A stretch of 42,327 nucleotides of DNA from Sulfolobales archaeon (GCA_038881635.1 JAVZPJ010000010.1:1-42327), one strand, 5' to 3'; counted from the stretch's first letter, positions 1-42,327 are shown. Numbers and translations are program-made. The notes: generated by a model not told the origin, from the letters alone.

Positions 1-1
1 C

Positions 2-511
2 ACCTTCAGACAGATAGACCCTCTATTCGCTATAGACATCTCAGATCCTAGAAACCCACGTGTTCTAGGATTCCTCAAGATACCTGGCTTCAGCGAGTAT
101 CTCCACCCCTTATCTGAGGGCATGCTGCTGGGTGTAGGTCTTGAGAATTCTAGTCTTAAGATATCACTCTTCAACGTGACAGATCCTTCTAGCATGAATG
201 AGATTTCAAAGATCATAATCCGCTCAGCAAAATCTATCGCGCTCGAGGATCATCATGCTGTCACAGTTTACCCAGAGAGAATGCTTATCATGATCCCTGT
301 CTCGAGTTATGATACTTTCTATAGGTCTCTCGGAGCTCTTGTGATAAGCTATAGAGATCATGTGCTGAAAGTCGATGCGATACTTTCTCACGAGAATTGC
401 TTGAGAGCGATCTATGTAGGAGAAGAGATCTTCACAATATCTCAGGATCTTGTGAAGATATTCGATATAAATAGCTATAGAGAGACAGGTGTAATAGTTC
501 TCGAGAGATGA
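2..511 (+). CDS. Secreted beta-propeller domain protein, C-terminal part only
   Basis: The reading frame is already open at base 2, so the 5' end lies outside the window and about 170 C-terminal residues are visible. The stretch TFRQIDPLFAIDISDPRNPR followed by VLGFLKIPGFSEYLHPL is the signature of the archaeal/bacterial secreted C-terminal beta-propeller family (Pfam Beta_propel): a blade ending in an 'IDxSDPxxPxVLG' strand and then 'IPGFSxYLHP'. A second blade-like segment (ISLFNVTDPSSMNEISK) follows. Family members are usually large extracytoplasmic proteins anchored by an N-terminal signal or helix; their biochemical role is not established. An internal ATG at 122 lies inside the conserved domain and is not the start. 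A T6 tract at 533-538 follows the stop codon. The family call is fairly secure; nothing can be said about the missing half. Confidence 0.85.
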   Translation, partial: TFRQIDPLFAIDISDPRNPRVLGFLKIPGFSEYLHPLSEGMLLGVGLENSSLKISLFNVTDPSSMNEISKIIIRSAKSIALEDHHAVTVYPERMLIMIPVSSYDTFYRSLGALVISYRDHVLKVDAILSHENCLRAIYVGEEIFTISQDLVKIFDINSYRETGVIVLER

Positions 512-532
512 ACTCTTAATCCGGTCTCAGGA

Positions 533-538
533 TTTTTT
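533..538 (+). terminator. Oligo-T terminator after beta-propeller gene
   Basis: A run of six T lies 22 bases after the stop codon at 509-511. Archaeal RNA polymerase terminates at T-rich tracts without needing a hairpin, so this is a plausible end for the upstream transcript. The next gene converges from the other strand. Confidence 0.4.
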
Positions 539-599
539 AGAGCAAAGGGGTTTAAACCCGTATAACCACCTAGATCCTCTCATGATTCGGTGTTATCTG

Positions 600-1001
600 C
601 TAGAGATTTTGAGAGAATAGATCTATAATTCTCATAGCCTCTTCAAGTGTTTTAACACATCTTCTAGCATTGAGAATATTATAGCTTTCAAGACTTGAAT
701 CCACTACATAGACCACGCCCTCAGGCATTAGAGATGTTATCTTAAGAAATAATCTCATAAGATCTATGTAGTCGCCGACTTCTGAGGCATCACCTCCTCT
801 AGGAAGAATTGTTCTAGTTGAGAAGCATATCCCCTCAGAACCTGACTCGAGATCTATTGTCATGCCTCCGGCGAGGATAATCCTCATATTATCTCCATGA
901 GCTTCATATCTGAAACCTCTTAGTCTAATATGATCACTGAGTTTCTGAAGCCAGGAGCTTTCACCACCTTCGTGAACATCTATGAATTCTTCTCCCTCCA
1001 T
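600..1001 (-). CDS. Hypothetical protein, 133 aa
   Basis: I do not recognise this protein. It has 133 residues, an acidic N-terminus (MEGEEFIDVHEGGE), no signal peptide and no membrane segment. The pattern looks like an alpha/beta cytosolic domain: a predicted helix (SSWLQKLSDHIRLRG), two beta strands (MRIILAGGMTIDLESG), then a helix-rich C-terminus (YIDLMRLFLKITSLMPEG, TLEEAMRIIDLF). There are only two cysteines (near residues 79 and 114) and no obvious catalytic motif. It starts with ATG and diverges from the DUF72 gene, with about 40 bases between the two starts. AT-rich sequence at 1033-1044 could serve as its TATA box, giving a leader of roughly ten bases. Codon usage resembles that of its neighbours, which supports a real gene. 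Confidence 0.7.
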   Translation of the reverse strand: MEGEEFIDVHEGGESSWLQKLSDHIRLRGFRYEAHGDNMRIILAGGMTIDLESGSEGICFSTRTILPRGGDASEVGDYIDLMRLFLKITSLMPEGVVYVVDSSLESYNILNARRCVKTLEEAMRIIDLFSQNL

Positions 1002-1042
1002 TTTAGAGCATCCGATGATTGATAGTAGAGGTCTGAATATAT

Positions 1043-1825
1043 ATGATTTTACCTAGAGAGATCTTGGAAGATCTAAAGAGTTTTATAGAATTAGAGGAGT
1101 ATATCTTCAATGAGAGTATGAAATCTAGGATCTATGTTGGAACCTCGGGATGGCTTTATAGTTGGAATATAGGTGGGTCTCTAGATTGGTATGCTAGAGA
1201 ATCTGGTTTAAATGCTGTAGAGCTTAACGCTTCTTTCTACAGATATCCTACCCCTAATCAGATCTCTTCGTGGAAGGCTAGAGGTAGAGGTATCAGGTGG
1301 TCTGTTAAGATTCATAGGATTATATCACATGTGTACAGGCTTTCTCAGAGATCTTATGAGAGCTGGAGGAGGTTCTCAGATCTTTTTAATCCTATGAGAG
1401 ATCTTATCGATTTCTATCTTCTCCAACTACCCCCATCATATATTCTGAAAGATGAGAATATAGAGAGGCTGAGAAGTTTTATCAAGAACTCAGGTGCTGA
1501 TTCTCAGATCGCTGTGGAATTCAGGCATAGATCCTGGTTCGAGAGAGATCCAGATGAACTATGCGGAGAAATGAGAGGAGCTGTGATAGTCTCCGTAGAT
1601 TCTCCACAGGCATCATGGTTTGCATGCTGTAGAGGGTATCTATATCTAAGACTTCATGGTAGGAGTAGCTGGTATCTCTATGAATATTCTTCGGATGAGC
1701 TCAGCGAGATAGCGAGAAGAATAAGAGATCTGAATCCTGAGAATATCTATATATTCTTTAACAATGATCACTGGATGCTTGAGAATGCTAGAACAATGAA
1801 GAGAATTCTAGAGAGAATTTTCTAG
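1043..1825 (+). CDS. DUF72 family protein (YecE-like TIM barrel)
   Basis: The full set of DUF72 landmarks is present in order: YVGTSGWLY near residues 31-39, VELNASFYRYPT, a WSVKIHRIISH strand, VEFRHRSWF, VSVDSPQASWF, LRLHGRSSWYLYEYS and YIFFNND near the C-terminus. Length (260 aa) fits the family. Structures of DUF72 proteins show a TIM-barrel fold. The function is not firmly known, although links to nucleic-acid or iron-sulphur chemistry have been proposed. The N-terminal 30 residues (MILPREILEDLKSFIELEEY) precede the core and are an acidic helix not needed by the family, so a later start is possible but no better codon is visible. It diverges from the hypothetical gene at 600-1001 and converges on the dehydrogenase gene, with one base between the two stop codons. 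Confidence 0.9.
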   Translation: MILPREILEDLKSFIELEEYIFNESMKSRIYVGTSGWLYSWNIGGSLDWYARESGLNAVELNASFYRYPTPNQISSWKARGRGIRWSVKIHRIISHVYRLSQRSYESWRRFSDLFNPMRDLIDFYLLQLPPSYILKDENIERLRSFIKNSGADSQIAVEFRHRSWFERDPDELCGEMRGAVIVSVDSPQASWFACCRGYLYLRLHGRSSWYLYEYSSDELSEIARRIRDLNPENIYIFFNNDHWMLENARTMKRILERIF

Positions 1826-1826
1826 C

Positions 1827-3332
1827 CTACCACCATCTCTGTATGATCACCTTTCTATCCGTGAAGAAATCTATAGCATCAACCTGTCCGTGAAGTACTC
1901 CGAAGAAGCTTTTCTTTCTAGCTGGAAATGGGAAGAATTGATCTGGTTGTGCTACTGCTACGTTAATCCCTATATTTCCCGCGTTAATTCTTCTAGCAAA
2001 CTCTCTAGCGTACTTACCACTTGAGGTGAATATAACTCCTGTATTTCCATACCTTCTAGAATTAGCTATCTCGATAGCCTCCTCAAAATTCTCAGCTCTT
2101 ACAACAGGCATTATAGGACCGAAGATCTCTTCATGAGCAAGTTCTGAATCTGGTGTTGTCTCGATAACGCTAGGTCCTAGATAGAATCCATTCTCATAAT
2201 CCTTAGAAGGCTTGAAATCTCTTCCATCAATAAGGATTCTAAAACCTTTAGACTCAGCTCTTTCAATAAAACCTACAACCCTCTCCCTAGCTTTATGAGA
2301 TATGAGAGGACCCATTTCAGTTTCTTCTTTCATCTGATAATCAACTCTAATTCTCCTAACTCTCTCCAAGATCTTTGGTATGAATCTCTCGTAGGCATCT
2401 CCAACAGCTATTAGAAGACCTGGTGCAAGACATCTCTGACCAGCCATGTCGAAGAAGCCTCCTACTATGTTCTCTATAGACTGTTCTCCAACAGCATCTG
2501 GCATTAGAACTACAGGATTCTTAGCACTGGTCTGGCATAGAGCTCTCTTCCCGTGAGCTGCTGCTTCCGAGTATATCTTCTCACCTACAGCTGTTGATCC
2601 TACGAATGCTACTCCTACAACGTCTTTATGCTGTATAATGGCTCTGGCTGTGGAGCCGTCTCCACTAACTATGTTTACAACACCTTCGGGATAGCCTGCT
2701 TCTCTGAATAATCTTGCGAAAATTATTAGAGGAGTAGGATCCAGCTCACTTGGTTTCACAACAACTGTGTTTCCGAGAGTCACAGCCCATGGAATGAACC
2801 ACATAGGAATCATTATTGGGAAGTTGAATGGTGTTATTATTCCGAAGACTCCTAGAGGTTCTCTTACAACCTCCATATCTATCTCAGGTTCTGTTCTCGC
2901 TATATTCATGATCTTTCTGTTCATGGCGAAGAGATGTGGTGATGCTAGTGCTGAGTCTATTGCTTGAACAGCTCTGAAGATCTCGCCTCTAGCTTCTCTC
3001 AAGGTCTTGCCAACACTCTGAGAGAGGAGTCTAGCTAGAAATTCTCTTCTCTCTTCAACAACTATCTTAAGTCTTATGAGATACTGAAGTCTGTCGTATA
3101 TAGGTGTTCTACTCCATTTTTCAAAAGCTCTCTGAGCTGATTCTACTGCTCTTTCAACATCTCTACTGCTTGAGATAGGTATTCTAGCTATAACTCTTCC
3201 AACACCTGGATCGTATGAATCCAGATATTTATCTGTGTCTGCCTCTACATACTTATTATCGATATAATTAGGAATCTCGCCATACATCTCGAGAATTCTA
3301 TCTAGAGAGTCAAAAGATATCAGGGTTTCCAC
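1827..3332 (-). CDS. mmsA: CoA-acylating (methyl)malonate-semialdehyde dehydrogenase
   Basis: This is a 501-residue aldehyde dehydrogenase superfamily protein of the methylmalonate-semialdehyde dehydrogenase type, which oxidises (methyl)malonate semialdehyde with NAD+ and CoA to propionyl- or acetyl-CoA plus CO2. Visible signs are PFNFPIMIPMWFIPWA (about 168-183), NTVVVKPSE, the Rossmann glycine turn FVGSTAVGEKIY and the catalytic cysteine Cys301 in GQRCLAPG. The general-base glutamate of ordinary ALDHs (ELGGKNP) is replaced by QTSAKNP, as expected for the CoA-dependent branch, which uses thiolysis instead of hydrolysis. The start is GTG at 3332. A TATA-like element on the minus strand near 3356-3367 would put transcription start almost at the GTG, so the mRNA may be leaderless. 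It diverges from a class III aminotransferase, which suggests a shared pathway. Confidence 0.9.
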   Translation of the reverse strand: METLISFDSLDRILEMYGEIPNYIDNKYVEADTDKYLDSYDPGVGRVIARIPISSSRDVERAVESAQRAFEKWSRTPIYDRLQYLIRLKIVVEERREFLARLLSQSVGKTLREARGEIFRAVQAIDSALASPHLFAMNRKIMNIARTEPEIDMEVVREPLGVFGIITPFNFPIMIPMWFIPWAVTLGNTVVVKPSELDPTPLIIFARLFREAGYPEGVVNIVSGDGSTARAIIQHKDVVGVAFVGSTAVGEKIYSEAAAHGKRALCQTSAKNPVVLMPDAVGEQSIENIVGGFFDMAGQRCLAPGLLIAVGDAYERFIPKILERVRRIRVDYQMKEETEMGPLISHKARERVVGFIERAESKGFRILIDGRDFKPSKDYENGFYLGPSVIETTPDSELAHEEIFGPIMPVVRAENFEEAIEIANSRRYGNTGVIFTSSGKYAREFARRINAGNIGINVAVAQPDQFFPFPARKKSFFGVLHGQVDAIDFFTDRKVIIQRWW

Positions 3333-3410
3333 CTCAGATCACATGTGTTCAGACGGATATTAAAACTTCCCGGGTAAAATGATATATTGTTTAGAAGATC
3401 TGGGAAGCGA

Positions 3411-3429
3411 TTTATATTCTGTATAAAAG
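3411..3429 (+). promoter_or_regulatory. TATA element(s) of the aminotransferase gene
   Basis: Two A/T-rich TATA-like words, TTTATATT at 3411-3418 and TATAAAA at 3422-3428, lie just upstream of the aminotransferase. Archaeal transcription normally starts about 25-27 bases downstream, which predicts starts near 3441 or 3452. Both predict a very short leader or none, which matters for the unusual start codon at 3451. Confidence 0.5.
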
Positions 3430-3450
3430 AACTTCAACGAGGGATATCCC

Positions 3451-4755
3451 ATAGATCTTTCTAGAGATAAGATTATTGAGGAAGCTCACAAGTATCTGAT
3501 ACTGAATATAGTTGATGAAGTCGCTCCAGTAGTTGTTTCTGAGGCTAGAGGTTGTATCATTAGAGATGTTAGCGGGAGAGAGTATATAGATGCATTCTCA
3601 GGAATCTCAGTCATGAACGTGGGATATGGTAGAGAAGAGATAATTCAGGCTGTATATGATCAGATTAGAAGATACTCTCATATAGCATCATACTACTACT
3701 ATGATCCAGTATTGGTAGAGCTGGCGAAAAAACTCTCAGAGATCATGCCTTCACAAAGACTTAGAAAAACCTTCTTCGGAAATAGCGGTGCTGAAGCTAA
3801 TGAGTGTGCTCTGAAGCTTGCTAGAAAGTATACTAGAAGACATGAGATAATAGCATTAGCACCATCATTTCATGGAAGAACTCTGGGAACTCTAAGTGTC
3901 ACGGGGCAGGGAGGTAGGAAGAAGGGTTTCGGACCTCTGATACCGGGGGTGATATTCGTTCCAGCTCCCTACTGCTATAGAGCTCCTTTCAAGTATTCAG
4001 ATGAGGAAGAATGTGGATTGATATATGCTGAGATTGCTAGAAGTATTATTAGAGAAGCTTCTACATCTCAGATCTCTGCATTCATAGTAGAACCAGTCTT
4101 AGGAGAGCCGGGTATAATACCTCTGCCTCGGAATTATCTGAAGATATTTAAAGAAGAGATCTTAGATAGATATGGTGGAGTTCTGATCGTAGATGAGGTT
4201 CAAACAGGTTTTGGGAGAACTGGGAAGATGTTTGGTGTGGAGTATTATAATGTTGAACCTGATATAGTTACCACTGCTAAAGCTCTTGGAGGAGGTCTTC
4301 CTATAGGTGCTTGCACAACTAGAGATGAGATTGCCTCATCCTTCGAACCAGGAGATCATTTCTCAACATTCGGAGGAAATCCTGTTTCTGCAGCTGCAGC
4401 TTTGAAGAATATTGAGATTATCCTCAGAGAAGAACTTCACAAGAAATCTCTTGAGAAGGGTGGTTATCTTATGAAGAGATTGAATGAGATCAGAGAGAAA
4501 CACAGGATCATAGGAGATATCAGAGGTGTCGGTCTTATGATAGGAATCGAACTTGTTAGAGATGAGAGAAAGACACCGGCTGCTGAGGAGAGTAGAAGGA
4601 TTAAGAAGCTAATGCTCGAAGAAGGAGTTTTAGTAGGAGTTGGAGGAGTCTATGGTAATGTAGTAAGGATACAACCTCCTCTCATAATCTCATACGATGA
4701 ACTGGATCTAATAGTGGAAGCTCTTGATAGAAGTCTTAGCAGGCTGAGTCTATAG
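3451..4755 (+). CDS. Class III aminotransferase, apparent AUA start
   Basis: PLP-dependent class III (omega) aminotransferase of about 434 residues. Family motifs are FFGNSGAEANECALK, FHGRTLGTLSVTGQ, the VDEVQTGFGRTGK strand with the PLP-contacting aspartate, the Schiff-base lysine Lys277 in TTAKALGGGLPIGA, and FSTFGGNPVSAAAA. The closest general groups are 4-aminobutyrate, beta-alanine and AGXT2-type aminotransferases; exact specificity cannot be read here. The first ATG, at 3613, would delete about 54 conserved residues (for example PVVVSEARGCIIRDVSGREY). The frame stays open upstream to a TAA at 3424 and contains no ATG, GTG or TTG. An ATA codon at 3451 sits seven bases after GAGGG (3439-3443) and gives the expected family N-terminus (xDLSRDKIIEEAHKYL). 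Opposite strand to mmsA and beside an Lrp regulator, so a role in omega-amino-acid degradation is inferred. Confidence 0.88.
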   Translation: MDLSRDKIIEEAHKYLILNIVDEVAPVVVSEARGCIIRDVSGREYIDAFSGISVMNVGYGREEIIQAVYDQIRRYSHIASYYYYDPVLVELAKKLSEIMPSQRLRKTFFGNSGAEANECALKLARKYTRRHEIIALAPSFHGRTLGTLSVTGQGGRKKGFGPLIPGVIFVPAPYCYRAPFKYSDEEECGLIYAEIARSIIREASTSQISAFIVEPVLGEPGIIPLPRNYLKIFKEEILDRYGGVLIVDEVQTGFGRTGKMFGVEYYNVEPDIVTTAKALGGGLPIGACTTRDEIASSFEPGDHFSTFGGNPVSAAAALKNIEIILREELHKKSLEKGGYLMKRLNEIREKHRIIGDIRGVGLMIGIELVRDERKTPAAEESRRIKKLMLEEGVLVGVGGVYGNVVRIQPPLIISYDELDLIVEALDRSLSRLSL

Positions 4756-4761
4756 AGCTTC

Positions 4762-5235
4762 TCATATTGAGAGCACAGGATCTTCCTTATATGTTTTTAC
4801 AACGACAAGAGTTGATGTTCTCTCTATATATGGAGATCTGATCATCTCAGTCAGTATCTTCATAAAATCCTCTCTAGAAGGACTTTTTGCTGTGACTACG
4901 AAATCAATATCTCCTAGAACGAAGTATACTCCCTGAACATATGGTAGTGAGGAGAGCATGTAGCCTATCTGATCATGATAATCTCTTCCATATCTTCCTC
5001 TCACGAGTGTTATTGTCACATATTCGAAGCCTAATAGCTCGTGATTTAGAAGAGCTCTATATCCTCTTATAATTCCAGAGCTTTCAAGCTTCTTAAGTCT
5101 GTAGTGTGCTGTGGCTTTTGGGAGATCTAGTTTTTTCGAGATTTCTCTGAGAGAGGCTCTAGGATTCTCCTGTAGTATTCTAAGTAGTTTTAGATCTATC
5201 TCGTCTAAGAATTTAGATCCTCTTCTCATGAACAT
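4762..5235 (-). CDS. Lrp/AsnC family transcriptional regulator
   Basis: A 157-residue Lrp/AsnC protein: N-terminal winged helix-turn-helix (LDEIDLKLLRILQENPRASL to LESSGIIRGYRALL, about residues 10-62) and a C-terminal RAM ligand-binding domain (VTITLVRG ... VQGVYFVLGDIDFVVTAKSP ... IERTSTLVVVKTYKED). Such proteins bind DNA as dimers or octamers and usually respond to amino acids. It converges on the aminotransferase with six bases between the stops, and together with the nearby semialdehyde dehydrogenase the obvious candidate targets are those two divergent catabolic genes; this is inference from position only. Translation may begin at either of two near-adjacent ATGs (MFM). Confidence 0.92.
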   Translation of the reverse strand: MFMRRGSKFLDEIDLKLLRILQENPRASLREISKKLDLPKATAHYRLKKLESSGIIRGYRALLNHELLGFEYVTITLVRGRYGRDYHDQIGYMLSSLPYVQGVYFVLGDIDFVVTAKSPSREDFMKILTEMIRSPYIERTSTLVVVKTYKEDPVLSI

Positions 5236-5331
5236 CCCATGAGAGATTATCCTAGAAATACTTATATGCTGGTAGAATAGAGTTAGAGCTGAAGCTCTCC
5301 AGCATAGTATTATTACTCTCAGATCACTCCC

Positions 5332-6816
5332 TTAGATTTTCCTACTTCTACGCACACTCTCAGATCTGAGAATACTGAAGGGTACAGCCATAATCATTAC
5401 AAGAGCTTGTATTAGGAAGGAGTGTTTTATAGCTAGAGAAAGCTCTCTTATCTCATAACCTATATTAGAATTCGATGCTACATAGCCTAGTGTTATGAGT
5501 TGAGATGCTTCTCTATAGGGTATCAGAGTTGTTATAGCTAGAACAGCTATGTTCAGACTTATCATGAATCCTATGTTGAAGGAGAGAGTTCTTATAGATG
5601 ATGCCACACCTCTTCTCTCAGGAGGTACACAACTCATTATAGATGCTGTGTTTGGAGATACGAAGAGTCCTGTTCCTACGCCGAATAATATCTCTCCAAT
5701 AATCAGATCTCTGAGAGAATTCATGAATGAGAGTATTAGAAGAGCTGCAGAGCTTGTTATCAGTCCTGCTACTGTGACCTTCACGAAACCTATTCTATCT
5801 GAGAGAAATCCTCCTACTACTCCGAATACTAGAAATGCCAGTTCATATGGTGTTATGAGAAGTCCTGTTATAGAGGGGTCGTAGCCCATCACACTCTGAA
5901 GATATACTGCTAGGAGTGTGAGACTTGCTCCGAAGCCTATTGAGTAGAGTAGTTGTGCTATGATTCCTCCTGTGAATTGTTTTATTCTGAAAATCCTTAG
6001 ATCTAGTGCTGGAGAAAATGTTCTAAGCTCGATCACTACGAACATTATGAGGAGAGCTACAGAGATTGTTATGAGGATAGAAGGATACTCTCCATAGCCA
6101 TATCCAAGTAGTGTTAAGCCTACTAGGAGTATAGTGATTGAAGTTGTGAAAGTTAGAAACCCAGTCCAGTCGATTCTCTCTCTTTCAATAGGTTTGTAAA
6201 CATCTTCTAATCTTAGATAGCTCCAGATCAGAGCTACAAGGCCTATGGGAACCTGAATTAGAAAGATCCATCTCCAGCCCATGTAATCTATTATAAAACC
6301 ACTGAGGGTAAGTCCTGCTAAAGCTCCCAATCTCCATGTGACCTGATTAATCCCAAGCCATCTTCCAAGTATCCCTGGTGGTATGTTATCTGTTAGGATA
6401 GTCACCGAGAGATTCATTAGAAAAGCTCCTCCAATTCCTTGAAGTATTCTTGATAGTATGAGTGCTAGTGGTGTAGGTGACAGTCCTGAGAGAAGAGATC
6501 CTATTGTGAATACTAGTATTCCGAGATTGAATAATCTAACTCTTCCAAATAGATCTGCTAGTCTTCCAACAACCAACTGGATGAAGGTGGATCCAAGCAT
6601 GTAGCCCTGTATAATCCACACCATCTCCCAGATGTTAGCGTTAATATCATAAGATATAGTAGGCATTCCAACTACTGCAAGTCTCGCCGCGAATCCCGTA
6701 AGAAAATTCACAAGTGTTGTGACAGATATAACAAGAAGAATCCTACCTCTATCATAGGATAGCATCTGTTCTTCATCTTTTTTCAACGTGCTAAACCAAT
6801 AGAGGTGACAAGCCAT
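5332..6816 (-). CDS. MFS transporter, DHA2 (14-helix drug:H+ antiporter) type
   Basis: A 494-residue, very hydrophobic protein with about 14 predicted membrane helices, matching the DHA2/EmrB-QacA branch of the major facilitator superfamily. The family's motif A is visible as GRLADLFGRVR (about 84-94), preceded by WIIQGYMLGSTFIQLVVG. The helix-5 motif region ILQGIGGAFLMNLSVTIL and the second-half copy GGFLSDRIGFVKV are also recognisable. Family members export drugs or small organic compounds against protons; substrate unknown. A minus-strand TATA-like AGCTTTTAAGAG near 6826-6837 predicts a transcription start slightly inside the ATG at 6816, so the methionine at residue 18 (codon at 6765) may be the true start; the first 17 residues are not conserved-looking. 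No obvious operon partner. Confidence 0.9.
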   Translation of the reverse strand: MACHLYWFSTLKKDEEQMLSYDRGRILLVISVTTLVNFLTGFAARLAVVGMPTISYDINANIWEMVWIIQGYMLGSTFIQLVVGRLADLFGRVRLFNLGILVFTIGSLLSGLSPTPLALILSRILQGIGGAFLMNLSVTILTDNIPPGILGRWLGINQVTWRLGALAGLTLSGFIIDYMGWRWIFLIQVPIGLVALIWSYLRLEDVYKPIERERIDWTGFLTFTTSITILLVGLTLLGYGYGEYPSILITISVALLIMFVVIELRTFSPALDLRIFRIKQFTGGIIAQLLYSIGFGASLTLLAVYLQSVMGYDPSITGLLITPYELAFLVFGVVGGFLSDRIGFVKVTVAGLITSSAALLILSFMNSLRDLIIGEILFGVGTGLFVSPNTASIMSCVPPERRGVASSIRTLSFNIGFMISLNIAVLAITTLIPYREASQLITLGYVASNSNIGYEIRELSLAIKHSFLIQALVMIMAVPFSILRSESVRRSRKI

Positions 6817-6949
6817 ACACTCTTAAAAGCTTTTCACGATCTCTTCTTCTCCAGGTATATTCTTTTAGAGAAAAAGAATCTTCCTCCACAGAATATTATA
6901 TTGATGAGAGAATGAGAAGCTTCTAAACCTCCACCAGAAAGACTGCAGG

Positions 6950-9019
6950 CTAGGATGAGAGACTGATAAAAATCGGGTAGTAGACACAAACACCAGCACT
7001 TCCGGGTAGGGTGCAGAGCTCGAGTTTCAGTGTAAGTGTTGCAGTCTGACCTGTTGTTGTAAAGTATCCGCTGACAGATATACTGTTGCCCGATCCCAGG
7101 TTCAGCTGTATCACGTTCGTAGAGCTCGTGATAAGCGAGCCATTTCTTATAGTAATATTCGTGGAGCTTCCAACACCCTCAAGCCATATGTCTAGGTTTA
7201 GAGTGGTTGGAGCTTGCAAGGATTCTATTATCAGCCTGGCGTAGAGTGTTTGGGATGTGTTTATACTTAGAACTCTCGATGTAGTTGTAAGCTGAGAAGC
7301 TCCGGAGATTTTCAGTGCTAGACTGGCACTGGTCTTGTTAGCTCCAAGGCTCACAGTGATCGGAGCTGTAGAGAGATTATACGTGTCTCCACCTAGAATA
7401 GCATCAGTGGCTGGCACTGTGAGAATACCACAGAGATATGAATCAGGGTATCTGACTACTATCCTCCCATCAAAGCCCGTGCCCACAACAATATCATTCA
7501 CCACACCAAGAGTGAAAGATGATGCTGGAGCTTTTGTCGTGTTAACGAGGCTCCCTAGATTATCCCACACCTCAACACTCATACCTGTGTAGAAGCTTGT
7601 GAAGTATACCGTTCTAGGATCTACAGTGGATATTATGAATTCATCAAAGTATGCTGCTACATTGTCAACCTCAACTCCGATATATGCCGGGGTGAACACG
7701 TTGGCACTGGTTATAGTTGCTGAAACACTGGTAACATAGCTTCCGCTTGCACTATAGAGATATGCTGTTATAGTAATAGTGGTTCCCGCTACCGAGTAGT
7801 TCACTACAATAGTGTACCAGCTAGTCTGACTGTAGCCGGGTATGGAGACGCTAGCATGAATACGCCATCCACTGACTACCACATTATAGCTCCATATCTG
7901 TAGGTATCCAGTTGTGTATATTTCTACCGTGTACATTCTATTTATCCCTGAGTTCATCATTGAAATACCGTACCAGCCTGATCCCGAAACCCATCTTGTC
8001 TTCACCGCCACCCAATTATTACCTGATACAGGAGTGTTGTAGTAATAGTGAGAAGCGACTCCGAGACCTCCATCGTTATCTGTTCCCTGTAACACATTTC
8101 CTTTAGCTCCTGCTACACCGCTAACACTACTCCAAGTTCCTCCGCTACTAGCCCACCCGGTTAGTGGGTAGGTTTCGAAGTCTGTGTATGTGAGTGCTCC
8201 TCTGCTTACTCTATTCAATGCTGTGCAGGTGTAGTTATATGGTGGGGTTTCTAGAGTTGCTGTAGGTGGGCTGGGTGCTATGGTTAGGGTGGCTGGGTTG
8301 TATACGAATACTGATGCTAGTACTGGGAGTACTAGTATTATGAGTGTTGCGAGAGACATCTTATTTCTGAAACTCGTGGATCTAGGCTTTTCAATATTAG
8401 AAGGCTTGTTCTCAGCGATCTTTCTAGATACTATTATGAGAGAGGTGAAAGAGGTTGTAAAGGCTATTATTATGAGTATTAGCTGTATCCAGTTGCTTCC
8501 ACCTATTCTGAGAATGCTTGTCTCTTCTATTCTAACTCCTTCAAAAGCTACAACACCTGCCAGAGTGCTGAAGCTCTTCTCATCTCCTATCAGATTACTG
8601 AATCCTCCTACATCGAGAGAGACAGCTCTATAGATGTATCCATTGAATAATCCGTAGAGCATGATCAAACCCATAGACACTCCATATGATAGTCCTAGAG
8701 CTAGAAGAGGTTTTCTCTTGAATAGAACCGCAGATGCTATTGAGATAACGAGCAGAGATGCTGAAGATAGTGCGAAGATGAGAGAAACATGTCTTATATA
8801 ATCTGTGTGAGGCATTGAAATAGGCTGATTATTATAACTATAATACAGCTTGTAATCCGTGACTGAGTAGTACCCGTAGACATATCCATGGAAGTAGTAT
8901 ATCGGGAGGATCACTAGAAGAAGATAGATTAGAGATGCTATCACACCAATCAAGCTGGATACAAGAATAAGCAGTCGAGCGATTCTATCTAGCCTATCCT
9001 CACCGGTATTCCAATCCAT
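6950..9019 (-). CDS. Membrane-anchored large surface protein with LamG-like and TasA/pilin-like C-terminal domains
   Basis: A 689-residue protein with an unusual layout. Residues about 13-45, 76-100, 103-130 and 177-199 are four membrane helices. A fifth hydrophobic segment (about 222-250) ends in SVFVYNPATLTIAPSPP and reads like a secretion signal in the middle of the chain. Residues about 277-465 form a beta-rich, Gly/Ser/Tyr/Trp-rich jelly-roll domain (YTDFETYPLTGWASSGGTW ... YFDEFIIS) resembling LamG/concanavalin-like folds. A final Thr/Ser-rich beta domain (about 545-689) contains ITVSLGANKTSASLAL, which matches ISVTIGANSTSASITI of the small secreted protein encoded first in the operon. 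Several N-glycosylation sequons are present. Its start overlaps the signal peptidase gene by 31 bases. I infer a base, tip or anchor component of a surface fibre; this is unproven. Confidence 0.8.
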   Translation of the reverse strand: MDWNTGEDRLDRIARLLILVSSLIGVIASLIYLLLVILPIYYFHGYVYGYYSVTDYKLYYSYNNQPISMPHTDYIRHVSLIFALSSASLLVISIASAVLFKRKPLLALGLSYGVSMGLIMLYGLFNGYIYRAVSLDVGGFSNLIGDEKSFSTLAGVVAFEGVRIEETSILRIGGSNWIQLILIIIAFTTSFTSLIIVSRKIAENKPSNIEKPRSTSFRNKMSLATLIILVLPVLASVFVYNPATLTIAPSPPTATLETPPYNYTCTALNRVSRGALTYTDFETYPLTGWASSGGTWSSVSGVAGAKGNVLQGTDNDGGLGVASHYYYNTPVSGNNWVAVKTRWVSGSGWYGISMMNSGINRMYTVEIYTTGYLQIWSYNVVVSGWRIHASVSIPGYSQTSWYTIVVNYSVAGTTITITAYLYSASGSYVTSVSATITSANVFTPAYIGVEVDNVAAYFDEFIISTVDPRTVYFTSFYTGMSVEVWDNLGSLVNTTKAPASSFTLGVVNDIVVGTGFDGRIVVRYPDSYLCGILTVPATDAILGGDTYNLSTAPITVSLGANKTSASLALKISGASQLTTTSRVLSINTSQTLYARLIIESLQAPTTLNLDIWLEGVGSSTNITIRNGSLITSSTNVIQLNLGSGNSISVSGYFTTTGQTATLTLKLELCTLPGSAGVCVYYPIFISLSS

Positions 9020-10080
9020 CTTAGAACACCTTGGTTGAACCAGGATATATAGGCGTACGCGTACTCGGCTTTCTCAGGCAGCTGGATCAAAGCTTGTGAA
9101 AAGCCTTCTATCGTGAGACTCTCATTAATCCAAATCCAAGCCCCGTCTAGATAGTATCTGATAGATATGTTAACCGTTATAGGAAAGCAATTAAGATTTC
9201 TAACAAGAATCACCCCATCTTCCGAGCTTATCTCTGGATCTACTCCGCCTACGAGAAGATCGTATCCTCCCTCAAGCCTGATATTACCATTGAAAACAGC
9301 TCTCACTTCTATATGTAGTGGTTTTCTCTCTTCAAAAGCTTTCTTAAGAAGCATAGGATCTGGTTTTACAATGATCTCTCTATCGAGTATGCTGACTATA
9401 TCCGCTTGTGTAGAGTTTATACCTACACTAGCATTAGCGATCGATAGAGCTGTCGTGTAGCGAATACTCAGAGAACATGAAGCCTGATCCAGGTATACAC
9501 CCGCTAGATCTACAAGAGGGAGTTGTGGGGGGGATAGCGCGATCGCTCCAGGAACTACTATGTATACTGATAGTAGCAGAATTATTGCGAGAGCGAGAGA
9601 GATAACATATGAGAAGCCTATAACAGGTATTCTAGCAATACCATAGAGAGAATAAACAATGACAGCCACTAGCAGGGGTATCCAGATCTCTCTAGGTATC
9701 GACAGGATCACTCTTCCTCTAACCATTGAAAGCTCTATAGGACTGTCAGTCTGATTAGCATTATCTCCTTTAGTGATCAGCATAATTCTATCTCCATTAC
9801 TCATGTTCACTCTCACGAGATCTATGATCCTGTGAACAATACAGTGGCTAGGAGTGACGCAGTATAAAATCACATCTCCAACACTATAATTACCACACGA
9901 GTAAAGAACAAGATCACCTACTCTGAGAGAAGGCTCCATACTATTAGAAGCCACGATAGAGAGACCAACAAGATCAAGATATCCAAATCTAGAGAGAAGA
10001 GTAAGAACAACCAGAGCAAGAAATACGAGAAGAAATATATCGAAGATTAAAAAGAGAATTCTTTTAAAAAGGAAACTCAT
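8989..10080 (-). CDS. Signal peptidase I (S26B, archaeal/SipW-like) with extra C-terminal ectodomain
   Basis: Residues 1-150 are a membrane signal peptidase: helix at about 7-32, nucleophile Ser47 in ASNSMEPSLRVGDLVLY, His83 in CIVHRIIDL in place of the bacterial lysine, and Asp106 (or Asp112) in ITKGDNANQTD. This Ser-His-Asp set is the S26B type used by archaea, the ER and Bacillus SipW. A second helix lies near 133-150. Unlike a plain peptidase (about 150-200 aa) it continues with a third helix (157-178) running into SVYIVVPGAIALSPPQLPL, which resembles the leader motif of the two neighbouring secreted proteins, and then about 180 residues of beta-rich, extracytoplasmic-looking sequence. 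It lies 12 bases after the small secreted protein gene and overlaps the large one by 31 bases, so a dedicated processing role is likely. Confidence 0.87.
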   Translation of the reverse strand: MSFLFKRILFLIFDIFLLVFLALVVLTLLSRFGYLDLVGLSIVASNSMEPSLRVGDLVLYSCGNYSVGDVILYCVTPSHCIVHRIIDLVRVNMSNGDRIMLITKGDNANQTDSPIELSMVRGRVILSIPREIWIPLLVAVIVYSLYGIARIPVIGFSYVISLALAIILLLSVYIVVPGAIALSPPQLPLVDLAGVYLDQASCSLSIRYTTALSIANASVGINSTQADIVSILDREIIVKPDPMLLKKAFEERKPLHIEVRAVFNGNIRLEGGYDLLVGGVDPEISSEDGVILVRNLNCFPITVNISIRYYLDGAWIWINESLTIEGFSQALIQLPEKAEYAYAYISWFNQGVLRWIGIPVRIG

Positions 10081-10092
10081 TAGATGCCCTCG

Positions 10093-10674
10093 CTACCTTC
10101 CAGCACTAGGATTAGCAGGTGGTGTCTCGCTAGATGGTGTGAAAACCAGCTTGGCTGTTACACTATATGATGCTCCATTGATGTTCGTGCCTTCAGGTAT
10201 TTTCACGTAGAAGTCTAACTCCCACTTACTACCAGCTGGTAGAGAGCCTATAGATATAGGCGTGTTAGTCGATGGACTAGTTATATCGATTGCTTTAACT
10301 AGTGTATTTCCGGAGTATACGAAGAGCTTGACCACACTACCTGCAGGTAGATTATTGCTGACGCTGGTGAATACTATGTAGACGTTATATGCCTTACTAT
10401 CATAGTTCACTACTAGGGTCACATTCTTATAGTAATTCTCTTGATATGTGGGATGTATAGTGATAGATGCTGAAGTACTATTAGCACCAATAGTCACACT
10501 TATTGTATTACCCTGTCCTATATCAGGCTGACCAGCATTACTTCCAGGCTGAAAGACTACAGATGGTGGTGTAGGAGTTGCTGTGACTGTGAGTGGGTAG
10601 TAGACGAATACACTTGCGAATACTACTACTGTTAGTGCTAGTATTATTCCGAGTGATATTATCTCTCTTCTCAT
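10093..10674 (-). CDS. Small secreted beta-rich protein, candidate TasA/AbpA-like fibre subunit
   Basis: A 193-residue precursor with a basic N-terminus (MRRE), a hydrophobic core at about 6-26 and the motif SVFVYYPLTVTATPTPP, with a plausible signal peptidase site after VTA (about residue 32). The mature part is Thr/Ser/Asn-rich and strongly beta-predicted (NTISVTIGANSTSASITI, VTLVVNYDSKAYNVYIVF, GSVVKLFVYSGNTLVKAIDI, KWELDFYVKIPEG, YSVTAKLVFTPSS) with no cysteine. TasA of Bacillus and the AbpA bundling pilins of Pyrobaculum are jelly-roll secreted proteins of this size encoded next to a SipW-type signal peptidase; this operon has the same arrangement. The family call is inferred from size, composition and neighbourhood, not from a clear sequence match. 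It is the first gene of the operon, so it is likely the most abundant product. Confidence 0.75.
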   Translation of the reverse strand: MRREIISLGIILALTVVVFASVFVYYPLTVTATPTPPSVVFQPGSNAGQPDIGQGNTISVTIGANSTSASITIHPTYQENYYKNVTLVVNYDSKAYNVYIVFTSVSNNLPAGSVVKLFVYSGNTLVKAIDITSPSTNTPISIGSLPAGSKWELDFYVKIPEGTNINGASYSVTAKLVFTPSSETPPANPSAGR

Positions 10675-10706
10675 TTCTGCATACCTTCTCTATTCTACCA
10701 AAGAGG

Positions 10707-10716
10707 TATTTAAATA
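10707..10716 (-). promoter_or_regulatory. TATA box of the fibre-like operon
   Basis: The palindromic word TATTTAAATA lies 33-42 bases upstream of the ATG at 10674. Transcription on the minus strand would begin near 10685, leaving a leader of about ten bases before the small secreted protein. No similar element is visible inside the operon, in line with co-transcription of the three genes. Confidence 0.6.
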
Positions 10717-10903
10717 ATAGGTCTTTGGCTACTATATGAGATCCTACTATGATTAATGAGATTCTACCAGATCTCGCGGAGGTCTTCGATATGTATGTGG
10801 TCTCAATGTTATCAGGTCTGATTCTAACATCTTCTGATAATGATTCGAATGCTTCTCATGAGGTGTAGGGCTGTGAATTTTAAGCAGGTATAAGCAGGAT
10901 CTC

Positions 10904-11548
10904 ATGGGGTCGCATATGAGTATTCAGGCTCAAGAGAGTATGGATAGTAGAGAGATTGTTAGAAGAGCTTCACTAGCTATGACTAGAACGGTAGTGATAG
11001 TAGTCGTGTATGTAGCTGTTTCTGCTTTGGTGAAATTCGTTGTAGAAGATCTTCTGCTGAAAACATTAGGAGTAGATATAACAGGATATCAAGTGTACAT
11101 CCAGATCCTGCTAGCACTTGCCTTCGGCTATCTTATTGTCAATAGTATTGCATGGTTCTTCTACTGGTCTACAAGATCTAGGTATGGACATCCTACCGCT
11201 GCTGCTATCAGGAATATAATCAGGATCATAGGTATGGGAGCTCTGCTCTCAGCAATAGCCGGCGGTGTAGCTGGCGGTGCTGCCGGAGTTGCTCTAGGCG
11301 GCTTCCTAGGTATTGTCATAGGCTTTGCATCTCAGCAGGTGCTTGGTCAGGCTGTTGCAGGGCTTTTCCTGCTGATAGCAAGACCTTTTAGAGTAGGTGA
11401 TAACGTTATAATAGCTGGTGAAGAAGGTGTTGTTGAAGATATTGCCACCATGTTTACCATAGTTAGGAAAGCTGATGGTGTGACTGTGCTTATACCTAAT
11501 AGCTCGATTATTGGTGGGAAGATATATCTGAAACCTGGAAAACAATAG
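10904..11548 (+). CDS. MscS-type mechanosensitive channel, short form
   Basis: A 214-residue small-conductance mechanosensitive channel homologue. Three membrane helices are seen (about 26-50, 62-84 and 103-140). The pore-lining third helix is the Gly/Ala-rich ALLSAIAGGVAGGAAGVALG followed by the signature GFLGIVIGFASQQVLGQAVAGLFLLIARPFRVGDNV, and then the start of the beta domain (EEGVVEDIATMFTIVRKADGVTVLIPNSSIIGG). It ends soon after that beta domain, so the alpha-beta C-terminal cage of E. coli MscS is absent; short versions are common in archaea. Its job is to release solutes on hypo-osmotic stress. It starts at ATG 10904 or at ATG 10916, diverges from the fibre-like operon, and is followed by a T7 tract at 11563-11569. 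Confidence 0.92.
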   Translation: MGSHMSIQAQESMDSREIVRRASLAMTRTVVIVVVYVAVSALVKFVVEDLLLKTLGVDITGYQVYIQILLALAFGYLIVNSIAWFFYWSTRSRYGHPTAAAIRNIIRIIGMGALLSAIAGGVAGGAAGVALGGFLGIVIGFASQQVLGQAVAGLFLLIARPFRVGDNVIIAGEEGVVEDIATMFTIVRKADGVTVLIPNSSIIGGKIYLKPGKQ

Positions 11549-11562
11549 AGAAGATCACAAGC

Positions 11563-11569
11563 TTTTTTT
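11563..11569 (+). terminator. Oligo-T terminator after the MscS gene
   Basis: Seven consecutive T residues 15 bases downstream of the MscS stop codon, the usual form of an archaeal intrinsic terminator. Confidence 0.5.
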
Positions 11570-11707
11570 ACATATCTAAAGATCTGAGATCTGAAGATTT
11601 ACCGTAGGATATCTAGAAGAATTCTAAGCAAACCTAAGTAAGCAACACAGACAACCACATCAGATAATTCAGGTAGAATAATAAAAATGAAGAGACGAAG
11701 CTGAGAA

Positions 11708-12718
11708 TTAATAGATAGAGATTGTGTGAGAAGGTGTTATAATATCTTTCATCGTAAGAAGTCCTGGAGATGCTCTAAGCATCTTGGGTATCGTGTTCAC
11801 TATCATAGAAGCTGTAGCTATATCTCCATGAACTCCGGGACTGCTTCTCCATCTAATGCTAGGTTCTCCCTCTATATAGATCTCATCATAATCTTCACGA
11901 CCTACGGATGCATATAGATCTAATTCTATGAAGATTTTATCATTCATAAATCCTCTACCCCATCCATGGATTCCTGCAACTCTCCCGGGTTGTATCTTGA
12001 AGTATTCTGTCTCCATATATCTTTCAGCAAGAATTGGTTCCTGACCTTCTTCAACCTTTGATATCCTTACACCGAGAAACTCTCCTAGGAGAAGTATTGA
12101 CTCAGCATAGCCTACGTGAGCTGTGTACTCTCCTCTTCTCATACCTTCTCTGAACTCCTCCACAGATAGTGAAAGTCCATACTTCTTCTGGAACGAGTAT
12201 CTTCTCTTCCCAGCATCAATAGATCTCACGATAGAAATCTTCTTAACCTCAGCATGAACCGAGGATAGGACTGCTGGGAGAGTATCAAATATGAAGCCCG
12301 GGTTAACACCCGTGCCCAAGACTCTGAGCCCTCTACTTCTAGCCATGCTATCGATAAGCTTTGATAGCTCAGGATACCTGTACCATGGGTATGCAAGGGT
12401 TTCTGCTGTTGATATAACGTTAGATCCTGCATCAAGAGATCTGACTATCTGAGGATAGATTCTATCTAGATAGGTTCCTGTAGACTGGATCACAACATCA
12501 GCTTTAGCTCTTCTAAGAAATTCGAGAGCTTCAGAATCGCTAACCACAGAAGCCCCGATCCTTCCCACACCAGAGACCTCGCCAACGTCTCTCCCGATCT
12601 TATTAGGATCCACTTCCACACCTCCCACGATCTCGTAGAAGTTCTTTCTAAGAAGATACCTCACTATCAAACTACCTACCGGGCCTAACCCGTAGACTAC
12701 TACACGGATTCTATCGAT
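11708..12718 (-). CDS. DapB-like NAD(P)-dependent dehydrogenase (2,4-diaminopentanoate dehydrogenase type), apparent AUC start
   Basis: A dihydrodipicolinate-reductase-fold oxidoreductase. The N-terminal Rossmann motif is IRVVVYGLGPVGSLIVRYLL. Further family features are VVIQSTGTYLDRIYPQI, AGSNVISTAETLAYPWYR and GTGVNPGFIFDTLPAVLS; this pattern is shared by 2,4-diaminopentanoate dehydrogenases and many uncharacterised archaeal relatives. The substrate is unknown. A TTG at 12670 would begin after the glycine loop and destroy the nucleotide-binding fold. The open frame extends to a TAA at 12721-12719 and holds no ATG, GTG or TTG before that TTG. The first codon after the TAA is ATC (12718-12716), four bases after GGTGAT (12728-12723), a perfect complement to the archaeal 16S anti-Shine-Dalgarno. 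I therefore place the start at the AUC, giving 336 residues. Confidence 0.82.
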   Translation of the reverse strand: MDRIRVVVYGLGPVGSLIVRYLLRKNFYEIVGGVEVDPNKIGRDVGEVSGVGRIGASVVSDSEALEFLRRAKADVVIQSTGTYLDRIYPQIVRSLDAGSNVISTAETLAYPWYRYPELSKLIDSMARSRGLRVLGTGVNPGFIFDTLPAVLSSVHAEVKKISIVRSIDAGKRRYSFQKKYGLSLSVEEFREGMRRGEYTAHVGYAESILLLGEFLGVRISKVEEGQEPILAERYMETEYFKIQPGRVAGIHGWGRGFMNDKIFIELDLYASVGREDYDEIYIEGEPSIRWRSSPGVHGDIATASMIVNTIPKMLRASPGLLTMKDIITPSHTISIY

Positions 12719-12748
12719 TTAAATCACCAAGCTATATTAGATAGGCAT

Positions 12749-12758
12749 ATTTATATAT
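12749..12758 (-). promoter_or_regulatory. TATA box of the DapB-like gene
   Basis: TATATAAATA on the minus strand, centred about 27 bases before position 12727. The predicted transcript begins around the GGTGAT ribosome-binding site and about ten bases before the AUC codon, which supports translation starting at 12718. Confidence 0.5.
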
Positions 12759-12841
12759 GCATGATTATGATCTCTACTCGTAAAACTAGTAGAATCCTTA
12801 AAAACGCTGTTGCCAACTATTGTATGAGTAGGTTGTAAACT

Positions 12842-14245
12842 TTGTTCAGAGAAAAACTCTCTTCATCTGTTTACGCGACCTCTTTCGAGGAAGTCTATCT
12901 AGCTCCTGGAATGGCTTCTCTAGAGCCTTCTGAGATTGATCTCAGTACTTTCTTCAGTAGAAACACTAGGATACTCATACCAATATCATCATCACCTATG
13001 GATACGGTCACCGAAGAGGAGATGGCTATAGCACTAGCTCTTCTAGGAGGTATCGGTGTTGTTCATAGAAATATTCCTGTGGAGAGACAGGTTGAGATTG
13101 TTAGAAGAGTTAAAAGTGCTCCTCTTATAAGAACCAGATCCTTATTCATATCGAGTATGGATACATGCTATAGAGCTCTAGAGATCATGAGATCAATGTT
13201 TCTCAGAGATATACCCGTCGTAGATGATGGAAGAGTTGTAGGTCATATTCGATACTCTGATGCTATCGAGAGCTGCAGAGGTTTTGAAACTCTGGTTGGA
13301 AAACTTATGAAGCCTCCGAAATCTATTGAGATCACGAGGCTTAATGATGCTAGAAGAGATCTTATTAGAGGAGAGAGTGATACTATAGCAGTAATCTCGA
13401 GAGAAGGCTTCTACCTGGGAACTCTAGTCTTTCAAGATCTCTTCGAAGATTACACACCTGCTATCGGAAGAGATGGAGGTCTTGTCGTAGGAGCTGCTAT
13501 ATCTCCATTTGATTTCAACAGAGTTAAAGCTTTAGATCCTATAACTGATGTTCTAGTATCTGATGTTGCTCACGCTCACAATATTAATGTTCTAAAGCAT
13601 CTTAGCAAAATCTCTAGAGAAACCTCATCAGATCTTGTTGTAGGAAATATAGCGAGTTATCAAGCTGTTAGAGATGCTGTAGAATATATCGAGAGAATCG
13701 ATGGATTTAGAGTAGGGTTAGGAGGAGGATCTATATGCATAACACCTGAGGTTTCAGGAGCTTACATGCCTACGTTATATGCTGTAGCTAGTGTTAGAGA
13801 TGCTGTAGAGGATATGAACCTTAGAATTCCCGTGATAGCTGATGGAGGGATCAGATCTTCTGCAGATATTGTGAGAGCTCTAGCAGCAGGAGCTAGTAGC
13901 GTTATGCTGGGAAGTCTTCTCGCGGGAACAGATGAAGCTTCAGCACCTCTGATATCTCTCGAGGGAGAGCTGTACAAGCCTTACAGAGGTATGGCTAGTA
14001 AAAGTGCTATGGAGAGGAGATTCGCTGTAGATAGATATGCAAGGGTTTCTAAGAGAGTTGCAGAAGGTATCGAAGTAGTGATACCATACAAAGGATCTGT
14101 GTACAAGATTGTAAGAGATCTAGTGGAAGGTGTTAGAGCAGGACTTGGATATGCGGGAGCTTCTAGTATAAGAGATCTTTGGGAGAAAGCTGTGTTTATA
14201 AGAACGAGATCTAGAGATCCTAGAGGTTCTTCGAAGCAGGTGTAG
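12842..14245 (+). CDS. guaB: IMP dehydrogenase (or close IMPDH/GMP reductase relative) with CBS pair
   Basis: A 467-residue IMPDH-type TIM barrel, which would oxidise IMP to XMP in guanine nucleotide synthesis. N-terminal barrel: [38 protein letters not shown]-domain pair is inserted at about 93-205 ([20 protein letters not shown] ... [11 protein letters not shown]). The barrel resumes with [11 protein letters not shown], the cysteine loop [47 protein letters not shown] and the flap segment [24 protein letters not shown]. The catalytic loop differs from the usual GIGPGSICTTR: Pro is Gly and Thr-Thr-Arg is Ile-Thr-Pro, so the K+ site and activity may be altered. Translation starts at TTG 12842. 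LEA14 follows after three bases, probably in one transcript. Confidence 0.88.
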
Positions 14246-14248
14246 TTA

Positions 14249-14713
14249 TTGAATAAACTATATCTAGCTTTTGCTCTCTCAATTCTCATAGCTCTAGGAG
14301 TATTCGGATACATGTTTTCTGAGTGGTTCTTTGCTAGAGAAAGTCTTAGAAGACTTGATGTGAGAGTAGAACGTATCATGATCTCAGGGATCTCTCCAAC
14401 CTCCATAGATCTTGAGATATACTTCACCATCACCAATAAAGGAGATTCGGATGTTTCAATAGATGGAATCTCTTATGAAATGTTTATAGGAAACAGATCT
14501 ATAGGATCTGGAAATTATTCTAAGAGCGAATCAATACCTCCCAATAGCGAGATAACAATAAGATCTCTTCTAAGAGTAGGTTTAAAAACTCTGGAGCAGA
14601 CTCTTATAGATGTTATCTTGAGTGGAAATCTCTCATCGAGAATCCTAGTACACATCTACAAAGACACTCCATTAGGTGTTGTGAGAATCGTTAGAGAAGT
14701 CACATATCCATAA
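14249..14713 (+). CDS. Membrane-anchored LEA14/WHy-domain protein
   Basis: A 154-residue protein beginning at TTG. One N-terminal helix (LYLAFALSILIALGVFGYMF, about 4-23) is followed by a single LEA_2 (LEA14, Water stress and Hypersensitive response) beta-sandwich: MISGISPTSIDLEIYFTITN, KGDSDVSIDGISYEMFIGNR, SIGSGNYS, SIPPNSEITIRSLLRV. This succession of strands with a ten-residue 'N-x-G-x-x-x-V-x-I' pattern is characteristic. Archaeal members are common and their role is unknown; in plants and bacteria they relate to desiccation tolerance. It is three bases downstream of the IMPDH-like gene, with GGTG in the end of that gene as a possible ribosome-binding site. The topology suggests a domain outside the cell membrane. 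Confidence 0.8.
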   Translation: MNKLYLAFALSILIALGVFGYMFSEWFFARESLRRLDVRVERIMISGISPTSIDLEIYFTITNKGDSDVSIDGISYEMFIGNRSIGSGNYSKSESIPPNSEITIRSLLRVGLKTLEQTLIDVILSGNLSSRILVHIYKDTPLGVVRIVREVTYP

Positions 14714-14842
14714 GCTGGCTGCAAAAGATCTAATAGTATTACCTTTGAGATCTCGATCCTAGTATATCATCTAAGCACATCCCTGATCTTCTCAGGATAT
14801 TATTAATTTCGCTCAAAACACAATATAATATATTCGGATATC

Positions 14843-15886
14843 ATGTCAACACCAGACCTTACAGAAGCTGTTGAAAGATTAAGAGAAGAGGTTTTAAAGA
14901 ACTTTGAGAGATTTGGAGATCTGAGGTTTGAAGGAGATATAGAATGGTATGAGTATAGATCTGAGAAGAGCTCGCCTGTGATAGGAGTTGATTCATCTTA
15001 TTACTCTAGGATATACAAGTACATATATCTATATATAATTAGAGGAGTTTCCATACCAAGATCCATAGATAGAGATCTGAGCAGATGTATTCAGAGCAGT
15101 AGTTTTGGAGATGCTCATTTCATAGCATCACCAGCTACCGAGGAGAGCTCTAGAAAAACTCCTCCACCGATTAAAGAGCTTAAGAAGATACTATCACATA
15201 GAACAAGAGATCTAGAAGTAGAGATTGGTGAGAGATCATATGAGTGTGTAAAGAGAGAGTATGTAGGAGAAGAACCTCTAGTGATGATGGACGGGTCTGC
15301 GAGAAGCTTTCTCCCATATAGATTCAAGGGAGCTGGTAGAATTGTTGCAGAAGCTCTAGGGCTTGAGAAGAGCTGGGAGAATAGGCTTAAAACTATTGAC
15401 AAGCTCTCTGAGAGTATGAGCATAGTATTCATATCAAAGACTCAGAGTAGAACATATTATTCGGAGAAGTTAAAACCATATCTAGAGAGAGATGGTAGCA
15501 AGATAGAGATTCTGGTTCCAGACGTGATTTTAATAGATTCTTATCTGAGTAGAAGAGGTGTTTTTAGAAATGGTGTGAGAACACCTGGTTTTTCAGAACC
15601 TGTTTTATATGAGAATAGAGATCCTCATAGAAGGATCACTCTATTCTATGCTGTGTTTCAGAAGGGTGGTGGAATGTATCAGATCAGTCTTCTAGGAGAT
15701 CATACCAGAGAACTGGAGGAGATAAGATCTCTATACGAGAAGATTAGATTCTGGAGTTTAAACGGGTATCCAGAGCCTTTGAGAGAAGCACACCACACAT
15801 CTGTACTCAGATACAGAGATGTCACCAAGCTGCTTTACGTAAGCGGTCTATACATAGAGAGTGGGAGAGAGGCGCTTGAGATATGA
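14843..15886 (+). CDS. nurA: NurA 5'-3' nuclease
   Basis: A 347-residue NurA homologue. The two metal-binding aspartate motifs of the RNase H-like fold are visible as SPVIGVDSSYYSR (about 48-60) and EPLVMMDGSARSFLPYRF (about 145-162). The C-terminal part includes TLFYAVFQKGGGMYQISLLG and the closing REALEI. NurA works with HerA to resect DNA double-strand ends to 3' single strands for recombination. It heads a four-gene operon; the ATGA overlap with herA (15883-15886) indicates translational coupling. A TATA-like ATATTATTAATT at 14799-14810 places transcription near 14832, leaving a leader of about ten bases. Confidence 0.92.
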   Translation: MSTPDLTEAVERLREEVLKNFERFGDLRFEGDIEWYEYRSEKSSPVIGVDSSYYSRIYKYIYLYIIRGVSIPRSIDRDLSRCIQSSSFGDAHFIASPATEESSRKTPPPIKELKKILSHRTRDLEVEIGERSYECVKREYVGEEPLVMMDGSARSFLPYRFKGAGRIVAEALGLEKSWENRLKTIDKLSESMSIVFISKTQSRTYYSEKLKPYLERDGSKIEILVPDVILIDSYLSRRGVFRNGVRTPGFSEPVLYENRDPHRRITLFYAVFQKGGGMYQISLLGDHTRELEEIRSLYEKIRFWSLNGYPEPLREAHHTSVLRYRDVTKLLYVSGLYIESGREALEI

Positions 15887-17589
15887 GTGAGAAGAAGATA
15901 AATGAGAAGGCTACGCCCATAGGAATTATATCATCTTCTAGAACTCCTACAATTGCAGAGATGATTGCTTTATCACCTGTTCCCATAGGATCCTATGTCT
16001 ATACCAGATTTCAGGTGAGAGAGAGAATCAGGGGAGAGGATCTTCTCAGAGATGTTGAGGTTATAGGTATTGTGACAAACGCCTCCTACCAGCCTGCAGT
16101 GCCTATGAGTATTCTATCTCTAGCTAGGGAGGATGTGAGAGAAACCGCTTCTAGGACTAGTAGATTCAACTACTCTCCCATGAATATATATGTGATTGCT
16201 GATGTGAGCGGGGGAGAAGCTACAGTACCGGTATACCCTATACCTCCGGGAGCGGAGGTATACCTTGCACATGATATAGATCCGAATCCTCTGGAGAGGG
16301 TTTACAAGAGATCGAGAAGTGAAGCAGGTCTTATAAGGATAGGCTCTCTAGCCAGGTTTAGAGATGTCGAGATCGCTGTAGACGTGAACAAGCTTTACAA
16401 GCATCTACTGATAGCTGGTGCAACAGGTTCTGGTAAGAGTAATGCGGTGGCAGTTCTCATAGACAGGATCTCAAGACTTGGAGCTCCTATAATAGTATTC
16501 GATGTTCATGGTGAGTACACCAGCTTGAGACTCGAGGATCATAGAACTATTGAGGTTGTCAGAGCACAGATAAATCCTCTAGAGATTGATAAGAGCGTTC
16601 TCGTGAGACTTATAATACCAGAGCCAGCTGCTACAAAGCAGAGAAGAGTTTTTAGAAAAGCATTCAGAGAAGTTTATAAAGAGATTAAAGAGAAAGCGAG
16701 AAAACTGAATCTCAGTCTTCCAATGGCTGTTGAAGCCTTGTTCAGATCTCAGCAGGAAGGTTTGAAGGAAGTTGCTGAGGATCTTTTTGAAGAGAGAGGA
16801 AGCGATCCAGATAAGCTGGATGCTGTGGAGAAATTCCACGTGCTCATGGTAGATAAGATTAGGAAGACAGGTGTAGGCTCTAGCATGGGAAAGGTGGTAT
16901 CAGATGTCGAGGATAAATATGTTGATTTTATATTCTCAACACCTATACTCAGCTTTGATGCTGTGAATCCTCTCAACAGGATTTCTCCCGGGAAGATTAT
17001 AGTTTATGATGTCTCAGATCTAACAGATTATCAGAAGGCATGGATTCTGAGAATGCTAGCTGAAGAGCTTTTAGACCTTCTAAAGAGAAGATATAGAGAG
17101 GAAGGTTTTAGAAGTAGAATACCACCAATAGTTCTAGTTATAGAGGAGGCACCTCTATTCATATCTAAGGAATCCGATAGATTCGCTAAGGAGAGTATTA
17201 AGAAGATTGCTAGAGAAGGTAGGAAGTTCGGAGGAATCCTGGTAGTGGTCAGTCAAAGACCTAGAGTTCTAGATCCAGACATATCATCACAGATCCAGAA
17301 CTATCTATTTCTAAAACTTGTTCAGGAGGAGGATATTGCCAGCGTCATGAACATAGCTGATAATCTTGAGGAGAGTCTTGCAAGAACTCTCACATCACTG
17401 CCAACAGGCTGGGGTATTCTCATGGGTGAGTGGGTCGGTAGATTTCCAGCGCTAGTAGCTGTAGACAAGCATGAGGGTAAGACTGCTGGAGCATCTCCAG
17501 ATCTTGTTGCTGAGTGGAGGGAGTATAGAGAGTGGGAGGAGAGAGGGAGTCTAGCTCCTTCAGAGTTTCCGGGTGATGGTGTTCTATGA
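15883..17589 (+). CDS. herA: HerA bipolar DNA helicase/translocase
   Basis: A 568-residue HerA/FtsK-family ATPase that forms hexamers and drives the NurA nuclease in end resection. The N-terminal HAS beta-barrel spans roughly residues 15-150 (IGSYVYTRFQVRERIRGEDL). Walker A is LLIAGATGSGKSNAVAVLID (about 175-194), followed by IVFDVHGEYTSL. An alpha-helical insertion (about 240-330) carries KQRRVFRKAFREVYKEIKEK. Walker B is PPIVLVIEEAPLFI with the catalytic glutamate, and the sensor/arginine region is IAREGRKFGGILVVVSQRPR. The size fits Thermoproteota HerA. It overlaps nurA by four bases and mre11 by four bases (ATGA at 17586-17589), so expression is tightly coupled. Confidence 0.97.
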   Translation: MSEKKINEKATPIGIISSSRTPTIAEMIALSPVPIGSYVYTRFQVRERIRGEDLLRDVEVIGIVTNASYQPAVPMSILSLAREDVRETASRTSRFNYSPMNIYVIADVSGGEATVPVYPIPPGAEVYLAHDIDPNPLERVYKRSRSEAGLIRIGSLARFRDVEIAVDVNKLYKHLLIAGATGSGKSNAVAVLIDRISRLGAPIIVFDVHGEYTSLRLEDHRTIEVVRAQINPLEIDKSVLVRLIIPEPAATKQRRVFRKAFREVYKEIKEKARKLNLSLPMAVEALFRSQQEGLKEVAEDLFEERGSDPDKLDAVEKFHVLMVDKIRKTGVGSSMGKVVSDVEDKYVDFIFSTPILSFDAVNPLNRISPGKIIVYDVSDLTDYQKAWILRMLAEELLDLLKRRYREEGFRSRIPPIVLVIEEAPLFISKESDRFAKESIKKIAREGRKFGGILVVVSQRPRVLDPDISSQIQNYLFLKLVQEEDIASVMNIADNLEESLARTLTSLPTGWGILMGEWVGRFPALVAVDKHEGKTAGASPDLVAEWREYREWEERGSLAPSEFPGDGVL

Positions 17590-18815
17590 AGCTTGTTCAT
17601 GTTTCAGACACTCATCTTGGGCATAGAAGATGGGGGCTTCCTGAGAGGGAGATAGATCTTTATGATTCTTTTTCCGAGGTTGTCGATATAGCTATTAGAG
17701 AAGGTGCCGAGATTATCCTGCATGGAGGAGATATGTTTGACAGACCTGACCCTCCTCCTCAGACCTATATACGTGTCTATAGAGAGCTTTCAAGACTCAG
17801 AGATCATGGGATTTCATTCTTCGTGGTAGCTGGGAATCATGATCTTCCTAGTACTATGAAGAGCTCTCCTCTAGAGTTCTTCGGATCTATAGGTCTTATG
17901 AATGTTCTCTCAATAAATACTGATGGGTCTAGAACTTTCACAAGCAGAGAAGGTTTTGAAGTTGAGATCCTAGGATATTCTAAGAGGGTTTCCAACCGCT
18001 TCTTCGAGGGAGGGTATGCTCAGAAGAATGATCTGAGGAGAGATATTATTAGGATAGCTCTCGTACACTCGCTCACATGCGATCCATTTAAGACCTTCTA
18101 TGGATGGAGCGATAATATATGTAGAGAGAGAGGTTTGAGAAGTCTCTCAGACCTAGGTGAGAGAGCTGGCATGTTCAGATACATAGCTCTAGGAGATTTT
18201 CACATGCCTTGGGAGGGGAGGATTAGATCTACTCCGGCTTGCTATCCCGGATCTATTGAAGCTCTTGATAGAGGTGAGGCTTTTAATGATGCTGGAGAGT
18301 TTATAGAGAGAAGTATCTATGTAGTTAAAATAGATCCTGATGGAGTTGATCTCAGGAGGGTGAAGCTTGAGAGAACAAGACGCTGGATCTATATTGAAGG
18401 CTCTGATTATAAGGATCTGATAAGTAAAATCAGATCTATTCAATGGAGTGCTTTTAAAAAACCTCCTATAGCTGTATTCCTTCTAAAGAAAACCCCCACC
18501 ACTCTAGAGAGAGAGTCTGTGACTAGAGAGCTTAACGCTCTAATCGAGTCTAAAAAGATCTTTAGATATGATCTTATTGTGGAAGAGAGTTCTCGAGAAG
18601 GTACTCGCATAATAGCTTCCTCAGGATCTTCTGAATCTATAGAAGTTCCTAGCATTGAGAATGTTCTCAAAGATATATTAAAAGATCATGAGCTTGCAGA
18701 TCTTCTCAGCAGATTTATAGATGAGAATATAGGTGGAAAAGATCTTCTTAACACTCTTATTAGCAGAAGAGATCTTCTAGATAAGCTTTATAATATGATC
18801 AAGGATCTCAGGTGA
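17586..18815 (+). CDS. mre11: Mre11 nuclease subunit
   Basis: A 409-residue Mre11 with all phosphoesterase motifs: VSDTHLGHRRWG (about 5-16), ILHGGDMFDRPDPP, FFVVAGNHDLP, RIALVHS and YIALGDFHMPWEG. These supply the Asp/His/Asn ligands of the two Mn2+ ions for 3'-5' exonuclease and endonuclease activity. The last motif is usually G-H-x-H; here it reads G-D-F-H-M, keeping the second histidine but with Asp in place of the first, as in several archaeal Mre11 proteins. The C-terminal residues (about 290-409) form the capping and Rad50-binding region. It starts inside the end of herA and is followed six bases later by rad50. Confidence 0.95.
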   Translation: MKLVHVSDTHLGHRRWGLPEREIDLYDSFSEVVDIAIREGAEIILHGGDMFDRPDPPPQTYIRVYRELSRLRDHGISFFVVAGNHDLPSTMKSSPLEFFGSIGLMNVLSINTDGSRTFTSREGFEVEILGYSKRVSNRFFEGGYAQKNDLRRDIIRIALVHSLTCDPFKTFYGWSDNICRERGLRSLSDLGERAGMFRYIALGDFHMPWEGRIRSTPACYPGSIEALDRGEAFNDAGEFIERSIYVVKIDPDGVDLRRVKLERTRRWIYIEGSDYKDLISKIRSIQWSAFKKPPIAVFLLKKTPTTLERESVTRELNALIESKKIFRYDLIVEESSREGTRIIASSGSSESIEVPSIENVLKDILKDHELADLLSRFIDENIGGKDLLNTLISRRDLLDKLYNMIKDLR

Positions 18816-18821
18816 TCATAG

Positions 18822-21173
18822 TTGTTTATAGAGAGAGTTAAGATAGAAAACATACTCTCACACCAGAACTCGGTTGTAGAGTTTAAAGAAGGTCTTAACG
18901 TGATCATAGGACCTAATGGAGCTGGTAAGAGTACTATTATCGATAGCATAGTATACGCTCTACTAGCCCTGGGAAGAGGTTCTGAAGAGATTGTCAGAAC
19001 TTCGAAGAGCAACATGCTGAGAGGAGGTTCTAGTAGAGGTTCTATAGAGCTTGTCTTCAGAATCGGAGGAGAGAGGTATGTGGTTAGAAGAGAGATAGGT
19101 CTGAAAGGAGATTCCACTGATTTTCTCAAGAGACTCAGTCCAAAAGAATCAATTCTAGCTATAGGAAGTAGCGTGCCTAGAGAGATTATGAAGATACTCA
19201 GTATCTCAGAACCTAAGATCCTTACCTCAACTATTATAGCTAGACAGGATTTTCTCAATGAAGTTCTCCTAGAACCTCCTTCGAAGAGAAAAGAGAGGAT
19301 TTTAAAACTTCTAGGTCTTGAGAAGCTTGAGAAAGCCAGGGAAAATCTGAGAAAGATCATTGGAGAAGTAGATTCGAAGATAATGAGTATTGAAAGAGAG
19401 TTAGGGAGGAAAGAACAGCTTGATAGAGAGATCAAGAAGCTTGAGAAAGATCTCTCTATCCTCAGAGCTGAGAGAGATAAGCTGAGAACTGAGGTGGAGA
19501 ATTCTAGAAAGAAAGTAGAAGAACTTGAGAAACTTAGAGAAGAGATCAGCGAGCTTCTAAGAGTTATCCCGATAGCAGTATTCTACGAGAATAGATCTAG
19601 AGAGTATGAGGAGAAGAAGAAGAGATTGAAAGAACTTGAAGATAAGATCTCAGCTTATGAGAAATTAGATCTCAACGAAGTGGCAGAGCTTAGAGACAGG
19701 ATTCTAAATATGAGAAGCAGTATGAAGACATTGGAGGAGGAGTTAGAGAAGAGGGTTAGAGAGGTTGAGAGATTAGAATCACATGCTGAGAATATTGTTA
19801 AAGAGATCTCTGAGAAGTATAAAGATGAAGATCTTGAAAAGCTCTGGAGAGAGAGGGTTTATACTAGAGTTATAGAGGTTTCTGAGAGGATTCTAAGAGA
19901 TCTTGAGAATAGTATAGCTACTGCAAGAGCTTATATAGAGATCTACAGGAATTTCCAGGAGAGTTTTAGAGAAACTGATAGATGCCCTATATGTGGAACT
20001 CCTCTATCTAGGGATAAAATAGATCATCTTATCAGAGAGCATTCTACTAAGATAGAAGAGTATAGTAAGAAGATCAGTGTTCTCACAATATCTAGAGAGG
20101 ATCTTAGCAGACTTGTAAGAGAACTTAGAGACACTCTAAACAGAGTAGAGGTAGAGAATGGGAGGATTAGAGAACTTAGAGAGAAGAGAGATAATCTAGA
20201 GAGAGAACTTAGAGAGAATCTCTCTAGATGCTCGCATATTCTCCAGCAAGCTGGTGTTGAGAAGTCTGAGGATGTGTCAGAGGATATATCATGTGTCAAG
20301 ATTCTTGAGAGAATCTATCGAGAGTATGATGCTTTAAAACAGGTTTTCGAGAGTATTAGAAGAGATCTTCCTCTTATAGAAGCTGATCTGAGAAGTCGTG
20401 AGAAAGAAGCTGAAGAGGCTAGATCTAAGGTTATATACTTCGCGAGATCAAGAGGTTTTAAAGATCTTGAAGGTTTAGACCTGAGTTCAATGGAATCTTC
20501 TCTGAAGAAGTATAGCGAAAGAATTTTAAGAGAACTTGAAGAGGCTAGGAGATCTTATGAGAATGCTAGTAGCAGGCTTAATAGAATTGAAGGTGAGATC
20601 TCTAGAAGTGAAAATGATCTCAGGATTAAGAAGGAGGAGATAAGCAAGCTTAAAGATCTTGAGAGCGAGATCCATGTTCTGAAAAAAGCTAGAGATTCTC
20701 TAGAGAAACTCTCAGAGATCTTCAGAAAAGACGGTGTTATCGCGAAGATCCTCACCTCAAGGGTTAGAGCATCTCTAGAGTCAGAGATCAATAGAATTCT
20801 TAGAGAGACTAATAGAGAGTTTAGAATGAAGATCGATGAAGAATTCGGATTTGGAATAGTATATTCTTCAGGAGTTGAAAGACCTATAGAGAATCTGAGT
20901 GGAGGCGAGAAGACTATACTCTCAATAGCACTAAGACTTGCTCTAGCAAGAATTCTCACGGGCAGGATACCGAGATTTATGATACTCGACGAACCTACTC
21001 AGAACCTAGATTCAGACATGAGAATAATGATATTCGATATAATAAGAGAAATAGCTGGGGCAATGGATCAGGTTATAGTGGTGACACACGATGAAGAGAT
21101 AGCAGACAGAGCTGATAGACTTATAAGAGTTATCAATACAGGTGGTGTGAGCAGGATTAATATCGAGAGATGA
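18822..21173 (+). CDS. rad50: Rad50 ATPase with zinc hook
   Basis: A 783-residue SMC-like ATPase and partner of Mre11. Walker A is GPNGAGKST (about 30-38), the Q-loop is TIIARQDFLNEV, and a long Glu/Arg/Lys-rich coiled coil is interrupted by the zinc hook CPICGTPL (Cys388 and Cys391), which lets two Rad50 molecules dimerise. The C-terminal half returns with the ABC signature ENLSGGEKTILSIALRLALARIL, Walker B RFMILDEPTQNLDSD and the H-loop VVTHDEE. The hook lies almost at mid-length, as expected. The protein is short for the family (many are 850-900 aa), implying shorter coiled-coil arms. The start is TTG at 18822, preceded by GGTGATC at 18811-18817, which also contains the mre11 stop. Confidence 0.96.
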   Translation: MFIERVKIENILSHQNSVVEFKEGLNVIIGPNGAGKSTIIDSIVYALLALGRGSEEIVRTSKSNMLRGGSSRGSIELVFRIGGERYVVRREIGLKGDSTDFLKRLSPKESILAIGSSVPREIMKILSISEPKILTSTIIARQDFLNEVLLEPPSKRKERILKLLGLEKLEKARENLRKIIGEVDSKIMSIERELGRKEQLDREIKKLEKDLSILRAERDKLRTEVENSRKKVEELEKLREEISELLRVIPIAVFYENRSREYEEKKKRLKELEDKISAYEKLDLNEVAELRDRILNMRSSMKTLEEELEKRVREVERLESHAENIVKEISEKYKDEDLEKLWRERVYTRVIEVSERILRDLENSIATARAYIEIYRNFQESFRETDRCPICGTPLSRDKIDHLIREHSTKIEEYSKKISVLTISREDLSRLVRELRDTLNRVEVENGRIRELREKRDNLERELRENLSRCSHILQQAGVEKSEDVSEDISCVKILERIYREYDALKQVFESIRRDLPLIEADLRSREKEAEEARSKVIYFARSRGFKDLEGLDLSSMESSLKKYSERILRELEEARRSYENASSRLNRIEGEISRSENDLRIKKEEISKLKDLESEIHVLKKARDSLEKLSEIFRKDGVIAKILTSRVRASLESEINRILRETNREFRMKIDEEFGFGIVYSSGVERPIENLSGGEKTILSIALRLALARILTGRIPRFMILDEPTQNLDSDMRIMIFDIIREIAGAMDQVIVVTHDEEIADRADRLIRVINTGGVSRINIER

Positions 21174-21234
21174 GAGATAGAAGAGATCCCAGGATTTTAG
21201 CCTTGAGCATTATAAATAGATTAGTGATGATACC

Positions 21235-22059
21235 ATGAGCGAGGAGGAGAGTAGCAGAGTTGAAGTCGAGAGACTTAAAACAGGTGTTGAAGGATTTGAC
21301 GAGCTTATTGGAGGAGGTATTCCCAGAGGTTTTTTCGTAGCAGTCACAGGAGAGCCTGGAACTGGAAAGACTGTGTTCTCAATACACTTCGCCTGGCAAG
21401 GCTATCTTGAGGGTGATAGGATCATATATGTGACTACTGAGGAGAGTCGTGAGAGTATCTCTAGACAGGCTAGAATGTTCGGCATGGATTTTGAGAAGGC
21501 AGTTAATGAGGGGAGGATGATAATAATTGACGCTCTAATGAGAAGTAGAAGTGATGAGTGGAATCTCGAGGAGCTAGATCCTGACAGGCTTGTGGAGAAG
21601 GTTATCGAAGCTAAGAAGAGACTTGGATATGGAAGAGCTAGACTTATCATAGATAGTATGAGTGCTTTCTGGCTTGATAAACCTGCTATGGCTAGGAGGT
21701 ATAGTTATTCTGTTAAGAGAGTTCTCTATAGATGGGATTTCACAACTCTCATGATAAGTCAGTATGCTATAACAACAGGAGATGCTTTCGGCTTCGGAGT
21801 AGAGCATGTTGCTGATGGAATTATAAGATTTAGAAGAGCTATAGTGAGAGGTGTTCTCAAGAGATATGTGATAGTTGAGAAGATGAGGCAGACACAACAT
21901 GACACGAGAATGCATGAGATAGAGATAATAGATGGAGTGGGTATGAGAGTTAAGAAAGCTACAGAGCTTGGAAGAGAAGATCTGTCACTCCCGAGAGATG
22001 TTATCAGAAGAATTAAAGAATCTAAGAAAGAAGCTGAGAGAGAAGTACCCGAAGAATAG
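21235..22059 (+). CDS. KaiC-like RecA-superfamily ATPase
   Basis: A 274-residue single-domain KaiC-family protein. Features are the KaiC-type opening RLKTGVEGFDELIGGGIPRG (about 13-32), Walker A VTGEPGTGKTVFSI (about 37-50), IYVTTEESRESISRQARMFG, Walker B RLIIDSMSAFW and MISQYAITTGDAFGFGVEHV. Archaeal single-domain KaiC proteins are numerous; proposed roles include signalling and DNA-repair regulation, none certain. It lies 61 bases after rad50. A TATA-like ATTATAAATAG near 21206-21216 predicts a transcript beginning close to the ATG, so it probably has its own promoter, perhaps with a leaderless message, in addition to any read-through from the repair operon. The C-terminus is charged (RRIKESKKEAEREVPEE). 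Confidence 0.88.
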   Translation: MSEEESSRVEVERLKTGVEGFDELIGGGIPRGFFVAVTGEPGTGKTVFSIHFAWQGYLEGDRIIYVTTEESRESISRQARMFGMDFEKAVNEGRMIIIDALMRSRSDEWNLEELDPDRLVEKVIEAKKRLGYGRARLIIDSMSAFWLDKPAMARRYSYSVKRVLYRWDFTTLMISQYAITTGDAFGFGVEHVADGIIRFRRAIVRGVLKRYVIVEKMRQTQHDTRMHEIEIIDGVGMRVKKATELGREDLSLPRDVIRRIKESKKEAEREVPEE

Positions 22060-22476
22060 TGGTGTGATGATCCTCTAAGTTCTAGAGAAGATCTTCGATA
22101 GAGCATCATAAAAACGCTACCAGCCTTCCTTCCCTAATCTCCCAAAACTCTACCGGCTACCTGAGAACTCTACAAACCTCTCTAGTAGAATAGTGTTTCT
22201 CTAAAAATCCTACACTGATATGCGATGCTACTTGGAATTAGTTCAGCTAGAAGTAGAAAAATCGAGTCTCTCCTGAGATTCTCGAGAGACAACGGTTGGA
22301 GAGATCGCTTTGAAAACCTCCAGACAAGGTGAGGTTCTGAATAGATGTGAGAGAGCGGAGATGAGGTAATGGAATAATCTAATAGAGTCTATATAAGGAG
22401 CTGAAGTCCTTATTCAATAGCATCTCCTAACTCGTTTATTAGCTCTGCTGAGAAGGTTTTCTATGCGAATTGAAAA
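22060..22476. other. Intergenic region, 417 bp, no gene seen
   Basis: No convincing reading frame or tRNA was found. Two short inverted repeats are present: GTCTCTC at 22266-22272 with GAGAGAC at 22284-22290, and ATAAGGA at 22393-22399 with TCCTTAT at 22407-22413. The second overlaps a TATA-like CTATATAAGG (22389-22398) and may be part of the promoter of the downstream MFS gene. Confidence 0.5.
22389..22413 (+). promoter_or_regulatory. TATA-like element overlapped by a 7-bp dyad
   Basis: CTATATAAGG is followed at once by the second half of a dyad, ATAAGGA (22393-22399) and TCCTTAT (22407-22413) with a seven-base spacer. The position fits an operator that would block TBP/TFB or polymerase loading at the MFS gene that begins at 22477. 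A seven-base dyad can occur by chance. Confidence 0.35.
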
Positions 22477-23694
22477 ATGAACGACAGCGACCCAAGGTGT
22501 TCTAACAAGAGTTTCTCGAGACCTGTAGTTGTCAGACAGTCTCTAGCATCTCTAGCAGATAATTTCTCAGCTCCATACATAGGCTACTATCTCGCGGCAT
22601 TAACCTCTTCTGGAGTTCTTCAAGGGATTCTTCAGTTCTCATTAAACTCTCTCCCCACGCTTGCTCAGGTTCTCCTAGGATCTTTTATAGATAGATTGAG
22701 AAAATATATAATGATCCTTCTTATAACTTCAGTCACAGCTTCATCACTCTGGATACTGATCTCTTTAACACTAGATCCTTTGATTCTAGTAGGACTCTAC
22801 ACTCTCAGAGCCGTTGCCGTGGGGATCTCAGGACTTGCTCTCATAGCATTCATAGGTGCCTTCTATTCAAGTCATGAGAGAGGAAAGATCCTGAGCACTA
22901 TAACCATTGCATCTCAGATCACAGCTCTACTGGCTTTCGTAACAGTAGGATTTCTAATAAATCCTTCAATAGATCTTCTCAGAATCCTATTTATAGTCTC
23001 AGGAATCATAAGCCTCATAGGATCATTAATCTGGCTTAATATGCTATACCTAGATTCATGTCTGGAAAGCTCTGAAAGAAAATCTTCTGAGATCTCTATC
23101 TCTAAAGCATTTAAAATAATCCTCAAGAACAGATCCTTTATGAAATTCGACTACGCATTCTCAGGATATATACTGGCGATGTCTTTTGCCTGGCCTTACT
23201 TCGCTGTTGCTCAGGTGTATCTATATAGAATGAGTGTTTCAGATCTCGCGATTCTGAACATAATCTCAACTCTTTCAACAATGATCTCTCAGTATATTCT
23301 CATGAAAATCCTTCCTAGAACAGATCTTAAGAAGCTTGTTATTATTAGTAGAATAGGATTTGTAACACCACCTCTATTCTACGCTGTCTCACCTAATATA
23401 GAGTATATATACATCTCAAATCTTATCATAGGTCCTTTCCAGGCTATCACCAACGTAGTTATACCACTCTACACCCTCGAGGTATCTGAGAAGCGTTTTC
23501 AAGCAAGTCATCTAGCATTTCTAAACTTCAGCCAGGGTGTTACAGCGGCTGTGGGGTCTATGATAGGAGGTTTTACAATGGATCGATTTGTCAGACTATA
23601 CGGATATGAAGGACTTAGGATAGGATTCGCTATATCAACAGTTTTCAGAATCCTAACAACAATACCTTTCATAAAAATAGATAAAGTAAGATGA
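22477..23694 (+). CDS. MFS transporter, 12-helix type
   Basis: A 405-residue integral membrane protein with about 12 hydrophobic helices in two halves joined by a charged loop (SCLESSERKSSEISISK, about 193-211). The motif-A loop between helices 2 and 3 is degenerate (GSFIDRLRKYIMIL), and a second-half counterpart appears as MKILPRTDLKKLVII. The arrangement fits the major facilitator superfamily, but I cannot assign a subfamily or substrate. It stands alone: a 417-base gap precedes it and 217 bases separate it from the purine permease. The ATG at 22477 has no clear Shine-Dalgarno sequence (AATTGAAAA precedes it). Confidence 0.85.
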   Translation: MNDSDPRCSNKSFSRPVVVRQSLASLADNFSAPYIGYYLAALTSSGVLQGILQFSLNSLPTLAQVLLGSFIDRLRKYIMILLITSVTASSLWILISLTLDPLILVGLYTLRAVAVGISGLALIAFIGAFYSSHERGKILSTITIASQITALLAFVTVGFLINPSIDLLRILFIVSGIISLIGSLIWLNMLYLDSCLESSERKSSEISISKAFKIILKNRSFMKFDYAFSGYILAMSFAWPYFAVAQVYLYRMSVSDLAILNIISTLSTMISQYILMKILPRTDLKKLVIISRIGFVTPPLFYAVSPNIEYIYISNLIIGPFQAITNVVIPLYTLEVSEKRFQASHLAFLNFSQGVTAAVGSMIGGFTMDRFVRLYGYEGLRIGFAISTVFRILTTIPFIKIDKVR

Positions 23695-23867
23695 TCCGAT
23701 CTTCAGACTCAGAGCTTTTGCTGATACCATTCTCTCAATATAGATACTTAAATCCACTCCTGAGAATAATGCGATCTCTATTAATGAAATAATGTTAAAG
23801 TTCTCTTGAGATCAGCCCTAGATCTTTTTACTTAATCATATTAAAAACAATATCAGAGGATACACCT

Positions 23868-23945
23868 ATGACTTATAAGCTCTATATCACTCTCGTTCTA
23901 GCGGGATATAATTGGTCAGGAGATCTAGAATTCTCACTCCTATAG
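23868..23945 (+). CDS. Possible 25-residue upstream ORF overlapping the purine permease start
   Basis: An ATG at 23868, seven bases after AGAGGA, opens a 25-codon frame (MTYKLYITLVLAGYNWSG...) that ends at a TAG at 23943-23945, 34 bases inside the AzgA-type gene and in a different frame. The permease itself begins at a TTG with only a weak ribosome-binding site, directly after an in-frame TAA. The small frame could be a leader that couples or limits permease translation, or simply chance. Confidence 0.3.
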   Translation: MTYKLYITLVLAGYNWSGDLEFSLL

Positions 23946-25351
23946 AAATCTCTACACAATCTAGTAGAGAGATTATCGCTGGAATTACCACGTTTCTTAC
24001 AATGGCTTACATTATATTTGTAAACCCCTTGATCATAGGAGAAGGATTTGAACTCGCGTTAAAAAACGCGCTTGGAGTTGAAAATCTCTCTCCAGATCAG
24101 ATCGCTCTAGTTAACAGCATTAAGATCGGGATCGCAACCGCAACAATTATAGCAGCTTCATTTGGTTCAATTCTCATGGCTCTCTACGCAAGACTTCCCT
24201 TTGCAATGGCTCCTGGAATGGGTGAGAATAGCTTTATAGGGTTCTCTGTAATTCCTGCATTCACATTGATTCTAGCTAGATCAGGGTTTTCCGGAGATAC
24301 AGCCGCTCTAACAGCCTTATACGCTGCTATATTCGCTGTATTCATGGATGGAATAATATTTCTATTCGCCGCATGGTCTGGTATCAGAGAGAGAGTTCTT
24401 AGATCTATCTCTCCCAACCTAGCTTACGGCATTAGCGCTGGCATAGGGCTTTTCATAACATTCATAGGACTCTCCCTCGCAGGATTTGTTCAACCGGGTG
24501 TGGGAACTCCTGTTAGCTTTAATGTTAAAGCTTTTACAGACCCTCGATCTCTAATAGCTTTTCTAGGTCTTATAATAGCTTCTATTCTATATATAAAGAG
24601 ATTCTCTCCAGCATTTCTTCTCACCATATCTATCCTAACTATCATAGGTGTGATAATAGGAGTTGTACAGATCCCTGAGAAGATCTTTGAACTCCCCAGT
24701 TTTACAACATCTATAGTTCCAGTGTTTCCAACAGCTTTCAAAGCATATGTAGAGCTTATACTTCTCGCATTCCCGATAACATTCTCGCTATTTCTAGTAG
24801 AATTCTTCGATGGTATAGGAACTATAGTTGGTCTAGCTACCAAGGCAGGACTCATCGATGAGAGAGGTAGACCTGTTAACATTGATAGAGCTCTCTACAC
24901 AGATGCAACAGCAACCGTTGTAGGAGCTCTAGCTGGGACAACTACTACAGTGATCTATGTAGAGTCTGCATCAGGTATAGAAGCTGGGGGGAGGACAGGT
25001 CTTACATCTCTTGTTACAGGAGTTCTATTCCTCCTATTCCTCCCAATAGCACCGCTAGCGGTATCAATACCGGGATTTGCAACAGCACCTGTTCTGATTC
25101 TCGTAGGACTTATGTTTCTCAATGTGTTGAGAAAAATAGATCTAGAGGATCTCACAGAAGCCATACCAAGCTTCATAGCAGTGGTGGCAATACCTCTCAC
25201 ATATAGCATTGCCACAGGTATAGGACTCGCATTCATAACATACACGCTATTGAAGATTCTCTCGGGAAGATTTAGAGATATAAAACCTGCAACCATGGTA
25301 ATAACACTGGTATTCATACTATACTTCATGATGCTACCAATGATCCACTGA
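23912..25351 (+). CDS. NCS2/AzgA-type purine (adenine/guanine/hypoxanthine) permease
   Basis: A 479-residue nucleobase:cation symporter of the AzgA branch. The family opening EIIAGITTFLTMAYIIFVNP (about 19-38) is nearly canonical. It is followed by LPFAMAPGMGENSFIGFSVI, SAGIGLFITFIGLSLAG, the conserved EFFDGIGTIVGLATKAGLID and TDATATVVGALAGTTTTVIYVESASGIEAGGRTG, which includes the NCS2 signature region. About 12-14 membrane segments are evident. It would import purine bases for salvage, which fits with an IMPDH-like gene about 10 kb upstream, but no regulatory link is visible. TTG at 23912 is the first possible start because it follows a TAA in frame. Confidence 0.93.
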   Translation: MVRRSRILTPIEISTQSSREIIAGITTFLTMAYIIFVNPLIIGEGFELALKNALGVENLSPDQIALVNSIKIGIATATIIAASFGSILMALYARLPFAMAPGMGENSFIGFSVIPAFTLILARSGFSGDTAALTALYAAIFAVFMDGIIFLFAAWSGIRERVLRSISPNLAYGISAGIGLFITFIGLSLAGFVQPGVGTPVSFNVKAFTDPRSLIAFLGLIIASILYIKRFSPAFLLTISILTIIGVIIGVVQIPEKIFELPSFTTSIVPVFPTAFKAYVELILLAFPITFSLFLVEFFDGIGTIVGLATKAGLIDERGRPVNIDRALYTDATATVVGALAGTTTTVIYVESASGIEAGGRTGLTSLVTGVLFLLFLPIAPLAVSIPGFATAPVLILVGLMFLNVLRKIDLEDLTEAIPSFIAVVAIPLTYSIATGIGLAFITYTLLKILSGRFRDIKPATMVITLVFILYFMMLPMIH

Positions 25352-25398
25352 AACCTCTCAGAGAAAGAACATAAGATTCTCATGTGAGACCGAGAATT

Positions 25399-26379
25399 CT
25401 AATCACATAATTCAATAGCTTTTTTAAGCATCAAAGCATTTTCCTCAGGGATTGAATCATATGTGAAATTTCCTCCACCAATCTCCATTCCAGCCGCGTA
25501 CTTGAGCTTCGACTCATCTCTTAGAAGACCGTAGATCTCTATATGCATGTGGTAGAACTCATACTCTCCCTTCAGAGGTGCCTGATGTAGAACCATTATA
25601 TATGGACTGCTCTTACTCTTAAAAAGTCTTTTAAAACCACAGAGAGTTCTTTTGAGAACTAGCGCGAGTTCTCTGATCTCTTCATCATCGAGATCTGTTA
25701 GAAGTCCTACATGTCTTCTAGGATATATATGTGCTTCGAAAGGCCAGTGGCTGTAGAAAGGCATGAAAACAATATATCTTCTGCTCTCCATAAGCACTCT
25801 GATTCCTTCTCTACTCTCCACATCTATTATATCGCAGAAAAGACATCTTCCTCTATCTCTCCAATAATCTCTCGAGCTCTCTAGCTCTCTCTCGATTCTA
25901 GAAGGTGTGAAGGGCATGAGATATATCTGGCTGTGAGGGTGGTCTAGAGAGACTCCTATCTCTCTCCCTTTATTTCTGAACCAGAGGAAGTATTTCGCAT
26001 ACTCTCTCTTCATATCTTCTCTCATTTTCTCAGCTACTACCTTGATTATCTTCTCAACATGTTCTAAAGGTAGATCGCTTAGATCATCAAGATCATGTAT
26101 TGGAGTTTCTACAACAACATAGCATTTCCCCACAGCTCTCCCTCTTCTATAGAAGTAATGAGAATCAGGTTCTGGAGATTCTTCAGATAGCATTGGATAT
26201 CTGTTCTCAAGTATGAGAACATCCCATCCAAATCCTGTCTCAGGAGATCCAGGGCAGAAAGGACAGAAGTTCTGAGGCTGCCAAGGTCTCGTTTTTCTAC
26301 CTGATGAGATCATAATCCACTCTCTAAGGATCGGATCCCATCTAAGTTCTCTGAGAGCATTATTCTCTCGATATCTCAT
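25399..26379 (-). CDS. galT: Galactose-1-phosphate uridylyltransferase
   Basis: A 326-residue GalT, which exchanges galactose-1-phosphate and glucose-1-phosphate on UDP in the Leloir pathway. It shows LRWDPILREWIMISSGRKTR at the N-terminus, the zinc-type CPFCPG pair (Cys39, Cys42), ENRYPML, FRNKGREIGVSLDHPHSQIY with the covalent UMP-accepting His149, and the second histidine-triad-like domain (PRRHVGLLTDLDDEE ... YEFYHMHIEIYGL). A TTG at 26409 would add ten residues and overlap galK by 50 bases. I prefer ATG 26379, nine bases after GAGGTG on the minus strand, which leaves an overlap of 20 bases with the galK end at 26360. Second gene of a galK-galT operon. Confidence 0.95.
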   Translation of the reverse strand: MRYRENNALRELRWDPILREWIMISSGRKTRPWQPQNFCPFCPGSPETGFGWDVLILENRYPMLSEESPEPDSHYFYRRGRAVGKCYVVVETPIHDLDDLSDLPLEHVEKIIKVVAEKMREDMKREYAKYFLWFRNKGREIGVSLDHPHSQIYLMPFTPSRIERELESSRDYWRDRGRCLFCDIIDVESREGIRVLMESRRYIVFMPFYSHWPFEAHIYPRRHVGLLTDLDDEEIRELALVLKRTLCGFKRLFKSKSSPYIMVLHQAPLKGEYEFYHMHIEIYGLLRDESKLKYAAGMEIGGGNFTYDSIPEENALMLKKAIELCD

Positions 26380-27661
26380 GTCTCGAAACACCTCTATCAA
26401 TCTCCACAATCCATCCTCTCACGGCAAGTCTATCCTCGAGAACTCCTCTCAGAATCTTCTCAGAAGTTCTTCTGTCTCTAGCGAGAGCTATCACAACACC
26501 TCCTAAACCCGCTCCAGATAGCTTAGCTCCTAAAGCTCCATAGCTTATAGCTCTAAATACTATCTCATCCAATGCTGGAAGACTAACCTCGTATAGTCTG
26601 CTTAGAAGAGAGTGCTGGTATGTCATTATAGCTCCTATCATGCTAAGATCATCATTTTCTATTCGAGGTTTTTCTCCTAGGAATATCTCTAGATCTCTTA
26701 TTATATAATCTAGATCTCTAGAGCTTATCTTCTCTCCTCTTAAGATTCTCACAGCATCTAATGTAGATCTATGAGCTTTGAGAGTGTATAGTATCCTACT
26801 TGAGTAAGGATGAGGTAGAGATTGGAGATATGGTTCTAGAACTTCTTCTCTTAAACCCTCCCAGTAGACACTATTATAACCTCCTTGAATCATTGATCTC
26901 AGATCTTGAGGAATAATACTTCTAAGCATTTCAAGACCTTTATCAATCTCAGCCTGTCTTCTCGGATGTATATCAGATGTAGAATGTCTTATACCGCTAT
27001 CGAAAACCACGAAGAAACCCTTCCCAAGATCAATCTTCGAAACCTTGTACGGTGGTCTGGTATCTATAATAGAAACACCTCCGAATGCAGCAGCATATTG
27101 ATCAAGTCTTCCACAAGGTATCCCCAGAACATCATGTTCTGCTACGTATGCTAGCTCAGCGATTCTCCCAGGATCTAGGTTAAATCTATGAAGCTCACTA
27201 ATAGAATATATGATTGAAACAAGAAGAGTACCACTACTCCCAAGACCTGCTCCCATAGGGATTTCACTATAGATCCAGATATTGAAAGGCTTCAGATCGT
27301 ATCCTTCAATGATTAAGGTTTTAACAGCAGCTCTCACATAAGATCCAAACCATCTGCTTTTATCAATACTCATACCATCAAGATCAAATGAATCTACATA
27401 TCTCTCCCCAGAATCTCTAAGATTCTCTGAAACAGCTGTAACATGATTAGAATAGAGATTCCTTCCAGCAGCTACGTAGGTTCTAAGATTTATCCCCACA
27501 GCAATTACGGGAAGACCTTTGTAATCCTGATGAGTATTGAGAAAATCTATTCTCCCAGGAGCAGATACTATGATCTCGGGATCAGATGTGTAGAACTCTC
27601 TATACCCTCTAAAAACTCTTCTGATAAACTGGATCTCCTTACCCCCGCTTCTCTCGCTCAT
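26360..27661 (-). CDS. galK: Galactokinase (GHMP kinase family)
   Basis: A 433-residue GHMP kinase, which phosphorylates galactose at C1. The N-terminal motif APGRIDFLNTHQDYKG (about 34-49) corresponds to the galactokinase signature GRVNLIGEHTDY. The phosphate-binding loop is IPMGAGLGSSGTLLVS (about 134-149). CGRLDQYAAAFGG contains the likely catalytic aspartate, and the C-terminal GHMP motif is GAKLSGAGLGGVVIAL. The ATG at 27661 has a clear ribosome-binding site, GGTGGAG. Overlap with galT implies one transcript. The intergenic region with the divergent small gene holds the palindromic ACTTATAAG, which can serve as TATA element on both strands. Confidence 0.93.
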   Translation of the reverse strand: MSERSGGKEIQFIRRVFRGYREFYTSDPEIIVSAPGRIDFLNTHQDYKGLPVIAVGINLRTYVAAGRNLYSNHVTAVSENLRDSGERYVDSFDLDGMSIDKSRWFGSYVRAAVKTLIIEGYDLKPFNIWIYSEIPMGAGLGSSGTLLVSIIYSISELHRFNLDPGRIAELAYVAEHDVLGIPCGRLDQYAAAFGGVSIIDTRPPYKVSKIDLGKGFFVVFDSGIRHSTSDIHPRRQAEIDKGLEMLRSIIPQDLRSMIQGGYNSVYWEGLREEVLEPYLQSLPHPYSSRILYTLKAHRSTLDAVRILRGEKISSRDLDYIIRDLEIFLGEKPRIENDDLSMIGAIMTYQHSLLSRLYEVSLPALDEIVFRAISYGALGAKLSGAGLGGVVIALARDRRTSEKILRGVLEDRLAVRGWIVEIDRGVSRHEISRE

Positions 27662-27712
27662 TCTCCACCGAATTAGTATTAAACTGGAGAGTTATATTGG
27701 AGATAAAGTGCT

Positions 27713-27723
27713 ACTTATAAGCG
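27713..27723. promoter_or_regulatory. Shared TATA region of divergent galK and small gene
   Basis: A near-palindromic TACTTATAAGC lies between the two divergent starts (27661 minus, 27746 plus). Read on the plus strand it predicts transcription at about the ATG of the small gene (leaderless); read on the minus strand it predicts a leader of about 30 bases for galK. Confidence 0.4.
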
Positions 27724-27745
27724 TTATAGGTATAATTAGATTCTG

Positions 27746-28090
27746 ATGGAGTGCTTCAGAATATCATTTGAAATTATATTCTCAACTCCTGAAGCGTTCT
27801 CAGGTTTTCTAGAAGATCTCTCGAGATCTCTAGAAGAAGGATCTTTTCATAGGATTGTGAAAACCCTCTCGACATTCATATATGGTGATGATGATACACT
27901 TGTTAAGATAGCCTTCTCAGAAGAAAGTGGTTTTAGAAGTGCTCAGACTGTTATAGGTTTAGGCGAGATCATGCTTAAAGCCTCAGGATCTATAATCTGT
28001 CTCAAGCCTAGCAAGTGTGCTGAGATATACGAGATCGTGAGTGAGAATGCTAAGAATAGAAGAATTAGAATAAGACTCATCCCAGGATAA
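27746..28090 (+). CDS. Hypothetical protein, 114 aa, faintly Pcc1-like
   Basis: A small soluble protein with an alternating pattern beta (CFRISFEIIF), helix (AFSGFLEDLSRSLEEG), beta (IVKTLSTFIYG, TLVKIAFSEES), long helix (FRSAQTVIGLGEIMLKASGS), beta and helix. The pattern of two strands followed by a 20-residue helix is reminiscent of the KEOPS subunit Pcc1, but conserved residues are too few to name it. It diverges from galK and converges on the S9 peptidase gene, stopping 11 bases before that gene's stop. Codon use is like its neighbours, so it is likely a true gene. Confidence 0.7.
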   Translation: MECFRISFEIIFSTPEAFSGFLEDLSRSLEEGSFHRIVKTLSTFIYGDDDTLVKIAFSEESGFRSAQTVIGLGEIMLKASGSIICLKPSKCAEIYEIVSENAKNRRIRIRLIPG

Positions 28091-28101
28091 AAAACTACAT
28101 T

Positions 28102-29859
28102 CTATCTCTCAGCACATCTCTGTAGGAATAATAATGCTGGAAGAAGGATCTTGATAGCATCATCTATGGTACTGATCACATGACCCATATCAGGAGCTAT
28201 ATGAATTTCGAAGCTTTTTCCATGCTCCATGAGCTTGCTAACAAGTCTTATAATAGGTTTGAGAGGTGTTCTAGTATCATTCTGAGGCTGCACTATGCAT
28301 AAAGGCTTTCTAAGATTCTCAGCCTTGTGTATTGGAGATCTCTCTTTCATAAGATCTCTTCTCCCATCGAATAAAACCTCAATGAATTTTCTGAAGAGTG
28401 CGTCACTTAACTCATACATCTCCTCCCAATCAGCTACCGCAGCTCCTGCAACACCGCATTCAAAGAGATCTGGTTTGCTAAACATGGTCCATAGAGTCAT
28501 GTAGCCTCCATAGCTATAGCCCATCACGAAGAGTTTTTCTCCAATACCTTTCTCGAGAGCATATCTTGCTGAAGCTTCTATATCCATCAGATCTCCTCCT
28601 CCAGGATCTCCGATATCTAGTCTTCTAAACCACTCGCCATAGCCTGTTGAACCTCTGAAATTAGGTGCTATAACATTGAATCCTGATGCTACTAAAGATG
28701 CTATGAGAATACTCCAGCTGTCAGCAACTTCAGACCAGGGACCTCCATGTATGTACACTACTGCAGCCTTCTTATTCTCATACTCTCTGCTTCTTATTAT
28801 GAAAACTGGTATCCTAAGCTTATCTAGTGATTCTATGTATGTGAATTCTATGCTTTCCAAGCTGTTTTCAATATCTTCGGGAAGTCTGGATCCTATGATC
28901 TCTTTATGCACTCCGTTCTCTGAAGCTATTATTCTAGGAGGTTTGAATATATTAGTGTATGTATAATAGATCTTATTCTCGTATATATCAGCATTAACAA
29001 TCATACCAGCTGGAGTTTGTATCTCTCTACCATCTAGAAATAATCTAGATCTACCTTCTCTCTTACCTATAACCAGAAATCCTTCTCTAAACTCTCTGTA
29101 GAATAGATTCTCTACAGGCTTATACCTCTCATAATCATCATATTTGAACTTCATCTCTCTAAATTCCTCTGTATGAGGATCTAGTGTTGCCAGGATTCTT
29201 CTATCAGGATCTAGAGCATCTGTCTGAAACACTATTCTCCCATCGCTAAGTATCATAGGAATTGTATTGCTACTACCCTCTCTAGGTGTATAGATCTTCA
29301 TCTCACCTGTTGAGATATTATAAATAAAGATCTCAGAGGATCTAGGATTACCTCTTAGATTTCCGCTTCCAACAACAAGATCATCACTAGCATCAGTAGC
29401 GAAAACAATATTTGCAAGTTCTACCAGCTTCTCCACAGAATCTCTTCTAATCATGTAGAGAGCTATGCTCTTCTCAGTAGCACCTGTGAATATTATCATG
29501 CTACTCTTATTCACTATACTGAAGATCCTCATAGGTTCTATATCATCTATAATTATCTCCTCATCCCTAGAAAGATCTATGTAACCCAGCTTCTGAAGCT
29601 CTCTACCTCTAGCAATATCTCTTGTAAAAACAACTCTATCCCTAGACTCGGAAACCTCTGTAGTCCATAGAATAGTCTTCTGACTAAGCCTTCTCCTACC
29701 ACTGCTATCGAGAACCCATATAGAGTTGAACCCGCCTTCATTGGTCTGATACACTATTCTACCTCTCAGATCTACTCCTAGCAGAACATATGGATGAGCT
29801 GATACAAAGGCTTCTATCACACGAGAGATCTTAGAAAGCTTGCCGCTCATTTTCAACAC
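28102..29859 (-). CDS. S9 family peptidase (acylaminoacyl-peptidase/prolyl oligopeptidase type)
   Basis: A 585-residue two-domain serine peptidase. The N-terminal ~320 residues are beta-propeller-like (repeated short segments such as GRIVYQTNEGG, DRVVFTRDIARG, GRIVFQTDAL). The C-terminal alpha/beta-hydrolase carries HGGPWSEV (oxyanion region), the nucleophile Ser449 in FVMGYSYGGYMTLW, Asp528 in PQNDTRTPL and His560 in DMGHVI, the expected catalytic triad. Members remove N-acylated amino acids or cut short peptides in the cytosol. No signal peptide is present. The GTG at 29859, TTG at 29856 and ATG at 29850 are all possible starts. A minus-strand oligo-T (six A on the plus strand at 28089-28094) follows the stop. 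Confidence 0.93.
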   Translation of the reverse strand: MLKMSGKLSKISRVIEAFVSAHPYVLLGVDLRGRIVYQTNEGGFNSIWVLDSSGRRRLSQKTILWTTEVSESRDRVVFTRDIARGRELQKLGYIDLSRDEEIIIDDIEPMRIFSIVNKSSMIIFTGATEKSIALYMIRRDSVEKLVELANIVFATDASDDLVVGSGNLRGNPRSSEIFIYNISTGEMKIYTPREGSSNTIPMILSDGRIVFQTDALDPDRRILATLDPHTEEFREMKFKYDDYERYKPVENLFYREFREGFLVIGKREGRSRLFLDGREIQTPAGMIVNADIYENKIYYTYTNIFKPPRIIASENGVHKEIIGSRLPEDIENSLESIEFTYIESLDKLRIPVFIIRSREYENKKAAVVYIHGGPWSEVADSWSILIASLVASGFNVIAPNFRGSTGYGEWFRRLDIGDPGGGDLMDIEASARYALEKGIGEKLFVMGYSYGGYMTLWTMFSKPDLFECGVAGAAVADWEEMYELSDALFRKFIEVLFDGRRDLMKERSPIHKAENLRKPLCIVQPQNDTRTPLKPIIRLVSKLMEHGKSFEIHIAPDMGHVISTIDDAIKILLPALLFLQRCAER

Positions 29860-29930
29860 ATTTTATTTTAATTCACGAGTTTTTAAGAAATCAATGCTCC
29901 AAAGAGATATAGCTATTCGAAATCTAAGAT

Positions 29931-29956
29931 CTAATTCTAATGAATTATAGAATTAG
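29931..29956. repeat. 9-bp inverted repeat
   Basis: CTAATTCTA at 29931-29939 is a perfect reverse complement of TAGAATTAG at 29948-29956, with an eight-base spacer. It lies about 75 bases upstream of the S9 peptidase start and could be an operator or a remnant; it is A/T-rich and may be chance. Confidence 0.5.
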
Positions 29957-30378
29957 AATAGAGACTCTCGAATACTGGTTTCAAATCTAAGCAGTTGCAT
30001 GGTTTTTCATGGTGTTTGTAGTTCTCATACTTTTTGCATCGGAGATCCAGGATCTTCGTATTATTATGTTCCAGAATTCTCAAGAGATCTATTTCAGGTT
30101 AAGATATAGCTTTCTCTGATAAAACAGCCGTAGGTAGATCCTCTGCAATAGAGCTGGGCAGAATATATTCTAAGACCATGCTCATAGTAATAGCATTAAC
30201 AGGTAGTGTGAGCAGTCTTATCTACGAGTTCTCGAGAGCGGGAGGGTTCAAGAGAATCATCATATCATCTCACCTAGAGAATGATAATCATGCTTCAGCT
30301 ATTTCAGCGAAGTGATTGTCCGTGTAGCTTATTCGAGTTTGCTCAGGTGTTTTCGATTATCTTGGGTATTATCAGCAC

Positions 30379-30490
30379 GGGCTTCCCCTCAGCACCTGCT
30401 CACCATTCGCAGGGTCGTCGAAAAGCTATATCAGCAGGCACCACTGAGCCCGCCTCGATGATGGTGTGATAGCCTTCGGAGGCGGGATAC
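30379..30490 (+). ncRNA. Candidate structured RNA (GC-rich patch with nested stems)
   Basis: CTCAG (30388-30392) pairs with CTGAG (30444-30448), and inside it CCTGCT (30395-30400) pairs with AGCAGG (30433-30438). An adjacent hairpin joins CCCGCCTC (30449-30456) to GAGGCGGG (30479-30486) over 22 bases that include GATGATGG, and ACA follows two bases after that stem. GC-rich islands in AT-rich hyperthermophile genomes often mark RNA genes. I see no match to tRNA, SRP RNA or RNase P RNA; an H/ACA-like guide is a loose possibility. The strand is a guess, and decayed protein-coding DNA is an alternative. Confidence 0.3.
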
Positions 30491-30603
30491 ATCTTCTAAG
30501 AACCTATAGCAGTTAAAACAGCTTGAAAACCTCTACAGAAGACACGGTCTATGGCTAGGTGTTTTGTTATATGCTTTCTATGTTTCATAGTATTTGAGGA
30601 GCT

Positions 30604-31284
30604 TTGATAGAGTCTCTATTAGTAGTAGCCGTAGGACTAGTCCAGGGGCTTAACATATTTTCTATATCTATTCTCATCTTTCTCATATCACTTCTCTTAA
30701 ACCTAGGATTTTCAGGGAGGAGATTCTTATATCTCTCATCTCTCTATCTGGTCACGTATTTCTCATCATCTCTTGTTCTCCTCTTTCTATTTGTAAGATT
30801 CTTCTCATTCCTCTCTTCGGAGGCTCTTAGAATTATCACGGTCGCCATGTCTCTTCTAATGATCCTCTTAGGAGTTTTAATTCTCCTCTATATCCTAGAA
30901 CCTGAGAATAGATTCCTTAGAATCTTCACGGTAAATCCTCTTCAGAAGCATGCTAAGAGTGTCACGGTTTTCGGACCTCTAATAATCCCACCACTTCTAG
31001 GGATCATCTCAGGCTTAAGTTCTCTGGTGTGTCCTTGCACAGCTCCTCTAATACCTGTAGCAGCATCATACATAGCTTCGAACAAGATCCATGAATCTTT
31101 TCATGATATGATTCTATACGCGATCTCGGTAGCATCTCCATCAACTCTTATCGTGATCCTAGTAAGTCTTCAGAAGATCCAGAGAATCGTGACTGACCTC
31201 ATAAGACTTAACATGCTTAGAATTCGGATAGTAACATCACTACTCATTATAATCATAGGATTCATATTACTATTCCTAGCATGA
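30604..31284 (+). CDS. CcdA/DsbD-like membrane protein lacking the first Pro-Cys
   Basis: A 226-residue protein with about six membrane helices, starting at TTG. The fourth hydrophobic segment (GIISGLSSLVCPCTAPLIPV, about 130-149) matches the second-half motif of the cytochrome c biogenesis/thiol-disulphide transporter family (CcdA/DsbD transmembrane domain). The first-helix region reads VQGLNIFSISILIFLISLLL, where relatives have 'G.NPCA...FLIS' with the other redox cysteine. The first Cys is therefore missing, although two cysteines (C-P-C) sit in the second motif. A redox-transporter role is doubtful or altered. The last ten codons lie within a perfect 127-bp tandem duplication, so the stop codon has an exact copy downstream. 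Confidence 0.75.
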   Translation: MIESLLVVAVGLVQGLNIFSISILIFLISLLLNLGFSGRRFLYLSSLYLVTYFSSSLVLLFLFVRFFSFLSSEALRIITVAMSLLMILLGVLILLYILEPENRFLRIFTVNPLQKHAKSVTVFGPLIIPPLLGIISGLSSLVCPCTAPLIPVAASYIASNKIHESFHDMILYAISVASPSTLIVILVSLQKIQRIVTDLIRLNMLRIRIVTSLLIIIIGFILLFLA

Positions 31285-31508
31285 GATCCTAAAAAGATCT
31301 ATTCTAGCATCAGAGACATGGGAAAGATATGATTGAAATCTCGAAAACTAAGGCAGTGGAATCAAGCTCATAAACTCTCGAATAGGATTCATATTACTAT
31401 TCCTAGCATGAGATCCTAAAAAGATCTATTCTAGCATCAGAGACATGGGAAAGATATGATTGAAATCTCGAAAACTAAGGCAGTGGAATCAAGCTCATAA
31501 ACTCTCGA
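31255..31508. repeat. Perfect tandem duplication, 2 x 127 bp
   Basis: Bases 31255-31381 and 31382-31508 are identical over 127 bases and directly abut. The left copy contains the last ten codons and stop of the CcdA-like gene; the right copy repeats that coding end as a non-functional fragment. The flanks show no insertion sequence and only a one- or two-base junction similarity. It is either a very recent duplication or an assembly artefact. Confidence 0.97.
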
Positions 31509-31538
31509 GAAGATCTTTCGAGAAGCAAGAATCTAAGT

Positions 31539-31928
31539 CTACAGCTCTTGTCCTGTCTGCACATCTACAACGTAAACTTCCTTGAATCCTACCCTGGCAA
31601 GAGATTCTTTAATTCTTGTAGAGATAGACTTCCATAGAGTATGATTTATAAATTTACAGAAAAGGCATCCAGGATCAGAACCTGAGAAATCTACGAATAC
31701 AATAATCTTCTCATAATCTCTGGAGATTCTAAAACTTCTTACAACACCGCTTGATATAAGGTCGATATCAAATCCTGGAACATCAATACTTCTCAAGATG
31801 TATTCTACAACCTTGAATATTCTATCACTCCTAATCTTATCATCATGTGTCATATTCTCTATATTGTATATATAGTTATAATCGGTAATAAAACCAAGCT
31901 TCTTAAGACTCTGAGTATAACATCTCAT
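31539..31928 (-). CDS. DUF59/MIP18-like iron-sulphur assembly domain protein (divergent)
   Basis: A 129-residue protein. The core from about residue 36 (IFKVVEYILRSIDVPGFDID, LISSGVVRSFRISRDYEKII, VFVDFSGSDPGCLFCKFINH, ARVGFKEVYVVDVQTG) follows the MIP18/SufT (FeS_assembly_P) order: helix, 'dIvslGlV' turn, strand, strand with 'PGC', helix, final strand. The conserved cysteine is present in DPGCLFC, with a second Cys three residues later. This domain is linked to iron-sulphur cluster maturation. The match is by pattern only. It lies on the opposite strand to the CcdA-like gene, with the tandem duplication between them, and is not obviously part of an operon. Confidence 0.6.
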   Translation of the reverse strand: MRCYTQSLKKLGFITDYNYIYNIENMTHDDKIRSDRIFKVVEYILRSIDVPGFDIDLISSGVVRSFRISRDYEKIIVFVDFSGSDPGCLFCKFINHTLWKSISTRIKESLARVGFKEVYVVDVQTGQEL

Positions 31929-32050
31929 GTAGAGTTTCTATCGAGGGTGTCTCGCTTAAACTCGCAGTTTGTTTACCACTAGTTGGGCGAGGTTTTGTAT
32001 GAGAGGTGATTATGGTGGAAGTCTTTTTGAGAAAGAATCGATCTTTCTAT

Positions 32051-32061
32051 CCTATAAATAT
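32051..32061 (+). promoter_or_regulatory. TATA box upstream of mobB
   Basis: CTATAAATATC at 32051-32061 lies about 40-50 bases before the GTG start of mobB and predicts transcription near 32083, giving a leader of about 17 bases that contains GGGGGTG. Confidence 0.5.
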
Positions 32062-32099
32062 CTCGGAGATAAGCATTAGCATAGAATGCTATAGGGGGT

Positions 32100-32570
32100 G
32101 TGGAGGTGGATAGTCTCTACAGAGGCTTAGTTGATCTCTTGAGAGAGTTGAGTAATAGTGAGGTTTGTGTGGTTCAGATCGTAGGTCCTAAGGATTCTGG
32201 TAAGACTCTTGTCATATCAGAGGTTATAAGAAGGATTAGAAGTGTGAGCAGTAGTATTAGGATTGCCGTTGTAAAACATAGTCATCATAGAAGGATAGAT
32301 ATCGAGGGTAAGGACACCTATAGATTTCTAGATGCAGGAGCTGATATAGCTTTTATAGGTGTTCAAGATGAATATGCTTTCTTCTCGAGGAGAGAGGATC
32401 CAAGTCTTCTGATAAAGTGTATGAAACCTGATATAGTGCTTATAGAAGGTTTTAGAGATGAGATCATAGGTTTTAGAGTGGATCTAGAGAGCTTCAGTGT
32501 TGAAGAATCTATTGAGAGAGTCTACGGTTACATAGCTTCTAAATGTCTTAGAAAAAGTCTGAGAATATAG
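32100..32570 (+). CDS. mobB: MobB-like molybdopterin-guanine dinucleotide biosynthesis P-loop protein
   Basis: A 156-residue P-loop protein: Walker A VQIVGPKDSGKTLVISEVI (about 22-40), then IAVVKHSHHRRIDIEGKDTYRFLDAGADIAFIG, the typical MobB 'VKHxHHxxxxDxxGKDSxRxxxAGA' motif, and a Walker B-like PDIVLIEGFRDE. MobB assists attachment of GMP to molybdopterin (or the tungsten equivalent). It starts at GTG 32100, or at the next GTG (32106), which is better spaced from GGGGGTG. It is followed 48 bases later by the lipoate ligase genes, which have their own possible TATA-like CTTTTAATAG at 32581-32590. Confidence 0.9.
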   Translation: MEVDSLYRGLVDLLRELSNSEVCVVQIVGPKDSGKTLVISEVIRRIRSVSSSIRIAVVKHSHHRRIDIEGKDTYRFLDAGADIAFIGVQDEYAFFSRREDPSLLIKCMKPDIVLIEGFRDEIIGFRVDLESFSVEESIERVYGYIASKCLRKSLRI

Positions 32571-32618
32571 TTAATATACTCTTTTAATAGGTTAAGAGTA
32601 TTATACTCGGGTGCTCGT

Positions 32619-33473
32619 GTGAGAGGGATCCTGAGGGTAATGATTGCTGAATGGCCTGAGAATCAGTTCTTTAACCTGGCTTTTGAAGAAGCTTTCTATA
32701 GAGAAGCTAGGATTCCTACTCTCAGACTATGGCGTAATGATAAGGTTGTCATTATAGGAAGGTTCCAGTCTCCAGCTCTTGAGGTTAGAGCTGTAGAAGC
32801 TAGAAAACTTGGTGTAAAGCTTGTGAGAAGATTCACTGGAGGAGGAGCTGTATATCATGATCTTGGTAATATAAACTATGCACTAGCTCTTCCAGGCTAT
32901 GATCTTGATATTGAGAATGCTTTCAAACTCGTAGGTGAAGCTGTTGTCGAGGGTTTAAGAGATCTCGGGATTGATAAGGCTTATTTCAAGCCTATGAATG
33001 ATATAGAAGTTGAAGGGCTTAAGATCTCGGGTTTAGCCGCATCTATCTCTAGTGACAGGGTTTTTGTTCATGGTGCTATGCTTGTCTCTAGTGATATATC
33101 TACTCTCTGGAGTGTTCTCAAGATCTCTGCTGAAAAGCTTTCTGACAAGCAGTTTACCAGGAGTAGAGTTAAGAGGGTTACCACTGTGAGAGAGGTTTTA
33201 GGTAGAGATGTTTCTCCTAATGAGATCTATGATATTCTGGCGAGAGCTATAGCTAGAAGACTTAATCTAGAGATCTCATGGAGCGAGCCTGATGAGGGTG
33301 AGATTAGAAGAGCTTTAGAACTCTATAGATCGAGGTATTCGAGACTTGAATGGAATCTAGCTTATCTAAGAGAGCTTCAGGATCTTATTGATAGAGAGGA
33401 GTTAGAAGCATTTGAAGCTATAGGAAGACCTGACAGGGATCAGGAGAGGATCTTGGAGAGGCTGAGATTATGA
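32619..33473 (+). CDS. lplA: Lipoate-protein ligase A, catalytic subunit
   Basis: A 284-residue biotin/lipoate ligase-fold protein that activates lipoate with ATP and transfers it to E2 or GcvH lipoyl domains. Motifs: LRLWRNDKVVIIGRFQSP (the RRxxGGGxVxHD partner strand), VRRFTGGGAVYHDLGNINYA and NDIEVEGLKISGLAASISSDRVFVHGAMLVSSD, containing the Lys/Ser-Gly lipoyl-AMP site and the HG(A/T)ML strand. It lacks the C-terminal accessory domain of bacterial LplA, which is encoded separately by the next gene, overlapping by four bases (ATGA). The start is GTG at 32619. No lipoyl-acceptor protein or 2-oxoacid dehydrogenase gene lies in the window. Confidence 0.92.
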   Translation: MRGILRVMIAEWPENQFFNLAFEEAFYREARIPTLRLWRNDKVVIIGRFQSPALEVRAVEARKLGVKLVRRFTGGGAVYHDLGNINYALALPGYDLDIENAFKLVGEAVVEGLRDLGIDKAYFKPMNDIEVEGLKISGLAASISSDRVFVHGAMLVSSDISTLWSVLKISAEKLSDKQFTRSRVKRVTTVREVLGRDVSPNEIYDILARAIARRLNLEISWSEPDEGEIRRALELYRSRYSRLEWNLAYLRELQDLIDREELEAFEAIGRPDRDQERILERLRL

Positions 33474-33772
33474 GTTTCAGAATTAGCTGTGGCGAGAAGA
33501 AGCATGCGGGGGGTAAGATAGTTAAGGTATGCCTGAGATTTTACGAGGATGAGATCCGAGGAGTTATAATCACGGGAGATTTCTTTGCAGAACCTGATCA
33601 CGTTTATGATTCCCTGATCTCTGAGCTATCCTCGCTGAGAATCGGAAGAGATCGAGTTATGGAAACAGTTATAAATATGATCAGAGAACGAGGTCTAAAG
33701 CTTCATGGGGTTACAATGGATGAGGTTAGAGAAGCTATTCAGAGAGCTCTTGAGGAGGGTATGAGATCATAG
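33470..33772 (+). CDS. lplB: Lipoate-protein ligase accessory subunit LplB (LplA C-terminal domain)
   Basis: A 100-residue protein matching the LplA C-terminal domain: an opening GEKKHAGGKIVKVCLRFYED, the strand IRGVIITGDFFAEPDHVYDS and a helical C-terminus (DEVREAIQRALEEGM). In Thermoplasma the ligase is split into LplA and LplB in the same way, and both are required to form lipoyl-AMP. The ATG lies in the ATGA overlap with lplA, so the two are translationally coupled and probably form a complex. UppP begins 24 bases after its stop. Confidence 0.88.
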   Translation: MSFRISCGEKKHAGGKIVKVCLRFYEDEIRGVIITGDFFAEPDHVYDSLISELSSLRIGRDRVMETVINMIRERGLKLHGVTMDEVREAIQRALEEGMRS

Positions 33773-33796
33773 GATTAGATCTTAGAACTCTACAGG

Positions 33797-34609
33797 GTGT
33801 CTAAGGTGGATCTATTCTACATACTTCTAGGTATTCTCCAAGGCTTTGTAGAATGGCTTCCTATATCGAGTAAAACAGTTCTTCTGTTATTCTCATCATA
33901 TGTTCTAGGATACTCACTAGCATCTTCATACACACTCTCACTAGCTCTTCAAGCAGGTACTGTAGCCTCTGCACTCTCATACTTCTGGAGAAACGTGGTT
34001 AGGGTGTTCAGAGAGAGATGGCTTCTAAGATTTCTCATTATCTCAACTATTGCCACAGGAGTTGTAGGAGTTCCTCTATACATGATCTCTGAAAGGATTC
34101 TGAGAGGATCTTTCGAGCTTGAGATTCCTACCATGATCATAGGTCTCATACTCGTGATCCAGGCTTTCATATCTATGAAAACAAGATCCTGGATGGGAAG
34201 AAGTGAAAAATACAAGGATCCTAGGAGTATAGGTTTTAGAGAGAGTCTTCTATTCGGAGTGGTTCAAGGGATTGCAGCACTACCTGGTGTGAGTAGGTCT
34301 GGAGCTACGGTCACTGCTCTACTACTTCTAGGCTATAGCCTGGAGGATTCTATGAGACTAAGCTTTATAGCATCGATAGTAGCAAACTCTGGAGCTCTAG
34401 CTACGGTATACCTCTTCTCAGAAGGATCACAGGTTCTTCATGATATACAGAGTATTATAGCAGCTTTTCTAGTTTCCGCAGTAGTAGGATTTCTAACAAT
34501 AGGAGCTCTACTCAGGCTAGCAGCAAGATATAGAAGCTATATGACTCTGGCAATGGGTTTGATAACTATAGCGATAGCTCTCATAATATCTCTCCATAGA
34601 TTTCTCTGA
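33797..34609 (+). CDS. uppP: UppP/BacA-type polyprenyl-diphosphate phosphatase
   Basis: A 270-residue membrane protein with about eight helices and both family signatures: ILQGFVEWLPISSKTVLLLF (the E-x-L-P-x-S-S motif, about 13-32) and VVQGIAALPGVSRSGATVTA (the PGxSRSG motif). The conserved second-half helix ALLLLGYSLEDSMRLSFIAS is also present. In archaea the enzyme should recycle dolichyl/polyprenyl diphosphate used as glycan carrier for N-glycosylation. GTG at 33797 has a weak leader; GTG at 33806 is six bases after AGGGTG and may be the true start. It follows lplB by 24 bases without a functional link I can see. Confidence 0.92.
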   Translation: MSKVDLFYILLGILQGFVEWLPISSKTVLLLFSSYVLGYSLASSYTLSLALQAGTVASALSYFWRNVVRVFRERWLLRFLIISTIATGVVGVPLYMISERILRGSFELEIPTMIIGLILVIQAFISMKTRSWMGRSEKYKDPRSIGFRESLLFGVVQGIAALPGVSRSGATVTALLLLGYSLEDSMRLSFIASIVANSGALATVYLFSEGSQVLHDIQSIIAAFLVSAVVGFLTIGALLRLAARYRSYMTLAMGLITIAIALIISLHRFL

Positions 34610-34692
34610 TCATGCTTCGAAGATCTTTAGCCGTATGCTTCCAGAGATAAAAAATATAAGGCTTGAATAGAATTCACTGAGGTGCCATCCCC

Positions 34693-35046
34693 ATGGAGAT
34701 GGTGTGGTTTTCAAGAGAGAATATAGTGCCTGAGGGAGGTGCTAGAGTGAAGGTTAGAGGTGGTGTGCCGGTAATTGTTGTCAGGCATAATGGCAATCTA
34801 CACGCCTACGTAGCTGTATGCGATCACAAGTACTATGTATTATGTGAGAAGGCTTTGAAAGGAGATAGAATAGTATGCCCAGGTCATGGTGAGGAGTTCA
34901 TGATACCCAGCGGAGAACCTACGAGGGGGATGGCTAAAAGCCCTCTCATAAAACTTAAGCTAGAGGTTAGAAATGGAGATATATATGTTGAGAAGCCTGG
35001 ACGTGAGATCTTAGAGAAACTGGCAGAATCAACATCAGTAGAATGA
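34693..35046 (+). CDS. Rieske-type [2Fe-2S] ferredoxin
   Basis: A 117-residue Rieske domain. Ligands are Cys43 and His45 in VCDHKYYVLC and Cys62 and His65 in RIVCPGHGEEF, spaced as C-x-H-(16)-C-x2-H, followed by the usual GEP-x-x-G turn (IPSGEPTRGMAKSPL) and a final strand. It has no membrane helix, so it is a soluble electron carrier or an oxygenase ferredoxin; no oxygenase gene is near. Extra cysteine Cys51 is not a Rieske ligand. It starts at ATG 34693, nine bases after GAGGTG, and a T6 tract lies at 35074-35079. Confidence 0.92.
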   Translation: MEMVWFSRENIVPEGGARVKVRGGVPVIVVRHNGNLHAYVAVCDHKYYVLCEKALKGDRIVCPGHGEEFMIPSGEPTRGMAKSPLIKLKLEVRNGDIYVEKPGREILEKLAESTSVE

Positions 35047-35073
35047 TCCATGCATACTCGTTCTAGAAGATCC

Positions 35074-35079
35074 TTTTTT
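35074..35079 (+). terminator. Oligo-T terminator after Rieske gene
   Basis: Six consecutive T residues 27 bases after the Rieske stop codon, in the gap before a convergent gene. Confidence 0.4.
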
Positions 35080-35156
35080 CGTTTCTATAACACCTTATCA
35101 CTCTACGTAATATAAAACCTGTTCTCTCCTCGAATTTCTAGAGCATGCATAATATG

Positions 35157-36473
35157 CTATCCTAGAGCTTCTAAGAAGATCTTCTCAAGATCCTTTTTAC
35201 TCACATATTTAGGAGACTGATTCAAAAGCCTCTGCTGTTTCAAAGTCCCATCTACCAGAGCCTCTACATCTTCTCTGCCGAATCCCAGTTCTCTCAGGTT
35301 TGTAGGGATCCCTAGATCTTCAAGCAGTCTCATGTAGTATTCGAAGAGAAGTTCTCTAACTTCTGCAACGCTTTGAACTCTCTCCCCTGTTAAAAGCTCG
35401 ACAGTTCTCGAGAACTTGGGTAGGTTGTATGATGCTATATGCTTGAATACGTAGCCAGCTGGTATAGCTGTTGCTATGCCGTGTGGTGCTATAGGGTAGC
35501 CGAATTCGTAATCAGGCGGGTAATAAGATCTCACCATACCAGCTATAGGATAACCCATTGCATGCGGGATGTGAACTCCTACATGACCGAAGCCTATTCC
35601 CGCGATACTTGCTGCCAGCATCATATAGTATCTTGCCTCGAGATCGTTTGGATCCGCATAAGCTCTCCTCAGATACTTGTTAACCCATATTATAGCCTGC
35701 TCTCCAAATAGATCTCCGAGAGGTGTTGCTCCCGAGTACACCGGTCTCTCAGCAGGGTTTCTAATAGCTGGTTTCGAGGTATAAGGTCTTGCTGTATATG
35801 ATTCTATAGCGTGATTAAGCACGTCAAGACCTGATGATGCTGTGACCATAGGAGGCATGGTCACGGTTGTAAGAGGATCTATTAAAGCTACCGTAGGTCT
35901 TATATAGGGGCTGCTTATACCGCTTTTCACTCTCAACCTCTTTATATCAAGTATTGCTACACTCGTACTCTCACTACCTGTTCCAGCTGTTGTCGGTATA
36001 GCTATGAGAGGTTTCAAAGGTCCTGGAGGTTGTAAGCCTTTTCCAATAGGCTTGTTAATATAGTCTTCAAGAGGTGCTGGGTATGTGTAGAGTAGATTAA
36101 GGATTTTCGCAGTATCTATAGTTGATCCGCCTCCGAGAGCTATAAAGCCATCTATCTCCTTACCCTTGATCTCTTTATAAGCCTCGATAATCTCTTCATC
36201 ATCAGGCTCTATCTTAACCTTGGTTAGAACCTCGACATTAACCCCCTCCTCCTCTAGAGAGGATCTGACATTCTCAGCAAGCTTACTACCCGAGAGCCTC
36301 GGCCCTACGACTAGAAGAGCTCTTCTAATACCAAGCCTCTTAGCTTCATACCCAGCCTCTCTACTTACACCCATCCCGAATTTTATTGTTTGAGGAAGAG
36401 AGATTGTGAAGACAGGATCCGTAGCAGGTGAGTATGATATATAGCTATATCCTAACGACGTGGTTATCACCAT
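35157..36473 (-). CDS. Iron-containing alcohol dehydrogenase, hydroxyacid-oxoacid transhydrogenase (ADHFE1) type
   Basis: A 438-residue group III alcohol dehydrogenase. The NAD motif is FIALGGGSTIDTAK, followed by IAIPTTAGTGSESTSVA, then metal-site segments SGLDVLNHAIESYTARPY, GFGHVGVHIPHAMGYPIAG and APHGIATAIPAG with the conserved histidines. The region between YTARPY and the second metal segment contains NPAERPVYSGATPLGDLFGE and DPNDLEARYYMMLAASIAGIGFG, which closely follow the ADHFE1/hydroxyacid-oxoacid transhydrogenase subfamily rather than simple alcohol dehydrogenases. That subfamily couples oxidation of 4-hydroxybutyrate-like acids to reduction of 2-oxoacids; the substrate here is inferred. 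It diverges from a lactonase-like gene across an A/T-rich 140-bp region. Confidence 0.9.
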   Translation of the reverse strand: MVITTSLGYSYISYSPATDPVFTISLPQTIKFGMGVSREAGYEAKRLGIRRALLVVGPRLSGSKLAENVRSSLEEEGVNVEVLTKVKIEPDDEEIIEAYKEIKGKEIDGFIALGGGSTIDTAKILNLLYTYPAPLEDYINKPIGKGLQPPGPLKPLIAIPTTAGTGSESTSVAILDIKRLRVKSGISSPYIRPTVALIDPLTTVTMPPMVTASSGLDVLNHAIESYTARPYTSKPAIRNPAERPVYSGATPLGDLFGEQAIIWVNKYLRRAYADPNDLEARYYMMLAASIAGIGFGHVGVHIPHAMGYPIAGMVRSYYPPDYEFGYPIAPHGIATAIPAGYVFKHIASYNLPKFSRTVELLTGERVQSVAEVRELLFEYYMRLLEDLGIPTNLRELGFGREDVEALVDGTLKQQRLLNQSPKYVSKKDLEKIFLEALG

Positions 36474-36613
36474 ATACTCAACACTCTAATGAGATATATA
36501 AATATAGTGTAGCTTCTGAACATTATTAAATATTAGAACATTAAATGATATATAATATCAATATCAATGTTAATTTTTATTAACTCTTAAAGACTTATAG
36601 AACTGGTGGTCTT
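36474..36613. promoter_or_regulatory. Divergent promoter region with repeated AACATT motifs
   Basis: A strongly A/T-rich spacer contains GAACATT twice as a direct repeat about 18 bases apart (near 36518 and 36536) and AATGTT further on (near 36566) as an inverted copy. TATA-like words lie at about 36549-36557 and 36576-36584 for the rightward gene and ATATATAAATATA at 36495-36507 for the leftward one. The arrangement suggests shared control of the dehydrogenase and the lactonase. Confidence 0.4.
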
Positions 36614-37444
36614 ATGGCTGGAACTGGTGTTAAGAAGATATATCTCCTAGACTACGGCGTTCTCGCAGGAGAACCTGGCTGGTTTATACCGAATCCATTG
36701 CTCTATGTTGAGATAGGAGATATTAGCAAGATTGCTGATAAGCATAAGTGGATTGAAATTCCTGTGACAGGTGCTCTGATAGAGCATAAGGATGGAGTAG
36801 TTTTATTCGACACCGGAAGTCATCCGGAGGCTTCGAAGACCTGGACTCAGTCTGCTTGGCAGGTGTTTCCAATGGTTAGATTCGCAGATGAAAACAGGCT
36901 TGAGAAACAGCTGAAGCTGGCAGGCTACAAGCCTGAGGATGTGAGTTTTGTAGTTCTCTCTCACATGCATCTAGATCATCTTGGTCAGGCTTATTTGTTC
37001 AAGGATCTGAAGACACCTCTCATAGTGCATAAGAAAGAGATTCAGAATGCTCTCTACTTCTACTGGATAAATAGAGTAGGCGCGTACCAGCCTGTAGATC
37101 TAGAAGCTCTTAAAGGTGCTAACTGGTTCCCCATAGATGTAAGCCACTTCGAACTGCTACCGGGGATCGAGATCCTGTGGGTAGGTGCTCACACACCGGG
37201 AAGCATCATGCTGAGAGCTACCACTGATGAGGGGAACTCATATATATTCACAGGTGATTTCACGCATCTTCCTGAGGAGATCGAGGTTGAGAATAAAGGC
37301 TGGCTTCTTGCAGATCTGGATGAGTATATATCCGGTATGAAACTGCTAAAACTAATGCTTAGAAGACCTAGAACTAATGTTGTCATAAGTCATGATCCGG
37401 GGTTGTGGAGTAAGTATCCGAAAGCTCCTAAATATCTAACCTGA
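36614..37444 (+). CDS. Metallo-beta-lactamase fold lactonase-like hydrolase
   Basis: A 276-residue MBL-fold protein similar in layout to the N-acyl homoserine lactonase (AiiA) subfamily. Features: VTGALIEHKDGVVLFDTGSH near residues 56-75, the zinc motif HMHLDH at residues 117-122, a later metal histidine in VGAHTPGSIMLRA, FTGDFTH with the bridging aspartate, and VISHDPGLW with the final histidine. AHL lactonases hydrolyse acyl lactones; a hydroxyacid lactone would fit with the divergent transhydrogenase-type dehydrogenase, but this is inference. The ATG at 36614 has GGTGG at 36605-36609. The gene ends in a T5 stretch followed by A/T-rich DNA. Confidence 0.88.
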   Translation: MAGTGVKKIYLLDYGVLAGEPGWFIPNPLLYVEIGDISKIADKHKWIEIPVTGALIEHKDGVVLFDTGSHPEASKTWTQSAWQVFPMVRFADENRLEKQLKLAGYKPEDVSFVVLSHMHLDHLGQAYLFKDLKTPLIVHKKEIQNALYFYWINRVGAYQPVDLEALKGANWFPIDVSHFELLPGIEILWVGAHTPGSIMLRATTDEGNSYIFTGDFTHLPEEIEVENKGWLLADLDEYISGMKLLKLMLRRPRTNVVISHDPGLWSKYPKAPKYLT

Positions 37445-37724
37445 AACCTTTTTAAAATCCTACGCTAAGGATCTCCAGTCCTCCTCTTTTAATCTCTTGA
37501 GATCCTCTCACAACATGATTGGCGTTCTCCCCTCTCTAAAGGGCGAGGTTTTCGAGTTTAAGAATTATTTCTCGTGATCCGATTCTGCATGAATATGTCT
37601 TCATATTCTTCCTACCGAGATTTTCGAGAGAATACTCTCTAACATAGGCTGGATCTCTAGATCTAGATAGATATGAGGGTTTAAAAAAGATCTCTGGAGA
37701 AGCTTATTGGAAACCTGCTAGCCT

Positions 37725-38525
37725 CTATTCAGCTAATGCAAAGAGAACTACAGACTCTGTGGAGTAGGCTATTATCACGCCAGAGGTTAGCGCGATCCAG
37801 AATAGCGGGCTTGACACACCGCCTAATCTTCCTAGGGCTGAGAGGTTCACGTGGAGCATTGCATATACTATGGAGGCTGTTGCAACAGTGTTTAGGGTTG
37901 CTAGGAAGAGCTCAGATCCTATGCCTGTATAGAAGACAGCAGATCCGAGGACTGTGGGAAGTCCTGCAATCATTGAAAGGCTTAGAAGGGTTGTGTGGCT
38001 AATCCTAAGCTTTAGATCTCCTATAAGCGGTCCTACTATCGCGAATCCCTCGGTAGCATTATGTATCGCAAAACCTATGGTGAATAGTATTGCAGATGCT
38101 AGAGCTCCTGAGAGTAGAGAAACTGCTATAGCGAATCCCTCGCCAACATTATGTATACCCAGGGCTAGTGCGATAATATATCCGGAATAGATCCCTAGAG
38201 AGGAGCTCTTACCCTTCTTCATATTATTCTCAATGCCTGCCAAGATCAAATATGTTGCTAGAAAAGCTATTGTAGTCACCATAGATGCTATAAGAAATTC
38301 CATCACCGTTGCAGGTCTAGCCAGATTCTCAACATACTCCGATACTTCATGTCCCGCCTCTAATGCTAGGTATCCTAACACTCCTCCTGCAACAGCTTGG
38401 AGAAAGCCAACTCCTCTAGCTGATAGAATTCTTCTAGCTCTGTAGAGAGCTACAGCGCCTATGTACACGGTTAAACCTGCTATAAGCCCAAAAACAATAG
38501 GCAGAGTATCAGGTTGCCAGCTCAT
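37725..38525 (-). CDS. ZIP family divalent metal transporter
   Basis: A 266-residue protein with eight hydrophobic segments. Two signature helices carry the metal site: IHNVGEGFAIAVSLLSGA (helix 4) and FAIHNATEGFAIVGPL (helix 5), both with H-N-x-x-E-G. The charged loop between helices 3 and 4 (IENNMKKGKSSS) is short, without a histidine-rich stretch. Members bring Zn2+, Fe2+ or Mn2+ into the cytosol. ATG 38525 is preceded on the minus strand by GAGGTG and, further upstream, by a perfect 12-bp dyad and a TATA box, so metal-responsive repression is likely. Confidence 0.93.
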   Translation of the reverse strand: MSWQPDTLPIVFGLIAGLTVYIGAVALYRARRILSARGVGFLQAVAGGVLGYLALEAGHEVSEYVENLARPATVMEFLIASMVTTIAFLATYLILAGIENNMKKGKSSSLGIYSGYIIALALGIHNVGEGFAIAVSLLSGALASAILFTIGFAIHNATEGFAIVGPLIGDLKLRISHTTLLSLSMIAGLPTVLGSAVFYTGIGSELFLATLNTVATASIVYAMLHVNLSALGRLGGVSSPLFWIALTSGVIIAYSTESVVLFALAE

Positions 38526-38533
38526 TCTAACAC

Positions 38534-38569
38534 CTCATGGTTACATTTTCATCTAACTGTAACCATGAG
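38534..38569. promoter_or_regulatory. 12-bp perfect inverted repeat, probable operator of the ZIP gene
   Basis: CTCATGGTTACA (38534-38545) and its exact reverse complement TGTAACCATGAG (38558-38569) flank a 12-base spacer. The dyad sits between a minus-strand TATA box (GCTTATAAGG, 38571-38580) and the ZIP start codon, covering the expected transcription start near 38550. A bound repressor would block transcription. No regulator gene lies alongside. Confidence 0.8.
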
Positions 38570-38570
38570 A

Positions 38571-38580
38571 CCTTATAAGC
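38571..38580 (-). promoter_or_regulatory. TATA box of the ZIP transporter gene
   Basis: GCTTATAAGG on the minus strand directly abuts the outer edge of the operator dyad. Transcription would start about 25 bases downstream, inside the dyad spacer. Confidence 0.6.
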
Positions 38581-39020
38581 ATAGTATTATGAGCTGTACA
38601 TATCTATTTAAAATTATGATTGAAACCTTGTAACGAGTAAGAATAATATGATGTAGAACGAGGATCGAGAGCTATATAGCTGGTTGTATATGATCAGTAG
38701 AAGATCTATCTGCTCCAGAGAATTTCGAGTAGAAAGAGGGTGTTAGAATATATTAGAATATATAAAGATCTGTTTTCTCTGATAAGGATCTCATCTTCCC
38801 GCTCGCATCATACCCTCTCATTTCTGCTCTAACATGCTTATATAATATTTGCTTTATATACCTAAGATGACATTCTATTCTAGGGTATCTAATTTGAATA
38901 GAAGTAGATTAAATTCAAAAATATTCATTCTCATATCTATGCCATCTTCATGGGATCTTCTCTACAGCCATATATCATATATCCCTCACCTGATCCACCA
39001 GAGCCTTGAGGCGAGCTTCT
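38581..39020. other. Intergenic region, about 440 bp, no gene seen
   Basis: Very A/T-rich sequence with no convincing reading frame. It contains a direct repeat AGAATATAT (near 38746 and 38757), a TATA-like CTTATATAATA near 38829-38839, and a 7-bp dyad TTTGAAT/ATTCAAA (38893-38899 and 38913-38919). A CCATATATCATATATC stretch near 38970 could be the promoter of the dehydrogenase gene that follows. Confidence 0.45.
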
Positions 39021-40046
39021 ATGTCTGAGAAACTTTCCGAGAAATATCTTGTCCTCAGCTTCAGCCCTCTACCAGCGGAGTTCATAAGAGCTCTGTTATC
39101 CTCATACAGATCTTCACTAGATAAAGATGTTGATGTTATTGTCTTCAGAGATTTAAGAGATCGAGAGAAACTTCATGCTCTCCTTAGAACAGTTGATGTT
39201 ATAATAGGAGATTATACTATGGAGATTCCTATAACAAGAGATATGTGTTATGCTATGGAGAGAGTCAGACTCATAGCTCAGCCGAGCACTGGTTTTGATC
39301 ATATAGACATAGATGCTTGTGCTGAGAAGAGAATCCCAGTAGCAAATATTGGCGGAGCTAATGCTGTTACAGTAGCCGAGTATACTATAATGGTTGCTCT
39401 AGCTCTTCTACGTAGACTTGTAGAAGCTCATGAGAGAACTAGAAGAGGTGAGTGGCCTCAGTGGGAGATTATGGAGAAAGGATCCTTTGAGCTTCAGAGT
39501 AAGACCTGGGGTATAATAGGTTTAGGCAGGATAGGAAGAGAGGTTGCTAGAAGGGTTAAAGCTTTCAATGCGAGCATTATATACTATGATAAGATCAGAT
39601 TTGAGAATATAGAGAGAGAACTAGGTGTAGAATTCTCTCCTCTGCACAAGCTTTTGAGAGTAAGCGATATAGTGTCACTGCATCTGCCACTAACACCTGA
39701 GACCAGGCGTTTGATAGGAGAGAAGGAGCTTAGATTGATGAAGCCTACAGCAGTTCTTATAAATCCGGCGAGAGGTGAGATCGTTGACGAAGAAGCTCTA
39801 GCTAGAGCTCTTGAGGAGAGATGGATTGCTGGAGCTGCTGTTGATGTGTATAGTAGAGAGCCTCCTGGCAAGGATCATCCTCTTATAAGGCTTGCGGCTA
39901 GAGGCGATCTTAATCTGATTGTGACACCTCATATAGGAGGAGCTTCTACCGAGTCTAGGGCGAGGATAATTCAGGTTACTATAGAGAATGTCATCAGAGT
40001 TCTTAGAGGAGAGAAGCCTTTGAATGTTGTTAACATGTCTGTATAG
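39021..40046 (+). CDS. D-isomer-specific 2-hydroxyacid dehydrogenase
   Basis: A 341-residue D-2-hydroxyacid dehydrogenase. NAD-binding loop GIIGLGRIGREV (about 164-175). Catalytic residues are Arg251 in LINPARGEIVDEEAL, Glu280 in VDVYSREPPG and His304 in VTPHIGGAS. The N-terminal part has AQPSTGFDHIDIDACAEKRI and NAVTVAEYTIMVALALLRR, typical of the family. It has no ACT domain, so it may act on glyoxylate, hydroxypyruvate, phosphoglycerate or a branched/aromatic 2-oxoacid; specificity cannot be told. A TTG at 39006 would add five residues, but ATG 39021 follows GAGGCGAG at good spacing and is preferred. A ThDP-dependent enzyme gene follows after 11 bases, implying one operon. Confidence 0.93.
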   Translation: MSEKLSEKYLVLSFSPLPAEFIRALLSSYRSSLDKDVDVIVFRDLRDREKLHALLRTVDVIIGDYTMEIPITRDMCYAMERVRLIAQPSTGFDHIDIDACAEKRIPVANIGGANAVTVAEYTIMVALALLRRLVEAHERTRRGEWPQWEIMEKGSFELQSKTWGIIGLGRIGREVARRVKAFNASIIYYDKIRFENIERELGVEFSPLHKLLRVSDIVSLHLPLTPETRRLIGEKELRLMKPTAVLINPARGEIVDEEALARALEERWIAGAAVDVYSREPPGKDHPLIRLAARGDLNLIVTPHIGGASTESRARIIQVTIENVIRVLRGEKPLNVVNMSV

Positions 40047-40057
40047 GTGGTTGGATT

Positions 40058-41737
40058 ATGCCTACTGTTGCATCCTACATAACTGAGGTTCTAGAGATTC
40101 TAGGTGTTAAAAGGATCTATGGTTTAATAGGTACGACTCTTCTTGATTTCATGGATGCTCTCTATGATCATAGGGAGAGTATCAGACTTATAACAACAAG
40201 ACATGAGCAGGCAGCTATAAGCATGGCTGATGCTGAGTATAGAGCTACAGGTGGTCTAGGAGTTGCAGCTGTTCACGGAGGACCTGGTTTTCTCAACTCG
40301 ATTCTCGGGTTGGGAATAGCTTTCAAAGATAGAGTACCTCTGCTACTAATATCAGGAGGTGTTAAGAGAAGGCTTTATGGTACAGATGCTATGCATGAAG
40401 TAGATCAGATTAGCATAGTGAGGTCTATAACTAGATATGCTGTAAGAATATCGAGAGAAGAAGAACTTCCAAAGATAATGTCCAGAGCTCTCTGGTCAGC
40501 CTTATCTAAGCCTAGAGGACCTGTGGTTATAGAGGTTCCAGAAGATATGTGGAGATGTTCTGTAGATTCTAATCCTAGAGAGGTTCTTAGAGAACTAGAG
40601 ATTCCATCAATGAAACCTGGCGAGAGAGATGTGGAAGAAATACTAAACCTCTTGATCAAGGCTGAGAAGCCTGCCATACTAGTTTGCGGCGAGGCAGCGT
40701 ATCCGGGTGTTGAGTCTCTAGTCTCAGAGCTTGCGCGAAGGGTTGGAGCTTATGTTATGGTTACTGGTAATGCTAGAGGAGCTTGTGATGAGACAGATCC
40801 TAGGTGTGTTGGGAGAGTTGGTTTCGGAGGAGGTTCTCTTCCTGCTGATAGGATTTTAGAGGAAGCAGATCTGCTTCTAGTTCTAGGTGATGAGCTTGAT
40901 GATATAGCTACCTATGGTTATAATATTATTCCTAGAGGAGATGTTGTAGTGGTCACAGAGAATAAGATTGTTGAAAGCAGACCTCTCTACTATTTGAAAC
41001 TTGTTTATGCAGATCCTTATGAGACTTTGAAAGCTTTGGTTGAGAGCTTGAGAGTAAGAGGTTTAGAAATATCTAAACCATCTTGGGATTCTGAGGTTGA
41101 GAGGTTCAAGGTTTTCTGGAGATCCTCGCTAGATGAAGCTTTATCGAGAAGATATGATGGATATGCTAATCCTTCTAAATTCTTTAAGAGACTTGATGAG
41201 AAGCTTCCGGAGAAGTATCTGATAACAGGAGGTCAGGGAGTTCATATAGTGTATGTATATGATTTTATGAGAATTAGAATGCCTAGAAGATTTCTAGCAG
41301 CTACGAGATTAGGTGCTATGGGCTACGCTCTTCCAGCAGCTATAGGAGCTAAACTGGCTCTACCAGATCACGAGGTTATAGCTGTGGTCGGTGATGGAGA
41401 GTTCATGATGAGTGTAGGAGAGCTTGAGACAATAGTCAGAGAGAATATTCCGGTGAAGATAGTAGTGGTTAACGACATGTCTTATAGAGTTCTCCTTCTA
41501 AGACAGAGGATCCAGAGAAGAGGTAGAGTTATAGGAACACTCCTCGGAGACGTATCCTTCGAAGCACTCGCCAGATCATTTGGAGTTCTCGGAGCTACTG
41601 TTAGAGATGACAGCGACATAGATAAAGCCATAGAAGAGATGCTAGGATCAGAGAAACCATTTCTGATAGACTTAAGAGTAAGCAGAGAAGATGTACCACC
41701 TCTTAATATAGAAGCTTCAATGAGAGTTGCAGAGTAG
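40058..41737 (+). CDS. Thiamine diphosphate-dependent enzyme, acetolactate synthase-like
   Basis: A 559-residue three-domain ThDP enzyme. The cofactor-activating glutamate is Glu50 in TTRHEQAAISMADAEYRATG, followed by AAVHGGPGFLNSILGLGIAF. The central domain spans about 195-330, and the Mg-ThDP motif is VVGDGEFMMSVGELETIVREN ending in VVVND. The layout fits the acetolactate synthase/benzoylformate decarboxylase family, but there is no adjacent small regulatory subunit and the neighbour is a 2-hydroxyacid dehydrogenase. A 2-oxoacid decarboxylase or carboligase acting with that dehydrogenase is therefore as likely as branched-chain amino-acid synthesis. The ATG at 40058 follows GGTGG at 40048-40052. 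The gene's stop is followed by the non-coding end of the window. Confidence 0.9.
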   Translation: MPTVASYITEVLEILGVKRIYGLIGTTLLDFMDALYDHRESIRLITTRHEQAAISMADAEYRATGGLGVAAVHGGPGFLNSILGLGIAFKDRVPLLLISGGVKRRLYGTDAMHEVDQISIVRSITRYAVRISREEELPKIMSRALWSALSKPRGPVVIEVPEDMWRCSVDSNPREVLRELEIPSMKPGERDVEEILNLLIKAEKPAILVCGEAAYPGVESLVSELARRVGAYVMVTGNARGACDETDPRCVGRVGFGGGSLPADRILEEADLLLVLGDELDDIATYGYNIIPRGDVVVVTENKIVESRPLYYLKLVYADPYETLKALVESLRVRGLEISKPSWDSEVERFKVFWRSSLDEALSRRYDGYANPSKFFKRLDEKLPEKYLITGGQGVHIVYVYDFMRIRMPRRFLAATRLGAMGYALPAAIGAKLALPDHEVIAVVGDGEFMMSVGELETIVRENIPVKIVVVNDMSYRVLLLRQRIQRRGRVIGTLLGDVSFEALARSFGVLGATVRDDSDIDKAIEEMLGSEKPFLIDLRVSREDVPPLNIEASMRVAE

Positions 41738-42327
41738 AGAGCATATGAGATTACATGAACACCAGCCGTATACTCACACCCAGTAGATATGATAGAGAGA
41801 TTGAAAAAGAAGGTGTAGGAGAATTAGGTATAATAGTTCCTCTGCTTTATAGAGTGATTTGCATTCTAAATTGGCTAAGTCTACAAGGAGCTCATACTAG
41901 CTGAGGAGAGACATCAGCTCGGGCAGGTCTATATCCTAAGTCAATAGCTAGGCTCATTGTGAAGTGATGCATTAGAAGCCCGAGTCAGATCAGTAGTGTG
42001 GTTTTCACGATTCAATTGATTCTCTTCCTCTAGGTCGGTAGATAGTTCATGGAATGAATTGCTAGTGCTCCTGCAACGTCTTTCATTCCAGTATGTATCC
42101 GCATCTGGGTTGAACATGATTTAGCTCTCGAGCTCTTAACTTGTTGAGGCAAGGGAGGTTTGTGGTGTGAAGCATGATCAGCTGATGATTATGCTCGTGA
42201 ATCTGGTTCTCAACGGGTTGCGGTAGTTAAGTAGAGTAACTCTAGATCGCCTCGGTTATTAGGGGTTATGGCGTTGATAATGGTAGTTCTATTACTTGGT
42301 TCTTTATTTCATCGAGCTCTCTATACA
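41738..42327. other. 590-bp terminal region without a supported gene
   Basis: No frame longer than about 60 codons and no family match. Short protein-like pieces occur in several frames, for example DVAGALAIHSMNYLP on the minus strand near 42040-42090, interrupted by stops, as expected for decayed coding DNA. Two sets of short inverted repeats are present: CTCGGGC (41918-41924) with GCCCGAG (41978-41984), and the palindrome ATCAGCTGAT (42177-42186) inside AGCAT...ATGCT (42171-42195). The gene to the right, if any, starts outside the window. Confidence 0.5.

Follow-up and report, generated by a model that had tools for sequence, protein, structure and literature searches.

The window, meaning the whole analysed stretch of 42,327 nucleotides from a Sulfolobales archaeon (GCA_038881635.1, JAVZPJ010000010.1:1-42327), carries, in the DNA of this heat-loving organism, three adjacent ORFs between positions 6,950 and 10,674, all on the minus strand, to which every feature coordinate given here refers. 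They code for S, a protein of 193 aa with no Cys residues (10093-10674), P, a signal peptidase of 363 aa (8989-10080), and B, a protein of 689 aa (6950-9019). The genes of S and P are separated by 12 bp (10081-10092) and those of P and B overlap by 31 bp (8989-9019), which is the layout given in a preliminary description of this DNA. A putative TATA-like box, TATTTAAATA, can be read 33-42 bp upstream of the S start (10707-10716). Judged by its sequence, the locus belongs to the conserved operons for pili of the thread/AbpA superfamily, of which it is a fused variant, and its products would form fibres.

The putative major subunit S and its signal peptidase

S was identified as a putative major donor-strand pilin by homologue searches, profile comparison, structure prediction and fold matching. 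Taken as a single sequence it has no match in Pfam and none in PDB, where single-sequence searches with S and B returned chance matches only; Pfam contains no family for S, or for the T, BN and PC parts described below. Homologues were found in 29 of the 59 genomes of the same order, and a family profile built from 26 of them aligns from the signal peptide through the C-terminus with 7pnb (E = 9.3e-11), the thread subunit of Sulfolobus acidocaldarius (Saci_0406). The same profile reached an AbpA-type gene (E = 3.3e-10), the product of which matches 7ueg, AbpA, the bundling pilin of Pyrobaculum calidifontis, with an E value of 1.5e-21. The predicted structure of S (pLDDT 90) has the same two entries as its best folds, namely 7pnb (E = 1.3e-8, TM-scores 0.64/0.67) and 7ueg (E = 6.7e-6, TM-scores 0.60/0.64), and among the best 50 folds only these two have a TM-score of at least 0.6. 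Chaperone-usher pilins and Pyrodictium cannulae are further off, with CFA/I and Fim pilins among the weak fold matches. From profile and model together, S is assigned to the archaeal donor-strand pilin (thread/AbpA) superfamily. The closest relative is the Sulfolobus thread, which the preliminary description did not name.

The signal peptide of S comprises residues 1-20 (10615-10674), with cleavage predicted between VFA and SVFVYYP. The context of A20 and S21 as well as the SVFVYYP motif are conserved across the family alignment, in which A20 is invariant, and the thread subunit served as the model for placing the predicted site (PMC9715654). The putative N-terminal donor strand, or tail, follows as residues 21-37, SVFVYYPLTVTATPTPP (10564-10614), and lies outside any strand of the model. 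The mature N-terminus of the thread subunit is Asp24, for which an intermolecular isopeptide bond has been proposed (PMC9715654); the equivalent position in the S family is Ser, Gly, Ala or Thr, and is Ser in the window, so this bond is not conserved.

P possesses a catalytic domain (residues 1-145, 9646-10080) in which Ser47, His83 and Asp106/Asp112 are conserved in 89-94% of 47 relatives. It scores 66.5 against TIGR02228, the archaeal signal peptidase I model with a cut-off of 51.85, and its catalytic Ser-His with conserved Asp places it, on sequence, among the S26B peptidases, as previously suggested. P also matches the SipW model NF046067 (E = 8.5e-12), but with 45 bits it stays below the cut-off of 190. 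The window genome contains another, shorter signal peptidase-like match, so P looks dedicated to this operon; a scan of viral contigs with P gave no match. P further carries a C-terminal beta domain, PC (residues 169-363, 8992-9576), which stands alone in family f4, where it is found without the peptidase between S and BN (P = 1.3e-12).

The fusion protein B and its probable end-subunit part T

B had been described as a new kind of large polytopic partner. It proved to be a fusion, BN::T, of a four-helix membrane protein (BN) with a secreted minor subunit (T), as indicated by relatives with separate ORFs, by the structure model and by a tree of the P proteins. In relatives, two stretches of B, residues about 222-688 and 12-178, correspond to ORFs of their own, and about 30 relatives have BN and T as two genes. 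The tree comprises 49 P proteins, of which the 11 of the fused type cluster together with one split locus among them, and the fused and split labels require 2 changes compared with 10 in shuffles. This fits a fusion that arose about once and was followed by one later split at that locus.

The BN module (residues 1-203, 8411-9019) is predicted to consist of four transmembrane helices (residues 12-37, 70-99, 104-143 and 176-203) and two small extracellular beta loops. The charges of the loops put the N-terminus of B and the linker preceding the next helix inside the cell, so that the secreted part would be correctly oriented. That helix is an internal signal helix (residues 215-235, 8315-8377) resembling the signal peptide of S, with a match of 42% over S residues 5-42 (E = 4.4e-4). 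By alignment and model, it is followed by a putative internal donor strand (residues 236-249, 8273-8314), with cleavage predicted between VLA and SVFVYNPATLTIAP. The model of B (pLDDT 92) contains the fourth transmembrane helix, the signal helix, a disordered stretch at residues 236-246 where the putative donor strand SVFVYNP lies, and two domains, one ConA-like and one S-like. T thus contains, at residues about 260-489 (7553-8242), a lectin-type domain of the ConA/LamG kind. In the model this domain has the jelly-roll fold of ConA-like proteins and matches the fold of CBM66 (TMt 0.70), legume lectins and the lectin domain of galactocerebrosidase, which bears out an earlier guess of a LamG-like domain; it may bind sugars.

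Residues 547-689 (6953-7381) make up the C-terminal, S-like domain of T, recognized by model and by profile comparison, in which the S core and the C-terminal domain of B give an alignment of 119 columns (P = 6e-10, against 0.05-0.09 for the reversed controls). The GANxTSAS motif that had been noticed in both proteins (GANSTSAS in S, GANKTSAS in B) is located in these domains and, since their profiles align, is shared through homology and not by chance. The S core stops one strand earlier than the S-like domain of T does. The extra strand, residues 676-689, GVCVYYPIFISLSS (6953-6994), was delimited by weight matrix and model; its GVCVYYPIF resembles the donor strand SVFVYYPLT and it is accompanied by a Cys669-Cys678 pair, which is conserved in 90% of 20 aligned T proteins. 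As a family, T proteins share with S the signal and the donor strand at the N-terminus; most also have a ConA/LamG-like domain, and their S-like domain possesses an additional C-terminal strand.

The resemblance of this strand to a donor strand was quantified with a weight matrix trained solely on the N-terminal donor strands of S and scanned over all T proteins. In 38 of 41 T proteins one of the two top-scoring sites falls on the C-terminal strand of the S-like domain, and its companion is in most cases the N-terminal donor strand; as T is one family, the C-terminal motif counts as one conserved homologous feature, not as 41 independent ones. The site in the window T scores 13.6 bits. Shuffled sequences reach this value within their last residues at a frequency of 5e-5; of the 10-mers, none of 10,896 from the remaining window ORFs attains it, and 18 of 334,509 elsewhere do. 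With the same matrix no second donor-motif site was found in S outside its N-terminus. It should be mentioned that beta strands of the YYP type can converge. We infer that T closes its groove with its own C-terminal strand, in which case T could donate a strand but not accept one, and would cap the fibre. This agrees with the published account of Saci_0405, which was reported to be without an acceptor site and to be a possible cap (PMC9715654).

Conservation of the cassette and likeness to known systems

The usual gene order is S-T-P-BN, found in more than 20 loci. In five others T is an unfused last gene (S-P-BN-T), and the fused arrangement S-P-(BN::T) occurs in 11-12 loci, the window among them. 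Of 349 genomes of the phylum, 36 contain PC and 37 contain BN, with 35 having the two together (Fisher p = 1e-44), and PC also co-occurs with S (p = 4e-23); PC and BN adjoin each other and S. The two, whose co-occurrence is almost perfect, are candidate assembly factors for this class of filaments. Some loci have no T beside P-BN, and some S or S-T loci have no detectable P or BN, so neither T nor the PC/BN pair is universal. The relatives include Ignisphaera, Thermogladius, Zestosphaera, Acidilobaceae, Fervidicoccus and Desulfurococcales MAGs, as well as MAGs labelled Nitrososphaeria and Geothermarchaeota, for which placement errors are possible. The same BN::T fusion is present in a Nezhaarchaeota MAG, the placement of which may likewise err. 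Sequence, the predicted fold of S and the conserved co-occurrence of the genes in relatives support the preliminary reading of a surface-fibre system of the bundling-pilus kind. The other half of that reading, which had likened the locus to TasA, was not borne out.

The thread of S. acidocaldarius (Saci_0406, PDB 7pnb/8rzl, cluster saci_0404-0408) is homologous to S over the full length including the signal peptide and the tail and has the same fold, and a minor-subunit gene lies beside its gene. Five thread loci of Sulfolobaceae have a beta protein with one transmembrane helix and a four-helix protein in matching places. When compared using larger profiles and reversed-sequence controls, PC shows a suggestive similarity to Saci_0407-like proteins (P = 1.3e-3, reversed controls 0.44 and 0.006), and BN shows no clear similarity to Saci_0408-like proteins (P = 0.05); Vulcanisaeta-like loci group with the Sulfolobaceae proteins, outside the core set. 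Compared with the Sulfolobus thread, only the window has the peptidase fused to PC, BN fused to T, and a T with a ConA-like domain and a donor-like C-terminal strand, whereas Sulfolobus makes threads without a fused peptidase. The AbpA pili of P. calidifontis (7ueg) are linked to S by the second-best fold and by the profile match to AbpA-type genes. In three AbpA-type loci there is a larger neighbour with the same N-terminal strand, as in the window; neither PC nor BN was detected in the AbpA-type loci examined.

Chaperone-usher pili (FimA/FimH, CfaA/B/E) share the donor-strand logic and the combination of a lectin-type and a pilin domain in one minor subunit. FimH, however, is completed by the strand that the following subunit supplies. 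T, in contrast, appears to occupy its groove with a strand of its own and to give away the N-terminal one, and no chaperone or usher genes were found among the conserved neighbours of the operon.

The tapA-sipW-tasA operon of Bacillus is alike in combining a secreted beta fibre protein with a dedicated S26B peptidase. We know of no counterpart of BN or PC in it. A kinship of S with TasA/camelysin was not recovered, there being no TasA entry among the 50 best folds of the S model and no TasA/camelysin match in Pfam, and T is not TapA-like by any test run. The TasA fibre itself is a donor-strand fibre (PMC9674648).

Proposed assembly and alternative readings

Archaeal donor-strand fibres, namely threads and bundling pili, were solved in 2022, leaving their start, end and assembly unexplained. 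The authors of the thread structure identified neither a chaperone nor an usher and considered the genes nearby inconclusive (PMC9715654, PMC11607397). Specific candidates can be named from the present locus, with PC and BN as the putative assembly factors, P as a dedicated peptidase and T as a presumed end subunit, whose donor-like C-terminal strand provides a rule for the polarity of the fibre. With this locus the known range of the system also comes to include genomes of the Desulfurococcales type, Acidilobaceae, Fervidicoccus, Zestosphaera and Nezhaarchaeota.

It is quite reasonable to suggest, with a probability of about 0.7, that the product of the operon is an adhesive pilus of the thread/AbpA superfamily, held together by donor-strand complementation, with a self-capped T and a membrane site formed by PC and BN. 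S and T would be exported by Sec and cut by P just before the shared SVFVYYP, which would free their N-terminal donor strands; in the window, P would also cut inside B and thereby part T from BN. The open groove of every S would then receive the N-terminal strand of the S beside it, which would let the fibre grow without a chaperone or usher. T would keep its S-type N-terminal strand while its last C-terminal strand, held by the Cys-Cys loop, fills its own groove, and T could thus join S at one end only and would either start or end the fibre. Most likely it forms the distal tip, with the ConA/LamG-like domain as the adhesin. PC, tethered in the membrane part of P, and BN would form the transfer point for subunits at the membrane.

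In an alternative reading BN::T would be left uncut, and T would be anchored by its fifth helix as the cell-proximal base of the fibre and would donate its strand to the first S. The donor strand does directly follow a transmembrane helix in the fused proteins, and a cell-proximal cap is the first of the published polarity hypotheses for Saci_0405 (PMC9715654). Such a base appears unlikely, though, given that the internal helix retains the S signal peptide and cleavage context (VLA before SVFVYNP), that T in most relatives is secreted as an individual protein under a signal peptide of its own, and that a lectin-like domain would be more useful at the distal end. Alternatively, the genes might code for non-polymerising surface or cell-wall proteins, S-layer-like or glycan-binding, which resemble pilins in fold only. 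The ConA-like domain could serve nutrient binding, but the significant full-length homology of S to two solved filament subunits, donor-strand tail included, makes this very unlikely.

It is highly improbable that S and T are matrix proteins of the Bacillus TasA/TapA type, served by a SipW and belonging to a TasA system acquired by archaea. The general likeness of a secreted beta protein next to a peptidase and the 8.5e-12 match of P to SipW would be in keeping with such an origin, yet it is thread and AbpA, not TasA, that are the best folds of S, the family searches returned no TasA/camelysin, the archaeal signal peptidase model fits P better, and BN and PC have no counterpart in tapA-sipW-tasA that we are aware of.

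The adhesive, self-capped pilus also admits a bolder version, which we regard as possible but tentative: a separate archaeal pathway of pilus formation, in which BN and the PC domain of the dedicated peptidase would make up a membrane assembly site of its own and the end subunit would be a pilin domain with its donor strand attached. In the lineage of the window, platform and end subunit would come from a single translation product and be separated by the peptidase of the operon, so that every assembly site would begin with exactly one subunit able to start a fibre.

Cysteines beside the active site of P

The S26B signal peptidase P possesses two cysteines, at residues 74 and 80 (window positions 9841-9861), close to the active-site His83. 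This cysteine pair, unusual among signal peptidases, is kept in 87% of P proteins (n = 47).

BN-PC fusions and a possible far-diverged P-BN pair

Two loci from relatives, L081 (5216-6421) and L150 (2857-4059), each contain a gene coding for a protein of about 400 aa with four transmembrane helices followed by a domain resembling PC, the C-terminal beta domain of P (P 1.6e-5). The protein is a fusion of the four-helix membrane protein BN with PC, lacking the peptidase, and its gene adjoins the gene for the pilin S on the opposite strand. In genome G182 (L151, 3061-4616), two genes next to an S-type gene, also on the opposite strand, encode a signal peptidase whose C-terminal part has diverged and a membrane protein of 181 aa; they are perhaps a far-diverged P-BN pair.

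S-type loci without detectable PC

L191 and L192 (5947-8863), from MAGs labelled Nitrososphaeria/Geothermarchaeota, contain S, the minor subunit T and a peptidase that lacks PC; an ORF of 259 aa comes next. L210-L212, L215, L216 and L227 (families f17, f26 and f44) hold more distant genes of the S type (E 1e-5 to 1e-10), most of them adjoined by a T-like gene; no P, PC or BN was detectable at these loci. A membrane protein of 174-226 aa is encoded beside the S-type gene at L210, L215 and L216.

Interrupted and split genes

Locus L039 of genome G044 encodes a 922-aa protein of the BN-T fusion type (6730-9498), the ConA-like domain of which is interrupted by a large insert, and an S gene split into two ORFs (10585-11138). 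At a locus with a 7pnb-like thread subunit in G042 (L117, 8652-9483), the gene that occupies the place of Saci_0407 reads as two ORFs in different frames, unlike its unbroken counterpart in G032 (L116, 9071-9901); this possibly represents a frameshift or an assembly error beside an active thread gene.
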